Shown here: piece after piece, positions 1 through 64,000 of the stretch
Layout of the letters: each line of letters starts with the position of its first letter
Numbering within the stretch: position 1 is the stretch's first letter
NCBI RefSeq assembly: GCF_015245355.1
Contig: NZ_CP063311.1
Coordinates: 3,200,469 to 3,264,468, forward strand
Length of the DNA: 64,000 nucleotides
Reading direction: 5' to 3'
From: Anabaenopsis elenkinii CCIBt3563
GTDB taxonomy: Bacteria > Cyanobacteriota > Cyanobacteriia > Cyanobacteriales > Nostocaceae
Translations under genes and position numbers: made by a program
The notes under the pieces: model-generated
Database searches by the model: none
What the model was told of the DNA's origin: nothing
The model's input: the letters and a program-made list of their open reading frames with translations, nothing else

Positions 1-779
1 CTAGTATGTTGTTTTTGTTGCGATTAGGACTTAAAAAACTTTTTTTTAATCCAAAAACATTAGGTTATGAAAAATATGTACCGATTGAGCAGCGTTATTC
101 TAATATTATTCATAGAGAGCTTGAACCACATATAACCCAACAGTTAGTTAATTGCTGTCGCCAAGAAAAAACAACAGTAAACAGTGCTTTATGTGCTGCA
201 ATGATGTTGGCTGTTGCCAGTAAAATGGAGACAGTTAGTGGAAAGAAAATTTGTATGAATTCTCTATTAGCTGTTGATTTGAGAAAACGTTTGGAAAATA
301 AAATTAGTAATCATCATATGGCTGTGTTGGTCTCAAATATTATAGGCTTTCATACCCTAGAAGCCAACAAGTCCTTCTGGGAATTAGCAAGGGAGGTCAA
401 GCAAACTGTTGAAACTAGTATTAAGAGGGGCGATATCTTTAAAACTATCTTAGTAGCACAGCATATGATCAACTTTTGTTTTACCTACCCTCAGAAATTA
501 GTTGGTACGGTGTTACTATCAAATATTGGTCAGGTGAACATACCTGAAGTTTACGGTAAATTTGAATTAGAAGAAATTAGTTTTGCTAGCTCCCAGTCTT
601 TGTACACAGGTATGTTCATGAGCCATACGGCGACTTTTAGAGGTAAAATGCTGTTGAATTTCGTGTTTTCTGAGCCTTCAATTAGCCGGGATAATATGGA
701 AGAGATTGTAAATAATTGTATGCTGTATCTTATCCACGTATGCCAGTTTAATATTGAGGATAGATTAATGATTGTCTAA
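1..779 (+). CDS. Condensation/acyltransferase-like protein, C-terminal part (cut by window edge)
   Basis: The reading frame is open to the first base of the window, so the ATG at 6 is probably internal. About 257 residues are visible. They resemble the C-terminal half of the condensation / alcohol O-acetyltransferase / PapA superfamily: a DLRKR motif near residue 92, then LSNIG near residue 170. The catalytic HHxxxD of that family lies in the N-terminal half and would be upstream of the window. These enzymes transfer acyl groups from a carrier protein or CoA to an amine or alcohol. The next two genes, an acyl carrier protein and a TubC-docking protein, run the same way, which fits a small lipid or peptide-polyketide pathway. 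The substrate cannot be told. Confidence 0.7.
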   Translation, partial: SMLFLLRLGLKKLFFNPKTLGYEKYVPIEQRYSNIIHRELEPHITQQLVNCCRQEKTTVNSALCAAMMLAVASKMETVSGKKICMNSLLAVDLRKRLENKISNHHMAVLVSNIIGFHTLEANKSFWELAREVKQTVETSIKRGDIFKTILVAQHMINFCFTYPQKLVGTVLLSNIGQVNIPEVYGKFELEEISFASSQSLYTGMFMSHTATFRGKMLLNFVFSEPSISRDNMEEIVNNCMLYLIHVCQFNIEDRLMIV

Positions 780-934
780 ATTGGAAAATTCCTATTTTTA
801 TTCAGAGAGTAGTTGATAATTTCTCCTGAATAATGGCGGTATCTGAATTTTTTTGACTATTTTTAGATTAATAATGTATGACTTTTTTTGATTCATGTCA
901 TTAGTATCTATTGAGTATTTATCGCGAGGAAAAA

Positions 935-1240
935 ATGAACGGTTTTACTCCTAATTCTATTGGTAGAGAATCCTATACTGCCAAAACCATTGAAGCTTGG
1001 CTAGTATCTCAAATTGCTGAACAATTGAGTATTCAACCTGAGGAAATAGATGTTAAAGAACCTTTAGATAGCTACGGTTTGGACTCAGCCCAGGCTGTTA
1101 TTTTGGCAAATAAAGCAGAGAAATTACTGGGATTTAAGCTGTCTCCTCTGTTGTTGTGGTATTACCCCACTATTGCATCACTGGCTGAACGTGTAGCGGA
1201 AGACTTAGAAAGTTCTGATTCGGAGATATTTCATATTTAA
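935..1240 (+). CDS. Acyl carrier protein (phosphopantetheine-binding)
   Basis: This is a stand-alone carrier protein of 101 residues. The serine in GLDSAQA is the expected phosphopantetheine attachment site, followed by the usual helix II (VILANKAEKLLG) and the YPTIASLAERV helix of PKS/NRPS-type carriers. The ATG at 935 is preferred over a TTG at 911 because GAGGA lies four bases upstream of it and the extra eight residues look like untranslated leader. It lies 155 bp after the acyltransferase-like gene and 155 bp before the TubC-docking gene, in the same direction. It probably carries the acyl chain used by these neighbours; that is inference. It is a secondary-metabolism type carrier rather than the fatty-acid AcpP. 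Confidence 0.9.
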   Translation: MNGFTPNSIGRESYTAKTIEAWLVSQIAEQLSIQPEEIDVKEPLDSYGLDSAQAVILANKAEKLLGFKLSPLLLWYYPTIASLAERVAEDLESSDSEIFHI

Positions 1241-1395
1241 TTGGACTTACACAAGTATTAGATAAAACTCCAATTCTTTCTTGAAAATAATTAATCTGTA
1301 GAAGATTTGATAGGAATAAAATCATGTTAATCGATGATAATCATTGCCTGTAAAAAATTGTACATACTTTGTCATAATTGGAAAAAATTGCCACT

Positions 1396-3264
1396 ATGAA
1401 AGCATCAGAAATTATTACCCAACTCACTGAAAAAGGTGTTCATATTTGGGCTGATAATAATGAACTCAGGATTCGTTCTCCCAAGGGTATAATTACCCCA
1501 GAAATTCAGGCTAATCTCATGGCTTGCAAAACAGAGATTTTGGCTTTTATGCGTGAGAGAGATATAACTAAAAATCCGGTGACGCCTGTTATTCAGGGGT
1601 TAAACTTGTCAACTATTGGACGTTTAATTGGGGGATTTGGTGGTCATACGAATGGGGAATATACGCCACCCACCATTGACCCTAAAAAGATGGCTGAACA
1701 GTTAAAGGTGACATTTAAACCTTTACCTCATAACTATAAAAATGCAAAACTTGTGCAATTCCGCCAAGAATTGGAAAATTATCTCAGGGAATATGGTGTA
1801 AAAATTATTCCTTGGGAGGAAGCTACTACAGACTTTACTTATGATATGGTATTGCCAATCATTAACCAAAAAAAGATATTTAAGTTGAGGGGAGTAAGGG
1901 CTGAAATCAATGCTGTGATTGATGTTGAAAATCCTCCCTCTACATTGAAAAAATTGGCGATTTGTGCCGCCGAAAATTGGTACAGTTTTTATTCTAGTTT
2001 TGTCTTAAAACATCGCGATGTTTCGGTAGTAAATATTGCTAAAATTAGTAGTTGGGCTGAAGACCATGCAGCTAAATATGTCGAGGATCCAACCAATACC
2101 CAAGTAATAATTATCACTGATATTGATGAAAAGTTTATTAACCCGCAAATACCATATGATCAAAAAATCAAGGTTGGTTTAAATACTTTAGTCAGAACTT
2201 TTGCGGAAATTGTGATTGGAGTGGGTGTTGATAAGATTTCTATTTTAAATATGAATCTTTCTGACTCTATTTTCCCAAAAAATAAACTATCTGAATTCGT
2301 TTTAAAATCACTAATACCCAAGGTTTTTGTCCCAATCTCTCCCCTTTTGTTGAATAGATTTGAAATAGGAGAGTATGAACCAGAAAAATCTAGCTATGCT
2401 AAGAGTTTAGTTAAGTTGGGTCAAGAGTTAGCACCAACAGGTTTATTTCCTGCTGGGTTTAAAATCAAGGAAGTGATTAAAAGGAAATCTCACCGAGATA
2501 TTGTCAATGTAATTGTGAATGGGAGAACAGGTGTTTCTTATGGTTTTGTGGCTTATGCTGAACCACCTCAATACTTTGGTGCGAAGGAAATAAATATATA
2601 TGAATGGGAAAAACTATTACCTTGTGAGGGATTTAGTAGTCATGAACTGCGACAAAATACACAAGGTAGACGTTATCTGAAAACTACAATACAAGGACTA
2701 GATGTATTTCAGCAAATTCCCGATATTTGGCTGGTTAGTGCTCGTTCCGGATCAAATAAAACTAACTTGAATATTGCCAGTGATATCATTAGAGTGGGTT
2801 TGAAAGAAAAATTACATCTGGAATTACCCCAAGGTATGCAGACAAACCAAGTAGATATCAAACCTTCTTATGATATCTACGTGATGGTGGCTATTAGTTT
2901 GTCGGCGGCTTTATATGCACCTGATTTAATTAAAAATGGTGCTGCAATTGTGCATTTTCATGGTTATCCGGCATTTGACTGGTTTAAACCGAATGAATAC
3001 TGTGTAGGAGTAGATAACCCTTCTGTACCTTGTGGTACTTATGAATCGGGGGTATTCAATTTTTTGGGCATTTCTAGTTTAGCAAATCAAGGGAAGAGAA
3101 ATATATCTTTGGTTAGCCTAGTAGAGCCAGATCATGGAACCAATTTTATTGCTAATGATTTGGAGTACCTTGTGGAAAGGTTGAAAACGGGATGTGAGCA
3201 GGGACAAATTGAGTTAGGTGGTAAGCATTTTGCTTCTCTCAAGGGAATAGCAGAAAAGATTTAA
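1396..3264 (+). CDS. TubC-type docking domain fused to an unrecognised 560-residue body
   Basis: The first 55 or so residues (MKASEIITQLTEKGV..., then LRIRSPKG and the ITPEIQANLMACKTEIL helix) match the TubC N-terminal docking domain, which lets one NRPS/PKS subunit bind another. The rest, about residues 70-622, I do not recognise. It has no P-loop, adenylation, thioesterase or ketosynthase motif that I can see. There are several His/Cys-containing stretches in the C-terminal part (VHFHGYP, YCVGVDNPSVPCGTYE) that could hold an active site. The ATG at 1396 is chosen over a TTG at 1378 because docking domains begin right at the protein start. It is downstream of the carrier protein and converges with the cupin gene, overlapping by 4 bp. 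Likely a tailoring or release enzyme of the same pathway, but the function is unknown. Confidence 0.75.
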   Translation: MKASEIITQLTEKGVHIWADNNELRIRSPKGIITPEIQANLMACKTEILAFMRERDITKNPVTPVIQGLNLSTIGRLIGGFGGHTNGEYTPPTIDPKKMAEQLKVTFKPLPHNYKNAKLVQFRQELENYLREYGVKIIPWEEATTDFTYDMVLPIINQKKIFKLRGVRAEINAVIDVENPPSTLKKLAICAAENWYSFYSSFVLKHRDVSVVNIAKISSWAEDHAAKYVEDPTNTQVIIITDIDEKFINPQIPYDQKIKVGLNTLVRTFAEIVIGVGVDKISILNMNLSDSIFPKNKLSEFVLKSLIPKVFVPISPLLLNRFEIGEYEPEKSSYAKSLVKLGQELAPTGLFPAGFKIKEVIKRKSHRDIVNVIVNGRTGVSYGFVAYAEPPQYFGAKEINIYEWEKLLPCEGFSSHELRQNTQGRRYLKTTIQGLDVFQQIPDIWLVSARSGSNKTNLNIASDIIRVGLKEKLHLELPQGMQTNQVDIKPSYDIYVMVAISLSAALYAPDLIKNGAAIVHFHGYPAFDWFKPNEYCVGVDNPSVPCGTYESGVFNFLGISSLANQGKRNISLVSLVEPDHGTNFIANDLEYLVERLKTGCEQGQIELGGKHFASLKGIAEKI

Positions 3265-3602
3265 CTTTCATCTCGTCCATGAATTTGAGCAGGTGGACTA
3301 GTTGCTTCAACTGCGGTAAATGGTTCGAGAATTTTGTAGCTGTGATTTGCTCCCTTTGGAACTACCCAGGAACTCCCAGGTTCTAATAAGATCACTTGTC
3401 CTTCTATGTGCAATTCCGCCCGACCTTTGATGGTATAGCCAACTGTTTCATAGTCGCGGGATGTAGGCTGTTTGTCTGTGTTTGGTTGTTCGTCTTCCCA
3501 AAGACGCATAGAAATTGATTTCCCAGAGGCTAAATATTTCTGACCGAGTTTACCTTTGGGGGAATGGTTAGAATCTACTTTTTTAACACTTGTATCAGTC
3601 AT
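3261..3602 (-). CDS. Cupin-domain protein
   Basis: A single-domain small cupin of 113 residues. A glycine-rich beta-barrel pattern is visible: a GYTIKGRAELHIEG strand pair, LLEPGSSWVVPKGANHSYKI and a closing strand with EATSPPAQIHGRDE. The second cupin motif (PxGxxHxY) is clear. The first is degenerate, so metal binding may be altered. Such proteins often sit beside stress genes; the next minus-strand genes include a DJ-1/PfpI protein and a DUF2267 protein. No substrate can be assigned. The 3' end overlaps the convergent TubC-docking gene. Confidence 0.8.
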   Translation of the reverse strand: MTDTSVKKVDSNHSPKGKLGQKYLASGKSISMRLWEDEQPNTDKQPTSRDYETVGYTIKGRAELHIEGQVILLEPGSSWVVPKGANHSYKILEPFTAVEATSPPAQIHGRDES

Positions 3603-3650
3603 ATTTCATTAACCAGCTTATTTTTGGAGTTCAACTTTGATACAGGTACT

Positions 3651-4052
3651 TTATCTTCTGTTGACTTCTGGTTTATTTTCTTGGTAGTATCCATGTCGAG
3701 TGCGAGTAATTGGCTCCACTGTTTTTTCTACTTGCTTTTGTGCTGAATCTAAAAATTCTTTTGTGGCTTGAGGTGTTGGTTCATCTAGGTTAAGTTTTTC
3801 TCTAACTTTTTCAGCAGTTTTTTTGAGTTGCTTCTGGGTATTATCAAGTTGCTCTTCTCCCTTGAAGGCTTTATTGTTAGGTGTACCTTTGTAATAAATG
3901 CCTTCAGGAGTTTTTACTGTGTCAGCTTTGGCTAACAGGATATGATTACCGTAGTTGAACATCTGAAATGAGAAAAATGCAAAACCTGCGACAAAGAGTA
4001 TGACAATCTGGCGCAGAAGCATATTTTGTAACCAAGAAAAGAAGGGTTTCAT
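3651..4052 (-). CDS. Membrane-anchored hypothetical protein
   Basis: From the ATG at 4052 this gives 133 residues. The protein has an N-terminal hydrophobic segment (about residues 12-30, QIVILFVAGFAFFSF), then a polar, lysine- and glutamate-rich helical tail (GEEQLDNTQKQLKKTAEKVREKL) ending in RTRHGYYQENKPEVNRR. The frame is open 50 codons further upstream, but that part is low in complexity and not protein-like, so the shorter start is used. I do not recognise the family. The layout resembles small cyanobacterial inner- or thylakoid-membrane stress proteins. It lies between the cupin and DJ-1 genes on the same strand. Confidence 0.6.
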   Translation of the reverse strand: MKPFFSWLQNMLLRQIVILFVAGFAFFSFQMFNYGNHILLAKADTVKTPEGIYYKGTPNNKAFKGEEQLDNTQKQLKKTAEKVREKLNLDEPTPQATKEFLDSAQKQVEKTVEPITRTRHGYYQENKPEVNRR

Positions 4053-4295
4053 AAAAATACTCTGTGATGGGATGACTATTGTGTTTATTAACCAAGGGTA
4101 GCCTCTACCCAGGGGAGAAGATGGGGTTGTTGATGATGAGGCACCAGAGTGGCGGGGAATAACGAGCGGATAAAGATTGTAAATTGACTTACCCCGCTGC
4201 AACTCTATTTCTTCAAAGTTGCATATCTACGATGCTTGCAGTTAGCGGAGCGGCGCGTTAGCGCGGGTAAATTCATTGGAATCCCCGTGAAGCAA

Positions 4296-4328
4296 GAATC
4301 CCCCGGCTTCTAGCCGTGGGGAGTGTCA
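4296..4328 (+). mobile_element. Solitary IS200/IS605-type right-end hairpin
   Basis: A stem (CCCCCGGCTTC-TAG-CCGTGGGG) is preceded by GAATC and followed by AGTGTCA. The same layout, GAATCCCC-stem-GAGAGTGTCA, forms the right end of the complete element near 33.1 kb, read on its minus strand. No tnpB sequence is attached, so this is a solo end left by decay or excision. Its last three bases supply the stop codon of the neighbouring DJ-1/PfpI gene. Confidence 0.55.
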
Positions 4329-5417
4329 AAGAGCCGCACCTGTGGTGGGCTTGGGAGGCTGAATTTCAGTACCTATGCGTTCCCGATATAGCTGTGCTAA
4401 TCGCTGCTCGTATTTGAGTAAATCGTGGTAAATTTCCTTAAATATCGTGGTTGCTACGGGGTCAGTATACATTGCAGACAAATTGCTAATATCCCCAAGA
4501 CCGGTTTGTACATCTCCTAGGGCGCAACGTAACTGATAGATGTCATCGCTACCAGTAAAGGTACTTTTGACTTTGGCGTATTGATTGGCGATATTTGCCA
4601 CTATGGAAGGTTTTTCACCGAGTCTGTCGAGATAGCTTTCCAATTTCTGAATGTGGCTATGTCTATTACTAATCATCTCTTGAAAGAGCGATCGCCCTTG
4701 GCTATCTGATTCTTTTTGGGTGTACTGTTCTAAGGCTTCCATTGAATAACGCTCGCCACTCAGAGCCGTATTCAAACCTCTGGTAATTTCACCTTTGGTA
4801 GAACCACCCCAAGCATCAGCTAGTTTCCACCACTCGGCGCTGGTATCTTTCTCCTCTGGAAGTGCTGCATCTTTACCACCGTAGCCTAGACGACTGAGCA
4901 ATGCTGTGGTGAAAATCGCTAAGTCTCCTGGTTCACGTGAGGTAATTAAATTCCTGTCTACCACCAAAGGCTCATCTAGATAATTTGCACCTGCATTAAT
5001 CATGTCTTTGCGGATAGCATTAAAGCCTGTGGCTTTTTTACCTTTGAGCAAATCACCTTCAATTAAAACTTGTGGGCCGTGACATACAGCAGCTACCCAT
5101 TTTCCCTGTTCCATAGCCTCTTGTACAAAGCGGACTGTGTTGGGGTTGCGTCGCATTTTATCGGGAGCCATACCACCGGGAATTACCACTGCGTCAAATT
5201 GCGCAGCTATGGCTTCTGTTGTCGTCCCGTGGGGCTGAACTGAAACTTTACCTCGTTTACCTTTATATCTTTCGTTCATGCGTGAACCGAGGACGACTAT
5301 CTCCATCCCGGCTTGTTTGAGTCCATTACAAGGGATAGTAAATTCTATATCCTCAAATCCATGTTCTATAAGGATGGCAACTTTTTTCTTCCGGGAATGA
5401 TTGTTCTGGTTGGTCAT
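4326..5417 (-). CDS. DJ-1/PfpI-type class I glutamine-amidotransferase-like protein with C-terminal helical bundle
   Basis: Residues about 10-185 are a DJ-1/PfpI domain. They show ILIEHGFEDIE (the conserved Glu), VIPGGMAPDK and the nucleophile elbow AAVCHGPQVL. Members act as glyoxalases, deglycases or chaperones; the exact activity cannot be read from sequence. Residues about 225-345 form a separate helical region (ALEQYTQKESDSQGRSLF, NRHSHIQKLESYLDRLG, EIYHDLLKYEQRLAQLYRE) that looks like a ferritin-like four-helix bundle, so the protein is about twice the usual 170-190 residues. The start has AGGGAAAA upstream. A DUF2267 gene lies 53 bp upstream on the same strand, suggesting a stress operon. 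The stop codon falls in an IS right-end scar, so the original C terminus may have been slightly different. Confidence 0.85.
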   Translation of the reverse strand: MTNQNNHSRKKKVAILIEHGFEDIEFTIPCNGLKQAGMEIVVLGSRMNERYKGKRGKVSVQPHGTTTEAIAAQFDAVVIPGGMAPDKMRRNPNTVRFVQEAMEQGKWVAAVCHGPQVLIEGDLLKGKKATGFNAIRKDMINAGANYLDEPLVVDRNLITSREPGDLAIFTTALLSRLGYGGKDAALPEEKDTSAEWWKLADAWGGSTKGEITRGLNTALSGERYSMEALEQYTQKESDSQGRSLFQEMISNRHSHIQKLESYLDRLGEKPSIVANIANQYAKVKSTFTGSDDIYQLRCALGDVQTGLGDISNLSAMYTDPVATTIFKEIYHDLLKYEQRLAQLYRERIGTEIQPPKPTTGAAL

Positions 5418-5470
5418 GATTTTTCCCTATGGTGATAATTTCACTAACTACGATTCTTAATTGCGGGTAT

Positions 5471-5860
5471 TTAACTTGTTGGCGATGTGGTGAAGAGTTC
5501 TTCATAGTCATGGTCGAAATAATTATGAAATCTGCTGAATTTCTCGGGCTTAATGGCGTTTTGCAAGACTGCAAATACAGCCCGAACATGAATGGCGGTG
5601 GTTGTGGGTTCTATATTTTCTTTTTGACTCACACGACTAATGAATTCTTGCAGCTTGAAAGGTTCACTAATTTCTCCTTCTCGCCCTTGCAAAGACTGAC
5701 CTAGTTCTTGTGGTAATTCCGCTGCTATTTCTTTGACTTCGTGGGTAGGGATACGCTGTGTGAGGGTTTCTAAGGTAGCACGGGTGGCACGTTCCGCCTC
5801 TTCACGAGAATTTGATTGAGCTAGGCTTTGTACGTGTGTAATAAACTCTTTATATTCCAT
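5471..5860 (-). CDS. DUF2267-family protein
   Basis: A protein of 129 residues matching DUF2267: MEYKEFITHVQSLA, EEAERATRATLETLTQRI, then an AAELPQELGQSL segment followed by a second helical half. The family is cytoplasmic, small and helical with no known activity, and often sits near stress genes in cyanobacteria. The start has a good AGAGGT about 5 bases upstream. It is the first gene of a likely two-gene unit with the DJ-1/PfpI gene. Confidence 0.85.
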   Translation of the reverse strand: MEYKEFITHVQSLAQSNSREEAERATRATLETLTQRIPTHEVKEIAAELPQELGQSLQGREGEISEPFKLQEFISRVSQKENIEPTTTAIHVRAVFAVLQNAIKPEKFSRFHNYFDHDYEELFTTSPTS

Positions 5861-6213
5861 TTTATACCTCTTTTTATTGTTATTTGTAATTAACAGGAGA
5901 CTATTGATTTATCTGCTAACTTCTAAATATAGGACTCCTATTTGAGTGTTGAACAGATTACCTATTACCTACACATCTAGCATTCTTGCCCCGTTTCCCG
6001 CATCAAGGAATAAGTTGATCAATCAAACTGAATTCCTAATATATGGATTTCACTCTTACAAAGTCAGCTAATTTTAATTTAGACTTATTTACTAAATTTA
6101 TAGTCTAATAACTATTTTATCTTCGTACTCAGGGGATATATTTTTTATGACTAAAGTAATATAACCTTGGTGATACCATCTTTCCATGTGGCAGGGTTAT
6201 GATGAATCGGTAA
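5861..6213. other. Intergenic region, AT-rich
   Basis: This is the 353-bp divergent region between the DUF2267 gene (minus) and the DUF6335-like gene (plus). It should hold both promoters. I see no convincing operator, repeat or small gene in it. Confidence 0.5.
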
Positions 6214-6630
6214 ATGCAATTAATATTATTTATGGTAGAAAATAATCATAATCAAGAAGTCAATTCTGATGATTTAACAGCAGAAATTACCGAATCTTAC
6301 GGCACTGGTGTTAAGGATTTGCCGGGGTATAATATTGGCGGGCGATCGCTCAGACAAAGAAAACGTCAGTATACACACACAAGTCCGGAAATTACTGGCG
6401 GTGATGTTGATGCTTATTGGCAACAACAAGATACGGTAGGAGATGAAGCTGTAGGTGGTACTGCCCCTACTCCTGATCAAAGTGTAACTGATGACTTAGG
6501 GCAGGCAGTAGGATTACCGATGAATGACCGTGATTTTCTCCATACTGAAGAGATTTTAGAGCGGCGTGATGATTCTCGCTGGGAATTAGATCCAATGTCT
6601 TCTGATGATTATCAACAGCGGAAGGATTAA
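6214..6630 (+). CDS. DUF6335-like conserved cyanobacterial protein
   Basis: An acidic, hydrophilic protein of 138 residues (132 if it starts at the ATG at 6232; neither start has a strong ribosome site). The segment TEITESYGTGVKDLPGYNIGGRSLRQR and the later GGDVDAYWQQQDTVGDEAVGG and PTPDQSVTDDLGQAVGL blocks are typical of a small protein found widely in cyanobacteria and annotated DUF6335. The C-terminal ILERRDDSRWELDPMSSDDY is also typical. It has no membrane segment. Function is unknown; it looks largely disordered. Confidence 0.75.
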   Translation: MQLILFMVENNHNQEVNSDDLTAEITESYGTGVKDLPGYNIGGRSLRQRKRQYTHTSPEITGGDVDAYWQQQDTVGDEAVGGTAPTPDQSVTDDLGQAVGLPMNDRDFLHTEEILERRDDSRWELDPMSSDDYQQRKD

Positions 6631-6672
6631 ACCCAAAACTTAAATATTTAAGTTTTGGGATCTGAGAGTCAT

Positions 6673-7062
6673 TTAAAATTTGATTCCTAATTGTCCATTA
6701 AATCCTCGCACAGAATTGTAACCTGCACCGATAAAAATATTATCGGTAGCACCTATTTGGACACCGCCAGAAACAGCAACACCTTGGTCTTCTGAATACC
6801 AGCCAAGTCCGACATAAGGTGAAATCACTGGTAAACTGAAGAATTTTAAAACATCCCCTCCAGTAGCACCTTCGGGACCTCTACCGATCTCAAAACCAAA
6901 ATCTAAAACTCTCACACCAGCAGCATAGGTGACTTCTCCATCCTTTCCACCCACGGAAACCCAGGGTTGTGGTAACAATTGGGCGGGTGCTGGACTGGGG
7001 ACAAATACAGTTAAGCAAGTTAAGGATGGAATGAGTATTTTGGCAATAACCGATTTTTTCAC
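6673..7062 (-). CDS. Secreted small beta-rich protein, hypothetical
   Basis: A protein of 129 residues starting at a GTG. It has a clear signal peptide (MKKSVIAKILIPSLTCLTVF, cleavage likely after APA) and a mature part made of short glycine-rich alternating strands (VTYAAGVRVLDFGFEIG, VGLGWYSEDQGVAVSGGVQIG, IFIGAGYNSVRGFNGQLGIKF) ending in phenylalanine. That pattern fits a small outer-membrane-like beta structure in the periplasm or outer membrane. I cannot name the family. It converges with the DUF6335-like gene. Confidence 0.65.
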   Translation of the reverse strand: MKKSVIAKILIPSLTCLTVFVPSPAPAQLLPQPWVSVGGKDGEVTYAAGVRVLDFGFEIGRGPEGATGGDVLKFFSLPVISPYVGLGWYSEDQGVAVSGGVQIGATDNIFIGAGYNSVRGFNGQLGIKF

Positions 7063-7180
7063 CGTTTTTATGGGAAACTACCTGTCATATTCTATCGAAA
7101 ATATAGTGGGAGGGTGAGAACCCCTCCGCTTCAGCGAGGGTGATGAAACCCGACTCAAGGGGATTTATCCCCCCGTTTGC

Positions 7181-7569
7181 TCATTTCCCACGCTGGTTTT
7201 CAATATATTTTTTAACTACCTCAGTGCTTACTTGTCCAGTTGTCGCAACAAAGTAGGTTGGCGTCCACAAAGAAGGTAGCTTTTTTAATTGTGGAAATTC
7301 TTTTCTTAAGTAATTTGATGCTCTACCTTTAACCCATCTAGCGATATCTGCTGGGGATTCATGGGTCGGCGCATTAATAAAAAAGTGAACATGGTCTGGT
7401 TGAACTTCAAGTCCAATTAATTTCCATCCATGTTCAGTAACTAAGTCAAAAATAATTTCTTGTAATCGTGTAGCAACATCTTTAATTAATACTGGTCTTC
7501 TACGCTTTGGTACAAAAACAAAGTGGTAGTTGATTGATGATACAGAGTTTTCGGTTCATCTGTACTCAT
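7181..7569 (-). pseudogene. tnpA: IS200-like Y1 transposase tnpA, frameshifted near the start
   Basis: Read on the minus strand, the frame encodes a nearly complete TnpA: FVPKRRRPVLIKDVATRLQE, the HUH-type PDHVHFF motif, WVKGRASNYLRKEFP, LWTPTYFVATTG and the KKYIENQ helix with the expected catalytic Tyr. The only ATG in range (7569) is out of frame: one base is missing or gained near 7547, and a TGA stands upstream in the transposase frame. No other start codon was found in frame. The protein is therefore probably not made, and the element would need a TnpA in trans to move. Confidence 0.85.
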
Positions 7570-7627
7570 AATCTTCTTTTGATAACTTAGCCATTATGTG
7601 CTGTTGACTTTGAGCGTTGTTTCAACT

Positions 7628-7658
7628 ATCCTCCTGTTTAGGAGGTGAGTAAAGATTG
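7628..7658 (+). promoter_or_regulatory. Ribosome-binding site of tnpB inside a hairpin
   Basis: The sequence CCTCC-TGTTTA-GGAGG ends six bases before the TTG start of tnpB. The GGAGG is a near-perfect Shine-Dalgarno site and is exactly complementary to the CCTCC five to ten bases upstream. It could fold into a short stem and lower translation, as insertion sequences commonly do. It also decides the TTG at 7656 as the start. Confidence 0.55.
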
Positions 7659-9029
7659 TACAGAACAATTCCAATCAGAGCTAAATTCACTGATGAAGAA
7701 AAAGCTTTTTGGGTTGACCAATGCCAACACTCGAATAGCTTAATAAATTGTGCGATTTACTATACTCGTCAAAGTCATTACGCACGACTGGAAAGCATGG
7801 ATAATGCTTTGACAACTTATTGGTCTGGCGACGAATTGCGTAGTGGATGGAAAACTTATTATTGCCAAACAACTTACCCGGAATTAGATAAAACTCTTAA
7901 AGATAATCCCCATTACAAAGGTTTAGCCGCACAAGCAGCACAACAAACCTTAAAACTAGTTGGTGAAGCAATAACCAGTTACAACGGATTGGTTAAAGCT
8001 TATTACAACGGGGAGCTTGATAGACCCTCATTACCTAAGTATCGTAAAAAAGGAGGATTAGCGGCAGTAACATTCCCAAGACAAGCACTTACTTTTAAAG
8101 ATGGTTATTTCAAGCCATCAATAAGTAAAGAAACCAAACCAGAATTAATCACAGATATCAAACTAACCTTGCCTGATTTTATTGATTCCGATTGGGTAAA
8201 GGAAGTAACAGTTCGTCCTTATTATGGTCTTTTCTGGATTGACTGGGTAATTGATGATGGTAAGCAACCAATTGAAAACAACCCACATCTTGATTACTCC
8301 CAAGCATGGGGATTTGACCACGGAGGGACTAATTGGTTAACAGGTGTTTCTACTCTTGGCAAAAGTTTAATCATTGATGGTAAGAAACTCAAATCAATGA
8401 ATCAAGGTTATTGCCGTCTAGTTGCTAAATATAAGCAAGGTAAGTCTGATTTTTATTGGGATGCTAACCTTGACCGCATTCAACGCAAACGCAATAACCA
8501 GATGCGAGATGCCATTAACAAAGCAGCTAGATTCATTGTTAACAGATGCCTGAATGACCAGATAGGAAATATAGTTATTGGATGGAATCAAGGACAAAAA
8601 GTTAATGCTAATTTAGGTAAGGCAAACAATCAAAACTTTGTCCCCATCCCCACAGGGAGATTGATTCAAAGATTAAAGGAATTGGCTAATGAATATGGAA
8701 TTATTGTGACATTAACGGAAGAAGCGTATACATCAAAAGCGTCTTACCTGGATGACGATAGCCTCTACACGCATGGTGAAAAACCCGCAGGATGGAAACC
8801 GTCAGGTAAAAGGGTAAAACGTGGATTATACCAATCTGCCAAAGGATTATTAACCTCCGCAGATGCTCAAGCTGCAGCAAATATTTTAAGAAAAGTAACC
8901 ACACAGCTAGGTTTATGTTTAGCCGAGGTGGGTAGGGCATCTTTGACTGTGCCACAACGATATGACTTGTTTATTAGGTTAAATAAATCATATCGTAAAC
9001 GTTGCGTAGCGTGTCTTCAGACCGCGTAG
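7656..9029 (+). CDS. tnpB: TnpB, IS200/IS605 accessory RNA-guided nuclease homolog
   Basis: A protein of 457 residues with the OrfB/TnpB layout: an N-terminal helical part, then a RuvC-like core. The first catalytic Asp is at about residue 221 (WGFDHGGTN). The usual VVLEDL Glu strand is replaced by IVIGWNQG, with acidic residues shifted to the TEEAYTSKAS strand. This is the arrangement known in some TnpB lineages, where the RuvC-II Glu has moved. The final Asp lies in TSADAQAAANIL. The CxxC zinc knuckle is missing. The family is known to cut DNA guided by RNA from the element's right end; activity of this copy is inference. The start is a TTG with a perfect GGAGG. The C terminus runs into a GCGTAGC...GCTACGC-type inverted repeat. 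Confidence 0.85.
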   Translation: MYRTIPIRAKFTDEEKAFWVDQCQHSNSLINCAIYYTRQSHYARLESMDNALTTYWSGDELRSGWKTYYCQTTYPELDKTLKDNPHYKGLAAQAAQQTLKLVGEAITSYNGLVKAYYNGELDRPSLPKYRKKGGLAAVTFPRQALTFKDGYFKPSISKETKPELITDIKLTLPDFIDSDWVKEVTVRPYYGLFWIDWVIDDGKQPIENNPHLDYSQAWGFDHGGTNWLTGVSTLGKSLIIDGKKLKSMNQGYCRLVAKYKQGKSDFYWDANLDRIQRKRNNQMRDAINKAARFIVNRCLNDQIGNIVIGWNQGQKVNANLGKANNQNFVPIPTGRLIQRLKELANEYGIIVTLTEEAYTSKASYLDDDSLYTHGEKPAGWKPSGKRVKRGLYQSAKGLLTSADAQAAANILRKVTTQLGLCLAEVGRASLTVPQRYDLFIRLNKSYRKRCVACLQTA

Positions 9030-9174
9030 CGACATCAGTTTAGAATCCCTTGTGTTTCAACCAAGGGAGAAGTCAATGTAACCCTAACGTAAACCATCCG
9101 CCTTTGAGTATTTTCCCGTGAATTTACTGTAAAATCAAAATATATTTTTAGTCTATCATTCATCAACTCCCATC

Positions 9175-9558
9175 ATGTCGCCACAAACCATTGAAAAAAT
9201 TGTATCTGCCTACTTTGCAAATATTGCCGCTATGAATCCAGATGGGTGGGTGAATAACTTTGCAGAAGATGCTATGAGTTATGACCCAGTTGGTGCACCA
9301 CCAGCAAAAGTACATGAGGGATATCGCGAGTTTATCGGGCAATTACAAGCATTTTTTCAGAAATTGGAGCCAAAAACAGAGCATATCTTTGTGGCTGGTA
9401 ATGAAGCGGCGGTAAAATGGACAATGGAAGGTGTGAGTAAGACAGGTAAGCCAGTTGTCTTTGCAGGAATTACGATTTTTGAAATCAACTCAGCTGGTAA
9501 GATTCAAACAACTCGGGCTTACTGGAATCCCCAGGAGATGGTAGCACAATTGCGGTGA
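9175..9558 (+). CDS. SnoaL-like / NTF2-fold protein
   Basis: A protein of 127 residues with the NTF2-like pattern: an N-terminal helix (VSAYFANIAAMNPDGWVNNFAEDAM), the YDPVGAPP loop, GYREFIGQLQAFF, then strands AAVKWTMEGVSKTGKPVVFAGITIFEI and the closing AYWNP strand. Family members are ketosteroid-isomerase-like, some catalytic and some only binding small molecules. It lies alone between the insertion element and an MBL-fold gene 40 bp downstream on the same strand, so the two may be co-transcribed. The substrate is unknown. Confidence 0.8.
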   Translation: MSPQTIEKIVSAYFANIAAMNPDGWVNNFAEDAMSYDPVGAPPAKVHEGYREFIGQLQAFFQKLEPKTEHIFVAGNEAAVKWTMEGVSKTGKPVVFAGITIFEINSAGKIQTTRAYWNPQEMVAQLR

Positions 9559-9598
9559 ACTCATCCATAATAGGGTAAGTATTATTTTTAATTTGACT

Positions 9599-10390
9599 AT
9601 GTACCTAACTTGGTTAGACAGCAATAGTTGGTTGCTGGAAATCGGTAACCAACGGATACTACTTGATCCTTGGCTGGTTGGTTCTTTAACTTTTGGAAAT
9701 TTAGATTGGTTTTTCAAAGGTTCTCGGACAAAAGAACGCCCAATACCACAAAATATTGATTTGATTTTGCTGTCTCAAGGTTTAGAAGACCACGCTCATC
9801 CACCGACTCTTAAACAACTAGATCATGAAATTAAGGTGGTGGGTTCTGCCAATGCCGCAAAATTATCACGTGAGTTGGGCTACAATTACGTAACATCCCT
9901 GAAGCATGGGGAAAGTTTCAACTTGAATCAACAAGTGGAAATCACAGCTGTTCCCGGCTCGGTAGTAGGTTATAATCTGGTAGAAAATGGTTATCTGATT
10001 AAAGAATTAACTAGTGGGTTAACAATTTATTATGAGCCTCATGGGTCTCATTCCCCGGAAATTAAACAATTTGCACCGGTTGACGTAATAATTACCCCGA
10101 TAATAGATATCACATTGCCTTTGGGCGTGCCAGTTATTAAAGGTAGAAAGAGTGCATTGGAAGTTGCACAATGGTTAAAACCTCAAATTATGCTTCCCAC
10201 GGCTGCGGGTGGAGATGTGGTTTTGGAAGGTGTGCTGACAAAATTCTTGAAAGCTCAAGGAAGCGTGGCAGAATTTAATTGCCTACTACAGCAGTACAAT
10301 TTGTCTACCCAGGTGATGGAACTCACCCCGGGCGATCGCCGAGAATTGCAATTGAACAATAATTCAACCGCCAGCAAGTCCAAGCTCTAG
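9599..10390 (+). CDS. MBL-fold metallo-hydrolase-like protein with degenerate metal motif
   Basis: A protein of 263 residues beginning MYLTWLDSNSWLLEIGNQRILLDPWL, a typical start of the metallo-beta-lactamase fold. The canonical HxHxDH loop reads QGLEDH here, so the first two histidines are lost, though DHAH follows. The later GGDVV and PHGSH segments are retained. The ATG at 9599 is preferred over a TTG two codons earlier. It follows the SnoaL-like gene by 40 bp. With the metal site changed it may bind one metal or none, so catalysis is doubtful. Similar proteins are common in cyanobacteria and plants. Confidence 0.8.
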   Translation: MYLTWLDSNSWLLEIGNQRILLDPWLVGSLTFGNLDWFFKGSRTKERPIPQNIDLILLSQGLEDHAHPPTLKQLDHEIKVVGSANAAKLSRELGYNYVTSLKHGESFNLNQQVEITAVPGSVVGYNLVENGYLIKELTSGLTIYYEPHGSHSPEIKQFAPVDVIITPIIDITLPLGVPVIKGRKSALEVAQWLKPQIMLPTAAGGDVVLEGVLTKFLKAQGSVAEFNCLLQQYNLSTQVMELTPGDRRELQLNNNSTASKSKL

Positions 10391-10394
10391 AAAT

Positions 10395-10432
10395 GGCGGT
10401 TAGCCCTTGGCGATTTTAGTCGCCATTCCAAT
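10395..10432 (-). mobile_element. IS200/IS605 left-end-like scar
   Basis: On the minus strand this reads GCGACTAAAATCGCCAAGGG then CTAACCGCC. It matches the left end of the element near 34.79 kb (GCGATTAAAATCGCCAACGG then CTAGCCCCC) at roughly 25 of 29 positions. It lies directly after the stop of the MBL-fold gene and can form a stem, so it may also act as a terminator. Confidence 0.45.
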
Positions 10433-10600
10433 TCCCAAATCAATTGTGTTTGTGTCTACCAAGCACCTGTAGAAAATATAGATATTACTGTCCTGAGTAA
10501 AAACAGCCACGATAGTGATCGTGACTGAGTAATTTGAATTAACTGATTTTTACTTTTGAGAATCAACCAGGATGAAACTCACAGTCAGACTGAGAAATTA

Positions 10601-11203
10601 TCAGCCTTGAGCGTAATTTGCAGCCGCAAACTCCCAATTGACTAATTGGTCTAAGAAATTCTTGATGAAAGCAGGACGCGCATTTTTATAGTCAATGTAG
10701 TAGGCGTGTTCCCAAACATCTAAAGTGAGGAGCGCTTTTTTCCCATGGGCTAAGGGGTTCTCTGCATTTGGTGTTTTCATGACCTTGAGAGTACCAGCAT
10801 CATCCACTAACCAAGCCCAACCGCTACCAAATTGAGTTGCTGCAGCGTTAGAAAATTCTTCTTTAAATTTGTCAAAGCTACCAAAATCCTGATTAATTTT
10901 GGCTGCTAGGTCGCCAGTGGGTGCGCCACCACCTGCGGGCTTTAAGCAATTCCAGAAAAAGGTGTGATTCCAAACTTGAGCAGCATTGTTGAAGATTCCC
11001 ACCTTAGAGGAGTCTTTAAAGGCAATTTGGATGACCTCTTCCAAAGACTTGTCAGCCAGTTCTGTACCGTCAGTTAGCTTATTCAAGTTAGTCACATAGG
11101 CTGCATGATGTTTGCCATAGTGGTACTCGAATGTTTCTCCCTTCATGCCATAGGGCTCGAGAGCGTTAAAGTCGTAAGGTAAGGGGGGTTGTGTAAATGC
11201 CAT
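10601..11203 (-). CDS. sodB: Iron superoxide dismutase
   Basis: The enzyme converts superoxide to oxygen and hydrogen peroxide in the cytoplasm. It is 200 residues long, the usual length. Metal ligands are visible: the His in HYGKHHAAYV, the His in WNHTFFW, and Asp and His in LDVWEHAYY. NAAQVWNHTFFW carries the Gln that marks the Fe type rather than the Mn type, and AATQFGSGWAWL also fits. It stands alone. The start ATG follows an AGAGAGGATTTCACAAA leader. A CACGAT-AGTG-ATCGTG stem at about 10510 lies 75 bases after the stop and may end the transcript. Confidence 0.97.
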   Translation of the reverse strand: MAFTQPPLPYDFNALEPYGMKGETFEYHYGKHHAAYVTNLNKLTDGTELADKSLEEVIQIAFKDSSKVGIFNNAAQVWNHTFFWNCLKPAGGGAPTGDLAAKINQDFGSFDKFKEEFSNAAATQFGSGWAWLVDDAGTLKVMKTPNAENPLAHGKKALLTLDVWEHAYYIDYKNARPAFIKNFLDQLVNWEFAAANYAQG

Positions 11204-11434
11204 TTTGTGAAATCCTCTCTTGACTGTTTTCCGGTTTAAAACTGTTGAGCGAAACTTAGGAAACGACAGGTGTTATCTGTATGGGTTTTATATCCCAACG
11301 CTATAGGATATAAAACTTAACATTGTCATTCTACTACCAAAGGGAGGATTCGGGCAAAATACTGTTTGATTTGAGCCAAATTGCATAAAGGTAGAAATAT
11401 CAGGGCTGCTGAACGACTAAGATAAGCGTTGTTG

Positions 11435-12010
11435 TTGACTTCTCCCCTGGATAGAATCACAGGGGATTCTAAACTGATGTTGCTACGCGGTCTGAAGACA
11501 CGCTACGCAAAGTTTACGATATTATTTATTTAAAAATTTGAATAAATAATATCGTTGTGGCACAGTCAAAATGCCCTACCCACCTCGGCTAAAAATAAAT
11601 CTAGCTGTGTGGCTACTTAAGGAAAACATCTTTTGGGTTTTTCACCATATTTGTGGATGCTTTTTTATCCTAACTAATCAGAAATGCCTTGTAAATAAGT
11701 TTTTTGTAGTCAGGATACGACAGGGTAAATCCTGTTGAGTCGCTTTTCATCCCCTCGCTAAAGCGCTATCCATTACCCGGATCTTTCTTAACATTCGTGA
11801 GAGCGATCGCTCGCAAACCCCCAAACCTTAATCCTCCGTTGATGATTCTCAATAAAATAAGGGTTTTATCAAGAATAATAAGGTACATTTTGTCAAGAGT
11901 ACGGAAATTTTCAAGCGTTGAAACCGTTGCCACATAAATGTTTCAAGATTGTTAAGAAAGATGTGAGTAATGAATAGGCTAAAGCGCAGGGGTTCTCACG
12001 CTCCCACTAT
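11435..12010 (-). mobile_element. Decayed IS200/IS605 copy related to the 7.1-9.1 kb element
   Basis: On the minus strand, 11435-11670 matches the tnpB 3' part and right end of the intact element: the GCATGGTGAAAAACCC block, CACACAGCTAG, GCCGAGGTGGGTAGGGC, the GCGTAGC/GCTACGC inverted repeat, the right-end hairpin and GAGAAGTCAA. Bases 11713-11765 match the left-end stem region, and 11987-12016 match the outer left end. Most of tnpB and all of tnpA are gone. The left end is split by the 212-bp insertion described separately. The end of the cmk gene overlaps the outer left-end match. Confidence 0.75.
11757..11986. mobile_element. 212-bp MITE with target duplication, nested in the IS scar
   Basis: The 9-bp sequence GCTAAAGCG occurs at 11757-11765 and again at 11978-11986. 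The element between them (11766-11977) begins CTATCCATTACCC and ends with the inverse of CTATTCATTACTC. The terminal inverted repeats continue through ATCTTTCTTAACA to about 32 bases with few mismatches. Removing one duplication and the element rejoins the left end of the IS200/IS605 scar exactly as in the intact copy. It holds one HIP1 octamer and no open frame. Confidence 0.8.
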
Positions 12011-13597
12011 ATTTTGATAGTAGTTAACAATTTGGGCTGTGACTTCAGACACGTTAAGACCATCAGATTGGATTTCAACCGCATCTACTGCTTTTTGTAA
12101 AGGGGAAATCTTCCGAGTGCTATCTTTTCGGTCACGTTCGGCAATATCCCGTTTCAGCTGCTCTAGATTCACCTCAGGTTGTCCCTGTTTTTTCAAGTCT
12201 TGCTGACGGCGATGTGCGCGTTCATCAACAGAGGCGGTTAAGAATACCTTAACTTCGGCATCGGGGAAGACATGAGTACCAATGTCTCGACCTTCCGCGA
12301 CTAAACCACCTTTTTTACCCCAGCTTTGCTGTTGTTTAACGAGTGCTTGACGCACGGCGCTTTGTGCTGCGATCGCTGATACTTGAGATGTCACCTCAAT
12401 GGTGCGAATTGCCTGAGTTACATCAGTACCATTAATCCAAACCCTGACAGGAGATTGCATATCCTCTGTGGGTGTCAGTTCAATATTACACTCAGTGACT
12501 AATTGGGCGATCGCGCATTCATCATCTACAGCGATACCCTTTTGTAGCACCAGCCAGGTGACAGCCCGATACATAGCGCCTGTATCGAGATACACTAGAC
12601 CGATCTGAGTTGCTACTTGACGAGCTACTGTAGATTTACCAGCCCCAGCCGGGCCATCGATAGCGATGATGGGCTGACGATCGCTCAGGATGGTATTATC
12701 AATCAAACGTGTGGAACCAAGACGACCTGCGATCGCCAGCATTCCTTCCTCCTCAACTGTTTCTAAAGACATTAACGTACTCGGATTAACCAATTCAATA
12801 TACTCAACCATCAGATTAGGAACCTTTGCCAGTTGTTGCTGTACCACTGCTATGAGAGTACGGCTATCACGAACACCAGCCCCAAAAGCATCTGCACTAG
12901 CCCGTAAACCTTGATATAAAATTGCAGCTTGGGCTTTTTCTTGTGCAGTCAAATACTGGTTACGAGAACTTAAAGCCAGACCTGACTCTTCCCGCAGGGT
13001 TGGACAAGCAATAATCTCTACTGGCAAATTTAAATCAGCCACCAACCGTCTTATAATAGCTAGTTGTTGACCATCTTTTTGTCCAAAGTAGGCGCGGTCT
13101 GGTTGTACCAAGTTAAAAAGCTTAGTGACAATCGTCGCCACACCCTGAAAGTGCCCGATGCGAGAACGACCACACAAACTTGATATCATAGCAGATGGAG
13201 GACTTACTTGTGTGACTTGAGATCCTTCTAGACTATTGTGAGCAACACCCATTTCTTCAGGAGTGGGGGCAAAAATCGCATCTACCCCCGCGGTTCTACA
13301 CAGTTTTTGGTCTAGCTCTAAAGTGCGGGGATAACGTTCATAATCCTCATGGGGACCAAATTGCAGGGGATTGATAAAAATACTGACAATCACCGTAGAA
13401 TTTTCCTGCCTTGCCCTTGTAATCAAGCTCAAATGACCTTGATGTAGTCCTCCCATAGTTGGCACCAAACCGACCGCAGTCTGATACCAGCTAGACATCG
13501 CATCTAGTTCCAACTCTTCAGGAACCCTGAGCTGATGTTCTGAACAGCGTTGGGTTAAATAGCAGCGTAAAGCTGCAACTGTTGTCAGCAGACGCAC
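11996..13597 (-). CDS. panC/cmk: Bifunctional pantothenate synthetase / cytidylate kinase
   Basis: Residues 1-280 are pantoate-beta-alanine ligase: VPTMGGLHQGHLSLI with the HIGH-like loop, FINPLQFGPHEDYERYPR, YFGQKDGQQ, LREESGLALSSRN. Residues about 308-530 are cytidylate kinase: IAIDGPAGAGKST (P-loop), YLDTGAMYRAVTW, VAEGRDIGTHVFPDA and DRKDSTRKISPL. The fusion is the normal form in cyanobacteria and serves coenzyme A synthesis and CMP/dCMP phosphorylation. The start is a GTG. The last codons (NIVGA) and the stop lie in sequence that also occurs at the outer left end of the 7.1-kb insertion element. Confidence 0.95.
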   Translation of the reverse strand: MRLLTTVAALRCYLTQRCSEHQLRVPEELELDAMSSWYQTAVGLVPTMGGLHQGHLSLITRARQENSTVIVSIFINPLQFGPHEDYERYPRTLELDQKLCRTAGVDAIFAPTPEEMGVAHNSLEGSQVTQVSPPSAMISSLCGRSRIGHFQGVATIVTKLFNLVQPDRAYFGQKDGQQLAIIRRLVADLNLPVEIIACPTLREESGLALSSRNQYLTAQEKAQAAILYQGLRASADAFGAGVRDSRTLIAVVQQQLAKVPNLMVEYIELVNPSTLMSLETVEEEGMLAIAGRLGSTRLIDNTILSDRQPIIAIDGPAGAGKSTVARQVATQIGLVYLDTGAMYRAVTWLVLQKGIAVDDECAIAQLVTECNIELTPTEDMQSPVRVWINGTDVTQAIRTIEVTSQVSAIAAQSAVRQALVKQQQSWGKKGGLVAEGRDIGTHVFPDAEVKVFLTASVDERAHRRQQDLKKQGQPEVNLEQLKRDIAERDRKDSTRKISPLQKAVDAVEIQSDGLNVSEVTAQIVNYYQNIVGA

Positions 13598-13720
13598 AAA
13601 ATACCCCTAGTTGTTTTTTTAAAGCCTCTCCCCCGTTAGTTTATATCTGAAATAGGAGACAGAGGTATTCAACTAGGGGAATTAAGGAAACAGACAATTA
13701 TTCACCGAACTTCTGAGGAA

Positions 13721-14794
13721 TTATCGACCCAGAACTTCAATCTTCACCGGTGCCAAACCGTTGCTGATCATTCCTAAGTTGCGAGCAGCACCAGTAGATA
13801 AGTCTATGATTCGACCCCCAATGAATGGACCGCGGTCATTAATTCGCACGACAACCGAACGACCATTACGGGTGTTAGTAACACGAACCCTGGTACCAAA
13901 AGGTAAGCTACGATGGGCAGCAGTCATACCTTCAGGATTAAATCTTTCCCCAGTAGCAGTAGGTCTACCAGCGAAACCCCGACCGTAAAACGAAGCTATG
14001 CCGCGCAAAGTGGGTCGGTTAACAATCTGCCGTGCTGGCTGTTGCGAACCAACTTTTACCGATTTAGGGAGATTAGCAATTTCTGTGATGGGAGATGCGT
14101 TACCAATGAGTCTCCGCAAGCGATTAGTTGCTTGTAATGCATCTTCTGCTAGATTTCCAGTTGTTCCTGCTAGAGTCGTTTGTGGATTGATTTCCACTAA
14201 TTCTCGGCCTTTAATTTTAATCCTATAGCTCTGGCTGGGCTGATCTGTGACGGCGGCACTTGTTCTATCAGCCGTAGTTTTGCCCTCACCCTTCCAACTG
14301 ACGGTAATATGTTGAGCATCCTCACCATTGCGGACTAGCTGGTTAATATTAGCTGCTATTAAACTAGCTCTATAAACCGGCTCATCAGGGAAAGATTTCT
14401 TTTGCTTTGCCGCATTCGTAAAATTGCCTACACTTGTTAATTCAGCCGGTTCATGCCCAATCCCAGCAGGATTGCCAATTACACTAACTCCCGTGGAACT
14501 TTGGGGCTGTAGCTGAGAACTCAAACAGGTGATCACTGGAATATTGTTGATAAACAGGGTTGCCGCCTTACGACCTCCAATGTAGTGAGAATGAATATTT
14601 GTTATCACAGCATCCGAAGTCAGTTTCCCTGTTGCGGTTTGAAACTCTCCCACTTTAACTACATCATTAACCGATGCTTCTGGAGAAACTCCAGCAGTGT
14701 CTTTTGCAGTAGCAGTTTGATTGCGACCGACTAAGGGCGTACCCACAGCAGTCAGAAACAGGGCGACAATAGTCCACAAATATCGTTGATTCAT
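13721..14794 (-). CDS. rlpA: RlpA-family septal ring lytic transglycosylase-like protein
   Basis: A protein of 357 residues with an N-terminal signal segment (YLWTIVALFLTAVGTPLVG). A middle region (to about residue 260) carries no clear catalytic motif but resembles cyanobacterial envelope proteins. The C-terminal double-psi beta barrel runs from GIASFYGRGFAGRPTATGE through AAHRSLPFGTRVRVTN to VVRINDRGPF and RIIDLSTGAARNLGMI. This barrel is the catalytic domain of RlpA, which cuts glycan strands lacking peptide stems. It should act in the periplasm at septa, a plausible role in a filamentous organism. It is a single gene with a long AT-rich upstream region. Confidence 0.88.
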   Translation of the reverse strand: MNQRYLWTIVALFLTAVGTPLVGRNQTATAKDTAGVSPEASVNDVVKVGEFQTATGKLTSDAVITNIHSHYIGGRKAATLFINNIPVITCLSSQLQPQSSTGVSVIGNPAGIGHEPAELTSVGNFTNAAKQKKSFPDEPVYRASLIAANINQLVRNGEDAQHITVSWKGEGKTTADRTSAAVTDQPSQSYRIKIKGRELVEINPQTTLAGTTGNLAEDALQATNRLRRLIGNASPITEIANLPKSVKVGSQQPARQIVNRPTLRGIASFYGRGFAGRPTATGERFNPEGMTAAHRSLPFGTRVRVTNTRNGRSVVVRINDRGPFIGGRIIDLSTGAARNLGMISNGLAPVKIEVLGR

Positions 14795-15585
14795 GCGTCT
14801 GATTTTTAAAGCGACTGTAGAACGTCAGTTTTTTATTTCCCGGGATTTTTTGCTGTGTTTTAACGGCATACCCCGTGAAATTTTCTGGGCTCTGTTTTTC
14901 ACTTTTTTGATTTATAACTGCAACACACTATCATGAATTTTCTAGCTTGGGGATCAGGGTTTTACCGTAGATATAAATTCCCTGTTGGAATTTCTAGTTA
15001 AATTTATAGGTTGAAACCATTATCAAATCGGGATTTTGACTATGTAACTTTTTTTTAATCCCCAAAAATTTGTATATGAAAATTTAATATATTAACGATA
15101 TTTAATTAGCTATCAAACCCCTGATATTAAAGTGTGATTAAAGAAACATATAAATTTCTTAAATCACATTGATAGTTATTAAATATTTCCTGCTCACAAC
15201 TAGCTCAATATATTTGATGACGTTTCCTTAAGTAATTTTTTATTGTATTACTGAAAATGCTTTTTATCAATACTTACAGATATTTTTCAGATGAAATAGC
15301 TCGGGGTATTTTTCTACTTGTCAGTTATATGATTAGATTAATTTATGGTATATACCCTTAAATCTATTATTTATTGTAAGTATTTTTTATATCCTCTGTT
15401 TGGAGGAATATTACCGAAATTTCGATTTGTAAAAAAATAATTTTTACAAATCGAAATCAATGATGAGACAATGAAAAAAGCTTCTGTGGCATGAGCTCAA
15501 CCAAAAAACCAGTAGCAAAGATTACATATTGTTTTAGTTGCTAAGTTGAATTAAATATGATAGAGACGAGTAAAATATCAGCCTC
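14795..15585. other. Long AT-rich divergent intergenic region
   Basis: A 791-bp divergent region between rlpA (minus) and the glutaminase gene (plus). It is strongly AT-rich, has no open frame of note, and contains one striking perfect hairpin (listed separately). A CCTC-TGTTTG-GGAGG-like stem is present near 15392. Confidence 0.6.
15419..15457. repeat. Perfect 17-bp inverted repeat with 5-base loop
   Basis: ATTTCGATTTGTAAAAA is followed by AATAA and then its exact complement. It sits upstream of both flanking genes, so it is not a terminator for either. It could be an operator, the hairpin of a small RNA, or a remnant mobile-element end. Confidence 0.75.
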
Positions 15586-16575
15586 ATGGCAAACCAAGCA
15601 AATCTAGAAGATGTAGAAATCGCCTCGGCGCCATTTTTAGCTGTTCTCAGCGACTTATATTGTAAATACAAGTCAGTTAAGGAGGGGACATTAGCAAACT
15701 ATATTCCAGAACTAGCAAAGGTAAATCCGGAATTATTCAGCATTTGTATTGTGAGTGTAGATGGTCAAAAGTACCAAGTGGGGGATTATCAACACCAATT
15801 TACGATCCAGTCGATTTCTAAGGTGTTTGCTTATGGACTGGCTTTGGAAGATCATGGACGGGATTATGTATTAACTAAAGTGGGTGTCGAACCCACAGGA
15901 GACGCCTTTAACGCCATTATTCTGGATGAACAATCGAAGCGACCTTATAACCCGATGGTAAATGCAGGTGCGATCGCCACTACCAGTTTAATCAAAGGGT
16001 CTGGTGCAACGGAACGCTTAAACCGGGTTCTGGATATGTTTCAGAAATACACCGGACAGAATACACTGGTTGACATCTCGGTGTTTACCTCTGAACGCAG
16101 TACGGGACATCGCAACCGCGCGATCGCACATTTAATGCTGAATTTTGGCATGATTGACCAAAACATTGAAGAAGTTTTGGATCTTTACTTTCAGCAGTGT
16201 GCTGTGATGGTCAATTGTCAAGATTTAGCAGTGATGGCGGCCACCCTAGCTAACGGAGGTATTAACCCCATTACCGGACACTCAGCAATAGATAGTCGTT
16301 ACATTAAGGATATTCTCAGCGTCATGTACACCTGCGGTATGTATAACTTTGCTGGGGAATGGGCTTATAAAGTTGGTATTCCTGCTAAAAGTGGTGTTTG
16401 TGGTGGAATTATGGCGGTAGTACCTCATAAAATGGGCATCGGAGTATTTTCACCATTGTTAGATATGCGTGGTAATAGTGTCCGGGGAGTCAAAGTGTGT
16501 GAGGAACTTTCCCAACGATTAGGGCTACATTTATTTGAATGTTCAGATAGGATTGGTAATTCTAACTCACTGTAA
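15586..16575 (+). CDS. glsA: Glutaminase
   Basis: Hydrolyses glutamine to glutamate and ammonia in the cytoplasm. The protein has 329 residues. The beta-lactamase-like catalytic Ser-x-x-Lys lies in [16 protein letters not shown], and [37 protein letters not shown] and [26 protein letters not shown] are all standard glutaminase blocks. The length is a little over that of bacterial GlsA (about 308). It converges with the SLH-glycoside hydrolase gene and overlaps it by 14 bp. It is a single gene, with the long intergenic region and its hairpin upstream. Confidence 0.96.
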
Positions 16576-18598
16576 TTACCGCACCCAGACTCTCATTTGC
16601 TAACCTATCAACAGCACAGACTGCATAAGTTCCAGCTTGTTGCACTGTGGCGGTAGCTGGCGTGGCGTAGTCATAAATTCCAGCAGATAAGACTTCCTGA
16701 AGTACCCAACTTTCACCAGTCTGTCGATAAACTGTCCAAGAGCGCACGGGTTTCTCATCGCCGGGTTTCCAGCTTAGGCGACGATGATTAACTTGTAGTT
16801 CTCGAGGAGGATGTGGTGGGTCTGTCTTCTGCCATGACATAGTGGGTACTATGGCGGGAGTGGGATAGAGGGAATTGCGGAAACTATCAGCAATTCCCTG
16901 ACGGTTTTGATGAATGGGACTCATGCTAAAAAAGATATTACCCAATGACAAGTTAGCAGCTAGGTTGCGAGTTATGGTAACTTGTCTGTTAATCTCGCTA
17001 TTGTTCCAAGCTTTGCCATCAAGTTGACTAATATTGTTGCCTACATATATATGTCGCTTTTGAGGATTAACTTCCGTCCACCATTTTAGTAATACGGGAT
17101 AACTTTGGGCGGTCTGGTCAATGCGCCAATAAAGTTGAGGGGCGATATAATCTACCCAACCTTGTTGTAACCATTTTTTAGCATCAGCATACAGGACACT
17201 ATAAGCATCTAAGCCGTTGATCCCTGGTGGTTGTCCTGGGCGGTAAATACCAAAGGGACTAATACCAAATTTGACATGGGGCTTTATAGCTTTAATTCCT
17301 TGAAATAGGCGCAATACCATTTGATTCACATTTTCCCGTCGCCAGTCACCTAAGCTGAGTTGACCACCAGTTGATCTATAAGCTGCATAGGTTTTACTAT
17401 CGGGGAAGGTTTGACCCTCGATGGGATAGGGATAAAAATAATCATCCAAGTGAATCGCATCTATATCATAGCGACGCACAACATCCATCATCACGTTGTA
17501 CGCCCTATCCTGGACGATTTTGATTCCTGGGTCCATCCATAGTTGATTACCCCATTTGTAAACTACTTCGGGATTGGTCAAAGCTATATGGGGTCTGGCG
17601 TTGGGTCTAGCTGTGATGCTAGTTTTGGCGCGGTAGGGGTTGAACCAAGCATGGAGTTCAATATTACGTTGGTGACATTGGGCGATCGCAAATTCCAAAG
17701 GGTCATAAAATGGTTCTGGGGGTTTCCCTTGAGTTCCCGTCAACCAAGCGCTCCAGGGTTCTAGTTGGGAAGCATATAAAGCATCACCTTCTGGTCGCAC
17801 CTGCAAAATCAGGGCGTTGAAGTTGAGTGCTTGTAATCGGTCGAGAATTGCAATCAATTCAGCTTGCTGTTGTGCTGTTGAGAGTCCGGCTTTAGAGGGC
17901 CAGTCACTATTCCATACTGTTGTCACCCACGCCCCCCGAAACTCTCGCTGATGATTCACCTTCACAGTTTTAGGAGTATTGACAAGTTTTGGGGGAACTA
18001 TGATATAATTAGATGGCCTTTTATCGGCTCTACCTAAGTAAACCAAAGCTTGATATACAATTACCGCCACTTCTGCACGGGTGGCTGGTGCGGTGGGGTT
18101 GAGTAACTTCGTGTTGGGGTAACTAACTACTAATTCTGATTGAGTAGCGATCGCCACTTGATTTCTAGCATAACCAGGAATTTTTTCCGCATCTTGATAG
18201 ATTTCTGGTAATTTACTTAGTAAATCTGGTGGAACATCAGTAGCCATTGCCAAACCATTGACTAAAGCAACTAAAGCATCGCCGCGGATGATTCTGTCAT
18301 TGGGGCGGAAACTACCATCGGGATAACCGATAATAAATCCGCATTCGTAAGCTTTTTTAATACCACTCACAGCCCAATGATTAGCGGGGACATCAGCAAA
18401 GGGGACATACTGACGCTTTGCTGATACTGTAAATACTGCGGCAATTATAGCAGCAAACTCCGCACGAGTCACTGGGCTATCTGGTCGGAAACTACCATCA
18501 GGATAGCCATTTAAAATTCGACGCACCGCTAATTCTTGGATGAATAAGCCGGCCCAATGATTTTGAACATCCGGGAAACGAGTAGAATTAGATATCAT
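16562..18598 (-). CDS. SLH-domain glycoside hydrolase (GHL10 / DUF187 type)
   Basis: A protein of 678 residues. Three S-layer homology repeats occupy about residues 5-200 ([97 protein letters not shown]). Residues about 220-560 are a GHL10-type glycosidase barrel: [78 protein letters not shown]. The C-terminal 90 residues look fibronectin-like. SLH domains bind the cell wall or outer envelope, so it probably trims envelope glycan. No signal peptide is evident at this start, which is unusual for an exported protein. Confidence 0.9.
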
Positions 18599-18800
18599 GA
18601 CCGATATTAACTAACTTGGCTTGATTCTTATACTATTTGTTAATTTAACAACAGCAGAACCATAGCCACTGTGATACTGTATAAATTTTAATAATTTCAG
18701 TCAATGCTGGGTATTGTTGAGGTTAAACCTAGGGTGAATATAGGATTCTAAATTCACTAGCTAAAATATGAGTTCAAACAGTTAGCTTACCATTGAACAA

Positions 18801-19262
18801 GTGCGAAAACCTATAGTTTACACGTTATTTTTACTTGGCTTATTGAGCGTTATGGGATTGGCTTATATCTCTGATTATCTCTCGGAACAAAAGCCTGTAG
18901 TTAGGTGTCAGCAATGGGTATTTCAGGAGGAACGGGAGCATAAACACTACACATATCCTGATAAATTAGTGGTTCAACCCTGGCGTGGACGACATCATGT
19001 CTATGCTATATTTTTAATCCCTGTAGGATACGAGCATGATGGATTGTTTACCTTAACAATACCTGGGTCTTCTACTCACTGTGGACGTTCTCAGAAGATT
19101 GGCAAGGTTGTATCTGGAGTTGATGACACTAATGATTATAATCGGGTGAGGGGATTTTTAAACACTCGAATTGCAGTACAATTTATTCTTCAAGGTAAGT
19201 TAAGTCAGTTAAGGGAACCGCAAAATTGGAGGTTGGGTTATTCTACAAGTAAAGGGGCGTAA
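18801..19262 (+). CDS. Hypothetical membrane-anchored protein
   Basis: A protein of 153 residues from a GTG start, with one N-terminal hydrophobic segment (VYTLFLLGLLSVMGLAYI). The rest is a soluble domain, presumably outside the cytoplasmic membrane (VVRCQQWVFQEEREHKH, FLIPVGYEHDGLFTLTIPGSSTHCGR). Two cysteines could form a disulfide. I do not recognise the family. It converges with the amidohydrolase gene, 13 bp apart. Confidence 0.6.
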   Translation: MRKPIVYTLFLLGLLSVMGLAYISDYLSEQKPVVRCQQWVFQEEREHKHYTYPDKLVVQPWRGRHHVYAIFLIPVGYEHDGLFTLTIPGSSTHCGRSQKIGKVVSGVDDTNDYNRVRGFLNTRIAVQFILQGKLSQLREPQNWRLGYSTSKGA

Positions 19263-19275
19263 AGGTCAACAGAGG

Positions 19276-20670
19276 CTATATGTCCATGACTTGGCGATAA
19301 TGGGTTTCTATTTCTGCTACGGTTGGAGATTTGCGCTGTGTTTCCCACTGACTACGTTTAAATAATTCTTGCTGTAAATCATCTACTTTAATGGTGTTAA
19401 CTTGACCATTGCTAACAATTTGCTTTCCGTTTACCCAAGCACTATGGACAACATTGATAGGACGACCTAATACTAATAAGCCAATGGGATCTGTTCGGGG
19501 TAGCAATGATAGACTGGTGAGATCATACATGACTAAATCGGCTTGTTTCCCTAGGGTGAGGGAACCAAGTTTGTCAGCTACATTCAGCCCTTTTGCGCCT
19601 CCTAGGGAAGCCATTTCTACAGATTTTCTGGGTGTGATCCAGTTGTGATAGTCTAGGTCTGTAGTGTTGTGTAAGATGGAACCGATTTTGATGGCTTCTA
19701 GTAAGTCTTGGGAATCATTACTCGAAGCACCATCACAACCAAAGGAGACATTTACCCCAGCTTGGAGATATTTTAAAATAGGGGCGATACCACTGCCTAA
19801 ACGGAGGTTACTCAAGGGGTTATGCACAACTGTACATTGAGTTTGGGCGAGGATGGTGATATCGTTATCGTTTAACCAAACACAATGAGCCAAGGACGTG
19901 CGATCGCTTAAATATCCGATGCGTTGTAGATGTTCAACCGCGGTACAACCGTATTTTTCTTGGGCGAGTTTTTCCTGTGCTTTAGTTTCTAGTAAATGAG
20001 AGTGACGACAAAGATCATGGCGATCGCTTAACTCAATACATCCTATAAATAAACTATCGCTGCACAATTGTATCCCCGTTGGTGCCACCACAATACTTAT
20101 ACCCGCTTCAGGACGGTGAAATTGTCTGACTGCTTCCTCTATAATTTCCAAAGTGGCCGCAGTTGAGCGAAAATAGGTGCAGTTTTGATTTGACTCTCCC
20201 CCTGGTATACCCGCAGTGAGGGACCGATCTTGAATCAGGGGTGCGATAAAAGCACGTATTCCCACTTCTTCATAAGCACGAACCGCAGCAGCGATAGTTT
20301 CTAACTCCTCTCCAGGAGTTAACACCAAATGGTCTACCACACTAGTACCACCGGAAAGTAAAGTTTCCACAGCGGTTCCCAAAGCACTCAGATAAACCTT
20401 TTCTAAATCCAGCGGCGCAAAGTCATATAATTCCCCTAACCATAATTCTAAAGGCAACATGGACATAATACCCCGTTGCCACATTTCCGATGAGTGGGTA
20501 TGGGCGTTAAAGAAACCAGGGAGTAACAGCTTATTGCTACCATCAATGGTATTACCAACCACATCTAAATCCGGTGCTATGGCGGCTATCTTACCATCTA
20601 TTACTTGTACATCTAGGGTGAGATAAGCATTCTCAGTAGCAATTAAAACATTTTGAATGGTAAAATTCAC
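19276..20670 (-). CDS. Amidohydrolase-family deaminase (TRZ/ATZ/MtaD-like)
   Basis: A metal-dependent amidohydrolase of 464 residues. The first HxH lies in LLPGFFNAHTHSSEMWQRG, the next metal His in HSHLLETKAQE, another in SLAHCVWLNDND, and the metal Asp in SFGCDGASSNDSQDLLEA. The C-terminal GSLTLGKQADLVMYDL and VNGKQIVSNG blocks are typical. The subfamily includes methylthioadenosine/S-adenosylhomocysteine, guanine and s-triazine deaminases; I cannot choose one. The start is a GTG. It lies alone, with an IS5-type relic 140 bp upstream. Confidence 0.9.
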   Translation of the reverse strand: MNFTIQNVLIATENAYLTLDVQVIDGKIAAIAPDLDVVGNTIDGSNKLLLPGFFNAHTHSSEMWQRGIMSMLPLELWLGELYDFAPLDLEKVYLSALGTAVETLLSGGTSVVDHLVLTPGEELETIAAAVRAYEEVGIRAFIAPLIQDRSLTAGIPGGESNQNCTYFRSTAATLEIIEEAVRQFHRPEAGISIVVAPTGIQLCSDSLFIGCIELSDRHDLCRHSHLLETKAQEKLAQEKYGCTAVEHLQRIGYLSDRTSLAHCVWLNDNDITILAQTQCTVVHNPLSNLRLGSGIAPILKYLQAGVNVSFGCDGASSNDSQDLLEAIKIGSILHNTTDLDYHNWITPRKSVEMASLGGAKGLNVADKLGSLTLGKQADLVMYDLTSLSLLPRTDPIGLLVLGRPINVVHSAWVNGKQIVSNGQVNTIKVDDLQQELFKRSQWETQRKSPTVAEIETHYRQVMDI

Positions 20671-20811
20671 GATTTTAACCTTAATGAAGTAATCAAACTT
20701 TTAGGAAAAATTCAAGTTACAAATTGGTATAGCAGTATTGGCTATTGTAATTCATCAAGCCTCATCGGACATTGGGAATTGCACCAAATGCTTGGACTGT
20801 GAATCAGTCTA

Positions 20812-21367
20812 TTGCAGATATTACGCGAGTGCAAAAGACCCCACAAACAGTTATCTTATCAACAGAAACCAAAACTCTTAAATTTAGGGTGTCGTCCCCG
20901 TCGGGTTGACCTACGTGCTGTGATTAGTGCCATATTTTATGTTCTTTGTGCAGGTTGTCGATGGCGGATGTTGCCAAATGACTTCCCAAAATGGCAAACG
21001 GTATACTATTACTTCCGAAAATGGCGTCTGGATGGAACATGGGAACGCATTAACCACAAACTTCAACAGTGGGTACGTGTTCTCGAAGACCATGAACCTC
21101 CAAGTGCAGCAATTGTGGATTCTCAGTCTGTAGAGAATGGAACAATGGTATCCCAAGCTGTCGGTTCACTGGGTTTTGCAGGTTGTACGTCGTCCAGTTA
21201 ATACTAAAGGCTTTGTTCTGTTACCAAAGCGTTGGGTTGTCGAGCGTAGTTTTGGTTGGTTTAATTGGTGTCGTCGATTGAGTAAGGACTACGAAATTTT
21301 ACCCCAGACCCATGAAACCTTTGTGCAAATCGCCATGATTCGGTTAATGCTCAGAAGACTCGCTTAA
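20812..21367 (+). pseudogene. IS5-family transposase, internally deleted
   Basis: The first frame (20812-21180) gives the IS5 N-terminal part, LRAVISAIFYVLCAGCRWRMLPNDFPKWQT then YYYFRKWRLDGTWERIN and [10 protein letters not shown] with the first catalytic Asp. From about 21180 it jumps frame and continues with [27 protein letters not shown], the DDE-family Y-R-E-type C terminus. About 80 residues are missing between them and the join is out of frame, so the gene is dead. Inverted ends could not be fixed. Confidence 0.85.
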
Positions 21368-21771
21368 TTGAGTTGTTTAATACTTTTTTCCAAACATCGC
21401 CTAAGCATGGTATCAATTATAGCAATATAGATAAAAGTCTCGGAGTTCTGATGTGGTCTTTTATAATTCTGGCTCAATTGCCGATACCAATTTAGCCATC
21501 CAAGAGTTATTCCCATCGATCTCCTTTTTTCAAACATACCCTACGGAGATTTATATCCCTGTACCGGTAAAAATGTTTTATATTATATGTTAACCATGAA
21601 ACTAAATCTAATTATTTAGTGCTGGTAAAACTGTTTCTTAATCACCGGATTGTCTTTTATATCAAAGCCGATAGGCACTCGATACCATAAAGACTTTGTA
21701 TGTTTTTAGTAATATAAGATACACATACTATCACTTATTGTTACTTACTTTATCACGAAGAGGTAAAACTG
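21368..21771. other. Intergenic region before the tubulin-like gene
   Basis: A 404-bp AT-rich region between the IS5 relic and the tubulin-like gene, presumably carrying the promoter of the latter. A GATCTCC...GGAGAT stem is present at about 21519-21553. Nothing else was recognised. Confidence 0.4.
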
Positions 21772-24700
21772 ATGCCTGATATTCAAGAAAAAACTATGGT
21801 TCCCACTGTACTACTAGGTATCGGGGGAACTGGGTATGAGGTTTTATCACGAATACGCCGACTAGTAGAGCAAACTTATGGACGAGTGGGAGAGTTTCCC
21901 ATTATCAGCTTCTTGGTAGTGGATACGGATAGCGATTATAAAATTGATGATCCTTTAGCCGCTGGCTCACCTTTTGAAAACAATGAGAAGTACTGGTCTC
22001 GTGTCACTGGCGACCAAGTCACAGACATGGTTAGAAATATGAGTAATTTCCCCTGGATTGATAACTGGTTTCCTGACGAGCTAGAACGTAATATAGGTGC
22101 TTTAGAAGCTGGAGCCGGACAAATTCGAGCCTGTGGAAGGTTTGCATTCTTCTGTAACTATAAAAACATTCGACAAAAGTTTAATGACGCATGTAAGCGT
22201 GTGAAAGCCAAGGAGGACTTCATGTCGCGTCGGTATGGAGTCAATCTTCTTAATAGTAAAATCAATGTCTTTATAGTCGGCTCCATTTCCGGTGGCACGG
22301 GCAGCGGTATGTTAATTGATATGGGTTACTGTGTCCGACATTGGTTAAAAGAACAAGGAGAAGCTAGTCCTTCAATCAATATGATTGTACCAATGCCTAC
22401 AGTATTCGCAGGAATAAATGCGGGTGAACGTATTTCAGCCAATGGTTACGCCGCCCTCATGGAGTTAAATTATTTCTCGGATTATCGCACTGAATATTCT
22501 GAACGGTTTAGTGATAGTCTCGAAGATAAAGTCACTAACAAGTCTGCTCCAGCAGATTTCATCTATCTTGTTGGACATAAAAACGGAAAAACTGAGTTTA
22601 CTCTAGGGCAAATACGTGAGATGATTGCCCAAAATATTTTTCTAGATTTAACTTCTGATTTTAGTCCGTACAAAAGATCAATACGCGATAATATCAAAAC
22701 AGCATGGGCAACCCAAGATCCAGGTGGACGAGGTTATCCTAAAAATTTTCTGAGCTTCGGGTTATCAACTATAGAAATTCCCATCGATCAGATTCGTAAA
22801 TCTATGGCAAGCCGTTTAGCCGTAGACTTGGTTGATTGGTGGTTAAACGAGTCTATATATCTTCCCCCAAATCTTTCAGAAGTAGTGCAATCTACTCTTA
22901 AAGTTTTGCGCCTGAGCAATGCAGAAATGATTATTGATCTGTCAGCAGCCACAGATCGTTCGTATACGGCTGAGGTATCTAATTGGATTAATAGTATTGC
23001 TAATCGGATTAAGACAGAAAATCAACTGGAATGTACACGGCAAGGGGTCAACTTTCTCAACCCAGAACAGGGTAATATACTGAATTTTGTTCAGAATCTA
23101 GAACAGGTAGTAAATGATTACCGTACTGATCACCTGAATGAAATTGGTATAGATGAAAGGTTGCACGGCGATTACCTCCAAAAAATGTATAGTAACCGTA
23201 ATCGCATCATTCAACAAGGTCAAAAAGCCTTAGAAACAGAAATATCCAGAATCATAGCAGACCGTACACAAGGCCCAAAATTTGTAGACGCTTTCATAGA
23301 TGCTTGCCGTCAATTTTTTACAAATATGAGCAAAAAGTTTAACAGAGATGTTGAGAATATTTGGGAGAAAAATGAAGAAGATCGTCAAACACAATACAAA
23401 AAAGCACTAGAAAACATTACTCAATCTAAAAATGAATTTATTGTAAATAAACAAGACAAGATGCAACAATATTGCAAGGAAGCTTTAGAAGGTGTTGAAG
23501 GATTTTTTGGTGCTATTATTCAAAAAAAAGCCAGGGTATTAGGTTTACAAGTAATTAATCAACTACTCGAACACCTACAAGAATTAGAATTACGTTTTAT
23601 GAAATTAAAACAAATATTCTCCCAAATAAAAAATTACTTTCAGCAAGAATATGACAGAGAAATCAATAATGCGTCAGCATTATTAGTCAACGGTATTAAA
23701 CTATTTGAACGTAGTGAAATCAATGATATTTACACAGACTTAATTGAGCAGCAGATATCAGTAAACAAACCTGATAAAACCCGTTACGAATCAGGAATGA
23801 ACAATATTTGTTCCCTTATATCTGATGAAATATTAAAGGATGTCAAACAATTATACATCAATATTAGTTTTAATGATGAAGTTATGCCTTTGTTTAAGGT
23901 ATCAGACATACCAGATATAAAACAGTCTGATTTTTTTAAGATTATTTTTGAGAAAGTTCAAGTAGCTATAAACAAAAGTCCCGACACTTGTATATTAAAA
24001 AGTCAATTGACAGCGGGCGATCGCTTTTTATTAAAACATGATAATAATAGGCAGGAAATGAAAGCTAGTCTTAACAATACGTATCAAAAATCCTATCCAT
24101 TAATTCTACTATCTCAGGCTGTTTTAGGCGGACAAGATGCTGGTTTTACTCCTAGCAAAAGTGTCAAAGTGGCATTACTGGGAGGTAACAGCAGTGGTAA
24201 CTCAGCAATCAGAGAGGTAATTAAGCTGATAAAACCAATTGTTGAGGATAACGATCCTATTTCTCCTTTAGGATATTTAGAGCGTCATCGCATTGTTTTT
24301 GTTCAAGAACAAGGTGGTTTTTCTTTAAGATGTATTGATGGTATGCGTGTAATACAAAAGTCATATCAAGACTGGAAAGGAAAAATGATTCTGGCGAAAC
24401 GTGCTCAACTCCGTGGTGAAAACAAGGATTTACCCATCCCAGTACACATTCAAAAAGAACCTCCATTTTGGGATATTTTTCCAGAAGACCCAAGTATTTT
24501 GAAATTAGTAGTACAGGCTCGCGCACTACAAGTTTTGAACTTGGAGCATAATCCGAACAGTGGGAAAAAAGTAATTCGTTATACTCATTCAACTCAAACT
24601 GGTAAAGAAAAAGTTGATATTGCTTCCACTTGGGAGGAAGCTGTTCAAGTTTTGGGTGTTGATGTTTGCTCTGATGATAAAGCAGAAATACAAAGACAAA

Positions 24701-25026
24701 TTAACCAAAAATTAGATCTTAAAACAGAGGAAGATAAACAAAAAATATCAAATAGATTACAAGATTATTTACGAGAGAGGATCAGTCAGATGACTCATGG
24801 TGATGCTGAAAATAGTTTAGAGTACAGACGTGAAAAGGATATAATAGGTCAGTTAATTAAAGATTATCAATTACCTGTAATTGAAGTAAAAGCCGATCCT
24901 GATGAACCGATCCTTGACCCACCTGAATCATTACTGCAACAACTAGAGCAACTAATCAAAATGAAAGAAGCAGGATATTTATCCGCAGAAGAATTTAAAA
25001 ATGCAAAAGAGCAATTAGGACTTTAG
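21772..25026 (+). CDS. Large tubulin/FtsZ-like protein (Tubulin_2 type) with C-terminal SHOCT-like helix pair
   Basis: A protein of 1084 residues. It begins TVLLGIGGTGYEVLSRIRR (residues 12-30), followed by LVVDTDSD near residue 50 and the tubulin signature SISGGTGSGMLIDMG at residues 171-185. These are the nucleotide-binding motifs of the tubulin/FtsZ superfamily, in the arrangement of the Pfam tubulin-like family (PF13809). Residues about 400-700 are long, charged and coiled-coil-like. The last 35 residues (LLQQLEQLIKMKEAGYLSAEEFKNAKEQLGL, split here as LLQQLEQLIKMKEAGYL and SAEEFKNAKEQLGL) match a SHOCT oligomerisation motif. A good AGAGG site precedes the ATG. It is followed 42 bp later by a membrane-bound partner gene. 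It probably forms a GTP-dependent filament or scaffold at the membrane; the role is unknown. Confidence 0.85.
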   Translation: MPDIQEKTMVPTVLLGIGGTGYEVLSRIRRLVEQTYGRVGEFPIISFLVVDTDSDYKIDDPLAAGSPFENNEKYWSRVTGDQVTDMVRNMSNFPWIDNWFPDELERNIGALEAGAGQIRACGRFAFFCNYKNIRQKFNDACKRVKAKEDFMSRRYGVNLLNSKINVFIVGSISGGTGSGMLIDMGYCVRHWLKEQGEASPSINMIVPMPTVFAGINAGERISANGYAALMELNYFSDYRTEYSERFSDSLEDKVTNKSAPADFIYLVGHKNGKTEFTLGQIREMIAQNIFLDLTSDFSPYKRSIRDNIKTAWATQDPGGRGYPKNFLSFGLSTIEIPIDQIRKSMASRLAVDLVDWWLNESIYLPPNLSEVVQSTLKVLRLSNAEMIIDLSAATDRSYTAEVSNWINSIANRIKTENQLECTRQGVNFLNPEQGNILNFVQNLEQVVNDYRTDHLNEIGIDERLHGDYLQKMYSNRNRIIQQGQKALETEISRIIADRTQGPKFVDAFIDACRQFFTNMSKKFNRDVENIWEKNEEDRQTQYKKALENITQSKNEFIVNKQDKMQQYCKEALEGVEGFFGAIIQKKARVLGLQVINQLLEHLQELELRFMKLKQIFSQIKNYFQQEYDREINNASALLVNGIKLFERSEINDIYTDLIEQQISVNKPDKTRYESGMNNICSLISDEILKDVKQLYINISFNDEVMPLFKVSDIPDIKQSDFFKIIFEKVQVAINKSPDTCILKSQLTAGDRFLLKHDNNRQEMKASLNNTYQKSYPLILLSQAVLGGQDAGFTPSKSVKVALLGGNSSGNSAIREVIKLIKPIVEDNDPISPLGYLERHRIVFVQEQGGFSLRCIDGMRVIQKSYQDWKGKMILAKRAQLRGENKDLPIPVHIQKEPPFWDIFPEDPSILKLVVQARALQVLNLEHNPNSGKKVIRYTHSTQTGKEKVDIASTWEEAVQVLGVDVCSDDKAEIQRQINQKLDLKTEEDKQKISNRLQDYLRERISQMTHGDAENSLEYRREKDIIGQLIKDYQLPVIEVKADPDEPILDPPESLLQQLEQLIKMKEAGYLSAEEFKNAKEQLGL

Positions 25027-25068
25027 AAATATAGTATTAACACTAAAAAACAAAAAGGGGAAATAAAA

Positions 25069-26430
25069 ATGCTAGAGAGAAGAACTTGGATCTGTAATGG
25101 TATTGCGAACAATATCGATGATTATCCTGATGTAGAACAACACAACCCTCACGAAAATATTGGACCTAATTGTGAGATATGCGGTCTTCCCAGAGGTGCA
25201 GTAGTGATTGTTCCACCTCCACCACCTCCACCATGGCCATGGAAAAAGATTGCAACAGTAGTAGCAATGCTTGGACTTCTGGCTGGTGTTGGGATAGTTA
25301 CACATCAGGTAATTGATAATAGTCCACCTATTCTAAGTCCTATAATTGGGAGTAAAGAATTAAAAGCAAAAAAATTGACTCTAGGAATTTTGAGCCCTCC
25401 AGAATACTATCAGGAATTATCTAATTACCTCAAAGAAGAACTGAAAAACAAAGTAGAAATAATCATTGATGGTAGTGGAGCAACTTCCTACGAAGAAGCA
25501 AGAAAAAAAATGATCAGCAAAGAATGGGACATTGCCTTTACCATGTCACCAATACTTTCAGTTGCTGCTAAAAATAATAATTATCACTTCGCAGTTAGAA
25601 TGTTTCCAGATAAACCGGCATACTACCAAGCAGTATTATTTACAAAAGCAGACAGCCCAATTGAATCAATTTATGATTTAAAATCAACACACACAATAGC
25701 TATGGGTGACTTCAACTCAGCCTCTAGTTTTTATGTTGCATCTTATGATTTATATGGTAAGACCCTAAATGTAAACATGGGACATAGAGCATCCAAAATT
25801 AAAGACTTAGTGAAAACTGGTCAGGCTGATCTTGGAGCGGCTGCATATACAACTGCGGGGAATGATCAGGATCTAAAAATTATTCATGTAAGTAAGCAAA
25901 TTCCTGGCGGTAATGTTTACTTGTCACCAAACCTTTCTCAATCAGATCGTCAAATCATCACCAATCTTTTACTAAATGCTCCAGATGAAATCAAAAAAGA
26001 TGCAAATTATGGACCGGGTGAAGAGCATGATTATTCGGAATTAATTAAGATTTCCGCAAGGACTGAAGAGATATTAAAGTGTTCAGACTTTACAAATAAT
26101 CCTGTTAAATTCTACTGTGTTGATAAACCAGCAGAAACCTCTTCTAAACCTAAACCACAGAGCAAATCTTTAGAGATATCAGGAAGGATTAACGGCTGGA
26201 CAAAGAAAGGTGCTAATCACTCCTTCAAACTTGCGGGGGACGACAATAAAATTTATGAGGTGATTATACCAGAGCCTATTTTCAATCAGATACCTGATGC
26301 ACCTAATCCCATTGCCTTGCAAAGCCAATCTGTAAAAATTATTGGTGTTATTCCAGAACAAGAGGGAAATATAAACAGGTTAAAAATTACATCACCCAGC
26401 CAATTTGTTGTGATCAAAAATGGTATGTAA
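25069..26430 (+). CDS. Membrane-anchored periplasmic-binding-like protein with zinc-ribbon-like head and OB-like tail
   Basis: A protein of 453 residues. The head (1-43) has WIC...NCEICGLPR, close to a RanBP2-type zinc ribbon but short of one cysteine. A proline run (49-56) and a membrane helix (about 61-78) follow. Residues about 103-330 look like a PhnD-type phosphate/phosphonate-binding fold: LTLGILSPPEYYQELSNYL, WDIAFTMSPILSV, AVLFTKADSPIESIYDLK, GQADLGAAAYTTAG. The last 80 residues (SLEISGRINGWTKK, ...SVKIIGVIPEQEG) resemble an OB fold. The head would face the cytoplasm, where the tubulin-like product is, and the binding domain the periplasm. An AAGGGGAAA site and 42-bp spacing support an operon with the tubulin-like gene. 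Confidence 0.75.
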   Translation: MLERRTWICNGIANNIDDYPDVEQHNPHENIGPNCEICGLPRGAVVIVPPPPPPPWPWKKIATVVAMLGLLAGVGIVTHQVIDNSPPILSPIIGSKELKAKKLTLGILSPPEYYQELSNYLKEELKNKVEIIIDGSGATSYEEARKKMISKEWDIAFTMSPILSVAAKNNNYHFAVRMFPDKPAYYQAVLFTKADSPIESIYDLKSTHTIAMGDFNSASSFYVASYDLYGKTLNVNMGHRASKIKDLVKTGQADLGAAAYTTAGNDQDLKIIHVSKQIPGGNVYLSPNLSQSDRQIITNLLLNAPDEIKKDANYGPGEEHDYSELIKISARTEEILKCSDFTNNPVKFYCVDKPAETSSKPKPQSKSLEISGRINGWTKKGANHSFKLAGDDNKIYEVIIPEPIFNQIPDAPNPIALQSQSVKIIGVIPEQEGNINRLKITSPSQFVVIKNGM

Positions 26431-26556
26431 ATATATCGCTTATTTCCCACTGTCCTTGTATTAGCAGACTAGAGCAGACTTTAGATATGGTATGATTTCT
26501 TTTTGATGTAGTCTGTTCTATCTTGCTTCTTTGGTTGTAGGAATTTATTGTAAGTT

Positions 26557-26727
26557 ATGAAAATATATGGTGCCATTTCCTCAGCTATAATTATTCTCTC
26601 TTGTAGCACTATGTTTTTTGTCACCAGTTGCCAAAACAAAGAAGATAGATGCTTTAAATGTCCTAATACTAAGGATTGGTATCGATATGATTACTGTAAT
26701 TATTGGTGCGACCCGGAATCACATTGA
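26557..26727 (+). CDS. Small cysteine-rich lipoprotein (56 residues)
   Basis: From the ATG at 26557 the frame gives an N-terminal hydrophobic segment (AISSAIIILSCSTMFFVTSC) whose VTSC fits a lipobox, then a 31-residue mature tail holding CFKCPNTKDWYRYDYC and NYWCDPESH. Five cysteines and several aromatic residues in so short a tail suggest disulfides or metal binding outside the membrane. It follows the binding-protein gene by 126 bp on the same strand and overlaps the end of the convergent permease gene by 28 bp. I do not know a family for it. Confidence 0.55.
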   Translation: MKIYGAISSAIIILSCSTMFFVTSCQNKEDRCFKCPNTKDWYRYDYCNYWCDPESH

Positions 26728-28115
26728 ATAAAATAACTAACTATTGCAACTGTAAAACTAATAATTAAGAATATACAAACTTGGCTAAAGGCGATAGGTG
26801 AGGATGGTGAAACCTGAGCTTGTAAACTAAATAATGTTACAAAACTGTCCTGAAATCCACTAAAGAAAAGCATTGTTGGGACGAGGAAAAATCCCATAAG
26901 TTGAGTTCGTCTAACTCCTACCATTGGTGGTAATAAGCCCAAACAAGTACCAGCTATAAGGACAGTAAGACCCCAAAAACCAGTGCTTGTCAAAACGAGT
27001 GTACCTATGAACATTATTACAGCTAATGTTAAAGCACGATGATTTAAATGGTTTATGATGGAAATGAATATTTGCCAAGTTTTCAGTAATAGATTGCGAC
27101 TCAAAAGACCAGCGCCAAACATTCCTATTAAAAATAAGAGGGTTTGGAAAGCATTGATCTCTCCCATCATTGATCCAATTGCCACAGATGCACCAGAACG
27201 TGACTTTTCTATGAAATACAAAGCAGCAATACCAAATACTGTATCGGCTGACTGAATTGCAGATGTAGTTACAATGTAAAGCCTACTGCTACTAGCACCT
27301 TCTTTATTAGCAGTGAAGAGTAATGTTAATGCAGCGGCATTAGCAGCACCTAATCCAGGTAATAAGCCAACAACTATTCCACAGAATGTACCTATTAAAC
27401 TTGCCTTATTTATTTGCACATCAGAAATTTTTAACTTGACATTTTTGGATTGAGGAGGTAACTTTGTTGTTTCTTCTGACAATGCTTGTAGTAGACCACT
27501 GATACCAAATAAACCTGATAGTACCGGTAAAATAACGTTAAATGCAGATGAGGAACCTCCAGCAACTAAAGGGGTACCAAGAATAATAATTCCAAATACA
27601 CCACTGAGCAAGAATAAAATAATAGCCCAGATGAAGTTAGTGTCAGTCAAAATAAGAGTACATGAGATAATCAGTAATATCCAAACTAAAATTGGCTTGA
27701 CTATATCTTCTGCCCAAGCTAGAGGATTAATTCCTATAACTGTTAATAATGTGCAAAAAACTGCACAAGTAAAAGCAATCACTAATCCACGCCATGACCC
27801 TTCAATAGATAGCTTTAAAGCTTCACCGCCCTGACCTTCTTTTGTTAGTTGATGTCCAGGTAAAAGGGCATATATCTCATCTGTAGGTACTCCTAAAAAC
27901 AAGCTAGGAATATAGTCAAAAAACGTATGGGTTATACTTACTATTACAATAAATAGGCAAATTGGTAATGACAATTCTCCATTGAGAGAAGCTGAAGAAT
28001 AAAGAGCTACCATTAAAGAAGCTATAACGTTGACATGGATTCCCGGAGTGAGACCAGAAATAATACCAACTAATAATCCTAAAATCAAAGCAATTATGTA
28101 GAAAAATAAAATCAT
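26700..28115 (-). CDS. TctA/DUF112-type membrane permease, archaeal style
   Basis: A highly hydrophobic protein of 471 residues with about 12 membrane segments. The N-terminal LLVGIISGLTPGIHVNVIASL and the repeated half GIVVGLLPGLGAANAAAL carry the G-x-x-P-G-x-x/H pattern of the tripartite tricarboxylate transporter TctA family, in the form once called DUF112 and most common in archaea. The internal YIPSLFLGVPTDE loop also fits. Neither TctB nor TctC is adjacent, so transport of tricarboxylates should not be assumed. It is preceded on the same strand, 64 bp away, by a membrane-anchored OB-fold gene and faces the tubulin-like operon. Confidence 0.85.
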   Translation of the reverse strand: MILFFYIIALILGLLVGIISGLTPGIHVNVIASLMVALYSSASLNGELSLPICLFIVIVSITHTFFDYIPSLFLGVPTDEIYALLPGHQLTKEGQGGEALKLSIEGSWRGLVIAFTCAVFCTLLTVIGINPLAWAEDIVKPILVWILLIISCTLILTDTNFIWAIILFLLSGVFGIIILGTPLVAGGSSSAFNVILPVLSGLFGISGLLQALSEETTKLPPQSKNVKLKISDVQINKASLIGTFCGIVVGLLPGLGAANAAALTLLFTANKEGASSSRLYIVTTSAIQSADTVFGIAALYFIEKSRSGASVAIGSMMGEINAFQTLLFLIGMFGAGLLSRNLLLKTWQIFISIINHLNHRALTLAVIMFIGTLVLTSTGFWGLTVLIAGTCLGLLPPMVGVRRTQLMGFFLVPTMLFFSGFQDSFVTLFSLQAQVSPSSPIAFSQVCIFLIISFTVAIVSYFIQCDSGSHQ

Positions 28116-28179
28116 TAGAATCTAATATCCAGATTTATTACCATTTGGTACTCAGGTGATGAAGAATATATTTTGATAG

Positions 28180-28905
28180 CTAATCAAATCTTACTTGCTT
28201 ACCGTTAAGAGAAACTTCTCCACGAAACTCGCCTATAGTAGCTAGCATACTTATTCTTTTTTGGGATGAAAGCATAATATCAAGCGTTTCCTTGTCCCAA
28301 TTACCTTCAAAAAAAATACCGTTCACAGATATACCAGTAGAACTAGTGACCTGAAACCTCAGCATTTTATAACCTTTTTGTGAGGTGAATTTTTCTACCG
28401 AGGTAGGAATCAGATTATTAATCCATACAGTTTGACCCATGTATTTATTAACTTCGGTTATATCAATGATTGGATAAGGGCTAACAATAGTAGTCGCAGA
28501 GGATTCATCGCTAATTTTGGTAATTGATTGATATGAAAGTGGAGATATTTGAGGCTGTTTTCTATAGATATTTAATAATCCGGTAACTCTTACTAAATCT
28601 CCTTTACGTGGCACAAAGGATAATTTTCCTAATGAAGGGAAAAAAGATACACGGTACTCACCATTTTCACTTTTTAGAGTAAGGAACTGTATACCTTGTT
28701 TGTTACGATAACTGTTTATTACTATTCCTTCAGATACTACTAATTGACCTATTGAATTAGAAGAAATAGATTCACCACTGTATACCTGTGCTTCAGAAAG
28801 TATTGGTTGGTAAAATTTACCAAAGATCCATATGACAAAAGTAATACCAGCAAATAATATGAGTGGATATCGAGGTTCTGTTACAAATTTTTTTAAGTGA
28901 TTCAT
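28180..28905 (-). CDS. Membrane-anchored protein with two OB-fold-like domains
   Basis: A protein of 241 residues. An N-terminal membrane helix (about 14-31, PLILFAGITFVIWIFGKF) is followed by two similar beta-rich domains, about 48-130 (QLVVSEGIVINSYRNKQG, FVPRKGDLVRVTGLLNIYRKQPQI) and 148-241 (YMGQTVWINNLIPTSVEKFT, then MLRFQVTSSTG, MLATIGEFRGEVSLNGK). The pattern resembles the OB-fold nucleic-acid-binding proteins found in bacterial and archaeal genomes. The orientation would place the domains outside the cytoplasm, where nucleic acid binding is less obvious. It is probably co-transcribed with the TctA-like permease. Confidence 0.7.
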   Translation of the reverse strand: MNHLKKFVTEPRYPLILFAGITFVIWIFGKFYQPILSEAQVYSGESISSNSIGQLVVSEGIVINSYRNKQGIQFLTLKSENGEYRVSFFPSLGKLSFVPRKGDLVRVTGLLNIYRKQPQISPLSYQSITKISDESSATTIVSPYPIIDITEVNKYMGQTVWINNLIPTSVEKFTSQKGYKMLRFQVTSSTGISVNGIFFEGNWDKETLDIMLSSQKRISMLATIGEFRGEVSLNGKQVRFD

Positions 28906-29388
28906 TTAATAATTAATTGCATCATGGCTAATCTGCTCTAAATGCTCTGCTAAATTGGTAGTCGTGTAATTAATTTTACCGATTAATAAGTATTGGCAGT
29001 AATTAAGCTTTGTAAATCTCATGCTCATCACCAACATGATCTCTTACACCCTCTACCTATTTTCTCATGAATCGCTATCTGAATCTGGTTTTATTCATAC
29101 CTTTCTACTATCAACTACACTAGACATCCCCCTGTGCCAGTTGTGTAAGTCCTAGTTCCCAATGAAGATTTTTCCGAATTAATTCTTAGTGGTATTCCCG
29201 TGGAGTTAGATGGCGAGGATATGGCGGTGTTAGGGAGAGCAGATGGGTTGATGGGTTTTTAACAAATTTTGCTACCATTAAGAGTGAGGGTAGCGCAAAG
29301 AAGAACACTTCTATTAGTCAAATCAATAGCAGCGAGTCAAGCAGCCTGTGGTGACAATTGATTTACTATCCAATACAGAGGAATAGAC
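28906..29388. other. Intergenic region with possible gene fragments
   Basis: A 483-bp region. The plus strand at 29149-29262 has an open 37-codon stretch (VLVPNEDFSELILSGIPVEL, then DGEDMAVLGRADGLMGF) that reads like the end of a real protein, but it lacks a start and follows an in-frame stop. A short protein-like piece (VEGVRDHVGDEHEIYKA) can be read on the minus strand around 29000-29060. Both look like decayed remnants. Confidence 0.35.
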
Positions 29389-30009
29389 ATGGAAACTAAA
29401 TTAACCAAACCATCTGTAGCACTGACAGAAATTCCCCCGGGGTATCTGAACATCATGGGTTATGTGGATGAGTCAGAGGTTAACGGTCCTGGTCGTCGTG
29501 CTGTTGTGTGGGTACAAGGTTGTCCCCGTGAATGCTCTGGTTGTTTTAATCCTGAGTCTTGGTCATTTGAGATTAATCAATTAATTGCTGTTGACACTCT
29601 GGCTGAGAATATCCTCAGCAAACCTCAGAATACAGGTGTGACATTTTCTGGTGGAGAACCATTTTGGCAAGCCACCGCACTAACTGCATTGGCCCGTAAG
29701 CTCAAAGCAGGGGGATTAAATATCATGTCTTTTACTGGGTTCACCCTCCAACAATTACAGTCGGAATCTGCTCCCCCAGATTCTCAGTCCTTATTAGCAG
29801 AACTAGATATCTTGATTGATGGCCCTTTTGTGGAGTCTCTAGCTATCAATTCTCCCACTTCTCTGGTTTCTTCTAGTAATCAAGGGGTTCATGTTTTTAA
29901 CCCAGAGTTAGCAAACCAGATGACTTGGGCTAGCGACCAGATAGAAATACATATTCTCAAGGATGGTAGCCGGATTGTCACTGGTTATCAAGGCGGTTTG
30001 AGCAAATAA
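29389..30009 (+). CDS. Radical-SAM activating-enzyme-like protein (NrdG type, 4Fe-4S)
   Basis: A protein of 206 residues. The cluster-binding motif CxxxCxxC is present as GCPRECSGCFNPESW, after NGPGRRAVVWVQG. VTFSGGEPFWQ is the glycine-rich SAM-binding segment, and LDILIDGPFV completes the fold. The family activates glycyl-radical enzymes such as anaerobic ribonucleotide reductase. No nrdD partner is visible in the window, so the target is unknown. An AGAGGAA site precedes the ATG. A strong hairpin follows the gene. Confidence 0.85.
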   Translation: METKLTKPSVALTEIPPGYLNIMGYVDESEVNGPGRRAVVWVQGCPRECSGCFNPESWSFEINQLIAVDTLAENILSKPQNTGVTFSGGEPFWQATALTALARKLKAGGLNIMSFTGFTLQQLQSESAPPDSQSLLAELDILIDGPFVESLAINSPTSLVSSSNQGVHVFNPELANQMTWASDQIEIHILKDGSRIVTGYQGGLSK

Positions 30010-30035
30010 TTATCACCTAATTATCACCGAACACA

Positions 30036-30057
30036 GAGACGTTCCCAGGAACGTCTC
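30036..30057. terminator. Hairpin between two convergent genes
   Basis: GAGACGTTCC is followed at once by CA and its inverse GGAACGTCTC, a perfect 10-bp stem. It lies between the 3' ends of the NrdG-like and msrA genes. There is no T-run, so termination is plausible but not proven. Confidence 0.5.
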
Positions 30058-30080
30058 CACAACGGGTAGTTAATTTTGTA

Positions 30081-30749
30081 TTAACCGGTAACTTGAGATT
30101 CTACAACACCGATGGGACAAGTAACATTTGTCCCCCCTAGACCACAATAACCATTGGGGTTTTTGGCGAGATACTGTTGATGATAGGCTTCTGCGTAGTA
30201 AAATTCAGGGGCATCTAAGATTTCCGTGGTAATCTTGCCATAACCTGCTTTGTTGAGAGCTTGTTGATAAGCGTCCCTTGATGCTTCTGCTAGTTGCTTC
30301 TGCTGTGGGGAATAAACATAAATTCCCGAACGGTATTGAGTACCAGTGTCGTTACCTTGGCGCATTCCTTGGGTGGGGTTATGGCTTTCCCAAAACACTT
30401 TGAGTAATTGAGGGTAACTAATCACTTTGGGGTCAAAGACAACTAAGACTACCTCGTTATGACCAGTCATTCCTGTACACACTTCATGATAAGTGGGGTT
30501 AGGGGTGCTACCCGCAGCATAACCCACAGCGGTTGTGTACACTCCTGGAAGTTGCCAAAATTTGCGTTCTGCACCCCAAAAACAGCCTAAGCCAAATATT
30601 GCTGTTTCCATTCCTGCGGGAAAAGGAGGTTTGAGGGGATTGTGATTCACATAATGTTCATTGGGTACTGGCATTAATGAGTTTCTTCCTGGTAAAGCTT
30701 CCTCTGGAGAGGGGATAGTTAGCTTTTTACCAAATCCAAATAGTCCCAT
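30081..30749 (-). CDS. msrA: Peptide methionine sulfoxide reductase A
   Basis: Reduces methionine-S-sulfoxide in proteins. The protein has 222 residues. The catalytic Cys is in [63 protein letters not shown] and [17 protein letters not shown] are standard MsrA blocks. Additional cysteines near the C terminus ([12 protein letters not shown]) could resolve the disulfide. The N-terminal extension (about 40 residues) is normal for cyanobacterial forms. It stands alone. Confidence 0.96.
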
Positions 30750-30875
30750 AGCTTTTAACTTTGATTTGTCTTAAACTTCTTTACTTTACTTAATATTGTA
30801 AAGAATCTCATGGGGCTTGGGATAAGTGACAAAAAAACTCATGGATGATTACCCACTGGCTCAATCTCAATAATT

Positions 30876-33017
30876 TTACATAAAAGACTGCACTAGAGGT
30901 AACATACGCCCCAGCTGCTCCTGTCCATTTATAGCTAGGTCACTGTGACATAAATACAGTTTGTCACCGACACGAGTCAGTAAATCTGCCAAAATGTTTG
31001 GTAATCTTGTTGCTTCTAACAAATTTTCCTCTTCTGCTGTCCAAGGTTGCCCTAACCTGTGTTGTAAGAATAATTGTGATCCAAATAACACGGAAGCGCC
31101 CCCTTTTGCCCATAAGGGTGAACCAACATCTAACCAAAAATGCCAAGGGTGAAATTTCCTACTACAACGATATTGGAAAATAGTTATTAAGGTGACGGCT
31201 TTGCTACCGGGGCCAATGGGTTGCAAGGGGTAAGGATTGGCGGTAATGGTACCATTTCGGAGTAGTTGTATAAATTCGGCAATGGTTGTGCTGGTATTAT
31301 TTAGTTCTAATCGGGTATTAATCTCCCAATAGTGTTGGGCTGTTTCCAGTAATTCCCGAATTGCTGCCATTTGGTCGTAGGGAAGATGGTTATTCTTAAG
31401 GAGAAAGTCCTGTATGGCTAGGAATAAAACGGTAGTGGGATGGGAGATGGAACGGGAATGGGATAGGGTAGCGCTGCTGCAAGCAGCTCGCTGTTTTTGT
31501 AACCACTGTAAAATCTCATGATAAGCTGTTGTGGCAGCATAGCCAATGCGATCCCATCGCTGAAATGCGGTAACTGGTAGCAAGTGTGGATGGTCGGGAT
31601 GAGGTACAAAACAGGAATCAGCAATCAATCCGGCGCGTACTGGGTCGATGGGGTAGTAAAATGAGGCAGAATTATCAACGACTTCTGTGTTTCTACTCAA
31701 GATAACTAACATCTCGGCCACTGCATCTCGATGTACCAGGCGACCTAAACCAGGATAAACTAGTGTGAGCATAGTGAGTAACCCACGAATCACAGAGGAA
31801 GTAATCAGGGGTCTTTGTTCCTTGGGTGATTGGACGGGTATATTTTGCTTAGTGAGGATTTCCACTAAAGTATAACGAGCGATCGCATCTAGACCAGGTG
31901 CAATAATTGCTACTTCTTCTGGTTGTACTTTTCCGGACTTGATAGCTTGACTAATTTCCTGTGCTGTTTCTCTTAACAATTCAGCACGGGAAGTAGTTTT
32001 AATTAACTGCACTGGTTGGGGTAAGCTAGATAACAGCATTGGTGTTGTGACTAATTCTACCATAGGAGTCAGCAGTCTATCTGCTAGACCTGGTAAAGGT
32101 GATGTGGTTAATGTCTCAATCCGACAACGCTGTGCTAAACCCTGCAAATAATCCGGATCAGCCCCTAAACCTAGACGGGGCGCACCATTGGGATTATAGC
32201 TAAATCCACCCACTGCACCTTGATCCAGTAAAAAATCAAACAGTTGACGCGCTACCGCGGGATAATCATCAACATCATCTGCTAGTATAGCTTGATAGCG
32301 TTGATTTAAGTGCGGTTGGTAATGGTGATGGCTCAATAATTGCTGACTATAAAGTTCAGTAATTATACCATAGGTAAGTAGTCCCCTTTCTAAGCACCAG
32401 CGGCGCCAATCTAGCAATAAAGATGCCACAAAGTCGGCATCTAAATCCAGGAAATTTTCTTGTAAGCCGGTGTGTAAAATCTCACCAATATTTTCACAGG
32501 GTGTACCACTGTAAGCAGCTAGCTGCAAGAAATCCAGGAGGCGACGGACTAAACGGTACTCATTGACCCCCGCACGGCGCAAAATAGCTGCATCCAATTG
32601 GGAACGCCACAGTTTTGTAGCTAATTGCTGTTCAGTTTCTGGACGTAGTCTGATGGGAAATTGCGCTTTGAGGTTTAAAGATGAAATCAATAAGGGCCAA
32701 AATAGAATTACTTCATCTTGAAAAAAACCCATCATGGTCTTGACGCGCACTGGATATTTCCCCTGGGTGGCGGTGGTAATTCTATCAGCCAAAATCCGGC
32801 GATTATCACTGTTTGCAGCTAAAACCAAGGCTCCCGGACGTGTTTTTTGCCAATGTGAAATTGGTTGTATATCCGAGGGTGTTTGCTTCTGTGGTTTTTC
32901 CGGATCAAATAAGGCAGAATTATGATGTTGAAGCCACCAATGACACAAATTCTCGACCAAGCGAGTCGTCTTACCGCTGCGACTAGGTCCTACAACCCAA
33001 ATAGAATCAGAAATCAC
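30876..33017 (-). CDS. P-loop protein of the UvrD/AddB-like repair class
   Basis: A protein of 713 residues beginning at a GTG with a Walker A motif at residues 9-17 (GPSRSGKTTRL). Further motifs suit a degenerate superfamily-1 helicase or AddB/RexB-like subunit: LVLAANSDNRR, RVKTMMGFFQDEVILFWPLL, ILADDVDDYPAVARQLFDFL, EVAIIAPGLDAIARYTLVEIL and SVIRGLLTMLTLVYP. No PD-(D/E)XK nuclease or Fe-S cysteine cluster is visible at the C terminus. It may be a RecB/AddB-like factor that lacks nuclease activity. Homologues are frequent in cyanobacteria and are sometimes labelled recombinase. A second insertion element lies directly beyond its start. Confidence 0.6.
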   Translation of the reverse strand: MISDSIWVVGPSRSGKTTRLVENLCHWWLQHHNSALFDPEKPQKQTPSDIQPISHWQKTRPGALVLAANSDNRRILADRITTATQGKYPVRVKTMMGFFQDEVILFWPLLISSLNLKAQFPIRLRPETEQQLATKLWRSQLDAAILRRAGVNEYRLVRRLLDFLQLAAYSGTPCENIGEILHTGLQENFLDLDADFVASLLLDWRRWCLERGLLTYGIITELYSQQLLSHHHYQPHLNQRYQAILADDVDDYPAVARQLFDFLLDQGAVGGFSYNPNGAPRLGLGADPDYLQGLAQRCRIETLTTSPLPGLADRLLTPMVELVTTPMLLSSLPQPVQLIKTTSRAELLRETAQEISQAIKSGKVQPEEVAIIAPGLDAIARYTLVEILTKQNIPVQSPKEQRPLITSSVIRGLLTMLTLVYPGLGRLVHRDAVAEMLVILSRNTEVVDNSASFYYPIDPVRAGLIADSCFVPHPDHPHLLPVTAFQRWDRIGYAATTAYHEILQWLQKQRAACSSATLSHSRSISHPTTVLFLAIQDFLLKNNHLPYDQMAAIRELLETAQHYWEINTRLELNNTSTTIAEFIQLLRNGTITANPYPLQPIGPGSKAVTLITIFQYRCSRKFHPWHFWLDVGSPLWAKGGASVLFGSQLFLQHRLGQPWTAEEENLLEATRLPNILADLLTRVGDKLYLCHSDLAINGQEQLGRMLPLVQSFM

Positions 33018-33134
33018 CCAACTATCCCCTTATAGATTTGCTCTTATACTTCCCAACTCAAGTTGATTACCTGAATTTGGGAAATAATTGTCATTTTGAC
33101 ACTCTCCATGCCTGAAGGCAGGGGATTCGGTGCG

Positions 33135-34313
33135 TCACTGACGTTCCTTGCTTTTGGAGGTCTTACGACCAACAGAAGTAGAGGGAACATCTCGACTGGC
33201 GTTACTTTGGGGTTGCCCACCCCTAGCGTTTGCACGACTTAAAATTACTTTGGCTGCATTCACATCACGTTGTTCTATGTGACCACAATGCAAGCAAGAA
33301 TGAGTTCTAGTGCTAAGTGATTTGTAAACTATTGCACCACAATTACTGCATTCTTGGCTAGTGAAATGAGGCAGAACAGCGATTATTTCCCGTCCAAATT
33401 TCTCTCCAAAGTATTCGAGCCACTGGCGAAAGTTGTACCAAGACGCATCAGAAATACTCTTAGCAAGCTTGTGGTTTCTCACCAACCCACTAACATTTAA
33501 ATCTTCCAAGACCACCTTAGCGTTAGCTAGGCATAAGTTACGCGCCAATCGTTTGGCGTGTTCATTCCTTTGTCGAGTTACTTTTAAATGTTTGCGAGCA
33601 TAAACACCACTGGCTTTCTTTCTACCAGATGACCCTTTCTTTTTCTTGTAAATACTGCGCTGAACTCGCTTGATATCTTTTTCAGCTTTACGTAAATATC
33701 TAGGGTTTTCTTGATGATTGCCATTGCTATCAGAGTAGAAATACTCTAACCCTACATCGATACCAATTTCAGATGTAGTTAATGGAGCTTCCTGTTTATT
33801 ATCTGCTTTCACACAGAACTGAACATAATATCCATCCGCACGGCGAACAATCCTAACTCTCTTAATTAGCTCTACAGGATAAGTGTGGATATCCCACTTA
33901 CCCAACAATTTGAGTTCACCAATGCCTTTTTTATCAGTAAAGGTAATACGACGTTTTGTGGGGTGAAGCTTCCAAGATTGTTGTTTATATTCAACAGAGC
34001 GACTATGCTTTTTAAATCTTGGATACCCTTTGTTTCCGGGTTTTTTAGCCTTGCAGTTAGCGAAAAATCTATTGATAGCACGTTCTACATTCTCAACAGA
34101 CGCTTGACAAGCGTGACTGCTCAAATCTCTCACAAATTCATATTCTGCTCGTAATTGAGTGTTGTATTTGTACAATTCTTTTTTGCCAATACCGCGATTA
34201 TCTATCCAGTATCTAAGCACCTTGTTTCTAACAAACTGACTCGTGCGAACAGCTTCATCTATGGCTTTTGACTGCGCTTTTTTGACAACTGCTTTGTACT
34301 CCATTACCAACAC
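33135..34313 (-). CDS. tnpB: TnpB, canonical RNA-guided nuclease of IS200/IS605
   Basis: From the GTG at 34313 the product begins MLVMEYKAVVKKAQ and is 392 residues long; AGGAGG lies ten bases upstream of this start. The RuvC catalytic residues are all present: Asp in EIGIDVGLEYFY, Glu in VVLEDLNVSG and Asp in EQRDVNAAKVIL. The zinc finger is complete (CSNCGAIVY...CLHCGH). TnpB of this type is known to cut DNA beside the target motif using RNA encoded by the element's right end, and to help the element persist. An earlier in-frame start at 34373 lacks a ribosome site. Its tnpA is broken, so this tnpB may be maintained on its own. Confidence 0.92.
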   Translation of the reverse strand: MLVMEYKAVVKKAQSKAIDEAVRTSQFVRNKVLRYWIDNRGIGKKELYKYNTQLRAEYEFVRDLSSHACQASVENVERAINRFFANCKAKKPGNKGYPRFKKHSRSVEYKQQSWKLHPTKRRITFTDKKGIGELKLLGKWDIHTYPVELIKRVRIVRRADGYYVQFCVKADNKQEAPLTTSEIGIDVGLEYFYSDSNGNHQENPRYLRKAEKDIKRVQRSIYKKKKGSSGRKKASGVYARKHLKVTRQRNEHAKRLARNLCLANAKVVLEDLNVSGLVRNHKLAKSISDASWYNFRQWLEYFGEKFGREIIAVLPHFTSQECSNCGAIVYKSLSTRTHSCLHCGHIEQRDVNAAKVILSRANARGGQPQSNASRDVPSTSVGRKTSKSKERQ

Positions 34314-34389
34314 TCTTAAATCACCTCCTTGATATTTATCTTTGCTTGAAATAATTATAGCCTGTAGCTGCATAAGTCAACAGGGTTCC

Positions 34390-34783
34390 ATGCAAAAATT
34401 CAAATCAAACAACAATGTTGTTTATTCGTGTAAATATCATGTTATTTTTTGCCCTAAATATAGAAGACCAGTTCTCGTGAACGCAATCGCTTCTCGATTA
34501 AAAGAGTTACTTGCTCAAATAGCGATTGAAATTAACATTGAAATTATAGAGATGGAAATCATGCCAGACCATGTACATTTATTGGTAGAAGTTGACCCTC
34601 AAGGAATACATCGAGTTGTAAAAAGATTTAAGGGTGCAACTTCTAGGTATTTACGATTAGAATTTCCACCAATTGAAACGTAGATTACCTACTTTATGGA
34701 CTAATTCTTATTTTGTTTCCACTGTCGGGGGTGCACCACTAGAGACAGTTAAAATGTACATTCAAAATCAAAAAGAAACTTAA
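34390..34783 (+). pseudogene. tnpA: IS200-like Y1 transposase tnpA, frameshifted
   Basis: The first frame gives MQKFKSNNNVVYSCKYHVIF, KYRRPVLVNAIASRLKELLAQ and the HUH motif MPDHVHLLVEV, then stops at a TAG at 34681. After removing one base in the GAAAC run at about 34676 the frame continues as RRLPTLWTNSYFVSTVGG and APLETVKMYIQNQKET to a TAA at 34783. The shift separates the HUH metal site from the catalytic Tyr region, so the product would be inactive. Confidence 0.9.
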
Positions 34784-34917
34784 CAGCGATTAAAATCGCC
34801 AACGGCTAGCCCCCATAAATAGAATTTAGGGGCTAGCTCGCCGTTGTATTATTGGTCTGTGTTGTCAAGTACGCTAAATTAGTTATTTGGTTGATTAGTA
34901 TCAAGTTACAAGCAGGG

Positions 34918-35121
34918 TCAATCTTGATTATCACCGAAAGACACGCAGGGACTGTCAACAAATACTGTGCTTTGGAAAGAATCGCAGAAAATTACTGTAG
35001 AACAATTTACCTCTAATTCATCGGGATGAATACATTCGATTCTTTCTGCTATCAAGGCATGAAAAGTACAATCATTGCAGATAGACTGGCGTGGTGGTTG
35101 ATCTTTTATGGAATCTGACAT
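34918..35121 (-). CDS. Small cysteine-rich protein
   Basis: A protein of 67 residues with six cysteines, spaced as CNDC, then IECIHP, NCSTVIFC and SPC. The CxxC plus later Cys/His residues suggest a small zinc ribbon. The middle part is amphipathic (TFHALIAERIECIHPDELEV). No signal or membrane segment. I cannot place it in a family, but its regular composition suggests a real cyanobacterial gene. It lies between the insertion element and a gene-free stretch. Confidence 0.55.
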   Translation of the reverse strand: MSDSIKDQPPRQSICNDCTFHALIAERIECIHPDELEVNCSTVIFCDSFQSTVFVDSPCVSFGDNQD

Positions 35122-35618
35122 TAGCTCTCACCTCATCATCCGGTAAATAGTCTACCGCTATAGAAATGTTATTGAGGGGTTTTGCAGTAACTGAATTATA
35201 GCAGTGATGCGATCGCTCACCCTTGTGACCTATAAATGGGATGATATCTCAGACTGTATTACATTTGGCAATAAGTCCTCAATTGCTCATTGTATTCTCT
35301 TGGTCTGGTCAAATGTTGCTCTTAGGGAATCGAAATGTTTTTTTTGGATAAAATTATACTTATTTTTATCCCTAATAAAAATTGCAGTTGGCAGTTTTGG
35401 GCTGCTATGATTGATAGTCAATTGTCCTATGCACTTCGATTGTTGAATGTACCTGAGCATAGTGGAATCAAGACCGTCGCCTGATCAGGGATTAGGAAAT
35501 GTTACCAGAAATGAGGAAAGCTAGTTTTTATACAGTCATGGTTCCTTTGCTGTTAAAACCACTGGTAAAATCTTCTTTAACCACTTCATAATCACCTAGA
35601 AACAGCCTCTTACCGACG
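35122..35618. other. Intergenic region before pxcA
   Basis: A 497-bp region with one HIP1 octamer near 35210. A 68-codon open stretch at 35204-35410 has no protein-like pattern or ribosome site and is treated as chance. The rest probably holds the pxcA promoter. Confidence 0.4.
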
Positions 35619-36938
35619 ATGAAAATCCAAATTTTTACCCATAAAGTTTACCCTTTTTTACTATCTGCTTACAGATGGTACTTACTCACCCCGGAGCGTT
35701 CACTGGATGCAGCTTATAAGGCAGCATTACAGATTAAATCCCTAGAAAATGACCATTTTGAGGGAAACAAAATAGAGATAAATTCAGCCATCTACAGTAA
35801 CAGTGTGATGGATTATTTCGAGTCAGTTTTAAAGCAACAATTAAAAATTGTGCGGATGCGACTGACGGAGTTTCGCTCCAGTCGTTGGTTTTCTAATGAA
35901 TCTCATCACAGGGCGGCGGATAAAACAGGTATAGAATATCCCAGTGCTGCGGCAATTTTAGAAAAATTAAATTTTATTGATCAAGTTATATCTAAATATA
36001 ATAACTGGGATTATGAGGTCAATTCCCGGGAGTTAGTAAATCCGCCTCAAATAGTTAAAGTTGCTCCGCCTACATCTCAAGCATCACCACCAAAATTACC
36101 AGGTCAAAATCAAGAACAAAATCAAAAAAAGCGGGGTAAATCTGACACAATGGGAATATTACCCCGGTCGCTTTTAGGTACCATCAGCCGTCTGCAAGTT
36201 GAGTTAGATCCCAATGCTGAAGAAGATGTTGTCAAAAACTTCCGTCAGAATCAAAGAAGAAGTATAATAGCCATTAGATTTATTTTACTATTAATTATAG
36301 TCCCTCTATTAACCCATCAAATATCAAAGGTATTAGTGGTAGGTCCGGTGATTAACCATTTTAGAGGAGAGGAAGCAGTACCAATGTTTCTTAACTTGGA
36401 AATGGAAGAAGAAGCATTGATAGAACTGCAAAAATTTGAAGATAAAATCAGGTTTAAAAATTTGATTAGTGGCGCTCCTCGACTATCTCCTACAGAGATG
36501 GAAATGCAGATGGAGGAGAAAGCCCATGAAATTGCCGAACAATTTCGTCGCGAAAGTGCTAACGCCATTAAAAATGTTTTTGCGGATATTTTATCAGTTG
36601 GTGCGTTTATTTATTTGCTACTGATTAGCAAGCCAGCTATTATGGTGTTAAAAGATTTTATTGATCATATTGTCTATGGTTTAAGTGATAGTGCTAAGGC
36701 ATTTATTATTATTTTATTTACTGATGTATTTGTCGGTTTCCACTCTCCCCACGGCTGGGAAATAATTTTAGAGGGTGCATCACGTCATTGGGGCTTACCA
36801 GCTAACCGAGATTTTATTTTCCTATTTATTGCTACATTCCCGGTGATTTTGGATACCATCTTTAAATACTGGATTTTCCGTTATTTAAACCGTATATCAC
36901 CTTCGGCTGTGGCTACATATCGCAACATGAATGAGTAA
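35619..36938 (+). CDS. pxcA: Proton extrusion protein, CemA/PxcA family
   Basis: A protein of 439 residues. The N-terminal part (RWYLLTPERSLDAAYKAALQIKSLE, split TPERSLDAAYKAALQ) and SVMDYFESVLKQQLKIVRMRLTEFRSSRW are the cytoplasmic domain. The membrane part carries AIRFILLLIIVPLLTHQISK, FADILSVGAFIYLLL, AFIIILFTDVFVGFHSPHGWE and FPVILDTIFKYWIFRYLNRISPS. This matches PxcA, the cyanobacterial relative of chloroplast CemA, known to help light-driven Na+-dependent proton release from the cell. It is a single gene that converges with argJ. Confidence 0.93.
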   Translation: MKIQIFTHKVYPFLLSAYRWYLLTPERSLDAAYKAALQIKSLENDHFEGNKIEINSAIYSNSVMDYFESVLKQQLKIVRMRLTEFRSSRWFSNESHHRAADKTGIEYPSAAAILEKLNFIDQVISKYNNWDYEVNSRELVNPPQIVKVAPPTSQASPPKLPGQNQEQNQKKRGKSDTMGILPRSLLGTISRLQVELDPNAEEDVVKNFRQNQRRSIIAIRFILLLIIVPLLTHQISKVLVVGPVINHFRGEEAVPMFLNLEMEEEALIELQKFEDKIRFKNLISGAPRLSPTEMEMQMEEKAHEIAEQFRRESANAIKNVFADILSVGAFIYLLLISKPAIMVLKDFIDHIVYGLSDSAKAFIIILFTDVFVGFHSPHGWEIILEGASRHWGLPANRDFIFLFIATFPVILDTIFKYWIFRYLNRISPSAVATYRNMNE

Positions 36939-37038
36939 AAAATCATCAGTGTCGCGGTGATAAATGGGGGAAATCTCGATGCAAGAGCTAGGCTTTACAC
37001 CGAGTAATTAGCGGACTGGGGAGTTTTTCAGCGTTAAC

Positions 37039-38307
37039 TCAAGTGGTGTACTCGGCGTTAATTTTTACATAGTCATAACTCAAATCACACCCCCAAGCTT
37101 TACCATCACCATGACCATTACCAACCTTAACTGCAATAATCACGGGATGATCTATTCTTTGTTCTGGGCGGTGGTTATGATAGACAGAAGAATCAGCGGC
37201 AGTTTGTTTTAAATATGTACTGGCTGCTGCACGATCAAATGATACTGGTTGACCATTTTCTAATAACAGGAAATCGCCTAATTTAATTTGTAATTTCTCT
37301 TGTTCAAAGGGGACGCCAGCACGTCCAGCAGCGGCGGCGATACGTCCCCAGTTGGGATCACGTCCAAAGATGGCAGATTTAACTAAGGATGAACCTGCAA
37401 TGGTTTTAGCAATTTGACGCGCACAAACTTGATCATGAGCACCTGTAACTTGGACTTCAATTAAGCAGGTTGCGCCTTCACCGTCACGGGCGATCGCTTT
37501 TGCTAAATGCTGACACACTGCTGTTAACATGGCCTCTAATTTTTCGGCTTCTGGACTCATTTCGGTAATTGCTGGTGTGCGAGATTGACCATTAGCCAAA
37601 GCAATTAGACTATCGTTAGTGCTAGTATCACCATCTACGGTAATGGCATTAAAGCTTTGATCCGCCGCCCTACTTAACATTTGTTGCCACAGATGAGATG
37701 AAACCGCTGCATCACAGGTTACAAATGCTAACATAGTAGCCATATTGGGATGAATCATCCCGGAACCTTTGGCAATACCACCAATTCGCACTGGGCGATC
37801 GCCTATAATTGTTTCTAGAGCAATGGACTTTGTTACCAAGTCTGTAGTGACAATTGCTTTGGCTGCTGCATCTGAACCTGTTGGGGAGAGTGCTGCTACT
37901 ACCTGAGGAATACCACTGCGCAAAGCATCCATTTTCATGCGTTGACCAATAACCCCTGTAGAAGCTAGCAAAATCGATTCCGGGGAGATATTTAACTCCC
38001 GCGCTAATATCTCGGCACTTTCTACAGCATCATGTATACCTTGCATACCTGTGGAAGCATTGGCTTGACCAGCATTGCAGAGGATTGCACGGGCGCTATG
38101 TTTGGCTTGTAGGCGTTGGCGACAATAGTCTACACAGGCGGCTTTAACTTGGCTAGTGGTGAATACACCAGCTGCGATCGCCTCCACATCTGACCAGATC
38201 AAAGCTAAATCTGGTAATCCCGAAGGCTTAAGTCCCGCAGTGATTCCCGCTGCTTGATAACCTCTTGGAGCCGTAACACCGCCAGTAATTTCTTGCCAAT
38301 CTGTCAT
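37039..38307 (-). CDS. argJ: Bifunctional ornithine acetyltransferase / N-acetylglutamate synthase
   Basis: Catalyses two acetyl-transfer steps in arginine synthesis. The precursor has 422 residues. The self-cleavage site lies at the Thr of HPNMATMLAFVTCDA, which becomes the N-terminal nucleophile of the beta chain. AGIAKGSGMIHPN (here GGIAKGSGMIHPN), AILCNAGQANA, AITVDGDTSTNDSLIALANG and FGRDPNWGRIAAAAGRAG are standard ArgJ motifs. It stands alone. Arginine supply also feeds cyanophycin in such organisms. Confidence 0.97.
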   Translation of the reverse strand: MTDWQEITGGVTAPRGYQAAGITAGLKPSGLPDLALIWSDVEAIAAGVFTTSQVKAACVDYCRQRLQAKHSARAILCNAGQANASTGMQGIHDAVESAEILARELNISPESILLASTGVIGQRMKMDALRSGIPQVVAALSPTGSDAAAKAIVTTDLVTKSIALETIIGDRPVRIGGIAKGSGMIHPNMATMLAFVTCDAAVSSHLWQQMLSRAADQSFNAITVDGDTSTNDSLIALANGQSRTPAITEMSPEAEKLEAMLTAVCQHLAKAIARDGEGATCLIEVQVTGAHDQVCARQIAKTIAGSSLVKSAIFGRDPNWGRIAAAAGRAGVPFEQEKLQIKLGDFLLLENGQPVSFDRAAASTYLKQTAADSSVYHNHRPEQRIDHPVIIAVKVGNGHGDGKAWGCDLSYDYVKINAEYTT

Positions 38308-38772
38308 TTTTTTCTTTGCACCACTCTTAGCTGTTTAACTGGCGTTGATTATACCAATTCTTCACAACTGCCAGATATTCGCCGAGCATGAAACAAGGAG
38401 AGCTACATGGGCAGCTCTCCAGATCATCAGGGTGCATCTACTTATCACAGTATAGCATTTTTGCTATGAGGTGTTATACACTTTATTTATGTTTTACATC
38501 AATATTCTTGAACAGCAAGGGTATTTATCAGTTAGCGTAACAACTCTATAAATCTATGGCTACAACTGCTTGATACCAGGCGAGCGGAACTATTTAATTG
38601 ATTTAATTTTTCCTTAAACAAAAGATAACTTTTTCATTTAATAACAGTGATAGAAACTATCTATCTAGTGGGAACAGTAATATTCGGTACTCTGCATCAG
38701 GGGCATATACGAATACATTTTTTTAACTAATGTTAATATACAATCATTTAACTCAGTACTTAATTTGAGATT
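38308..38772. other. Intergenic region, divergent
   Basis: A 465-bp AT-rich divergent region between argJ and the CHAD-protein gene. I see no RNA gene or repeat in it beyond AT-rich promoter-like sequence. Confidence 0.4.
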
Positions 38773-39753
38773 ATGATATTAGCAATAAAACCTACATCCA
38801 ACAGTCTCAAGGAATATGCTTACCGAGCGGTTCAACAACACCTAAAAAAAACCTTGAAATGGGAGAAATCCGTCAAGAAAGATGAACATCCAGAAGCATT
38901 GCATCAAATGCGAGTCGGGATGCGTCGCCTACGTACTGCAATCAGCAGGTTTGATTTAGTACTGAATTTACCGAGGTCATCCCGGGATAAAAAAATCAGT
39001 AATATTGCCGCAATCTTAGGCAAGCTAAGAGACATAGATGTACTTAAGGAAACTTTAGAAAACCTTTACCAACCACATTTACCTGCTGAAGAACAAAAAG
39101 TACTGGACACAGCTTTAAATATTTTAGGTAAACAACGCCAAAAAGCATTATCCCAGACCCGCAAAACATTACAAGGGGAAGCTTATAACTCTCTCAAACA
39201 AGGATTACTACTTTGGTTAGATCAACCCATTTATCAGCCTTTAGCATCTCTACCCATTGAAGAAGTGTTACCGGATTTACTCTTACCTGAAGTGAGTAGT
39301 TTTTTGCTACATCCGGGGTGGTTAGTGGGGACTGATATGACAGATGGGGATATAAAAGTTTGCACAAACTGGCCTGCAGAAAACATAGAAAAGGAATTGA
39401 CAACTCAAGGCGCAAGCATTCACAATTTACGCAAGCAAGCCAAACGCCTGCGTTACCAAATGGAGTTATTTAGTGATTTATATGGTGAGTCATACTCGGC
39501 TTATGTTGCCGAAGTCAAAACTATCCAAGACATATTAGGCAAGATCCAAGATAGCGTTGTGATGGGTGAGTGGCTCGAGGATGTATTGCAGTCAGAAATT
39601 GATGCCCAAGTGCCGACCCTTGCTAGTCTGTTAAAAAATAATCGTTATCAATTGTGGCAGGAATGGCGACCTTTGCAAGAGCGCTATTTGCAAGCTGGAC
39701 ATCGGTACAGTTTTCATTTAACAGTACTCAAGCTGATGGCAACAGCTATTTGA
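38773..39753 (+). CDS. CHAD-domain protein
   Basis: A protein of 326 residues, all in one helical CHAD domain. The signature conserved histidines and basic residues are visible: EALHQMRVGMRRLRTAISRFDLV, KLRDIDVLKETL, and IHNLRKQAKRLRYQMELFSDLYG. CHAD domains bind inorganic polyphosphate with their positively charged helices and target granules. No CYTH triphosphatase domain is attached. A phosphate permease gene lies 7 kb away. The stop codon begins a dispersed repeat. Confidence 0.92.
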   Translation: MILAIKPTSNSLKEYAYRAVQQHLKKTLKWEKSVKKDEHPEALHQMRVGMRRLRTAISRFDLVLNLPRSSRDKKISNIAAILGKLRDIDVLKETLENLYQPHLPAEEQKVLDTALNILGKQRQKALSQTRKTLQGEAYNSLKQGLLLWLDQPIYQPLASLPIEEVLPDLLLPEVSSFLLHPGWLVGTDMTDGDIKVCTNWPAENIEKELTTQGASIHNLRKQAKRLRYQMELFSDLYGESYSAYVAEVKTIQDILGKIQDSVVMGEWLEDVLQSEIDAQVPTLASLLKNNRYQLWQEWRPLQERYLQAGHRYSFHLTVLKLMATAI

Positions 39754-39834
39754 TATAGCATTTCCCATGCTCGTAAGGTACAAAGTTTTTTAGTTTTAGG
39801 GAACACACCGAATAAATTGGTGTGTACTTCATGA
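39753..39834 (+). repeat. Dispersed repeat, copy 1
   Basis: GATATAGCATTTCCCATGCT followed by CGTAAGGTACAAAGTT and ...TAGGGAAC, ending GGTGTGTACTTCAT. The same sequence with few changes occurs at 46765-46856. It starts inside the stop of the CHAD gene. Confidence 0.75.
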
Positions 39835-39930
39835 GACACACACAAAGGCTTTAACTGGTGACATCAATGATTTTATTCGCCCCCAGTGGAGGAAGCCCCC
39901 ACTGATTGTATGCTGGTCGCGCTAGTGAAG

Positions 39931-40872
39931 CTAACCAATTAATTTCTGCCAGGTCATTGGTCCAACAATACCATCGGCAAGTAAACCATTTTGTCTTTGA
40001 TATGTCCTAATAGCTCTTCCTGTCTGGGGTCCATAGACACCATCCACACCAGCACCTACACGGTGTTGTATGTATCTCACAACTTCACCGCCAGCGTGGT
40101 TGGGTCTGATTATTCGTCTAGCTAAAATCAGATTAATCCCATTCCAGGTATTTGTGTCTGCAATTCCAGTGGGTGGTAGTCCCATAATATTCTGAAAATT
40201 GACTGTTGCCGATCTTGTAGCCGGTCCGATGACATTATCTTCAACCAAGCGCCTACCATTACTGTCGGTGATTTGTAATTGATTTAAGGCTCTTTGCAGT
40301 CTAATAACTGTAGTATCGGTATTCAACTCTTCATCTGGCACAGCATTAACAGGAGTGCTGGGCACTTCACCGGTTAAGCCCTTGACGATCGCATTAGCGG
40401 TTGCTTCCGATTCAAAGATATTCATATCTCTTGGTGAATCGATAAAGCAGCATTCGATCAAAATGGCAGGCATCCTAGTATGTCTGAGGACGTATAAGTG
40501 AGACCCACTCTTGACCCCACGATTAAAGAATCCTAATTTGACAATTTCATTTAACACTGGTTGAGCAATTTTTCTCCCAGCATCACTAGCGGCAAATACC
40601 TCTGTACCATTAGCCCGACCATTAAAAGCGTTAAAATGTATTGAGACAAAAACGTCAACTCTGTTAGTATTGGCAGTGTTAATTCTTTGGAATAGTGAGT
40701 TTGTGACGGAGGTAGACCTATCTGGTTTACAGGGTATGACTTCATGCCCTAAAGCCCGTAACTTGGATATGACTTTATTCCCCACATCTGTATTTAAAAC
40801 ATCCTCCGATTTGATCCCCACAGCACCTGTGTCTGGAGGCGAATTATGACCGATATCAATGCCAAATTTCAT
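39931..40872 (-). CDS. N-acetylmuramoyl-L-alanine amidase with two peptidoglycan-binding repeats
   Basis: A protein of 313 residues. Residues 1-165 are an Amidase_3 zinc domain: the first His in GIDIGHNSPPDTG, VDVFVSIHFNAFNGRANGTEVF with the second His, and LIECCFIDSPRD with the catalytic Glu. Residues about 185-313 hold two PG_binding_1 repeats (LQRALNQLQITDSNGR, and VRYIQHRVGAGVDGVYGPQT with GLLADGIVGPMTWQKL). The enzyme cuts the amide between muramic acid and the stem peptide. No signal peptide is visible at the start, so export is unclear. In filamentous forms such amidases help form septal nanopores, but that role is not shown here. Confidence 0.9.
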   Translation of the reverse strand: MKFGIDIGHNSPPDTGAVGIKSEDVLNTDVGNKVISKLRALGHEVIPCKPDRSTSVTNSLFQRINTANTNRVDVFVSIHFNAFNGRANGTEVFAASDAGRKIAQPVLNEIVKLGFFNRGVKSGSHLYVLRHTRMPAILIECCFIDSPRDMNIFESEATANAIVKGLTGEVPSTPVNAVPDEELNTDTTVIRLQRALNQLQITDSNGRRLVEDNVIGPATRSATVNFQNIMGLPPTGIADTNTWNGINLILARRIIRPNHAGGEVVRYIQHRVGAGVDGVYGPQTGRAIRTYQRQNGLLADGIVGPMTWQKLIG

Positions 40873-41269
40873 CTGTTCAACCTCTAGTTTTGCTTATAAG
40901 TTGTAATTTTTTCTGGTTATACCAGGCCGGTTATCAGGTTCTAAATAGTCAATCAGATGTCTTACTATTCACAGTGTCCTGATCAATCTCATTTATAGCT
41001 TTTATTGTGTAACAAATAAGTTAACTTAGGATAATTAGTCAGCAGCACTGTACTGGATGAACCTCTCAGATCATAGAAGTTGTTTCCCAAGCAGCCTAGA
41101 ATTTGTCAAGATTTAGCTGCGGGTTATGAAAATTGGGCTAAATTTCCTGGGGTACAAAAATAAAAGCAGTTAGCTCACAGGCTTTTAGCCGGGGGATTAA
41201 TGTGTAGCACATAATGGTGCATCAGTTAGTCTAAATTGACTGAGTTTAAACATCATTGTAGGATAAAAC

Positions 41270-41395
41270 ACTACCCTGGCGCACAGGGAATCTCAAGCTT
41301 GTGGACAGAACAACCTCTGTTTAGATGAGGAAACTCCCCTAAGTAAGTTGGCTGGATGAAGCAAGAATCCCACGGGCTTCTAGCGGTGGGAATTT
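41270..41395 (+). mobile_element. Probable IS200/IS605 right-end remnant
   Basis: GAAGCAAGAATCCCACGGGC followed by TTCTAGCGGTGGGAA matches the solitary right end near 4.29 kb (GAAGCAAGAATCCCCCGGCT, then TCTAGCCGTGGGGA). The 80 bases before it may be the tail of a tnpB or its guide-RNA scaffold. No complete frame remains. It lies between the amidase gene and the Cys-repeat gene, in a gene-free stretch of 582 bp that is otherwise unremarkable. Confidence 0.5.
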
Positions 41396-41454
41396 CAATT
41401 CCATACTAGTCGTAAATTTGAGTTAGCATAACCTTGGGTGTTTGGAGAAAGGCG

Positions 41455-42084
41455 ATGAGGAAAAAAAAATTGAGTCAAGCTGGTAACCCCCAAGGTAGTT
41501 TAACCATGGGAATATTGGAGAGCAAAAGGATGGATTTGACAACGCCAGTTTTAGCTATAGTTGGATGTTTGGCGATCATGATCCCCGCTCCTGGTATGGC
41601 TGTGGCTGTCTCTAATGCTAATGATTACCGTGTCTGTACAGCTCAACTGTTGGATTTGGGACTAACTCCACAATCTGCGTCACGAGGATGTGCAAAAGCA
41701 CTGCGTCCGCGAGAATTGTCTGGTTGCGTGGTGAGAATTAATCAGCAAACTCAAATTAGTGCCGTAGATGCTCTTTCTTCCTGTGAGCAAGCCCGGCGAC
41801 CCAAGGATTTATCTAATTGTGTTGTTGCTATCAGTAGAAATATTCAAGATGCTGTCCAGGTAACCGTGTTAAATTACTGTGACCGTAGTTTGTTACCGGA
41901 GCGCTTCGCTCAGTGCGTGGTGGGTTTACGGAGTGTAACAGATATTGCACCTACGCAGGCAATGGATACTTGTATTGATGCCAGCGACCGTGTTAGTGGC
42001 TTTTCACCTCCATCTCCATCGCCAAATAGAGCTCCTACAATATTTACCCCTTCTTTTGAGGTCACTCCCATTCTACATTATTGA
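41455..42084 (+). CDS. Exported cysteine-repeat protein
   Basis: A protein of 209 residues from the ATG at 41455, which has GGAGAAAGG six bases upstream; a TTG 21 bases earlier is less likely. An N-terminal basic stretch is followed by a hydrophobic signal segment (TTPVLAIVGCLAIMIPAPGM). The mature part has three or four 36-residue repeats, each with a pair of cysteines: CAKALRPRELSGCVVRINQQ, CEQARRPKDLSNCVVAISRN, CDRSLLPERFAQCVVGLRSV. It ends in a proline-rich tail. The pattern suggests a stable disulfide repeat protein in the periplasm. I do not know its function. It is a single gene followed by a stem-loop. Confidence 0.75.
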   Translation: MRKKKLSQAGNPQGSLTMGILESKRMDLTTPVLAIVGCLAIMIPAPGMAVAVSNANDYRVCTAQLLDLGLTPQSASRGCAKALRPRELSGCVVRINQQTQISAVDALSSCEQARRPKDLSNCVVAISRNIQDAVQVTVLNYCDRSLLPERFAQCVVGLRSVTDIAPTQAMDTCIDASDRVSGFSPPSPSPNRAPTIFTPSFEVTPILHY

Positions 42085-42113
42085 AAAATTGTATAAATTA
42101 CGTCTATGAAGCG

Positions 42114-42135
42114 CCCCATCCGCCATGGGATGGGG
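42114..42135 (+). terminator. Stem-loop after the Cys-repeat gene
   Basis: CCCCATCC-GCCAT-GGGATGGGG followed by TTTG, 30 bases after the stop at 42084. It has a short T-run. Confidence 0.6.
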
Positions 42136-42336
42136 TTTGCTATCTCATGCAGAGAATCAGGTAATACCACAATACAATTGTCATGAGGGATATACTTAAA
42201 ATTATTTGTTATCCTCCAGACGCGATCGCCTCTTCTAGGTGCCTAAAAGCCGGATCACTTTGCCATCTTGTCAGCAAAAGAGCAACCGCTACCTTGAGCT
42301 TATAGTATTGATATTTACATTTGACTGTGATAATAA

Positions 42337-42360
42337 GAGGTGTTAATGCTATAACACCTC
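42337..42360 (-). terminator. Stem-loop directly after hetR
   Basis: GAGGTGTTA and its inverse TAACACCTC are separated by six bases, five bases beyond the hetR stop on the minus strand. Followed on that strand by TTATTATCA rather than a long T-run. Confidence 0.6.
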
Positions 42361-42365
42361 AACTA

Positions 42366-44149
<1,784 letters not shown>

Positions 44150-46261
44150 CTAACGAGAGGGTAGCATTTTCTCGAAACTGTAAGCTGCTGCGCCAAGAGT
44201 TACAAATAGTACTCCGATAACTTGGACAACTGCCAAGGTTTCCTGAAGTATTAAACTAGCAAAAACTACTGTTAAAATTGGTACACTTGCTCCGATAATG
44301 GCTGAACGTAAAGCACCTAATTTGCGAATACCAACATTGTTGAAGACATAACCTACTAGAGTGAGAACGCCCAAAATAAAAGCAATCAAAATAAGTTCCA
44401 GTACATTAGATGGCTCAACAGTAATATTCAAGTTCCTTGGTAAAGGTAGCATCAAACAGATAAAGCTCAACACCAACATGGTGGTGAAATTAACTAAGGT
44501 AAAAGACACTGGATGGAGTTTAGTAGCGCATATCCTTGTCAAAATCACGTAGCAAGCAAAAGCTAAACCAGCTAAAATTGCTGTGCTGCTTCCCAGATTA
44601 AAAATACTCGTACCTAGGGTGCTAGAACCGCCTAAAACCATTAATTCACCACCTAAAATACCAACCATAGCCACAAATCGGAATCCAGGAGGGCGATCGC
44701 CGAATAGTAACCATGAGAGAAATCCGCTGATGATGGGGTAGACAAAGAACAAAGCGATCGCCATTCCAGTAGCTACCTGACCAATAGAAAGATAGATCAG
44801 CACCTGAGATACATACAAAAAACAACCACTGGCGATGGAAATCTGTAAAATTCTTTGTTTCTTGACAGTACGATTGGGAGTAGGATTACTACCCAATGAC
44901 CCTACCAGAGTTTGCATATCTTGCCATACTTCTGGATGCATCATGGGGGCCAAGAGTAACATCAATGGCACAACTACCAGCAGACGTAGCATTAAAATTA
45001 AAAACACATTTCCCAGTGTTGGAGAAATAATTCCCTGGATCTCCAGAACTCCAAAATTGTCCTGAGCTTTAAAGAACATCCACTTGATGACTATGTTGTA
45101 TAACGACGATACGACCGTTGACAACACAACTAGCAAGAAACCCACCTGGAGTTGGGAAGACCTGCGGGATCTAACAGACCGTGGTGATGGAGGTTCCACT
45201 TCTGAGCTAGTTGATGATTGAGAACTAAAGGTTTTAGTCTGGAGTTCAGATAAATTTCTACCTGGTAATAAACTGGACTGTTTGACCTCTGGTGGGGATT
45301 GGGTTTGGGGTTCTAAAGATTCCCCAGTTGGTAATAAACTGGACTGTTTGACCTCTGGTGGTGATTGGGTTTGGGGTTGAGAAACATCTCGACCAGGTAG
45401 AAAATTTGCTGATGGTCTTGTGTTCGACGATAACCCTAGTGTAGAAGGATCAGTATTGTTGCTTGGAGACAAATCTCCAGTAGAAATTGGTTCGGTACTG
45501 CTAGTCTCGATTACTTCTGACTGTAAATGTGTCTGAGAAGAACGGGGTGGCTGTGACTCCGTGGGGTGTAAAATAGTAGGCGGTGATGCTGTTACCGCTG
45601 CTCTGGAAATTTCCTCTATGGTGTTGACCAGTTCAAACCGTAGGTGATTAATCAACTCCTCTACAATCACTTCCCCCTGTTGCTGCTGTTGGTTTTGTAC
45701 TTGGGACAGCTGTTGGGAAAGATGATTTTGATAATTTTTCAGATCCTGTTGTAAGGAGTTGAAGGTAATCATCAGGGTATCGTTCAAAGCGCCAAGCATT
45801 TGTTCAATATTCTGATTGTTATTCCCTGCTGACTGAATAGCAGATACTTCCTGAGCATTACCTTCTGCTGATTTACGAGCTAAATTGGCAAGTGATAATT
45901 GTAGTTGTGAAGATATATGTTTTGCTAAGGCTTCTGATAACTGACGGATTAACACTTGCTGTTCAGTAATTTGCCTTACCTTTTGTAAGTGTTCTTTTTC
46001 TGCTAATAACTGTTGGATTTCGTCAGATAAACGAGTTTTATCCGCCTGAAGCCGTTTTATTTCTTCCTGTAACGATCTGAGCACATTTTGCTGGAGACGT
46101 TCTAAGTCCTCCACTACAGCCCATAAAGCTGTCTCTGCTGCTCTGGATAGATCACCTCTGACTCGCGGGTTGTCTGGTCGCTTCTCAAATCGCCCCATTA
46201 GCTTCTCACCTCTAACACCTGGAAGATAAAGCTTCTTTTTGTCAACTGGCTTGGTACTCAT
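44150..46261 (-). CDS. EamA/DMT-type transporter with long N-terminal coiled-coil and linker
   Basis: A protein of 703 residues. Residues about 45-220 form a coiled coil (LERLQQNVLRSLQEEIKRLQ, KTRLSDEIQQLLAEKEHLQK, QQDLKNYQNHLSQQLSQVQN). Residues 225-370 are a Ser/Pro/Gln-rich linker holding a direct repeat (QTQSPPEVKQSSLLP twice). Residues about 375-700 are a ten-helix EamA drug/metabolite transporter (VGFLLVVLSTVVSSLYNIVI, ALFFVYPIISGFLSWLLFGD, IGASVPILTVVFASLILQET). A transporter with a cytoplasmic coiled coil is unusual; the coil may anchor or cluster it. The substrate is unknown. Single gene. Confidence 0.85.
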   Translation of the reverse strand: MSTKPVDKKKLYLPGVRGEKLMGRFEKRPDNPRVRGDLSRAAETALWAVVEDLERLQQNVLRSLQEEIKRLQADKTRLSDEIQQLLAEKEHLQKVRQITEQQVLIRQLSEALAKHISSQLQLSLANLARKSAEGNAQEVSAIQSAGNNNQNIEQMLGALNDTLMITFNSLQQDLKNYQNHLSQQLSQVQNQQQQQGEVIVEELINHLRFELVNTIEEISRAAVTASPPTILHPTESQPPRSSQTHLQSEVIETSSTEPISTGDLSPSNNTDPSTLGLSSNTRPSANFLPGRDVSQPQTQSPPEVKQSSLLPTGESLEPQTQSPPEVKQSSLLPGRNLSELQTKTFSSQSSTSSEVEPPSPRSVRSRRSSQLQVGFLLVVLSTVVSSLYNIVIKWMFFKAQDNFGVLEIQGIISPTLGNVFLILMLRLLVVVPLMLLLAPMMHPEVWQDMQTLVGSLGSNPTPNRTVKKQRILQISIASGCFLYVSQVLIYLSIGQVATGMAIALFFVYPIISGFLSWLLFGDRPPGFRFVAMVGILGGELMVLGGSSTLGTSIFNLGSSTAILAGLAFACYVILTRICATKLHPVSFTLVNFTTMLVLSFICLMLPLPRNLNITVEPSNVLELILIAFILGVLTLVGYVFNNVGIRKLGALRSAIIGASVPILTVVFASLILQETLAVVQVIGVLFVTLGAAAYSFEKMLPSR
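45264..45380 (-). repeat. 66-bp-period direct repeat in the EamA-type gene
   Basis: A block of about 49 bases beginning GGTAATAAACTGGACTGTTT recurs 66 bases later, so the frame is kept and 22 residues are duplicated in the linker. Confidence 0.8.
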
Positions 46262-46764
46262 ACTGAGTTTCTAGATTTGTTCAGATGAACTGAACACTTT
46301 CGCAGAAACTGCTGACATAAGGGTAATTTTGTCATGCTGAGTGCCAGGTTGGCAAAGTATCTAAATTTATTTACATAACAGCCATACTATACTCTGTTAT
46401 CTTCAATATCACACAACTGCTTTTGATCACAGACTGATCTAAATTAACAGTTTTCGACTCTGATATAAATACTGTTTTCTTTAGCAGTAACAGTAATGAC
46501 CAAGGGCTTATGAGTGAGTATATTAATACCAGAGTATCAAGAAAGTTCTGGGCTTCTATGTCAATTCTGTCGGAATGTAACTTGTCATACAAGTTACATT
46601 TAGATATGTATTAGACTAGTAAATCGCATAAATTTTATCCCCTATAAAATATTTTAATAAATTAACTGTTATTGTGCAAAAAGACATTTTGATTTTGGTG
46701 TTGTAGTAACCTGACTCTCAGGGAAAAGTTAGATAGATATCAGATCATAAACATAAATAAAGAA
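46262..46764. other. Intergenic region upstream of the EamA-type gene
   Basis: A 503-bp AT-rich stretch. A 73-codon open frame on the minus strand (46371-46592) lacks protein character and a ribosome site and is not called. Confidence 0.4.
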
Positions 46765-46856
46765 GATATAGCATTTCCCATGCTCGTGAGGTACAAAGTT
46801 GTTTAGTTTCAGGGAACAGGGAACAGGGAACAGGGAATTGATGTGTACTTCATTAG
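46765..46856 (+). repeat. Dispersed repeat, copy 2, with heptanucleotide run
   Basis: Matches copy 1 at 39753-39834 (GATATAGCATTTCCCATGCT, then CGTGAGGTACAAAGTT and the GTGTACTTCAT end). Where copy 1 has one AGGGAAC, this copy has AGGGAAC three times plus AGGGAAT (46811-46838), a short tandem repeat of the kind common in heterocystous cyanobacteria. Confidence 0.8.
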
Positions 46857-46874
46857 CCTGAAAAAGGCTATATA

Positions 46875-48113
46875 TTATAGGAATATGATTCTGGCTGTGC
46901 TAAAGATGGCAGCGGTTAAGATTGCACTCAGTGGGATTGTAATTACCCATGCAACCGCAATCCTTTGTAAAGTGCGAAATTGAATTGATTTGATATTTTG
47001 TACCATTCCAATACCAATCACACCACCAACAAGAGCATGGGAGGTGGAGACAGGTAAACCTAATCTAGAGCCTAGCAGGATGGTGGTAGCGGTTGCAAGT
47101 TCGGCGCAAAATCCACTACTAGGTTCTAAAGAAATTATATTTTCGCCAATGGTAGCAATTACCTTTTGACCCCATACAGCTAAACCGGCGACAATACCAG
47201 CAGCACCAAGGATTAAAATCCAGATGGGAATGGTGATGCCATTAATAGGTACGCTACCAGTGATATTAATATAGACGATGGTAGCTAAAGGAGCTATGGC
47301 ATTACCCACATCATTAGAACCATGAGCAAAGGCGACAAAGCAAGCACTAAGAACTTGAAAGCGAGTGAATAGGGGTTCTATTCCTTTTTGTGCTGCTAAG
47401 TGTCGCCAACTTATGACTGTGAGTGCAACAGCTGCAAGTGCACCTGTGAATAAGGGGATGTCGTAATCCGGTAGGTTTAAACCTATGTGCTGATTTAAGT
47501 AATTGGTGAGGGGTTGGGTTAGGGAAGGGAGGACAATTAGACCAAATATACTCAGTAGAATTACACTTAACCAGGGAATCCACTCTTGTAGCCGTACTAT
47601 TGAATTTGGTTGTTCTAAAATCCAGTGCTTAATTTGACTGTAGAATAAAGCCGCAATGGTACTACTAATAATGGGTGTGCAAATCCAGCCTATGCTGACT
47701 AAGGCAATGGATGACCAATTAATTGCACTTTCTCCCCCAGCTACCCAACTAAATCCGGCGATCGCACCGACCACTGCATGAGATGAAGCTACAGGTAGAC
47801 CACCAGAGGTAGCAATTTGCAGCCACAAACCACAGGTAATTAAAACTGTTACCATACCAGTTATGTAAATTTCTGGTGTAGCAGCGAATAAAGCCGGGTG
47901 GGCAATTTTCGTGGCTAAGGTTTGGGATACTTGATCCCCAAATAATACAGCGCCCGTAAACTCTAAAATCCCAGCAATAATTATTGCCTGTTTTAGGGTG
48001 ATAGCTTTGGAGCCTACAGAGGTTCCCATGGAGTTGGCGACATCATTAGCGCCGAGATTCCAGGCGACGTAAAAGGCTAGTAGGGCGATGAAAATTAAGG
48101 TAATGGTGGACAT
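46875..48113 (-). CDS. Inorganic phosphate transporter, PiT family
   Basis: A protein of 412 residues with about ten membrane helices. Two copies of the PiT signature are visible: NLGANDVANSMGTSVGSKAI near the N terminus and FAHGSNDVGNAIAPLATIVY in the second half. GGLPVASSHAVVGAIAG and LGLPVSTSHALVGGVIG are the paired helix hairpins. The protein moves phosphate with protons or sodium across the cytoplasmic membrane. There is no adjacent PhoU-like gene. It stands alone. Confidence 0.94.
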   Translation of the reverse strand: MSTITLIFIALLAFYVAWNLGANDVANSMGTSVGSKAITLKQAIIIAGILEFTGAVLFGDQVSQTLATKIAHPALFAATPEIYITGMVTVLITCGLWLQIATSGGLPVASSHAVVGAIAGFSWVAGGESAINWSSIALVSIGWICTPIISSTIAALFYSQIKHWILEQPNSIVRLQEWIPWLSVILLSIFGLIVLPSLTQPLTNYLNQHIGLNLPDYDIPLFTGALAAVALTVISWRHLAAQKGIEPLFTRFQVLSACFVAFAHGSNDVGNAIAPLATIVYINITGSVPINGITIPIWILILGAAGIVAGLAVWGQKVIATIGENIISLEPSSGFCAELATATTILLGSRLGLPVSTSHALVGGVIGIGMVQNIKSIQFRTLQRIAVAWVITIPLSAILTAAIFSTARIIFL

Positions 48114-48235
48114 TTAGGGTGGGGGTAGATGGAAAGAAAACAGCGATTCTCAGATGAATCAATAGCAAGGGACTATCGTCAAATCACGAGCAGCGCTATA
48201 AATATTACTTTCTACTGTTATCTTGTTTGCCCGGA

Positions 48236-49297
48236 TTACGGATAAATTAAAATTTTGTATGTTTCTGGTGTAGGTGCGATCGCCTGTGCTACAGCTGCTG
48301 ATAAATCTTGTAATGGATAGCGATCGCTAATCAAGGCTTGGACATCAATGCGGCGATTAAACACAATATCCGCTGATAAACCCTGAAGCCGATAGGATGA
48401 ACTGTAACTACCCATCAAGTCGATTTCCCTGCGGTAAAGAATATTCGGGTTAATGGGAATTTCTACTTGATCGGGAAACTCAGCAAAGAATAGGATTTTA
48501 CCACCTTTGCGGGTACATTCCAAGGCTTGAAAGAAAGCTTTATCACTGGGAACCGCTAGCAGAGTCACATCAACGCCCATCCCCCCAGTCAAGGCGTGAA
48601 TTTTCCCAGGTAAATCAGGATCACGCGCATCAAAAGCCGCTTCTGCCCCCACATTTAAGGCTTTGTCAATTCTAGATGGTAATAAATCAGTGGCGATCGC
48701 TTTAGCCCCAAAATACTTAACCAACATGACAAACATTAACCCAATGGGTCCTGCACCTGTGACTAAAACAGTTTGTCCCGGAGCAATTTGGGCTTTTTTC
48801 ACGGCTTTGAGACAACAGTTAGTCGGTTCTACAAAACTCGCCTCTTCAAAGCTGATATCATCGGGAATGGGAATTAACCCCCCATTCTGGACAATATGTC
48901 CTGGAACCTTGACATACTCAGCAAAACCGCCACCGCTAGGATTAAATCCGGCTGTGGTAGAGATATTTTTATAGACATCGCACATAGAGAAATTATCATT
49001 GAGGCAGTAGGAGCAACGCATACAGGGGATATGGTGCATCACTGCTACCCGTTGTCCTACTTGCCAAGATTGTACCTGAGAACCGACTGCGGCAATAGTT
49101 CCGGCTGTTTCATGACCAAATATCCGCGGTGGTGCATACAGAGGATAACGAATTTTTTTAATATCTGATTGACACAACCCCACAACTCTCACCTGTACCA
49201 GCACCTCATCCGGTTCCAGAGTTGGGACTGGGATTTCTTCGTATGATAGTTGATTTACACCTCTAAATACCTGTGCTTTCACCTTTGTTTTTTCCAC
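48236..49297 (-). CDS. Zinc-dependent alcohol/polyol dehydrogenase-like (MDR family)
   Basis: A medium-chain dehydrogenase of 353 residues. GLCQSDIKKIRYPL and FGHETAGTIAAVGSQVQ carry catalytic-zinc ligands; CMRCSYCLNDNFSMC is the four-cysteine structural zinc loop; VLVTGAGPIGLMFVMLVKYFGA is the NAD(P)-binding Rossmann motif. It resembles sorbitol or threonine dehydrogenases, but the substrate is not clear. Two GTG starts are possible, 49297 or 49282; the later one (VKAQVFRG) fits the family better. It is divergent from the FAD-dependent oxidoreductase gene, with 142 bp between. Confidence 0.85.
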   Translation of the reverse strand: MEKTKVKAQVFRGVNQLSYEEIPVPTLEPDEVLVQVRVVGLCQSDIKKIRYPLYAPPRIFGHETAGTIAAVGSQVQSWQVGQRVAVMHHIPCMRCSYCLNDNFSMCDVYKNISTTAGFNPSGGGFAEYVKVPGHIVQNGGLIPIPDDISFEEASFVEPTNCCLKAVKKAQIAPGQTVLVTGAGPIGLMFVMLVKYFGAKAIATDLLPSRIDKALNVGAEAAFDARDPDLPGKIHALTGGMGVDVTLLAVPSDKAFFQALECTRKGGKILFFAEFPDQVEIPINPNILYRREIDLMGSYSSSYRLQGLSADIVFNRRIDVQALISDRYPLQDLSAAVAQAIAPTPETYKILIYP

Positions 49298-49439
49298 TCA
49301 TCTTTATTAGATTTAACATTTAGTGGCTCATGGGAACACCTGTGAAAGGACAAGCTTAAATAATCAACTGTCATCCTCCCTTTTAAAATTAAATTTTCCC
49401 AATGAAATAAAATCATGAAAAATTGACCAAGGTGGAGTG

Positions 49440-51215
49440 ATGGTTCATCAGACATATACAGCTGATGTTTTGGTAGTGGGTGGCGGAACTGGGGGAACAG
49501 CAGCGGCGATTCAAGCAGCAAGAAGGGGAGCAAAAACCATTTTAGTCAGTGAGTTTCCTTGGTTAGGGGGAATGCTCACATCCGCAGGGGTATCCGCACC
49601 CGATGGGAATGAATTAATGGCTTTTCAAACTGGCTTATGGGGCGCATTTTTACAAGAATTGCGACAACGACAGCCAGGGGGACTAGATAACAGTTGGGTG
49701 AGCTTTTTTAGCTATGATCCTGCTATTGGAGCCAAGATTTTTACTGATTGGGTGGAAGAATTAGAGAATCTGCATTGGATTTCTGGACAGGTACCAAAAG
49801 AAGTATTGCACCAGGGGAATTGTGTAACTGGTGTGCGCTTTTCAGATTTCACAGTTACTGCCAAGATTATTCTTGACGGTACGGAACTAGGGGATTTACT
49901 GGCTTTAGGAGAAATACCTCACCGTTGGGGCTGGGAATTACAATCTCAGTGGGGAGAAATTAGCGCCCCAGCAGATTATAATTATCTCACACAAAGGTAT
50001 CCGGTGCAAGCCCCTACTTGGGTGGTAGTGATGCAAGATTTTGGTGAAAGTATTGCTCCAGAAATTATTCCACCCCCCAATTATGATCCGTCCCTGTTTA
50101 CCGGTGCTTGGGATAATTATGGGGCTGAGAAGTTCTTAAATTATGGACGTTTGCCGGGTGGTCGATTGATGATCAACTGGCCTATATGTGGTAATGACTA
50201 TGGCGAAGGTGTAGGAAGATTAATCGAGTCAGAAGCAGCTAAAAAAGAATTTTTACAAGAATGTCGCTGGCATAGCCAAAATTTTGCTCATTTCATCCAA
50301 AAAAACTTGGGTAGGCGCTATGGTTTGGCTGAGTCAGTTTTTCCGGGTAACTGTGGTGCTTTTGCCTTACATCCTTACTACCGTGAAAGTCGCCGCTTGG
50401 TAGGGGTAACTACTGTGGGAGAACAGGATATTTTACCGATGTCTGGGGGTAGGGTCGCACCTTTGTTTGCCGATAGCATTGCTGTGGGTAACTACCCTAA
50501 CGACCATCATTATCCTGGATTCAATTTACCACTGCAACCTAAATCTATATGCTGGGGGGGGCGTTGGACTGGTACACCCTTTACTATTCCCTATGGGTCC
50601 TTGATCCCCAGAATCACAGATGGTTTATTGGTTTGTGAAAAGAATATTTCTGTATCTCACATTGCCAATGGTGCTACAAGATTACAACCTGTGGTTATGG
50701 GTATCGGTCAAGCCGCGGGAATGGCTGCAGCTATGTGTGTTGAGTTGAATTGTCAGCCGAGGGATTTACCTGTAAGGCAACTGCAAATTGCTCTGTTAAC
50801 AGACTTGCAAGTGCCTGGGGCTATTGTACCTTTATTTAATTTAGATATATCAGCCCAAAATCCTGCATGGGTAAATTGGCAATTGTATTATTTAAATCAA
50901 CCTCAAGCCTATCCATTAAGTGGAAATCACCCTATTGCCTCAGGAAGTCATTCTAATTACTTAGAGACTAAACAAGTATTAACACACACAGTAAGTTGTT
51001 TTACAGGTATTTTTCAGCGGCGAAATCAGCAGGATTACCAATTTACCATCACCACACCAGATGAGTATGATGGTCAAACTTGGCAGATTGTGACTTTGCG
51101 ATCGCCCATAGAGGAAAAACTACAAAGGTTAATAGATGGGCAACCCCTAACTATTTGGGGTCTCCTCAATCATGCTGGTCATTGGTTAATAGCTGAAGAT
51201 GTGGACTTATCCTGA
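49440..51215 (+). CDS. FAD-dependent oxidoreductase
   Basis: A protein of 591 residues from the ATG at 49440; a GTG lies directly before it. The FAD-binding Rossmann motif is VLVVGGGTGGTAAAIQAARR with TILVSEFPWLGGMLTSAG following, as in the FAD_oxidored / xanthan-lyase-associated family. ILDGTELGDLLALGE and the late ATRLQPVVMGIGQAAGMAAAM are standard blocks of this family. No signal peptide. The substrate is unknown. It is divergent from the MDR dehydrogenase, so a shared catabolic or sugar-related role is possible but unproven. Confidence 0.85.
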   Translation: MVHQTYTADVLVVGGGTGGTAAAIQAARRGAKTILVSEFPWLGGMLTSAGVSAPDGNELMAFQTGLWGAFLQELRQRQPGGLDNSWVSFFSYDPAIGAKIFTDWVEELENLHWISGQVPKEVLHQGNCVTGVRFSDFTVTAKIILDGTELGDLLALGEIPHRWGWELQSQWGEISAPADYNYLTQRYPVQAPTWVVVMQDFGESIAPEIIPPPNYDPSLFTGAWDNYGAEKFLNYGRLPGGRLMINWPICGNDYGEGVGRLIESEAAKKEFLQECRWHSQNFAHFIQKNLGRRYGLAESVFPGNCGAFALHPYYRESRRLVGVTTVGEQDILPMSGGRVAPLFADSIAVGNYPNDHHYPGFNLPLQPKSICWGGRWTGTPFTIPYGSLIPRITDGLLVCEKNISVSHIANGATRLQPVVMGIGQAAGMAAAMCVELNCQPRDLPVRQLQIALLTDLQVPGAIVPLFNLDISAQNPAWVNWQLYYLNQPQAYPLSGNHPIASGSHSNYLETKQVLTHTVSCFTGIFQRRNQQDYQFTITTPDEYDGQTWQIVTLRSPIEEKLQRLIDGQPLTIWGLLNHAGHWLIAEDVDLS

Positions 51216-51259
51216 ACTTGTTTTTTTTTCAGTAAAGCTGAATACTTTTTAAGGATGTT

Positions 51260-51290
51260 TCCGGGAAGTCTGCCAGAAAAACAGTAGTAT
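51260..51290 (+). promoter_or_regulatory. Possible DIF-type promoter of patX
   Basis: TCCGGG at 51260-51265 resembles the TCCGGA -35 element (DIF+ motif) reported for differentiation-related promoters including patX. TAGTAT at 51285-51290 could be the -10, 19 bases on. The last base of the motif differs from the consensus, so this is tentative. Confidence 0.4.
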
Positions 51291-51321
51291 TAGTCAGAGA
51301 GTCCTAAAAGAAAAATCTGTT

Positions 51322-51555
51322 ATGGGAGCTACGATTTCACTGTTGGTTTCAAGTTTAGTGTTCAGTGTATTAGCTGTTAACTGCCAGGTAAAGGCAAATC
51401 TCTCATCCGAGATGTTAATATTTTCTTCTAGTTCGCAAAAGTTCTACTCAGATTCATCTGCATATCAAGCACAAGTTAATGACCCAGAAAAACCCATACA
51501 ACACCGCGGTAGTGGGCGGATCAATAGCATAGAACGGACGATTATTGATGGTTAA
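51322..51555 (+). CDS. patX: PatX, RGSGR-containing heterocyst inhibitor precursor
   Basis: A protein of 77 residues. It has an N-terminal signal-like segment (MGATISLLVSSLVFSVLAVN), a serine-rich middle and HRGSGR at residues 61-66, followed by INSIERTIIDG. An exported precursor with HRGSGR near its C terminus defines PatX, which in heterocyst-forming cyanobacteria gives rise to a peptide that blocks HetR and stops neighbouring cells from differentiating. The HetR gene here keeps the residues that bind RGSGR. No strong ribosome site precedes the ATG. It lies between the FAD-oxidoreductase gene and gnd, with a terminator after it. Eleven residues after the motif is a rather long tail. Confidence 0.88.
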   Translation: MGATISLLVSSLVFSVLAVNCQVKANLSSEMLIFSSSSQKFYSDSSAYQAQVNDPEKPIQHRGSGRINSIERTIIDG

Positions 51556-51689
51556 CCGCCAGTGACCTATCTGTTTGGTCAACAAGTTAAAAGCACCCGG
51601 ATCAAATCCTCAGCAAGACTGCGGTAATTGTCAGGTAGGCGTAAATAGAACTGAATGATGGGATGAAGCGCTTATATATTTGTAAACAG

Positions 51690-51714
51690 AGTGACTCTGA
51701 ATTTCAGAGTCACT
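51690..51714. terminator. Bidirectional terminator between patX and gnd
   Basis: A perfect 11-bp stem, AGTGACTCTGA-ATT-TCAGAGTCACT, followed by TTT on the plus strand and by TGTTT on the minus. It lies 135 bases after patX and 42 after the gnd stop. Confidence 0.8.
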
Positions 51715-51755
51715 TTTAAGTATGTTACCAGATAATCTGGTTCAGGCAGGAGAAC

Positions 51756-53186
51756 TTACTTTTTAGCTTCAGCGATGGGAACCCACTCAGTGTGGAATGT
51801 TCCTTCTTTGTCAAGACGCTTGTAAGTATGTGCGCCGAAGTAGTCCCGTTGTGCTTGGGTGAGATTTTGGGGTAGGCGATCGCGGCGATAGCTGTCGAAA
51901 TAATCCAAGGATGCACTAAAAGCAGGTACTGGGATACCCACTTTTGCCGCTGTCATAATCACTTCCCGCCAAGCATCTTGTCTGTCGAGAATAGTTTGCT
52001 TAAATTCGGGAGCCAACAACAGATTAGGCAATGCAGGATTTTCGTTAAAAGCCTTCTTGATTTTATTTAAGAAGCCAGCACGAATAATACAGCCACCTTT
52101 CCAAATCCGAGCCATTTCACTCAGAGTCAAATCCCATTTATAAGTCTGGGAAGCTGTAGATAAAAGGGCCATACCCTGAGCATAAGAACAGATTTTAGAA
52201 CAATAAAGAGCATCACGCACCTTATTGACAAAATCCTTCACATCCCCATCAAACTTAGCACTAGGACCTGTGAGGCTCTGAGATGCTGCTACCCGTTCAT
52301 CTTTAATAGAAGACATAATCCGGGCGTTAACTGCGGCGGTAATTGTAGGAATAGCCACACCCAATTCCAAAGCAGTTTGTACTGTCCAACGTCCAGTTCC
52401 CTTTTGACCAGCAGCGTCAACAATTAAATCTACCAAGGGTTTCTTGGTTTCCGGGTCAACGTAAGGGAAAATATTAGATGTGATCTCAATCAAAAAGGAA
52501 TTGAGTTCATCGGTGGTGTTCCACTCAGTGAACACCTCATGTAACTGACTTGCACTTAACCCAGCTACATTTTTCAGCAGGTCGTAGGCTTCTGCAATTA
52601 ACTGCATATCACCATACTCAATACCGTTGTGTACCATTTTTACATAGTGGCCAGAACCACCAGGGCCAATATAGGTTACACAGGGTCCATCATCGACTTG
52701 GGCGGCAATTTTGTTTAAAATTGGAGAGAGATACTCATAGGAGCTGGGTGTACCACCAGGCATAAGTGAAGGGCCATTCAAAGCGCCTTCTTCACCGCCA
52801 CTCACACCCATACCAATAAACCGCAGTCCCACAGGTTCTAATTCCTGAGTCCGGCGTTCTGTATCTTCAAACCAAGAGTTACCACCATCGATAATGATAT
52901 CGCCTTCATCTAGTAAAGGTTTGAGTTGGGCAATTACTGCATCTACTGGCTTACCAGCTTGCACCATCACCAAGATTTTACGGGGGCGTTCTAATGATGC
53001 AACAAATTCTTCTAGGGTAAAGGCGGCTTTGACGTTCCTTCCTGGCGCACGCTGCGCCATAAACGCGTCGGTTTTTTCTCTGGAGCGGTTATAAACTGCA
53101 ATTGGGAAGCCATTACGCTCGACGTTAAGAGCTATATTTTCACCCATTACGGCTAATCCAATCACACCAAAGCTTTGTAGTGTCAT
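51756..53186 (-). CDS. gnd: 6-phosphogluconate dehydrogenase, decarboxylating
   Basis: Oxidative pentose phosphate pathway enzyme that makes ribulose-5-phosphate, CO2 and NADPH; it is important for reductant supply in heterocysts and in the dark. The protein has 476 residues, a usual length. GVIGLAVMGENIALNVERNG is the NADP-binding motif; IIDGGNSWFEDTERR, GMGVSGGEEGAL and GSGHYVKMVHNGIEYGDMQL (with the catalytic Lys) are all present. The segment near residue 50 (MAQRAPGRNV) is encoded by a 17-bp palindrome, TGGCGCA-CGC-TGCGCCA, which may be a repeat inserted in frame. Single gene. Confidence 0.97.
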   Translation of the reverse strand: MTLQSFGVIGLAVMGENIALNVERNGFPIAVYNRSREKTDAFMAQRAPGRNVKAAFTLEEFVASLERPRKILVMVQAGKPVDAVIAQLKPLLDEGDIIIDGGNSWFEDTERRTQELEPVGLRFIGMGVSGGEEGALNGPSLMPGGTPSSYEYLSPILNKIAAQVDDGPCVTYIGPGGSGHYVKMVHNGIEYGDMQLIAEAYDLLKNVAGLSASQLHEVFTEWNTTDELNSFLIEITSNIFPYVDPETKKPLVDLIVDAAGQKGTGRWTVQTALELGVAIPTITAAVNARIMSSIKDERVAASQSLTGPSAKFDGDVKDFVNKVRDALYCSKICSYAQGMALLSTASQTYKWDLTLSEMARIWKGGCIIRAGFLNKIKKAFNENPALPNLLLAPEFKQTILDRQDAWREVIMTAAKVGIPVPAFSASLDYFDSYRRDRLPQNLTQAQRDYFGAHTYKRLDKEGTFHTEWVPIAEAKK

Positions 53187-53653
53187 AAATTATGTTTGGC
53201 TAACTCTTGCAGATCCTTTTATCTTTAGGGTAGACCGAGATTTTGGCTGATCTCCTAAAGAAGACCTTAAGACTTGAATAAATTATAGAAATCCACGATT
53301 AACACAATAAGTAAGTTATGACAAGTTGATTTTGAAGCACTTGCAAGCAGGTTAGTATTGACTTTGGCTTATTTCTGACAAGACACAGCGGAATTATTTA
53401 GCCTTTGATAATATCATACCCCGCTAACCCTTGCAACTCCCTTTGATCACCTGGCTCAAAAGCCCAAGGCTGTCAGGATAACTTTTGTCATGCATTTTGT
53501 ATCTAAATGAGCAATTAAGTTGCAAAAAATGCAAAATTGAAATATCTAATTAAGGAACTGGGTACTGAGGGCTGGTAGTCAGAAACTGTAAACACCCTCT
53601 TACCCCCTAATTCCTAGCCCCTAATGAAGCAGTGCAGTAAGGAGTAACCAAAA
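53187..53653. other. Intergenic region between gnd and the ycf66 gene
   Basis: A 467-bp divergent region. The last 100 bases hold CCCCTAATTCCTAGCCCCTA-type short repeats before the ycf66 start. Nothing else was recognised. Confidence 0.4.
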
Positions 53654-54370
53654 ATGCTGGCATATATTCTAGCTTTTGTGGTTGGACTAGGTAGTTTAGC
53701 CATTTATATAACAGCTTTCTTGTTCCCGGAAATCCACCGTAAAAATGATTTTATCTGGAGTGGTGTGGGACTTTTCTATGGTTTAGTGTTATGGGTGTTT
53801 GCTCCGCGCATTTCTGGAGGCTTATTACTGGGTCATATAGCTAGCGTCTCTCTGTTAGTTTGGTTTGGTTGGCAAACTTTTTCATTACGTCGCCAAGTCA
53901 CCCCCCAAACAGCACAAACCCCTGTCCCCAGTCCTGAAACCATAAAAACTGGGATTCAGGAGCAAATAACTAAGTTATCTCTCCCGGATAGGCTGGCTCA
54001 GGTACAACAAAGTATTAGTAAGATATTTAGCGGCGCACAAGACAAGGGACAAGAGGCGATCGCCCAGAAAACCCCTGAAACTCCTAAGATGGAGCCAACT
54101 AACTCTACACCACCCCAGAAACCTCTGGTAGAGATTATTGATAAAACTGCGGTGACACCAGCTTCCCCACCTGCAGAAAAAGTTGCAACCCAGGAAGTCC
54201 CCGAACCAACTCCACCAAATACCCCACCTGGGGAAATGGTAGCTGCAGCACAACCTGAGACGGAAGAAAAACCATCGCTTCCTGCTGAGGAAATTGCACC
54301 GGATGCAGCACTTGCGCCCCCTGCGGAAGCGCCAGCAGAACAAATACCACCGACTAATCAAGCTGGTTGA
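53654..54370 (+). CDS. Ycf66-family protein
   Basis: A protein of 238 residues. The first 85 residues contain three hydrophobic segments (AYILAFVVGLGSLAIYITAF, GVGLFYGLVLWVFAPRISGG, LLLGHIASVSLLVWFGWQ) with the order typical of Ycf66, a protein conserved in cyanobacteria and plastids of some algae. The remaining 150 residues are low-complexity, rich in Pro, Glu, Ala and Thr, and probably disordered. A role in photosynthesis is suspected for the family, not shown. An AAGGAGT site precedes the ATG. A strong terminator follows. Confidence 0.88.
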   Translation: MLAYILAFVVGLGSLAIYITAFLFPEIHRKNDFIWSGVGLFYGLVLWVFAPRISGGLLLGHIASVSLLVWFGWQTFSLRRQVTPQTAQTPVPSPETIKTGIQEQITKLSLPDRLAQVQQSISKIFSGAQDKGQEAIAQKTPETPKMEPTNSTPPQKPLVEIIDKTAVTPASPPAEKVATQEVPEPTPPNTPPGEMVAAAQPETEEKPSLPAEEIAPDAALAPPAEAPAEQIPPTNQAG

Positions 54371-54378
54371 CTTGGATT

Positions 54379-54414
54379 AAACCCAGCGTTGTCTGTTATG
54401 GCGTTGGGTTTTTT
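54379..54414 (+). terminator. Rho-independent terminator after the ycf66 gene
   Basis: AACCCAGCG and CGTTGGGTT pair (one G-T wobble) around a 14-base loop and run straight into TTTTTT. Confidence 0.85.
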
Positions 54415-54551
54415 CAATTTCTGGATTTAGTAAAGTGTATAAATATTAGGATTCAGCCATTGAGCGATCGCAAATTTTCTAACCTCCAATATTTTTAGGT
54501 TGGGTTGTTCCCGTCAGCTTTGCAAAGCAATGGAACGAAACCAAACATTAA

Positions 54552-54788
54552 TTGCAATGTCCTATGAAAATTGAGTGGGCTGAGGATATTCGTGACCAAT
54601 GTCAAAAAGCTGAAGTAGCATTTTTCTTTAAGCAAGTTGGTGGAAGAACTTCTAAAGCTGGTGGTAAGTTACTAGATGGTAAAATCTGGGATGAAATGCC
54701 TAATGCTTGGCAAAAACACCATCAGCAATGGGGTGTATCTCCACAGAAATTAAGAGTTAAAAAAGAAAGTTTAGGGCTTACTGCTTAG
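54552..54788 (+). pseudogene. 3' fragment of a Gp37/Gp68-type (DUF5131) gene
   Basis: A 78-residue frame. [40 protein letters not shown] and DEMPNAW match only the C-terminal end of the phage Gp37/Gp68 (DUF5131) family, which is normally about 230-300 residues and radical-SAM-like. The N-terminal part is missing. It overlaps by 11 bp a convergent TcmP fragment, the usual neighbour of this family. Confidence 0.7.
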
Positions 54789-55044
54789 GTGGAAAGGTAA
54801 CTCTAACTGCATCTCCAAAGGTAATTTCTCCTTTGTTCGTTGGTCTTTGATTAGCAGGTGGTTCTGCTGTGATTTTCCCTTGGAATTCAAGATTTTTCAG
54901 AGCGGATTTGTAATTCTTCTTAATGTAGGCTTTACCTACATTATGCTGTAGATAAATTTCTATCATTGTGATTGTTTGTCCTGCAAATTGATCTAGGAGC
55001 ATTTGTTCTAATTCATCTAGAGGACGACCAAGTTCAAACAGCAA
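54778..55044 (-). pseudogene. 3' fragment of a three-Cys-motif partner (TcmP) gene
   Basis: An 88-residue frame starting at a TTG. The segments ITMIEIYLQHNVGKAYIKKN, YKSALKNLEFQGKI and [12 protein letters not shown] match the C-terminal part of TcmP, a protein found next to Gp37/Gp68 genes. The N-terminal two-thirds are absent. Both genes of the pair keep only their facing 3' ends. Confidence 0.65.
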
Positions 55045-55085
55045 TGGTTGTATAGAAGGAGTGTCAAACCCACCTAGTTATACTG

Positions 55086-55484
55086 CTAGATAAACAATGC
55101 TGGAGAAACATTAAAAAATTCTCCTAAAGCTTTGGCTTGACCTTTACTAATTGCTCTTTTACCATTGACAACTTCGCAAACAACTCCTTTCGAGCCAATA
55201 ATTCCTACTAAGTCAGATTGTTTAATTCCCTGAACATCCATTAAGTGCTTCAGAATTGCACAAGGGGACGATGCTTCAATGGGATACTCCTTGTTTTCAA
55301 ATTCTTCAATAAGAGTCACTAAAAGCTCTAGTATAGCAGTTTGCTCTGGTGTACGTTGTTTACAGGCCATTAATTGCTCAACTGTTTTTAAAGCGCGATC
55401 GCATTCTTTTTCTGTGGTGATAACTTGAGGTTGATACTCTAGTAGAAGTTGACTGTAAGTGATTCTGTTAAAAGAATTCGTCAT
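55086..55484 (-). CDS. higA: HigA-type antitoxin (XRE helix-turn-helix)
   Basis: A protein of 132 residues. The C-terminal half is a helix-turn-helix: CAILKHLMDVQGIKQSDLVG, then IIGSKGVVCEVVNGKRAISK and the ALGEFFNVSPALFI tail, as in HigA of the Anabaena type. The N-terminal 60 residues form the toxin-interacting part. The start has AGGAA upstream. It follows higB on the same strand after an unusually long 159-bp gap that contains a direct repeat. It should neutralise HigB and repress the operon. Confidence 0.9.
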   Translation of the reverse strand: MTNSFNRITYSQLLLEYQPQVITTEKECDRALKTVEQLMACKQRTPEQTAILELLVTLIEEFENKEYPIEASSPCAILKHLMDVQGIKQSDLVGIIGSKGVVCEVVNGKRAISKGQAKALGEFFNVSPALFI

Positions 55485-55489
55485 ATTCC

Positions 55490-55553
55490 TTTTCGCCCGT
55501 TTGGCGGCGACCCAACATTAGGAGGATTTTCGCCCGTTATCGGCGGCGACCCG
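55490..55553. repeat. Two copies of a GC-rich 24-26-bp repeat in the higB-higA gap
   Basis: TTTTCGCCCGTTTGGCGGCG+ACCC at 55490-55513 and TTTTCGCCCGTTATCGGCGG+CGACCC at 55527-55552, 37 bases apart. They lie in the 5' leader of higA. They could be a mobile repeat or an operator. Confidence 0.75.
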
Positions 55554-55643
55554 TATCATGGCTTACTTCAATCCACAAAAGTAAGTATGAAAGTTAACAG
55601 TTATCAATTGAATATTATATTATATAATAATTATATCTAGTTC

Positions 55644-55943
55644 TCAAAACAAAGGGTCATTTTTCCATTTATCTTTATTATATTCAGCGTGGGTTAAAAA
55701 ATATTTGTAATAAACTGTTTGAATTTCATAATCAATACTCACAATGAGGCGATAGGTATTACCTTTAATATTGAATACTGTAAAATTGCTGACTACATCT
55801 GCTGTGGGGTAAACTTGTCTAACTTCATTTAACTTGTGCCATGATGCAGATTTCACAACTTGATACCAAGAGTTAATAGGTTCTACTGCATCTGGGTATT
55901 TACTAGTATCAGCTCGTAAGTTGCGAATGCTGATTAGGTGCAT
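55644..55943 (-). CDS. higB: HigB-type mRNA interferase toxin
   Basis: A protein of 99 residues of the RelE/HigB superfamily: MHLISIRNLRADTSKYPDAV, WYQVVKSASWHKLNEVRQVYPTADVV, VFNIKGNTYRLIVSIDY and VYYKYFLTHAEYNKDKWK. The last block with the YNKDKWK motif is the catalytic end of HigB toxins, which cut mRNA on the ribosome. It is the first gene of the higBA module and is divergent from ileS. Confidence 0.93.
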   Translation of the reverse strand: MHLISIRNLRADTSKYPDAVEPINSWYQVVKSASWHKLNEVRQVYPTADVVSNFTVFNIKGNTYRLIVSIDYEIQTVYYKYFLTHAEYNKDKWKNDPLF

Positions 55944-56094
55944 TTTGCCGGTTTATATCAAAGTAGATGTTTTTTGTCTCATTTAATTTAGGTTCTCATT
56001 TTGAGAACCAATTGTCAAGGTGATTTCTCGGTATCCATGCCCATCTTCTATAATTGATGGGATAACTTGCATATATAATCTTAGGCATGAGACT

Positions 56095-58971
56095 GTGACA
56101 GAACCTGGAAGCTACAAAGATACGGTAAACTTACCCAAGACTCAATTTGAGATGCGGGCTAACGCCATGAAGCGGGAACCCGAAATTCAAAAATTCTGGG
56201 CGGAAAATCAGATTTACGATCGCCTGTCCCAGGAAAACCCCGGCGAATTATTTATACTCCATGATGGGCCTCCCTACGCCAATGGCTCATTGCATATTGG
56301 TCATGCCTTAAATAAAATTCTCAAAGATATTATTAACCGCTACCAATTACTGAGAGGACGTAAGGTTAGATACGTACCTGGATGGGATTGTCACGGTCTT
56401 CCTATTGAGTTGAAAGTTCTGCAGAATATGAAGTCAGCAGAACGGCAAAGTTTAACACCTTTGACACTGCGACAAAAGGCGAAAGAGTTTGCTTTAGCTA
56501 CGGTAGATGACCAACGGGAATGTTTTAAACGGTACGGTGTGTGGGGTAACTGGGAACATCCTTATCTGACTTTGAAGCCGGAATATGAGGCGGCACAAAT
56601 TGGGGTGTTCGGCGATATGGTGTTAAAAGGATACATCTATCGTGGTTTAAAACCGGTTCACTGGAGCCCTAGTTCTAAAACTGCTCTAGCTGAGGCGGAG
56701 TTGGAATATCCGGAGGGTCATGTTTCCCGCAGTATCTATGCGACTTTTCCGGTAACAGGTCTGTCTGATGCGGCTAAACCTGTTTTGGGTGAATTTTTAC
56801 CTCATTTGTCTGTGGCTGTTTGGACTACAACCCCTTGGACTATTCCGGGGAATTTAGCTGTGGCGGTAAATGGTGATTTGAGTTATGCTGTGGTGGAGGT
56901 TTCACCAACAGACCCACCGTCGCACAGAGAGTTTTTGATTGTAGCAGCTGATTTGGTAGAGCGTTTGTCTGCTATTTTGGCTGTTGACTTGGCTGTGAGG
57001 GCTACTTTTAAGGGGCAGATTTTAGAACATACTACTTATCGTCATCCTCTGTTTGAGCGGGAAAGTCCCGTGGTGGTGGGTGGTGATTATATTACTACTG
57101 AGTCGGGTACTGGGTTGGTACATACTGCTCCGGGTCATGGTCAAGAGGACTATATTGTGGGTCAGCGTTATGGTTTACCGATTCTGGCTCCGGTGGATGA
57201 TCATGGTAATTTTACTCAGGAGGCGGGTGCTTTCGCTGGGTTAAATGTTTTGGGTGAGGGAAATCAGGCGGTAATTGATGCTTTGAGTGCTGCTGGTTCT
57301 TTGTTGAAGGAGGAACCCTACGCCCACAAGTATCCCTATGATTGGCGGACAAAAAAACCCACAATTTTTCGGGCGACTGAACAATGGTTCGCTTCGGTAG
57401 CTGGTTTTAGGGAAGCAGCTTTAAAGGCGATCGCTGGTGTAAAATGGGTTCCAGCCCAAGGGGAAAATCGCATTACGCCCATGGTGGCGGAGCGTTCTGA
57501 CTGGTGTATTTCCCGTCAACGGACTTGGGGTGTCCCTATCCCGGTGTTCTATGATCAAGCAACGGGGGAAGCACTGCTGAATGAGGAAACTATCAAGCAG
57601 GTTCAAGGTATTGTCGCTGCAAAAGGTTCTGATGCTTGGTGGGAAATGTCGGTGGAGGAGTTGTTACCGGAGTCTTACCGCCATAATGGTAAGTCTTACC
57701 GCAAGGGTACTGATACAATGGATGTATGGTTTGATTCTGGTTCCTCTTGGGCGGCGGTGGCTAAACAACGTCCAGAGTTAAGCTATCCTGCTGATATGTA
57801 TTTGGAAGGTTCTGACCAACACCGGGGTTGGTTCCAGTCAAGTTTGTTGACTAGTGTAGCTGTAAATGGTGTTGCACCTTATAAAACTGTACTGACTCAC
57901 GGCTTTGTTTTGGATGAACAAGGACGAAAAATGAGTAAGTCGGTGGGGAATGTGGTTGACCCGCAAGTTGTGATCAATGGGGGTAAAGACCAGAAGAAGG
58001 AACCTGCTTATGGTGCTGATGTACTGCGTTTGTGGGTGTCTTCGGTTGACTATTCTGCTGATGTGCGTCTGGGTGGTAATATCATTAAGCAATTGGCTGA
58101 TGTGAGGAACAAAATTCGCAATACAGCGCGGTTTTTGTTGGGTAGCTTACATGATTTTGACCCGGAAAAGGACGCAGTACCTCTGGAAGATTTACCAGAA
58201 ATTGACCGCTATATGTTACACCGGATGACTGAGGTGTTTACAGAAGTGACCACAGCTTTTGAGAGTTTCCAATTCTTCCGCTTTTTCCAAACTGTGCAGA
58301 ATTTCTGTGTGGTGGATTTATCCAATTTCTATTTAGATGTTGCTAAGGATAGGTTATACATCAGTGCGCCGAATTCTTTGCGCCGTCGCAGTTGTCAAAC
58401 GGTGTTGCAAATTGCTTTGGAGAATTTAGCACGGGCGATCGCTCCGGTTTTATGTCATACGGCTGAGGATATCTGGCAATTTATCCCCTACCATATACCC
58501 TATAAGTCAGTATTTCAATCTGGCTGGGTACAGGTAGATGAAAAATGGTTAAATCCTGATTTAGCGGAATTTTGGCAAGAATTACGCCAAGTTCGCAATG
58601 ATGTTAATAAGGTGTTAGAACAAGCTAGGGTAGAAAAAATGATTGGTTCCTCCCTAGAAGCAAAGGTTTTGCTTTACGTTAAGGATGATCAATTACGTTC
58701 CCTGGTGAAAAAACTGGATTCTGACAATGGTAATGGTATTGATGAACTGCGCTATCTGTTTATTACTTCCCAAGTGGAACTATTAGAGACTCCAGAAGCA
58801 TTAGCAGATTTAAAATACAATTTGCAGTCTGATCAATGGGGAATTGGGGTAGTGGATGCAGAGGGGAAAAAATGCGATCGCTGTTGGAATTATTCTACCC
58901 ATGTAGGAGAATCAGCAGAACACCCCCTACTGTGTGAGCGTTGTATCCCAGCTTTAGCAGGAGAGTTTTAA
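56095..58971 (+). CDS. ileS: Isoleucyl-tRNA synthetase
   Basis: Charges tRNA-Ile with isoleucine. A GTG at 56095 (MTEPGSYKDTVNLPKTQFEM) is chosen as start, giving 958 residues, the usual length. An open frame upstream to 56020 adds 25 residues not seen in the family. The HIGH motif is in YANGSLHIGHALNK, KMSKS in DEQGRKMSKSVGN, and the C-terminal zinc site is C-x2-C...C-x2-C in KCDRCWNYSTHVG and LLCERCIPAL. The CP1 editing domain with GTGLVHTAPGHGQEDY is complete. A strong terminator follows. Confidence 0.97.
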   Translation: MTEPGSYKDTVNLPKTQFEMRANAMKREPEIQKFWAENQIYDRLSQENPGELFILHDGPPYANGSLHIGHALNKILKDIINRYQLLRGRKVRYVPGWDCHGLPIELKVLQNMKSAERQSLTPLTLRQKAKEFALATVDDQRECFKRYGVWGNWEHPYLTLKPEYEAAQIGVFGDMVLKGYIYRGLKPVHWSPSSKTALAEAELEYPEGHVSRSIYATFPVTGLSDAAKPVLGEFLPHLSVAVWTTTPWTIPGNLAVAVNGDLSYAVVEVSPTDPPSHREFLIVAADLVERLSAILAVDLAVRATFKGQILEHTTYRHPLFERESPVVVGGDYITTESGTGLVHTAPGHGQEDYIVGQRYGLPILAPVDDHGNFTQEAGAFAGLNVLGEGNQAVIDALSAAGSLLKEEPYAHKYPYDWRTKKPTIFRATEQWFASVAGFREAALKAIAGVKWVPAQGENRITPMVAERSDWCISRQRTWGVPIPVFYDQATGEALLNEETIKQVQGIVAAKGSDAWWEMSVEELLPESYRHNGKSYRKGTDTMDVWFDSGSSWAAVAKQRPELSYPADMYLEGSDQHRGWFQSSLLTSVAVNGVAPYKTVLTHGFVLDEQGRKMSKSVGNVVDPQVVINGGKDQKKEPAYGADVLRLWVSSVDYSADVRLGGNIIKQLADVRNKIRNTARFLLGSLHDFDPEKDAVPLEDLPEIDRYMLHRMTEVFTEVTTAFESFQFFRFFQTVQNFCVVDLSNFYLDVAKDRLYISAPNSLRRRSCQTVLQIALENLARAIAPVLCHTAEDIWQFIPYHIPYKSVFQSGWVQVDEKWLNPDLAEFWQELRQVRNDVNKVLEQARVEKMIGSSLEAKVLLYVKDDQLRSLVKKLDSDNGNGIDELRYLFITSQVELLETPEALADLKYNLQSDQWGIGVVDAEGKKCDRCWNYSTHVGESAEHPLLCERCIPALAGEF

Positions 58972-58990
58972 TTAAATACAGAATCTCACC

Positions 58991-59021
58991 CCCCACCCTC
59001 AGAGGATGTTTGAGGGTGGGG
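58991..59021. terminator. Bidirectional terminator between ileS and the ParA gene
   Basis: CCCCACCCTCA, nine bases, and its exact inverse TGAGGGTGGGG. It lies between the two convergent genes. T-runs are absent, but the stem is very stable. Confidence 0.75.
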
Positions 59022-59040
59022 TAAAACCCATGGAACCCCG

Positions 59041-59925
59041 TTATAACTTCTGTAATAATTCCTGAGTCAATTGATTAAATGCTTTGGAACCTGATGACTG
59101 AGGCGCATTTAAAACTACAGGTTGAAAACTATCCACAGCTTTGGCGACATTCATATCAACTGGTATTTGGGCTTTACAAATTTGTTCTACACCAAAGTCT
59201 TCAATGACGCGGTGCATTACTTGTCGATAATATCTAGCATTGAGAAGATTAGAACTCGCCATTGTAAAGACAATTCCTAGCATTTTGATATTTATTTTCG
59301 CCTCTTGTGCGTGACTGTCTTTTAATTGACCGATGCGTCTTTCTAATAGCTGGATACCAACCACAGATAAGGGTTCCGGTTTAGCGGGGAGAATGTAAAA
59401 GTCACTCGCAGCTAAAGCACTCCGGGTTAATAAATTATAGCCCGGCGCACAATCTAAAAGGATGAAATCATACTCCTCACGCACTGGTTTTAAAATATTA
59501 TTGATCAGGACTCTTTCAAAGCGATTCCATACAGTTTCAAAATCTTGTTCACCTAAAGCTGTTGCTTGTTGGTGCAGCATTTCCGATACAACAAACTCAT
59601 CATATAAGTCAATATCTCCGGGTAATAAATCTAGTCCAGGAAGATTACAAACCTGAGCTTGGATAATATCATGAATTGTCAGTTTTGCTTCTGGTTCAGG
59701 ATTGATAATTTGGTCTATTAAATATCGAAATGTTTTGCGGTGTTTGCGAAGTTTAGCAAAGTCTAAAGGAGACATCATGCTCAGTGTAGCACTGATTTGG
59801 CTGTCTAAATCTAAGACCAGTACCCGCTTACGGTGATTTTGAGCCAAACAGGTGGCGATGTTGACTGTAAGGGTGGTTTTACCTACGCCGCCTTTCATAT
59901 TTGCAGTAGCTATAATGTATCCCAT
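59041..59925 (-). CDS. ParA/Soj-family ATPase
   Basis: A protein of 294 residues from the ATG at 59925, which has AGAGGA upstream; a 19-residue extension to 59982 lacks one. The deviant Walker A is IIATANMKGGVGKTTLTVNI at the start. RVLVLDLDSQISATLSM and YDFILLDCAPGYNLLTRSAL are Walker A' and B. Family members polymerise on DNA with ATP and move plasmids, chromosomes or protein machines. No parB or centromere-like site is adjacent. It is the last gene of a minus-strand set with the RNase D-nuclease-FtsK fusion 105 bp upstream, so it may position that machine. Confidence 0.9.
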   Translation of the reverse strand: MGYIIATANMKGGVGKTTLTVNIATCLAQNHRKRVLVLDLDSQISATLSMMSPLDFAKLRKHRKTFRYLIDQIINPEPEAKLTIHDIIQAQVCNLPGLDLLPGDIDLYDEFVVSEMLHQQATALGEQDFETVWNRFERVLINNILKPVREEYDFILLDCAPGYNLLTRSALAASDFYILPAKPEPLSVVGIQLLERRIGQLKDSHAQEAKINIKMLGIVFTMASSNLLNARYYRQVMHRVIEDFGVEQICKAQIPVDMNVAKAVDSFQPVVLNAPQSSGSKAFNQLTQELLQKL

Positions 59926-60030
59926 TGGTAAATTCCTCTGATGATGCGTTCCCGTATTTAGGTAGGGTACACTGTTACTCAATAATTAAAACTTGTATAA
60001 AGTTAATATTTTTGGCATATTTTTGGGAAC

Positions 60031-62730
60031 TTATTTTACAGCTGCAAATCTGGGTATGTGAATCTTTTGAGCATACAAGCTCTGTAGTCGCTGGATTTTT
60101 GCCCCTATCTGGTAAAGTAAATCACCTTTACCCAACAGGTAAGCAGCGGATGTTTCTGTACCTCCCAAGACAATTTTTGAGTCACCTTCGCTAGCAGTTC
60201 GTAGGGCGATTCTTCCCGGTAAGTTAGAACGGATAATGGGGGTAACAATACCCGCTTCTGGGCGTTGTGTGGCTATAATTAGATGTATACCTGCGGCTCT
60301 AGCCATTGCTCCCAAACGTTTTATACTGAATTCTAATACTTTACGGACTGCTTTTTCTGCCATAAAGTCGGCATATTCATCAAAGATGCAGACAATAGGG
60401 GGTAAAGGTTGAGGAGAATTTTGATTATAGGTGATCACATCAGGACATCTGGCGTTCTCCAATTTGTGGTAACGAGATTCCATTTCTGTAACTAATTCTT
60501 CCATGAGTTCTACAGCGCGATCGCTGTCTTTGACCACGGGTGAATATAACCAGGGGATCTGCTCAAATTCTGGGAATGTGACTCTTTTGGGGTCAACTAG
60601 TGCAATTTTCAGATGTTGGGGAGAATGATGATATAGTAGACTCAGGAGAAGCGATCGCAAAAACTCACTTTTACCGCTCCCAGTAGTACCACCTACCAAA
60701 AAGTGACAAGTATTCGCATCGGATAAATCAGCCTCTATCAAATCTCCATCTATACTCACCCCCATAGCGATTTTTATCGGTGCTGTGGGTGGTAAAAATT
60801 GCTGTTGAATATATGTTTCAAATCTAGCAACTTGACGCTGTGGACGTGGTAAATCAATGCTGATATAACCAGCTTGGGGAGCAATCAAAGGCGGTCGTTC
60901 TAAACCCAAGTGTACTTGTAAATCTGCCGATAATCTCATAATGGCATTGACTTTTACACCCAAATCAGGTTTAAGCTTCACCCTGATAAAAGCTGGCCCA
61001 ATAGCAGACCCCTGGTACTCAACAGGTACTTTAAAAGATTGCAGAGTGTTAACTAAATCTTCCCCAATAGCATCAGCATTTACAGACTCTCCTCTATTAT
61101 TTTCCCAAGTATGATCTTCAGTAACTTGATTGTCCCTGTTTTCAGGAGCTACAGTCAAAAAAGTCCCACTATTTTCCCAAGTATGATCTTCAGTAACTTG
61201 ATTGTCCCTGTTTTCAGGAGCTACAGTCAAAAAAGTCCCACTATTTTCCCAAGTATGATCTTGAGTAACTTGATTGTCCCTGTTTTCAGGAGCTACAGTA
61301 AAAAAAGTCCCACACTTTTGCTGCTGGGGGCAAATTTCACACAAATGAACCTGAGTTGTTACAGGTGGCCCATCGGGTTGGGGTGGTTCCCAACTCAACC
61401 ATTGCTGCATCTGTAATAATTTGTAGGGAATCAGTTGATGTATTGTACTTTCTAGCTGTTCCCAAGAATATTGATATTCTTTAAACTCCGGTAAAACACA
61501 ATAAACCGATGCATCCACAGCCACCTTTTTAGTTTGCCATAGCATATAACTATAAAGTGAAACCTGGGCTAATTGCGCCGATGGGTCTACAGGCTGATAG
61601 GTTTTAAATTCTACCACACACAAACGTTTTTTAGCCAAGTTAAAAACTAAGCAATCAAATTCCCCCCTCACCCGTTGCTGTCTGCCATCAGGTAAAGTAA
61701 AGTAATGCTCAAGGCTGGATTCTCCAGATATGAAAGTCTGACTAATTAAACTTTCTGCATCGCAATAACTACGATTAGTGATTAACAACTGTGCAAAGCG
61801 TTTAATCAGTCCCTGTAAGCCCTCCCAAACTTTTAATAAAATTACTACTGTATCAGGGGATTTTTGGATTACTCTTTCTAAGTATGGGTAAAATATTAAT
61901 TTATAAAATATTCCTTGCATTTGAGAGGAAACTTCCTCTATATTCAAACTTTCCGCCTCCGCTTGGAATAAAGTCTGAAATTCAGGTTCTACTAAAGCTA
62001 GTTTGATCAACTCATCTGCTAATTGATGAAAGTGGTTACCAATACCCCTAGGAGTATCAGCGGGTAAAAATATTGCTGAGTCGCCAAATTTATGATTTAA
62101 ATAAAAAAGCCGCGGACATTCAAAAGCGATTCTCACCTTAGTAGGATTTAAGGAGGGGTGAGAAGGTCTTTCTCTTACCGGTTCTGAAATATTATTTTCC
62201 ATATCTAGTAAACTCCGATGTACAGCAGCCAAATAAACTGTATCCATAGCTGCATATTGTAATTGCTTTTGGCTCAGGGGACGTGTTCGCCAGTTGCTTG
62301 CTCCTGATTCCGCATCTACATTGATAAAGTGACAAAGTTCTGATGCTAAGGTTTTGAGTTTTAAATTAGAAACTTGCAAACGTTCACGGGTAATTTTTCT
62401 GGCTATTTTTAGGGTACAGGTAACATTAGTTGCTAGTTCTCCGCCTAAATACTTTAGGTCAAAACTAGCATTGTGAAAAACCTTTTCAATACTAGAATTA
62501 ACCATGATTTTATTAATAAACTCTGTGGCTAAATGATCTTGATCTAATACATCCAGAATATAAGCAGATACCCCTGTTAAATCTCTAGAGTCAGCTAACA
62601 CCTGAATTAGGGATAATCGGGGATTTTCAGTGTACCAATCTGCAATTTCTGTATCTACCCATAGGACTTTTGCAGATGCTAATTCAGATATTACGTATTT
62701 AATTTCGCCTGGATCTGTGAGGTACTGCAT
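60031..62730 (-). CDS. RNase D-like exonuclease + Fe-S PD-(D/E)XK nuclease + FtsK/HerA-like ATPase fusion
   Basis: A protein of 899 residues with three catalytic modules. Residues 1-175: DEDDy exonuclease, with Asp26/Glu28 (WVDTEIADW), Asp91 (HNASFDLKYL) and Tyr159/Asp163 (QYAAMDTVYL). Residues 200-475: RecB/Cas4-type nuclease, with Asp359 (RGEFDCLVF), Glu374/Lys376 (VVEFKTYQ), the QLAQVSLYSYML motif, and an Fe-S cluster by Cys205 plus Cys464/467/473 (CEICPQQQKC). Residues 570-899: FtsK/SpoIIIE motor, with Walker A GGTTGSGKS (680-688), Walker B IVCIFDEYADF and LIIATQRPEAG. Three 24-residue repeats lie between nuclease and motor. It follows an unrecognised gene by five bases and precedes ParA. 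It looks like a DNA-translocating nuclease; the biological role is unknown. Confidence 0.9.
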   Translation of the reverse strand: MQYLTDPGEIKYVISELASAKVLWVDTEIADWYTENPRLSLIQVLADSRDLTGVSAYILDVLDQDHLATEFINKIMVNSSIEKVFHNASFDLKYLGGELATNVTCTLKIARKITRERLQVSNLKLKTLASELCHFINVDAESGASNWRTRPLSQKQLQYAAMDTVYLAAVHRSLLDMENNISEPVRERPSHPSLNPTKVRIAFECPRLFYLNHKFGDSAIFLPADTPRGIGNHFHQLADELIKLALVEPEFQTLFQAEAESLNIEEVSSQMQGIFYKLIFYPYLERVIQKSPDTVVILLKVWEGLQGLIKRFAQLLITNRSYCDAESLISQTFISGESSLEHYFTLPDGRQQRVRGEFDCLVFNLAKKRLCVVEFKTYQPVDPSAQLAQVSLYSYMLWQTKKVAVDASVYCVLPEFKEYQYSWEQLESTIHQLIPYKLLQMQQWLSWEPPQPDGPPVTTQVHLCEICPQQQKCGTFFTVAPENRDNQVTQDHTWENSGTFLTVAPENRDNQVTEDHTWENSGTFLTVAPENRDNQVTEDHTWENNRGESVNADAIGEDLVNTLQSFKVPVEYQGSAIGPAFIRVKLKPDLGVKVNAIMRLSADLQVHLGLERPPLIAPQAGYISIDLPRPQRQVARFETYIQQQFLPPTAPIKIAMGVSIDGDLIEADLSDANTCHFLVGGTTGSGKSEFLRSLLLSLLYHHSPQHLKIALVDPKRVTFPEFEQIPWLYSPVVKDSDRAVELMEELVTEMESRYHKLENARCPDVITYNQNSPQPLPPIVCIFDEYADFMAEKAVRKVLEFSIKRLGAMARAAGIHLIIATQRPEAGIVTPIIRSNLPGRIALRTASEGDSKIVLGGTETSAAYLLGKGDLLYQIGAKIQRLQSLYAQKIHIPRFAAVK
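61099..61314 (-). repeat. 72-bp tandem repeat, three copies, in the nuclease-motor linker
   Basis: Copies begin at 61099, 61171 and 61243 (ATTTTCCCAAGTATGATCTT...). They are nearly identical and encode 24 residues each, GTFLTVAPENRD then NQVTEDHTWENS. The unit starts at the residues just after the last Fe-S cysteine, so the linker grew by duplicating itself. Confidence 0.92.
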
Positions 62731-62735
62731 TAACT

Positions 62736-63980
62736 TTAATTAAGTAAACAAATCAATTGTTTTTTCACTTCATCATGGGGGTTAACAATTTTTACTTTCT
62801 TTTCCTGACATAATAAATCAATTAATAGGTGGGTTTCAGTTTCTTTGACATTGGGAAACTGACTTGCTGCTTGGGAAATTAGGATAGGGACACCCATCAA
62901 ACCCTGGGTTGTGATGACATTGAATAAAAACTCTTTGATAGGCCTTAAATCTTGTTTAGCATTTCTATTAAAGTTGCTATCATCATTAGGTTGAGGGTTG
63001 GTAATAATCCCTAAATCTTGTAGTAAAACACATTTCTGCAAGACTTTACACTCACGGATAAAGCTTTGTAATGTCTGTAAATTAATGTTTTTATTTCCAA
63101 TAAATAATTCTTGGGAAAGTGCAGAATTAACTAAGGAATGGTAAGTAGCTAAGTAGTGCACTGATTGAAGAGTCGGTTTAATGTGAATATGTTGAGTACT
63201 GTTAAAAATCTGGCTATAGGTTTGATAGCATTTGAGTTGTGGTTTTCCTACATTACTAATTCTAATTAGGACAAGTTTTTGACATAGATTTTGCTGAACT
63301 GCTTTATGACAGGCGTTCATTACATGGAAGAAATTCATCATGTTAGAATCTTCTGTCCATACAACACCTATTTTTTCTCTACTACCACGATGTTGATAAC
63401 TCAAGGAATAGCTCGCATATTTACCTGCAATCATTTTAGATTTTACGGACTGCAATTGTAATGCTTCTAATGCTTCTTGTAGCATCCGCACTAACTCAGG
63501 AGATGACAATAAGGAAATTTTACTCAATTTTCCTTGATACTTTTTATATTCTTGTTGCCATAATAATTGAAATTCTGCCCGATCTTTCTCCTCAGAATCG
63601 AAGCTCCCAGAAAAATCATTCTTTCTGACTTTAAAATTTATGGGCTGTTTTTGTGGCTGTTGTAGTAAGTCAATTAAGATAGTTTGTCCAATATTCAAAA
63701 GGGAAACTTTATATTTTTGGTACTCTGACCTTCCCAACATTAACGCATTTCTGGGATTAGTTTTACCGCCGGGGAAATTTTTCTCTAATAATTGAATATT
63801 TAAGGGAAAAATAGGTGATTCCGGCTTGGGTTGAGCTTGTTGATATATTGTTTGTAACTGATAGTACCACAGTGCTTCCGCTTGTTTGAGGTCAATCTGT
63901 TTTAGGAATATTTCTCTATCGATTCTCGCTTGGTCAGATTGGGGAATATGATCCCGCGTTTGCCTCCAAGGATCTAACAC
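62736..63980 (-). CDS. Unrecognised protein, first visible gene of the nuclease-motor operon
   Basis: 414 residues from a GTG at 63980, but the frame stays open to the window edge, so the true start may lie outside. The N terminus is polar and helical (DHIPQSDQARIDREIFLKQI). Parts of the middle alternate beta and alpha (EKIGVVWTEDSNMMNFFHVM, KLVLIRISNVGKPQ), and the C terminus resembles a small winged helix (ILISQAASQFPNVKETETHL then LIDLLCQEKKVKIV). No P-loop, nuclease or helicase motif is seen. Five bases separate its stop from the start of the fusion gene, so the two are almost certainly translated together. It may be a DNA-binding or adaptor subunit. Confidence 0.75.
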   Translation of the reverse strand: MLDPWRQTRDHIPQSDQARIDREIFLKQIDLKQAEALWYYQLQTIYQQAQPKPESPIFPLNIQLLEKNFPGGKTNPRNALMLGRSEYQKYKVSLLNIGQTILIDLLQQPQKQPINFKVRKNDFSGSFDSEEKDRAEFQLLWQQEYKKYQGKLSKISLLSSPELVRMLQEALEALQLQSVKSKMIAGKYASYSLSYQHRGSREKIGVVWTEDSNMMNFFHVMNACHKAVQQNLCQKLVLIRISNVGKPQLKCYQTYSQIFNSTQHIHIKPTLQSVHYLATYHSLVNSALSQELFIGNKNINLQTLQSFIRECKVLQKCVLLQDLGIITNPQPNDDSNFNRNAKQDLRPIKEFLFNVITTQGLMGVPILISQAASQFPNVKETETHLLIDLLCQEKKVKIVNPHDEVKKQLICLLN

Positions 63981-64000
63981 TAAGGTAATTATTATGAGAA

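What the first reader, a model, noticed from the sequence alone, without database searches (positions are those of the whole stretch)
59041..63980. Operon of an unknown protein, a triple nuclease/motor fusion and ParA
Seen: one 899-residue protein carries the complete catalytic residues of an RNase D-like exonuclease, a RecB/Cas4-like Fe-S nuclease and an FtsK/HerA-type motor, translated with a 414-residue unknown and followed by a ParA ATPase. Known: HerA/FtsK motors with nucleases process DNA ends or act in defence, and ParA proteins position large complexes. Inference: a membrane- or DNA-positioned machine that degrades or imports DNA, either repair, natural transformation or anti-invader defence. 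I know of no described system with this architecture.
Basis: partly seen in the sequence, partly recalled or inferred. Interest (0 to 1): 0.85.

Follow-up and report, generated by a model that had tools for sequence, protein, structure and literature searches.

The report
Three-gene cyanobacterial DNA motor–nuclease system
Many filamentous cyanobacteria carry a three-gene machine that probably recognises, pumps and cuts foreign DNA, and its likely recognition gene is repeatedly swapped between strains while the cutting motor stays the same, which fits a restriction-like defence.

Summary
The fusion is real: one 899-aa protein with a DEDDy 3'-5' exonuclease, a four-cysteine PD-(D/E)XK nuclease and an FtsK alpha+beta motor; catalytic residues are kept almost throughout 82 proteins. 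Two details fail. The '414-aa unknown' is part of a 697-aa gene cut by the window edge, whose N-terminus is an Orc/Cdc6/TnsC-like AAA+ ATPase. ParA is a common neighbour, not a part. The conserved unit is a winged-helix protein (F2, outside the window), the AAA+ protein (F1) and the fusion (F0): F1 is directly upstream of F0 in 78 of 79 loci, F2 comes next in 73 of 73. It is accessory: intact in 19 of 40 genomes. The architecture was predicted in 2024 as an Orc/Cdc6 'HerA/FtsK capture' counter-invader system (PMC10853773), so 'no described system' is wrong. New here: F1, often with the last ~45 residues of F2, is exchanged between close relatives inside a fixed F2/F0 frame (e.g. F0 95%, F1 49%; F1 trees reject monophyly in 5 of 5 groups tested). 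I read it as a restriction-like defence with a swappable recognition ATPase. The function is inferred.

The parts
60031..62730 (-). F0: 899-aa fusion, DEDDy exonuclease + four-Cys PD-(D/E)XK nuclease + FtsK alpha/beta motor
62203..62727 (-). F0 residues 2-176: DEDDy (RNase D/NrnC-like) 3'-5' exonuclease; absent in short forms (Pseudanabaena plasmid L003, L111, L112)
61312..62151 (-). F0 residues 194-473: PD-(D/E)XK (RecB/AddB/Cas4-type) nuclease with four invariant cysteines (C205, C464, C467, C473)
61098..61313 (-). 72-bp x 3.0 tandem repeat in the hypervariable linker between nuclease and motor
60847..61089 (-). F0 residues 548-628: FtsK alpha domain
60259..60789 (-). F0 residues 648-824: FtsK/SpoIIIE motor (beta) domain; no gamma or membrane domain hit
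62736..64000 (-). F1: residues ~278-697 of a 697-aa Orc/Cdc6-like AAA+ protein (whole gene window-equivalent 62736-64829). The part in the window holds the last part of the AAA+ region, the predicted alpha-beta-beta-beta-alpha-beta domain and the C-terminal winged-helix region
59041..59925 (-). ParA-family ATPase from its likely start (residue 20 of the listed frame). Neighbour only, judged NOT part of the system

Best explanation
F2-F1-F0 is a cyanobacterial branch of the Orc/Cdc6-'HerA/FtsK capture' counter-invader systems and works like an ATP-driven restriction machine. Shown by sequence or by predicted structure: F2 has several winged helices; F1 is an Orc/Cdc6/TnsC-type AAA+ with an intact Walker A and DNA-binding-type domains at its C-terminus; F0 is an FtsK motor without a membrane-domain hit, fused to two nucleases with intact active sites. 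The three genes form an accessory unit, and F1 alleles are exchanged between strains in an otherwise largely vertically inherited frame. Inferred: F1 (a ring or filament on DNA, with F2 as adaptor) recognises an invader DNA feature or a replication/transfer intermediate and loads F0. F0 pumps the DNA, the four-cysteine nuclease makes the first cuts, and the DEDDy exonuclease trims 3' ends. F1 is swapped because it sets specificity, as HsdS does in type I restriction (recalled).
For: Domains and active sites. Operon order in 78 of 79 and 73 of 73 loci. F1 fold: Z 14.2, 249 residues, rmsd 4.0 to yeast ORC1; Z 12.9 to TnsC; Z 13.4 to the ATPase RdrA. F2 winged helices. Accessory: intact fusion in 19 of 40 genomes; decayed in G015; split into two loci with all three genes kept in G014, and split in G002 with F0 lacking the exonuclease; on a conjugative plasmid in Pseudanabaena. 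F1 exchange: 9 of 13 groups with F0 >=85% identical hold two or more F1 alleles <75% identical; 30 of 60 such pairs have F1 <75%, against 8 of 60 for F2; DNA identity steps near the end of F2 and near the F1/F0 border; the F1 tree (42 of 66 loci) rejects the F0-defined clade in 5 of 5 groups tested (p-AU 6e-72 to 6e-4), whereas F0 has 4 of those 5 as clades (support 100) and does not reject the fifth (p 0.32), and F2 rejects none. The same class was predicted independently as counter-invader (PMC10853773).
Against: No experiment. Flanking genes are not enriched in PADLOC families over arbitrary regions (39 against 77 families, a coarse count). F0/F1/F2 distances follow IleRS distances (r 0.79-0.84 in 15-16 loci), so inheritance is fairly vertical for a defence system. 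No relative in the viral-contig scan with F1. F1 occurs without F0 at E <= 1e-80 in G102 and G256. F1's Walker B has Q or N after the acidic residue in 44 of 44 rows, so ATP hydrolysis is uncertain. F2 also varies (8 of 60 pairs <75%), and in some pairs, such as L035-L110, the step at F1 is weak, so part of the F1 divergence may be fast change rather than exchange. The groups for the tree tests were chosen after pairwise identities were seen. Phage or plasmid targets are unknown. The REase-like fold of F1's middle domain rests on predicted topology only.
Confidence: 0.66

Rival explanations
1. A DNA-end-processing or genome-maintenance machine of polyploid filamentous cyanobacteria: F1/F2 mark breaks or replication intermediates and F0 resects them, as AddAB or HerA-NurA do (recalled).
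For: RecB/AddB-type nuclease with four cysteines plus 3'-5' exonuclease plus dsDNA motor; near-vertical inheritance; no defence-island signal; F0 is the only place in the window's genome that matches the F0 motor at E <= 0.001.
Against: Intact fusion in only 19 of 40 genomes, with one decayed copy; on a conjugative plasmid; repeated exchange of F1 alleles is not expected of a repair ATPase.
Confidence: 0.17
2. A relic or part of a mobile element (TnsC/Orc-like ATPase with motor), domesticated for mobility rather than defence.
For: F1 resembles TnsC; the 2024 paper calls related neighbourhoods mobile (PMC10853773); tandem F2-F1 copies in G031, G032 and L112.
Against: The site beside ParA and IleRS recurs in many Nostocales; the commonest shared neighbour families that I identified are ParA, IleRS and glycosyltransferases. 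The other shared families were not annotated, so a linked transposase was not excluded.
Confidence: 0.08
3. One reading: a ParA-positioned machine for DNA uptake or export (transformation or transfer).
For: ParA is the next gene downstream in 24 of 80 loci.
Against: ParA is in 37 of 40 genomes with or without the system and was not found at E <= 1e-40 in G014 and G031, which keep F0; 29 of 80 loci have no ParA within the >4 kb available downstream; no membrane-domain hit in F0.
Confidence: 0.03

Closest known systems
Orc/Cdc6-coupled 'HerA/FtsK capture' systems (Rakesh, Aravind, Krishnan 2024, PMC10853773; sections 22 and 26 read, other passages by search)
   Same: Orc/Cdc6 AAA+ with a middle domain before a C-terminal wHTH; separate multi-wHTH protein; active REase; FtsKalpha-type HerA/FtsK; in some a 3'->5' exonuclease fused to the motor.
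   Different: Here all of these sit in a fixed three-gene order in cyanobacteria, largely vertical rather than mobile, with F1 allele exchange in a fixed frame, which the sections read do not mention. The main text has no word beginning 'cyanobacteri'; its supplements were not open to me.
SspFGH (phosphorothioate-linked, PMC8092258, passages read)
   Same: Three genes, one with Walker A, one ending in an FtsK-like motor; a PADLOC SspH model matches F0 over residues 510-878 (E 2.8e-66).
   Different: Only the motor region matches; no SspF or SspG hit for F1/F2 (I did not check that those models are in the library). F0, F1 and F2 occur without a DndC-model hit in G014.
DndFGH
   Same: Three-gene logic: multi-wHTH protein, NTPase, HerA/FtsK with REase (as described in PMC10853773).
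   Different: No PADLOC DndF, DndG or DndH hit for F0, F1 or F2; different sizes and domain order.
FtsK/SpoIIIE chromosome translocases
   Same: FtsK alpha and beta domains; best solved relative FtsK 2iuu (E 3.1e-63).
   Different: No membrane or gamma domain hit; fused to nucleases; accessory.
Type I restriction (recalled, not tested)
   Same: Works like it by inference: translocating nuclease with a swappable recognition part.
   Different: No homology was tested; no methylase gene in the three-gene unit.

Membership tests
Orc/Cdc6 HerA/FtsK capture system | Orc/Cdc6-clade AAA+ ATPase | tested here: met
   By fold: ORC1 Z 14.2 (249 aligned, rmsd 4.0), archaeal Cdc6/Orc 13.0, TnsC 12.9; the nine Foldseek matches with E <= 0.001 are all ORC/Cdc6 chains. 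By sequence only AAA_16/AAA_22/KAP and a weak orc1/cdc6 hit
Orc/Cdc6 HerA/FtsK capture system | Inactive REase domain between AAA+ and C-terminal wHTH | tested here: inconclusive
   Model shows alpha-beta-beta-beta-alpha-beta at 443-522 before a helical/winged C-terminus; no D..(D/E)xK pattern conserved in residues 458-499, the only stretch tabulated; the domain alone was not folded or searched
Orc/Cdc6 HerA/FtsK capture system | HerA/FtsK motor, one class with FtsKalpha | tested here: met
   FtsK_alpha E 8.3e-10, FtsK_SpoIIIE 1.5e-41
Orc/Cdc6 HerA/FtsK capture system | Active REase | tested here: met
   PDDEXK_1 with conserved catalytic residues (activity itself not tested); which of the paper's two REase families it is was not tested
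[quoted passage not shown]
   pLDDT 88, winged-helix matches on residues 47-144 and 178-273 (generic, Z up to 8.8); relation to DndG itself not tested
Orc/Cdc6 HerA/FtsK capture system | 3'->5' exonuclease fused to the motor (in some) | tested here: met
Orc/Cdc6 HerA/FtsK capture system | Mobile gene neighbourhood | tested here: inconclusive
   Near-vertical in 15-16 loci, one conjugative plasmid copy, split loci
SspFGH | Paired with phosphorothioate modification genes | tested here: inconclusive
   DndC-model hit in 37 of 40 genomes, with or without the system; G014 has F0, F1 and F2 but no hit. Only the DndC model was used, which might miss SspD-type genes
SspFGH | SspF and SspG homologues | tested here: inconclusive
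   No SspF/SspG hit in PADLOC up to E 1 for F1/F2 of own genome and L003; presence of those models in the library not checked
DndFGH | DndF, DndG, DndH homologues | tested here: inconclusive
   No such PADLOC hit; presence of those models not checked, remote homology not excluded
FtsK/SpoIIIE translocase | Membrane and gamma (KOPS-reading) domains | tested here: not met
   No Pfam hit for them in F0 at E <= 0.1
Anti-invader defence (function) | Lowers phage or plasmid success in vivo | not testable with these tools
   Needs experiment

The most novel reading that the evidence does not exclude
A defence machine in which the Orc/Cdc6-like ATPase, not a DNA-methylase or TRD subunit, is the exchangeable specificity part. 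F1, often with the last ~45 residues of F2, forms a cassette swapped by recombination between strains into a constant F2/motor-nuclease frame, with extra F2-F1 or F1 copies (G031, G032, L088, L112) as possible allele reservoirs.
Probability: 0.5. Interest if true: 0.75.

Novelty: new member of a known kind. Interest (0 to 1): 0.55.

Why it matters
It gives a concrete, widespread and conserved system for a class known to me only as an in-silico prediction, with one polypeptide carrying a pump and two DNA nucleases. It also points to the AAA+ subunit as the part under exchange, which makes 'what does the Orc-like ATPase recognise?' directly testable by allele swap. Cyanobacterial hosts matter for bloom phages and for transformability of filamentous strains.

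Tried and rejected
ParA as a subunit: rejected. Phosphorothioate dependence: not supported, since a DndC-model gene is in 37 of 40 genomes and was not found in G014, which has all three genes; an SspD-type gene could be missed by that model. Defence island: PADLOC at 1e-20 on 102 of 102 flanking ORFs >=200 aa from 13 operon regions (43 operon-type ORFs dropped) against 101 of 141 ORFs from 9 of 13 arbitrarily chosen regions in seven of the same genomes matched 39 against 77 families. That shows no enrichment, but the test is coarse: the tool counts families, and single proteins (a PbeC-like one in the control) match many models. An earlier count said 11 control regions; 9 is right.

Viral contigs with the F1 alignment: 36 stretches matched a pattern, none a relative. 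Phages with F0: 172 records, none covering 80% of the query; the 10 rows shown match the motor only, best in Cylindrospermopsis phages, 38% over residues 544-891. Plasmids with F1: two records, one full relative. The solved-structure search with the F1 profile gave only weak P-loop hits, and with F2 weak winged-helix hits among others. ParA distances mixed paralogues (r 0.14-0.25 against F0-F2) and were set aside; the ParA values quoted are.

Literature: the searches were seen as listings (capped); in them I saw no paper on this operon except PMC10853773. The eLife paper PMC7159879 was listed but not read (one search failed and was not repeated). PMC12839542 and PMC8092258 were seen as passages. 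'Not tested experimentally' rests on these listings alone.

Full report
WHAT IS THERE. The window's right end holds the end of a minus-strand operon. F0 (60031-62730, 899 aa) has a DEDDy exonuclease, a PD-(D/E)XK nuclease, FtsK alpha and the FtsK motor. Over 82 proteins (own included) the catalytic residues are conserved: four cysteines, H235/D359/K376/Q389/Y393 and both Walker motifs in 82 of 82, E374 in 77 (Asp in 5), and the exonuclease residues in 76-79 of 82, the rest gaps except one protein at D26 and one at E28. Solved relatives are FtsK (2iuu, E 3.1e-63) and NrnC/RNase D/Rrp6-type exonucleases. The four cysteines suggest an AddB/Cas4-like 4Fe-4S cluster; that label is recalled knowledge plus the pattern, not a test.

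THE 'UNKNOWN' AND THE MISSING GENE. In the window the upstream frame is open at its 5' end. Complete homologues are mostly 650-740 aa, and the genome shows 697 aa. Upstream of it lies a 272-aa gene (window-equivalent 64876-65694). AlphaFold models, with the Nodularia relative L033 as first row, gave F1 mean pLDDT 85.5 and F2 88.1. F1's N-terminus matches ORC1 (Z 14.2), RdrA (13.4), archaeal Cdc6/Orc (13.0) and TnsC (12.9). F2 matches winged-helix proteins (Z up to 8.8, generic). F1 keeps Walker A (G67, G72 and K73 in 44 of 44 rows) but has Q (27) or N (17) after the Walker B acidic residue, so it should bind ATP but may hydrolyse it poorly.

THE UNIT. In 79 F0 genes with an upstream gene in the locus, F1 is immediately upstream in 78 (the miss is L102); of 73 with a further gene, F2 is next in 73. 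These loci were found through F0, so genomes with separated parts (below) are under-represented. ParA is the next gene downstream in 24 of 80 loci, further downstream in 18, absent from the >4 kb available in 29, and 9 give no information. ParA is in 37 of 40 genomes. In three of four inspected genomes without the operon (L149, L150, L151; L148 differs) the site between glycosyltransferase genes and ParA/IleRS holds another pair of genes. So ParA is a neighbour.

DISTRIBUTION. Among 40 genomes (own and 39 relatives) the fusion is intact by my reading of the match list in 19; G029 has a rearranged form, G002 lacks the exonuclease part, G015 has fragments, and 18 have none. F1 at E below 1e-100 is in 46 of 386 genomes sampled from the phylum, all of them in the window's family or order, plus the G015 remnant (my count). 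In the order, 101 of 291 genomes have an F0-type match at E <= 1e-80, and 62 show the whole three-domain chain in one match (my count). Outside it I saw a conjugative plasmid of Pseudanabaena PCC 7367 (no exonuclease domain) and contigs named Leptolyngbyaceae or Pseudanabaenaceae. In G014, F2-F1 and F0 sit about 0.95 Mb apart, all with full-length frames; in G002 they are also apart. G102 and G256 have F1 without F0 at the threshold used.

F1 IS EXCHANGED. Of 66 named loci with all three genes in the size range, 60 pairs have F0 >=85% identical; in 30 of them F1 is <75% identical, F2 in 8. Single-linkage groups at F0 >=85%: 9 of 13 hold two or more F1 alleles. Examples (F0/F1/F2/ParA): Brasilonema L045-L079 95/49/87/96; Dolichospermum L040-L109 96/54/83/97; Nostoc L041-L055 97/63/90/97. 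In eight divergent pairs DNA identity falls near the end of F2 to roughly 45-75% and rises again at the start of F0, or already within the last part of F1; the step is sharp in most and weak in L035-L110, and the control pair L057-L107 has none there. On the protein scale the fall is at F2 residue ~225 in several pairs, and the return at F1 ~476 (L079-L097), ~626-651 (L041-L055, L040-L109) or not before F0 (L045-L079, L076-L077). L070-L071 is reversed: similar N-terminus, diverged rest, no fall in F2. Five control pairs stay mostly above ~75%, with dips in linkers and near the C-terminus. In the F1 tree of 42 loci, L045 groups with L040 of another family (SH-aLRT 98). Holding the F0-defined groups together is rejected in 5 of 5 tested (p-AU 4e-43, 6e-72, 4e-33, 6e-4, 3e-5). 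F0 has 4 of these as clades at 100 and does not reject the fifth (p 0.32); F2 rejects none. The groups were picked after seeing pairwise identities, which the AU test does not allow for. Extra F1 copies within one genome are 40-57% identical to each other.

MECHANISM. Shown by sequence, predicted structure and comparison: components, conservation, exchange. Inferred: F1 (with F2) selects and loads; F0 pumps and cuts. A recognition role of F1 is the simplest reason for repeated exchange, by analogy with HsdS (recalled). Why the last ~45 residues of F2 often travel with F1 is best explained by a physical contact; this is inference.

COMPARED WITH THE KNOWN. Rakesh, Aravind and Krishnan (PMC10853773; sections 22 and 26 read in full, other passages by search) describe operons with an Orc/Cdc6 ATPase, inactive REase, wHTH, active REase, HerA/FtsK (one set with FtsKalpha), in a subset a 2-4 wHTH gene, in others a fused 3'->5' exonuclease, and propose a counter-invader role. 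This locus fits, so it is a member of a known, predicted kind. SspFGH (PMC8092258, passages) is similar in outline, but only the motor region matches. The BREX paper PMC12839542 (passages) refers to the same theme.

LIMITS. No function was tested. The inactive-REase fold of F1 rests on topology. The flank test is coarse. The genome scan kept only the best 80 of 143 loci and started from one query, so distant bacterial members could be missed.

Noticed in passing
L143:4065-8203 (window's own genome, G000:C1 182064-186202): A second, distant F2-F1 pair (223 and 649 aa) followed by a 488-aa DUF1802 + Mrr-like (weak, E 0.009) gene; the same order of related genes in 10 of 19 loci examined. It resembles the Orc/Cdc6 + ASCH-REase + triple-wHTH operons of PMC10853773.
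   Followed up: partly
L142:6247-16699 (own genome): DndE, DndD, DndC and PbeC/PbeA-like genes together; a DndC-model hit in 37 of 40 genomes.
   Followed up: partly
L149:4563-6646, L150:5463-7558, L151:5511-7603: At the site that holds the operon in relatives lies a pair: a ParA with an N-terminal region weakly like HSDR_N nucleases (E 4e-4, L149 only scanned) and a ParB_N + HHH protein.
   Followed up: partly
61098-61313: 72-bp x 3 nearly perfect tandem repeat (98% matches) coding three 24-aa units in the F0 linker; the linker is hypervariable in relatives.
   Followed up: no
F1, L033 residues 247-248: Walker B of F1 reads D-Q or D-N in place of D-E (43 Asp, 1 Glu at 247; 27 Q and 17 N at 248; 44 rows).
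   Followed up: no
55086-55943: HigB-type toxin gene (Pfam E 8e-31) with a downstream 132-aa gene, probably its antitoxin (inference), beside IleRS.
   Followed up: no
L112, L181 (G031), L171 (G032), L167 (G148): Tandem F2-F1-F1 copies before a full operon, or F2-F1(-F1) without F0 nearby.
   Followed up: partly
G468, G472, G523, G573: Frames of 493-505 aa that match exonuclease and nuclease only, no motor in the same frame, so F0's parts can separate.
   Followed up: no
MH636380.1, OQ625504.1: Cylindrospermopsis phages carry an FtsK-like protein about 38% identical to the F0 motor.
   Followed up: no
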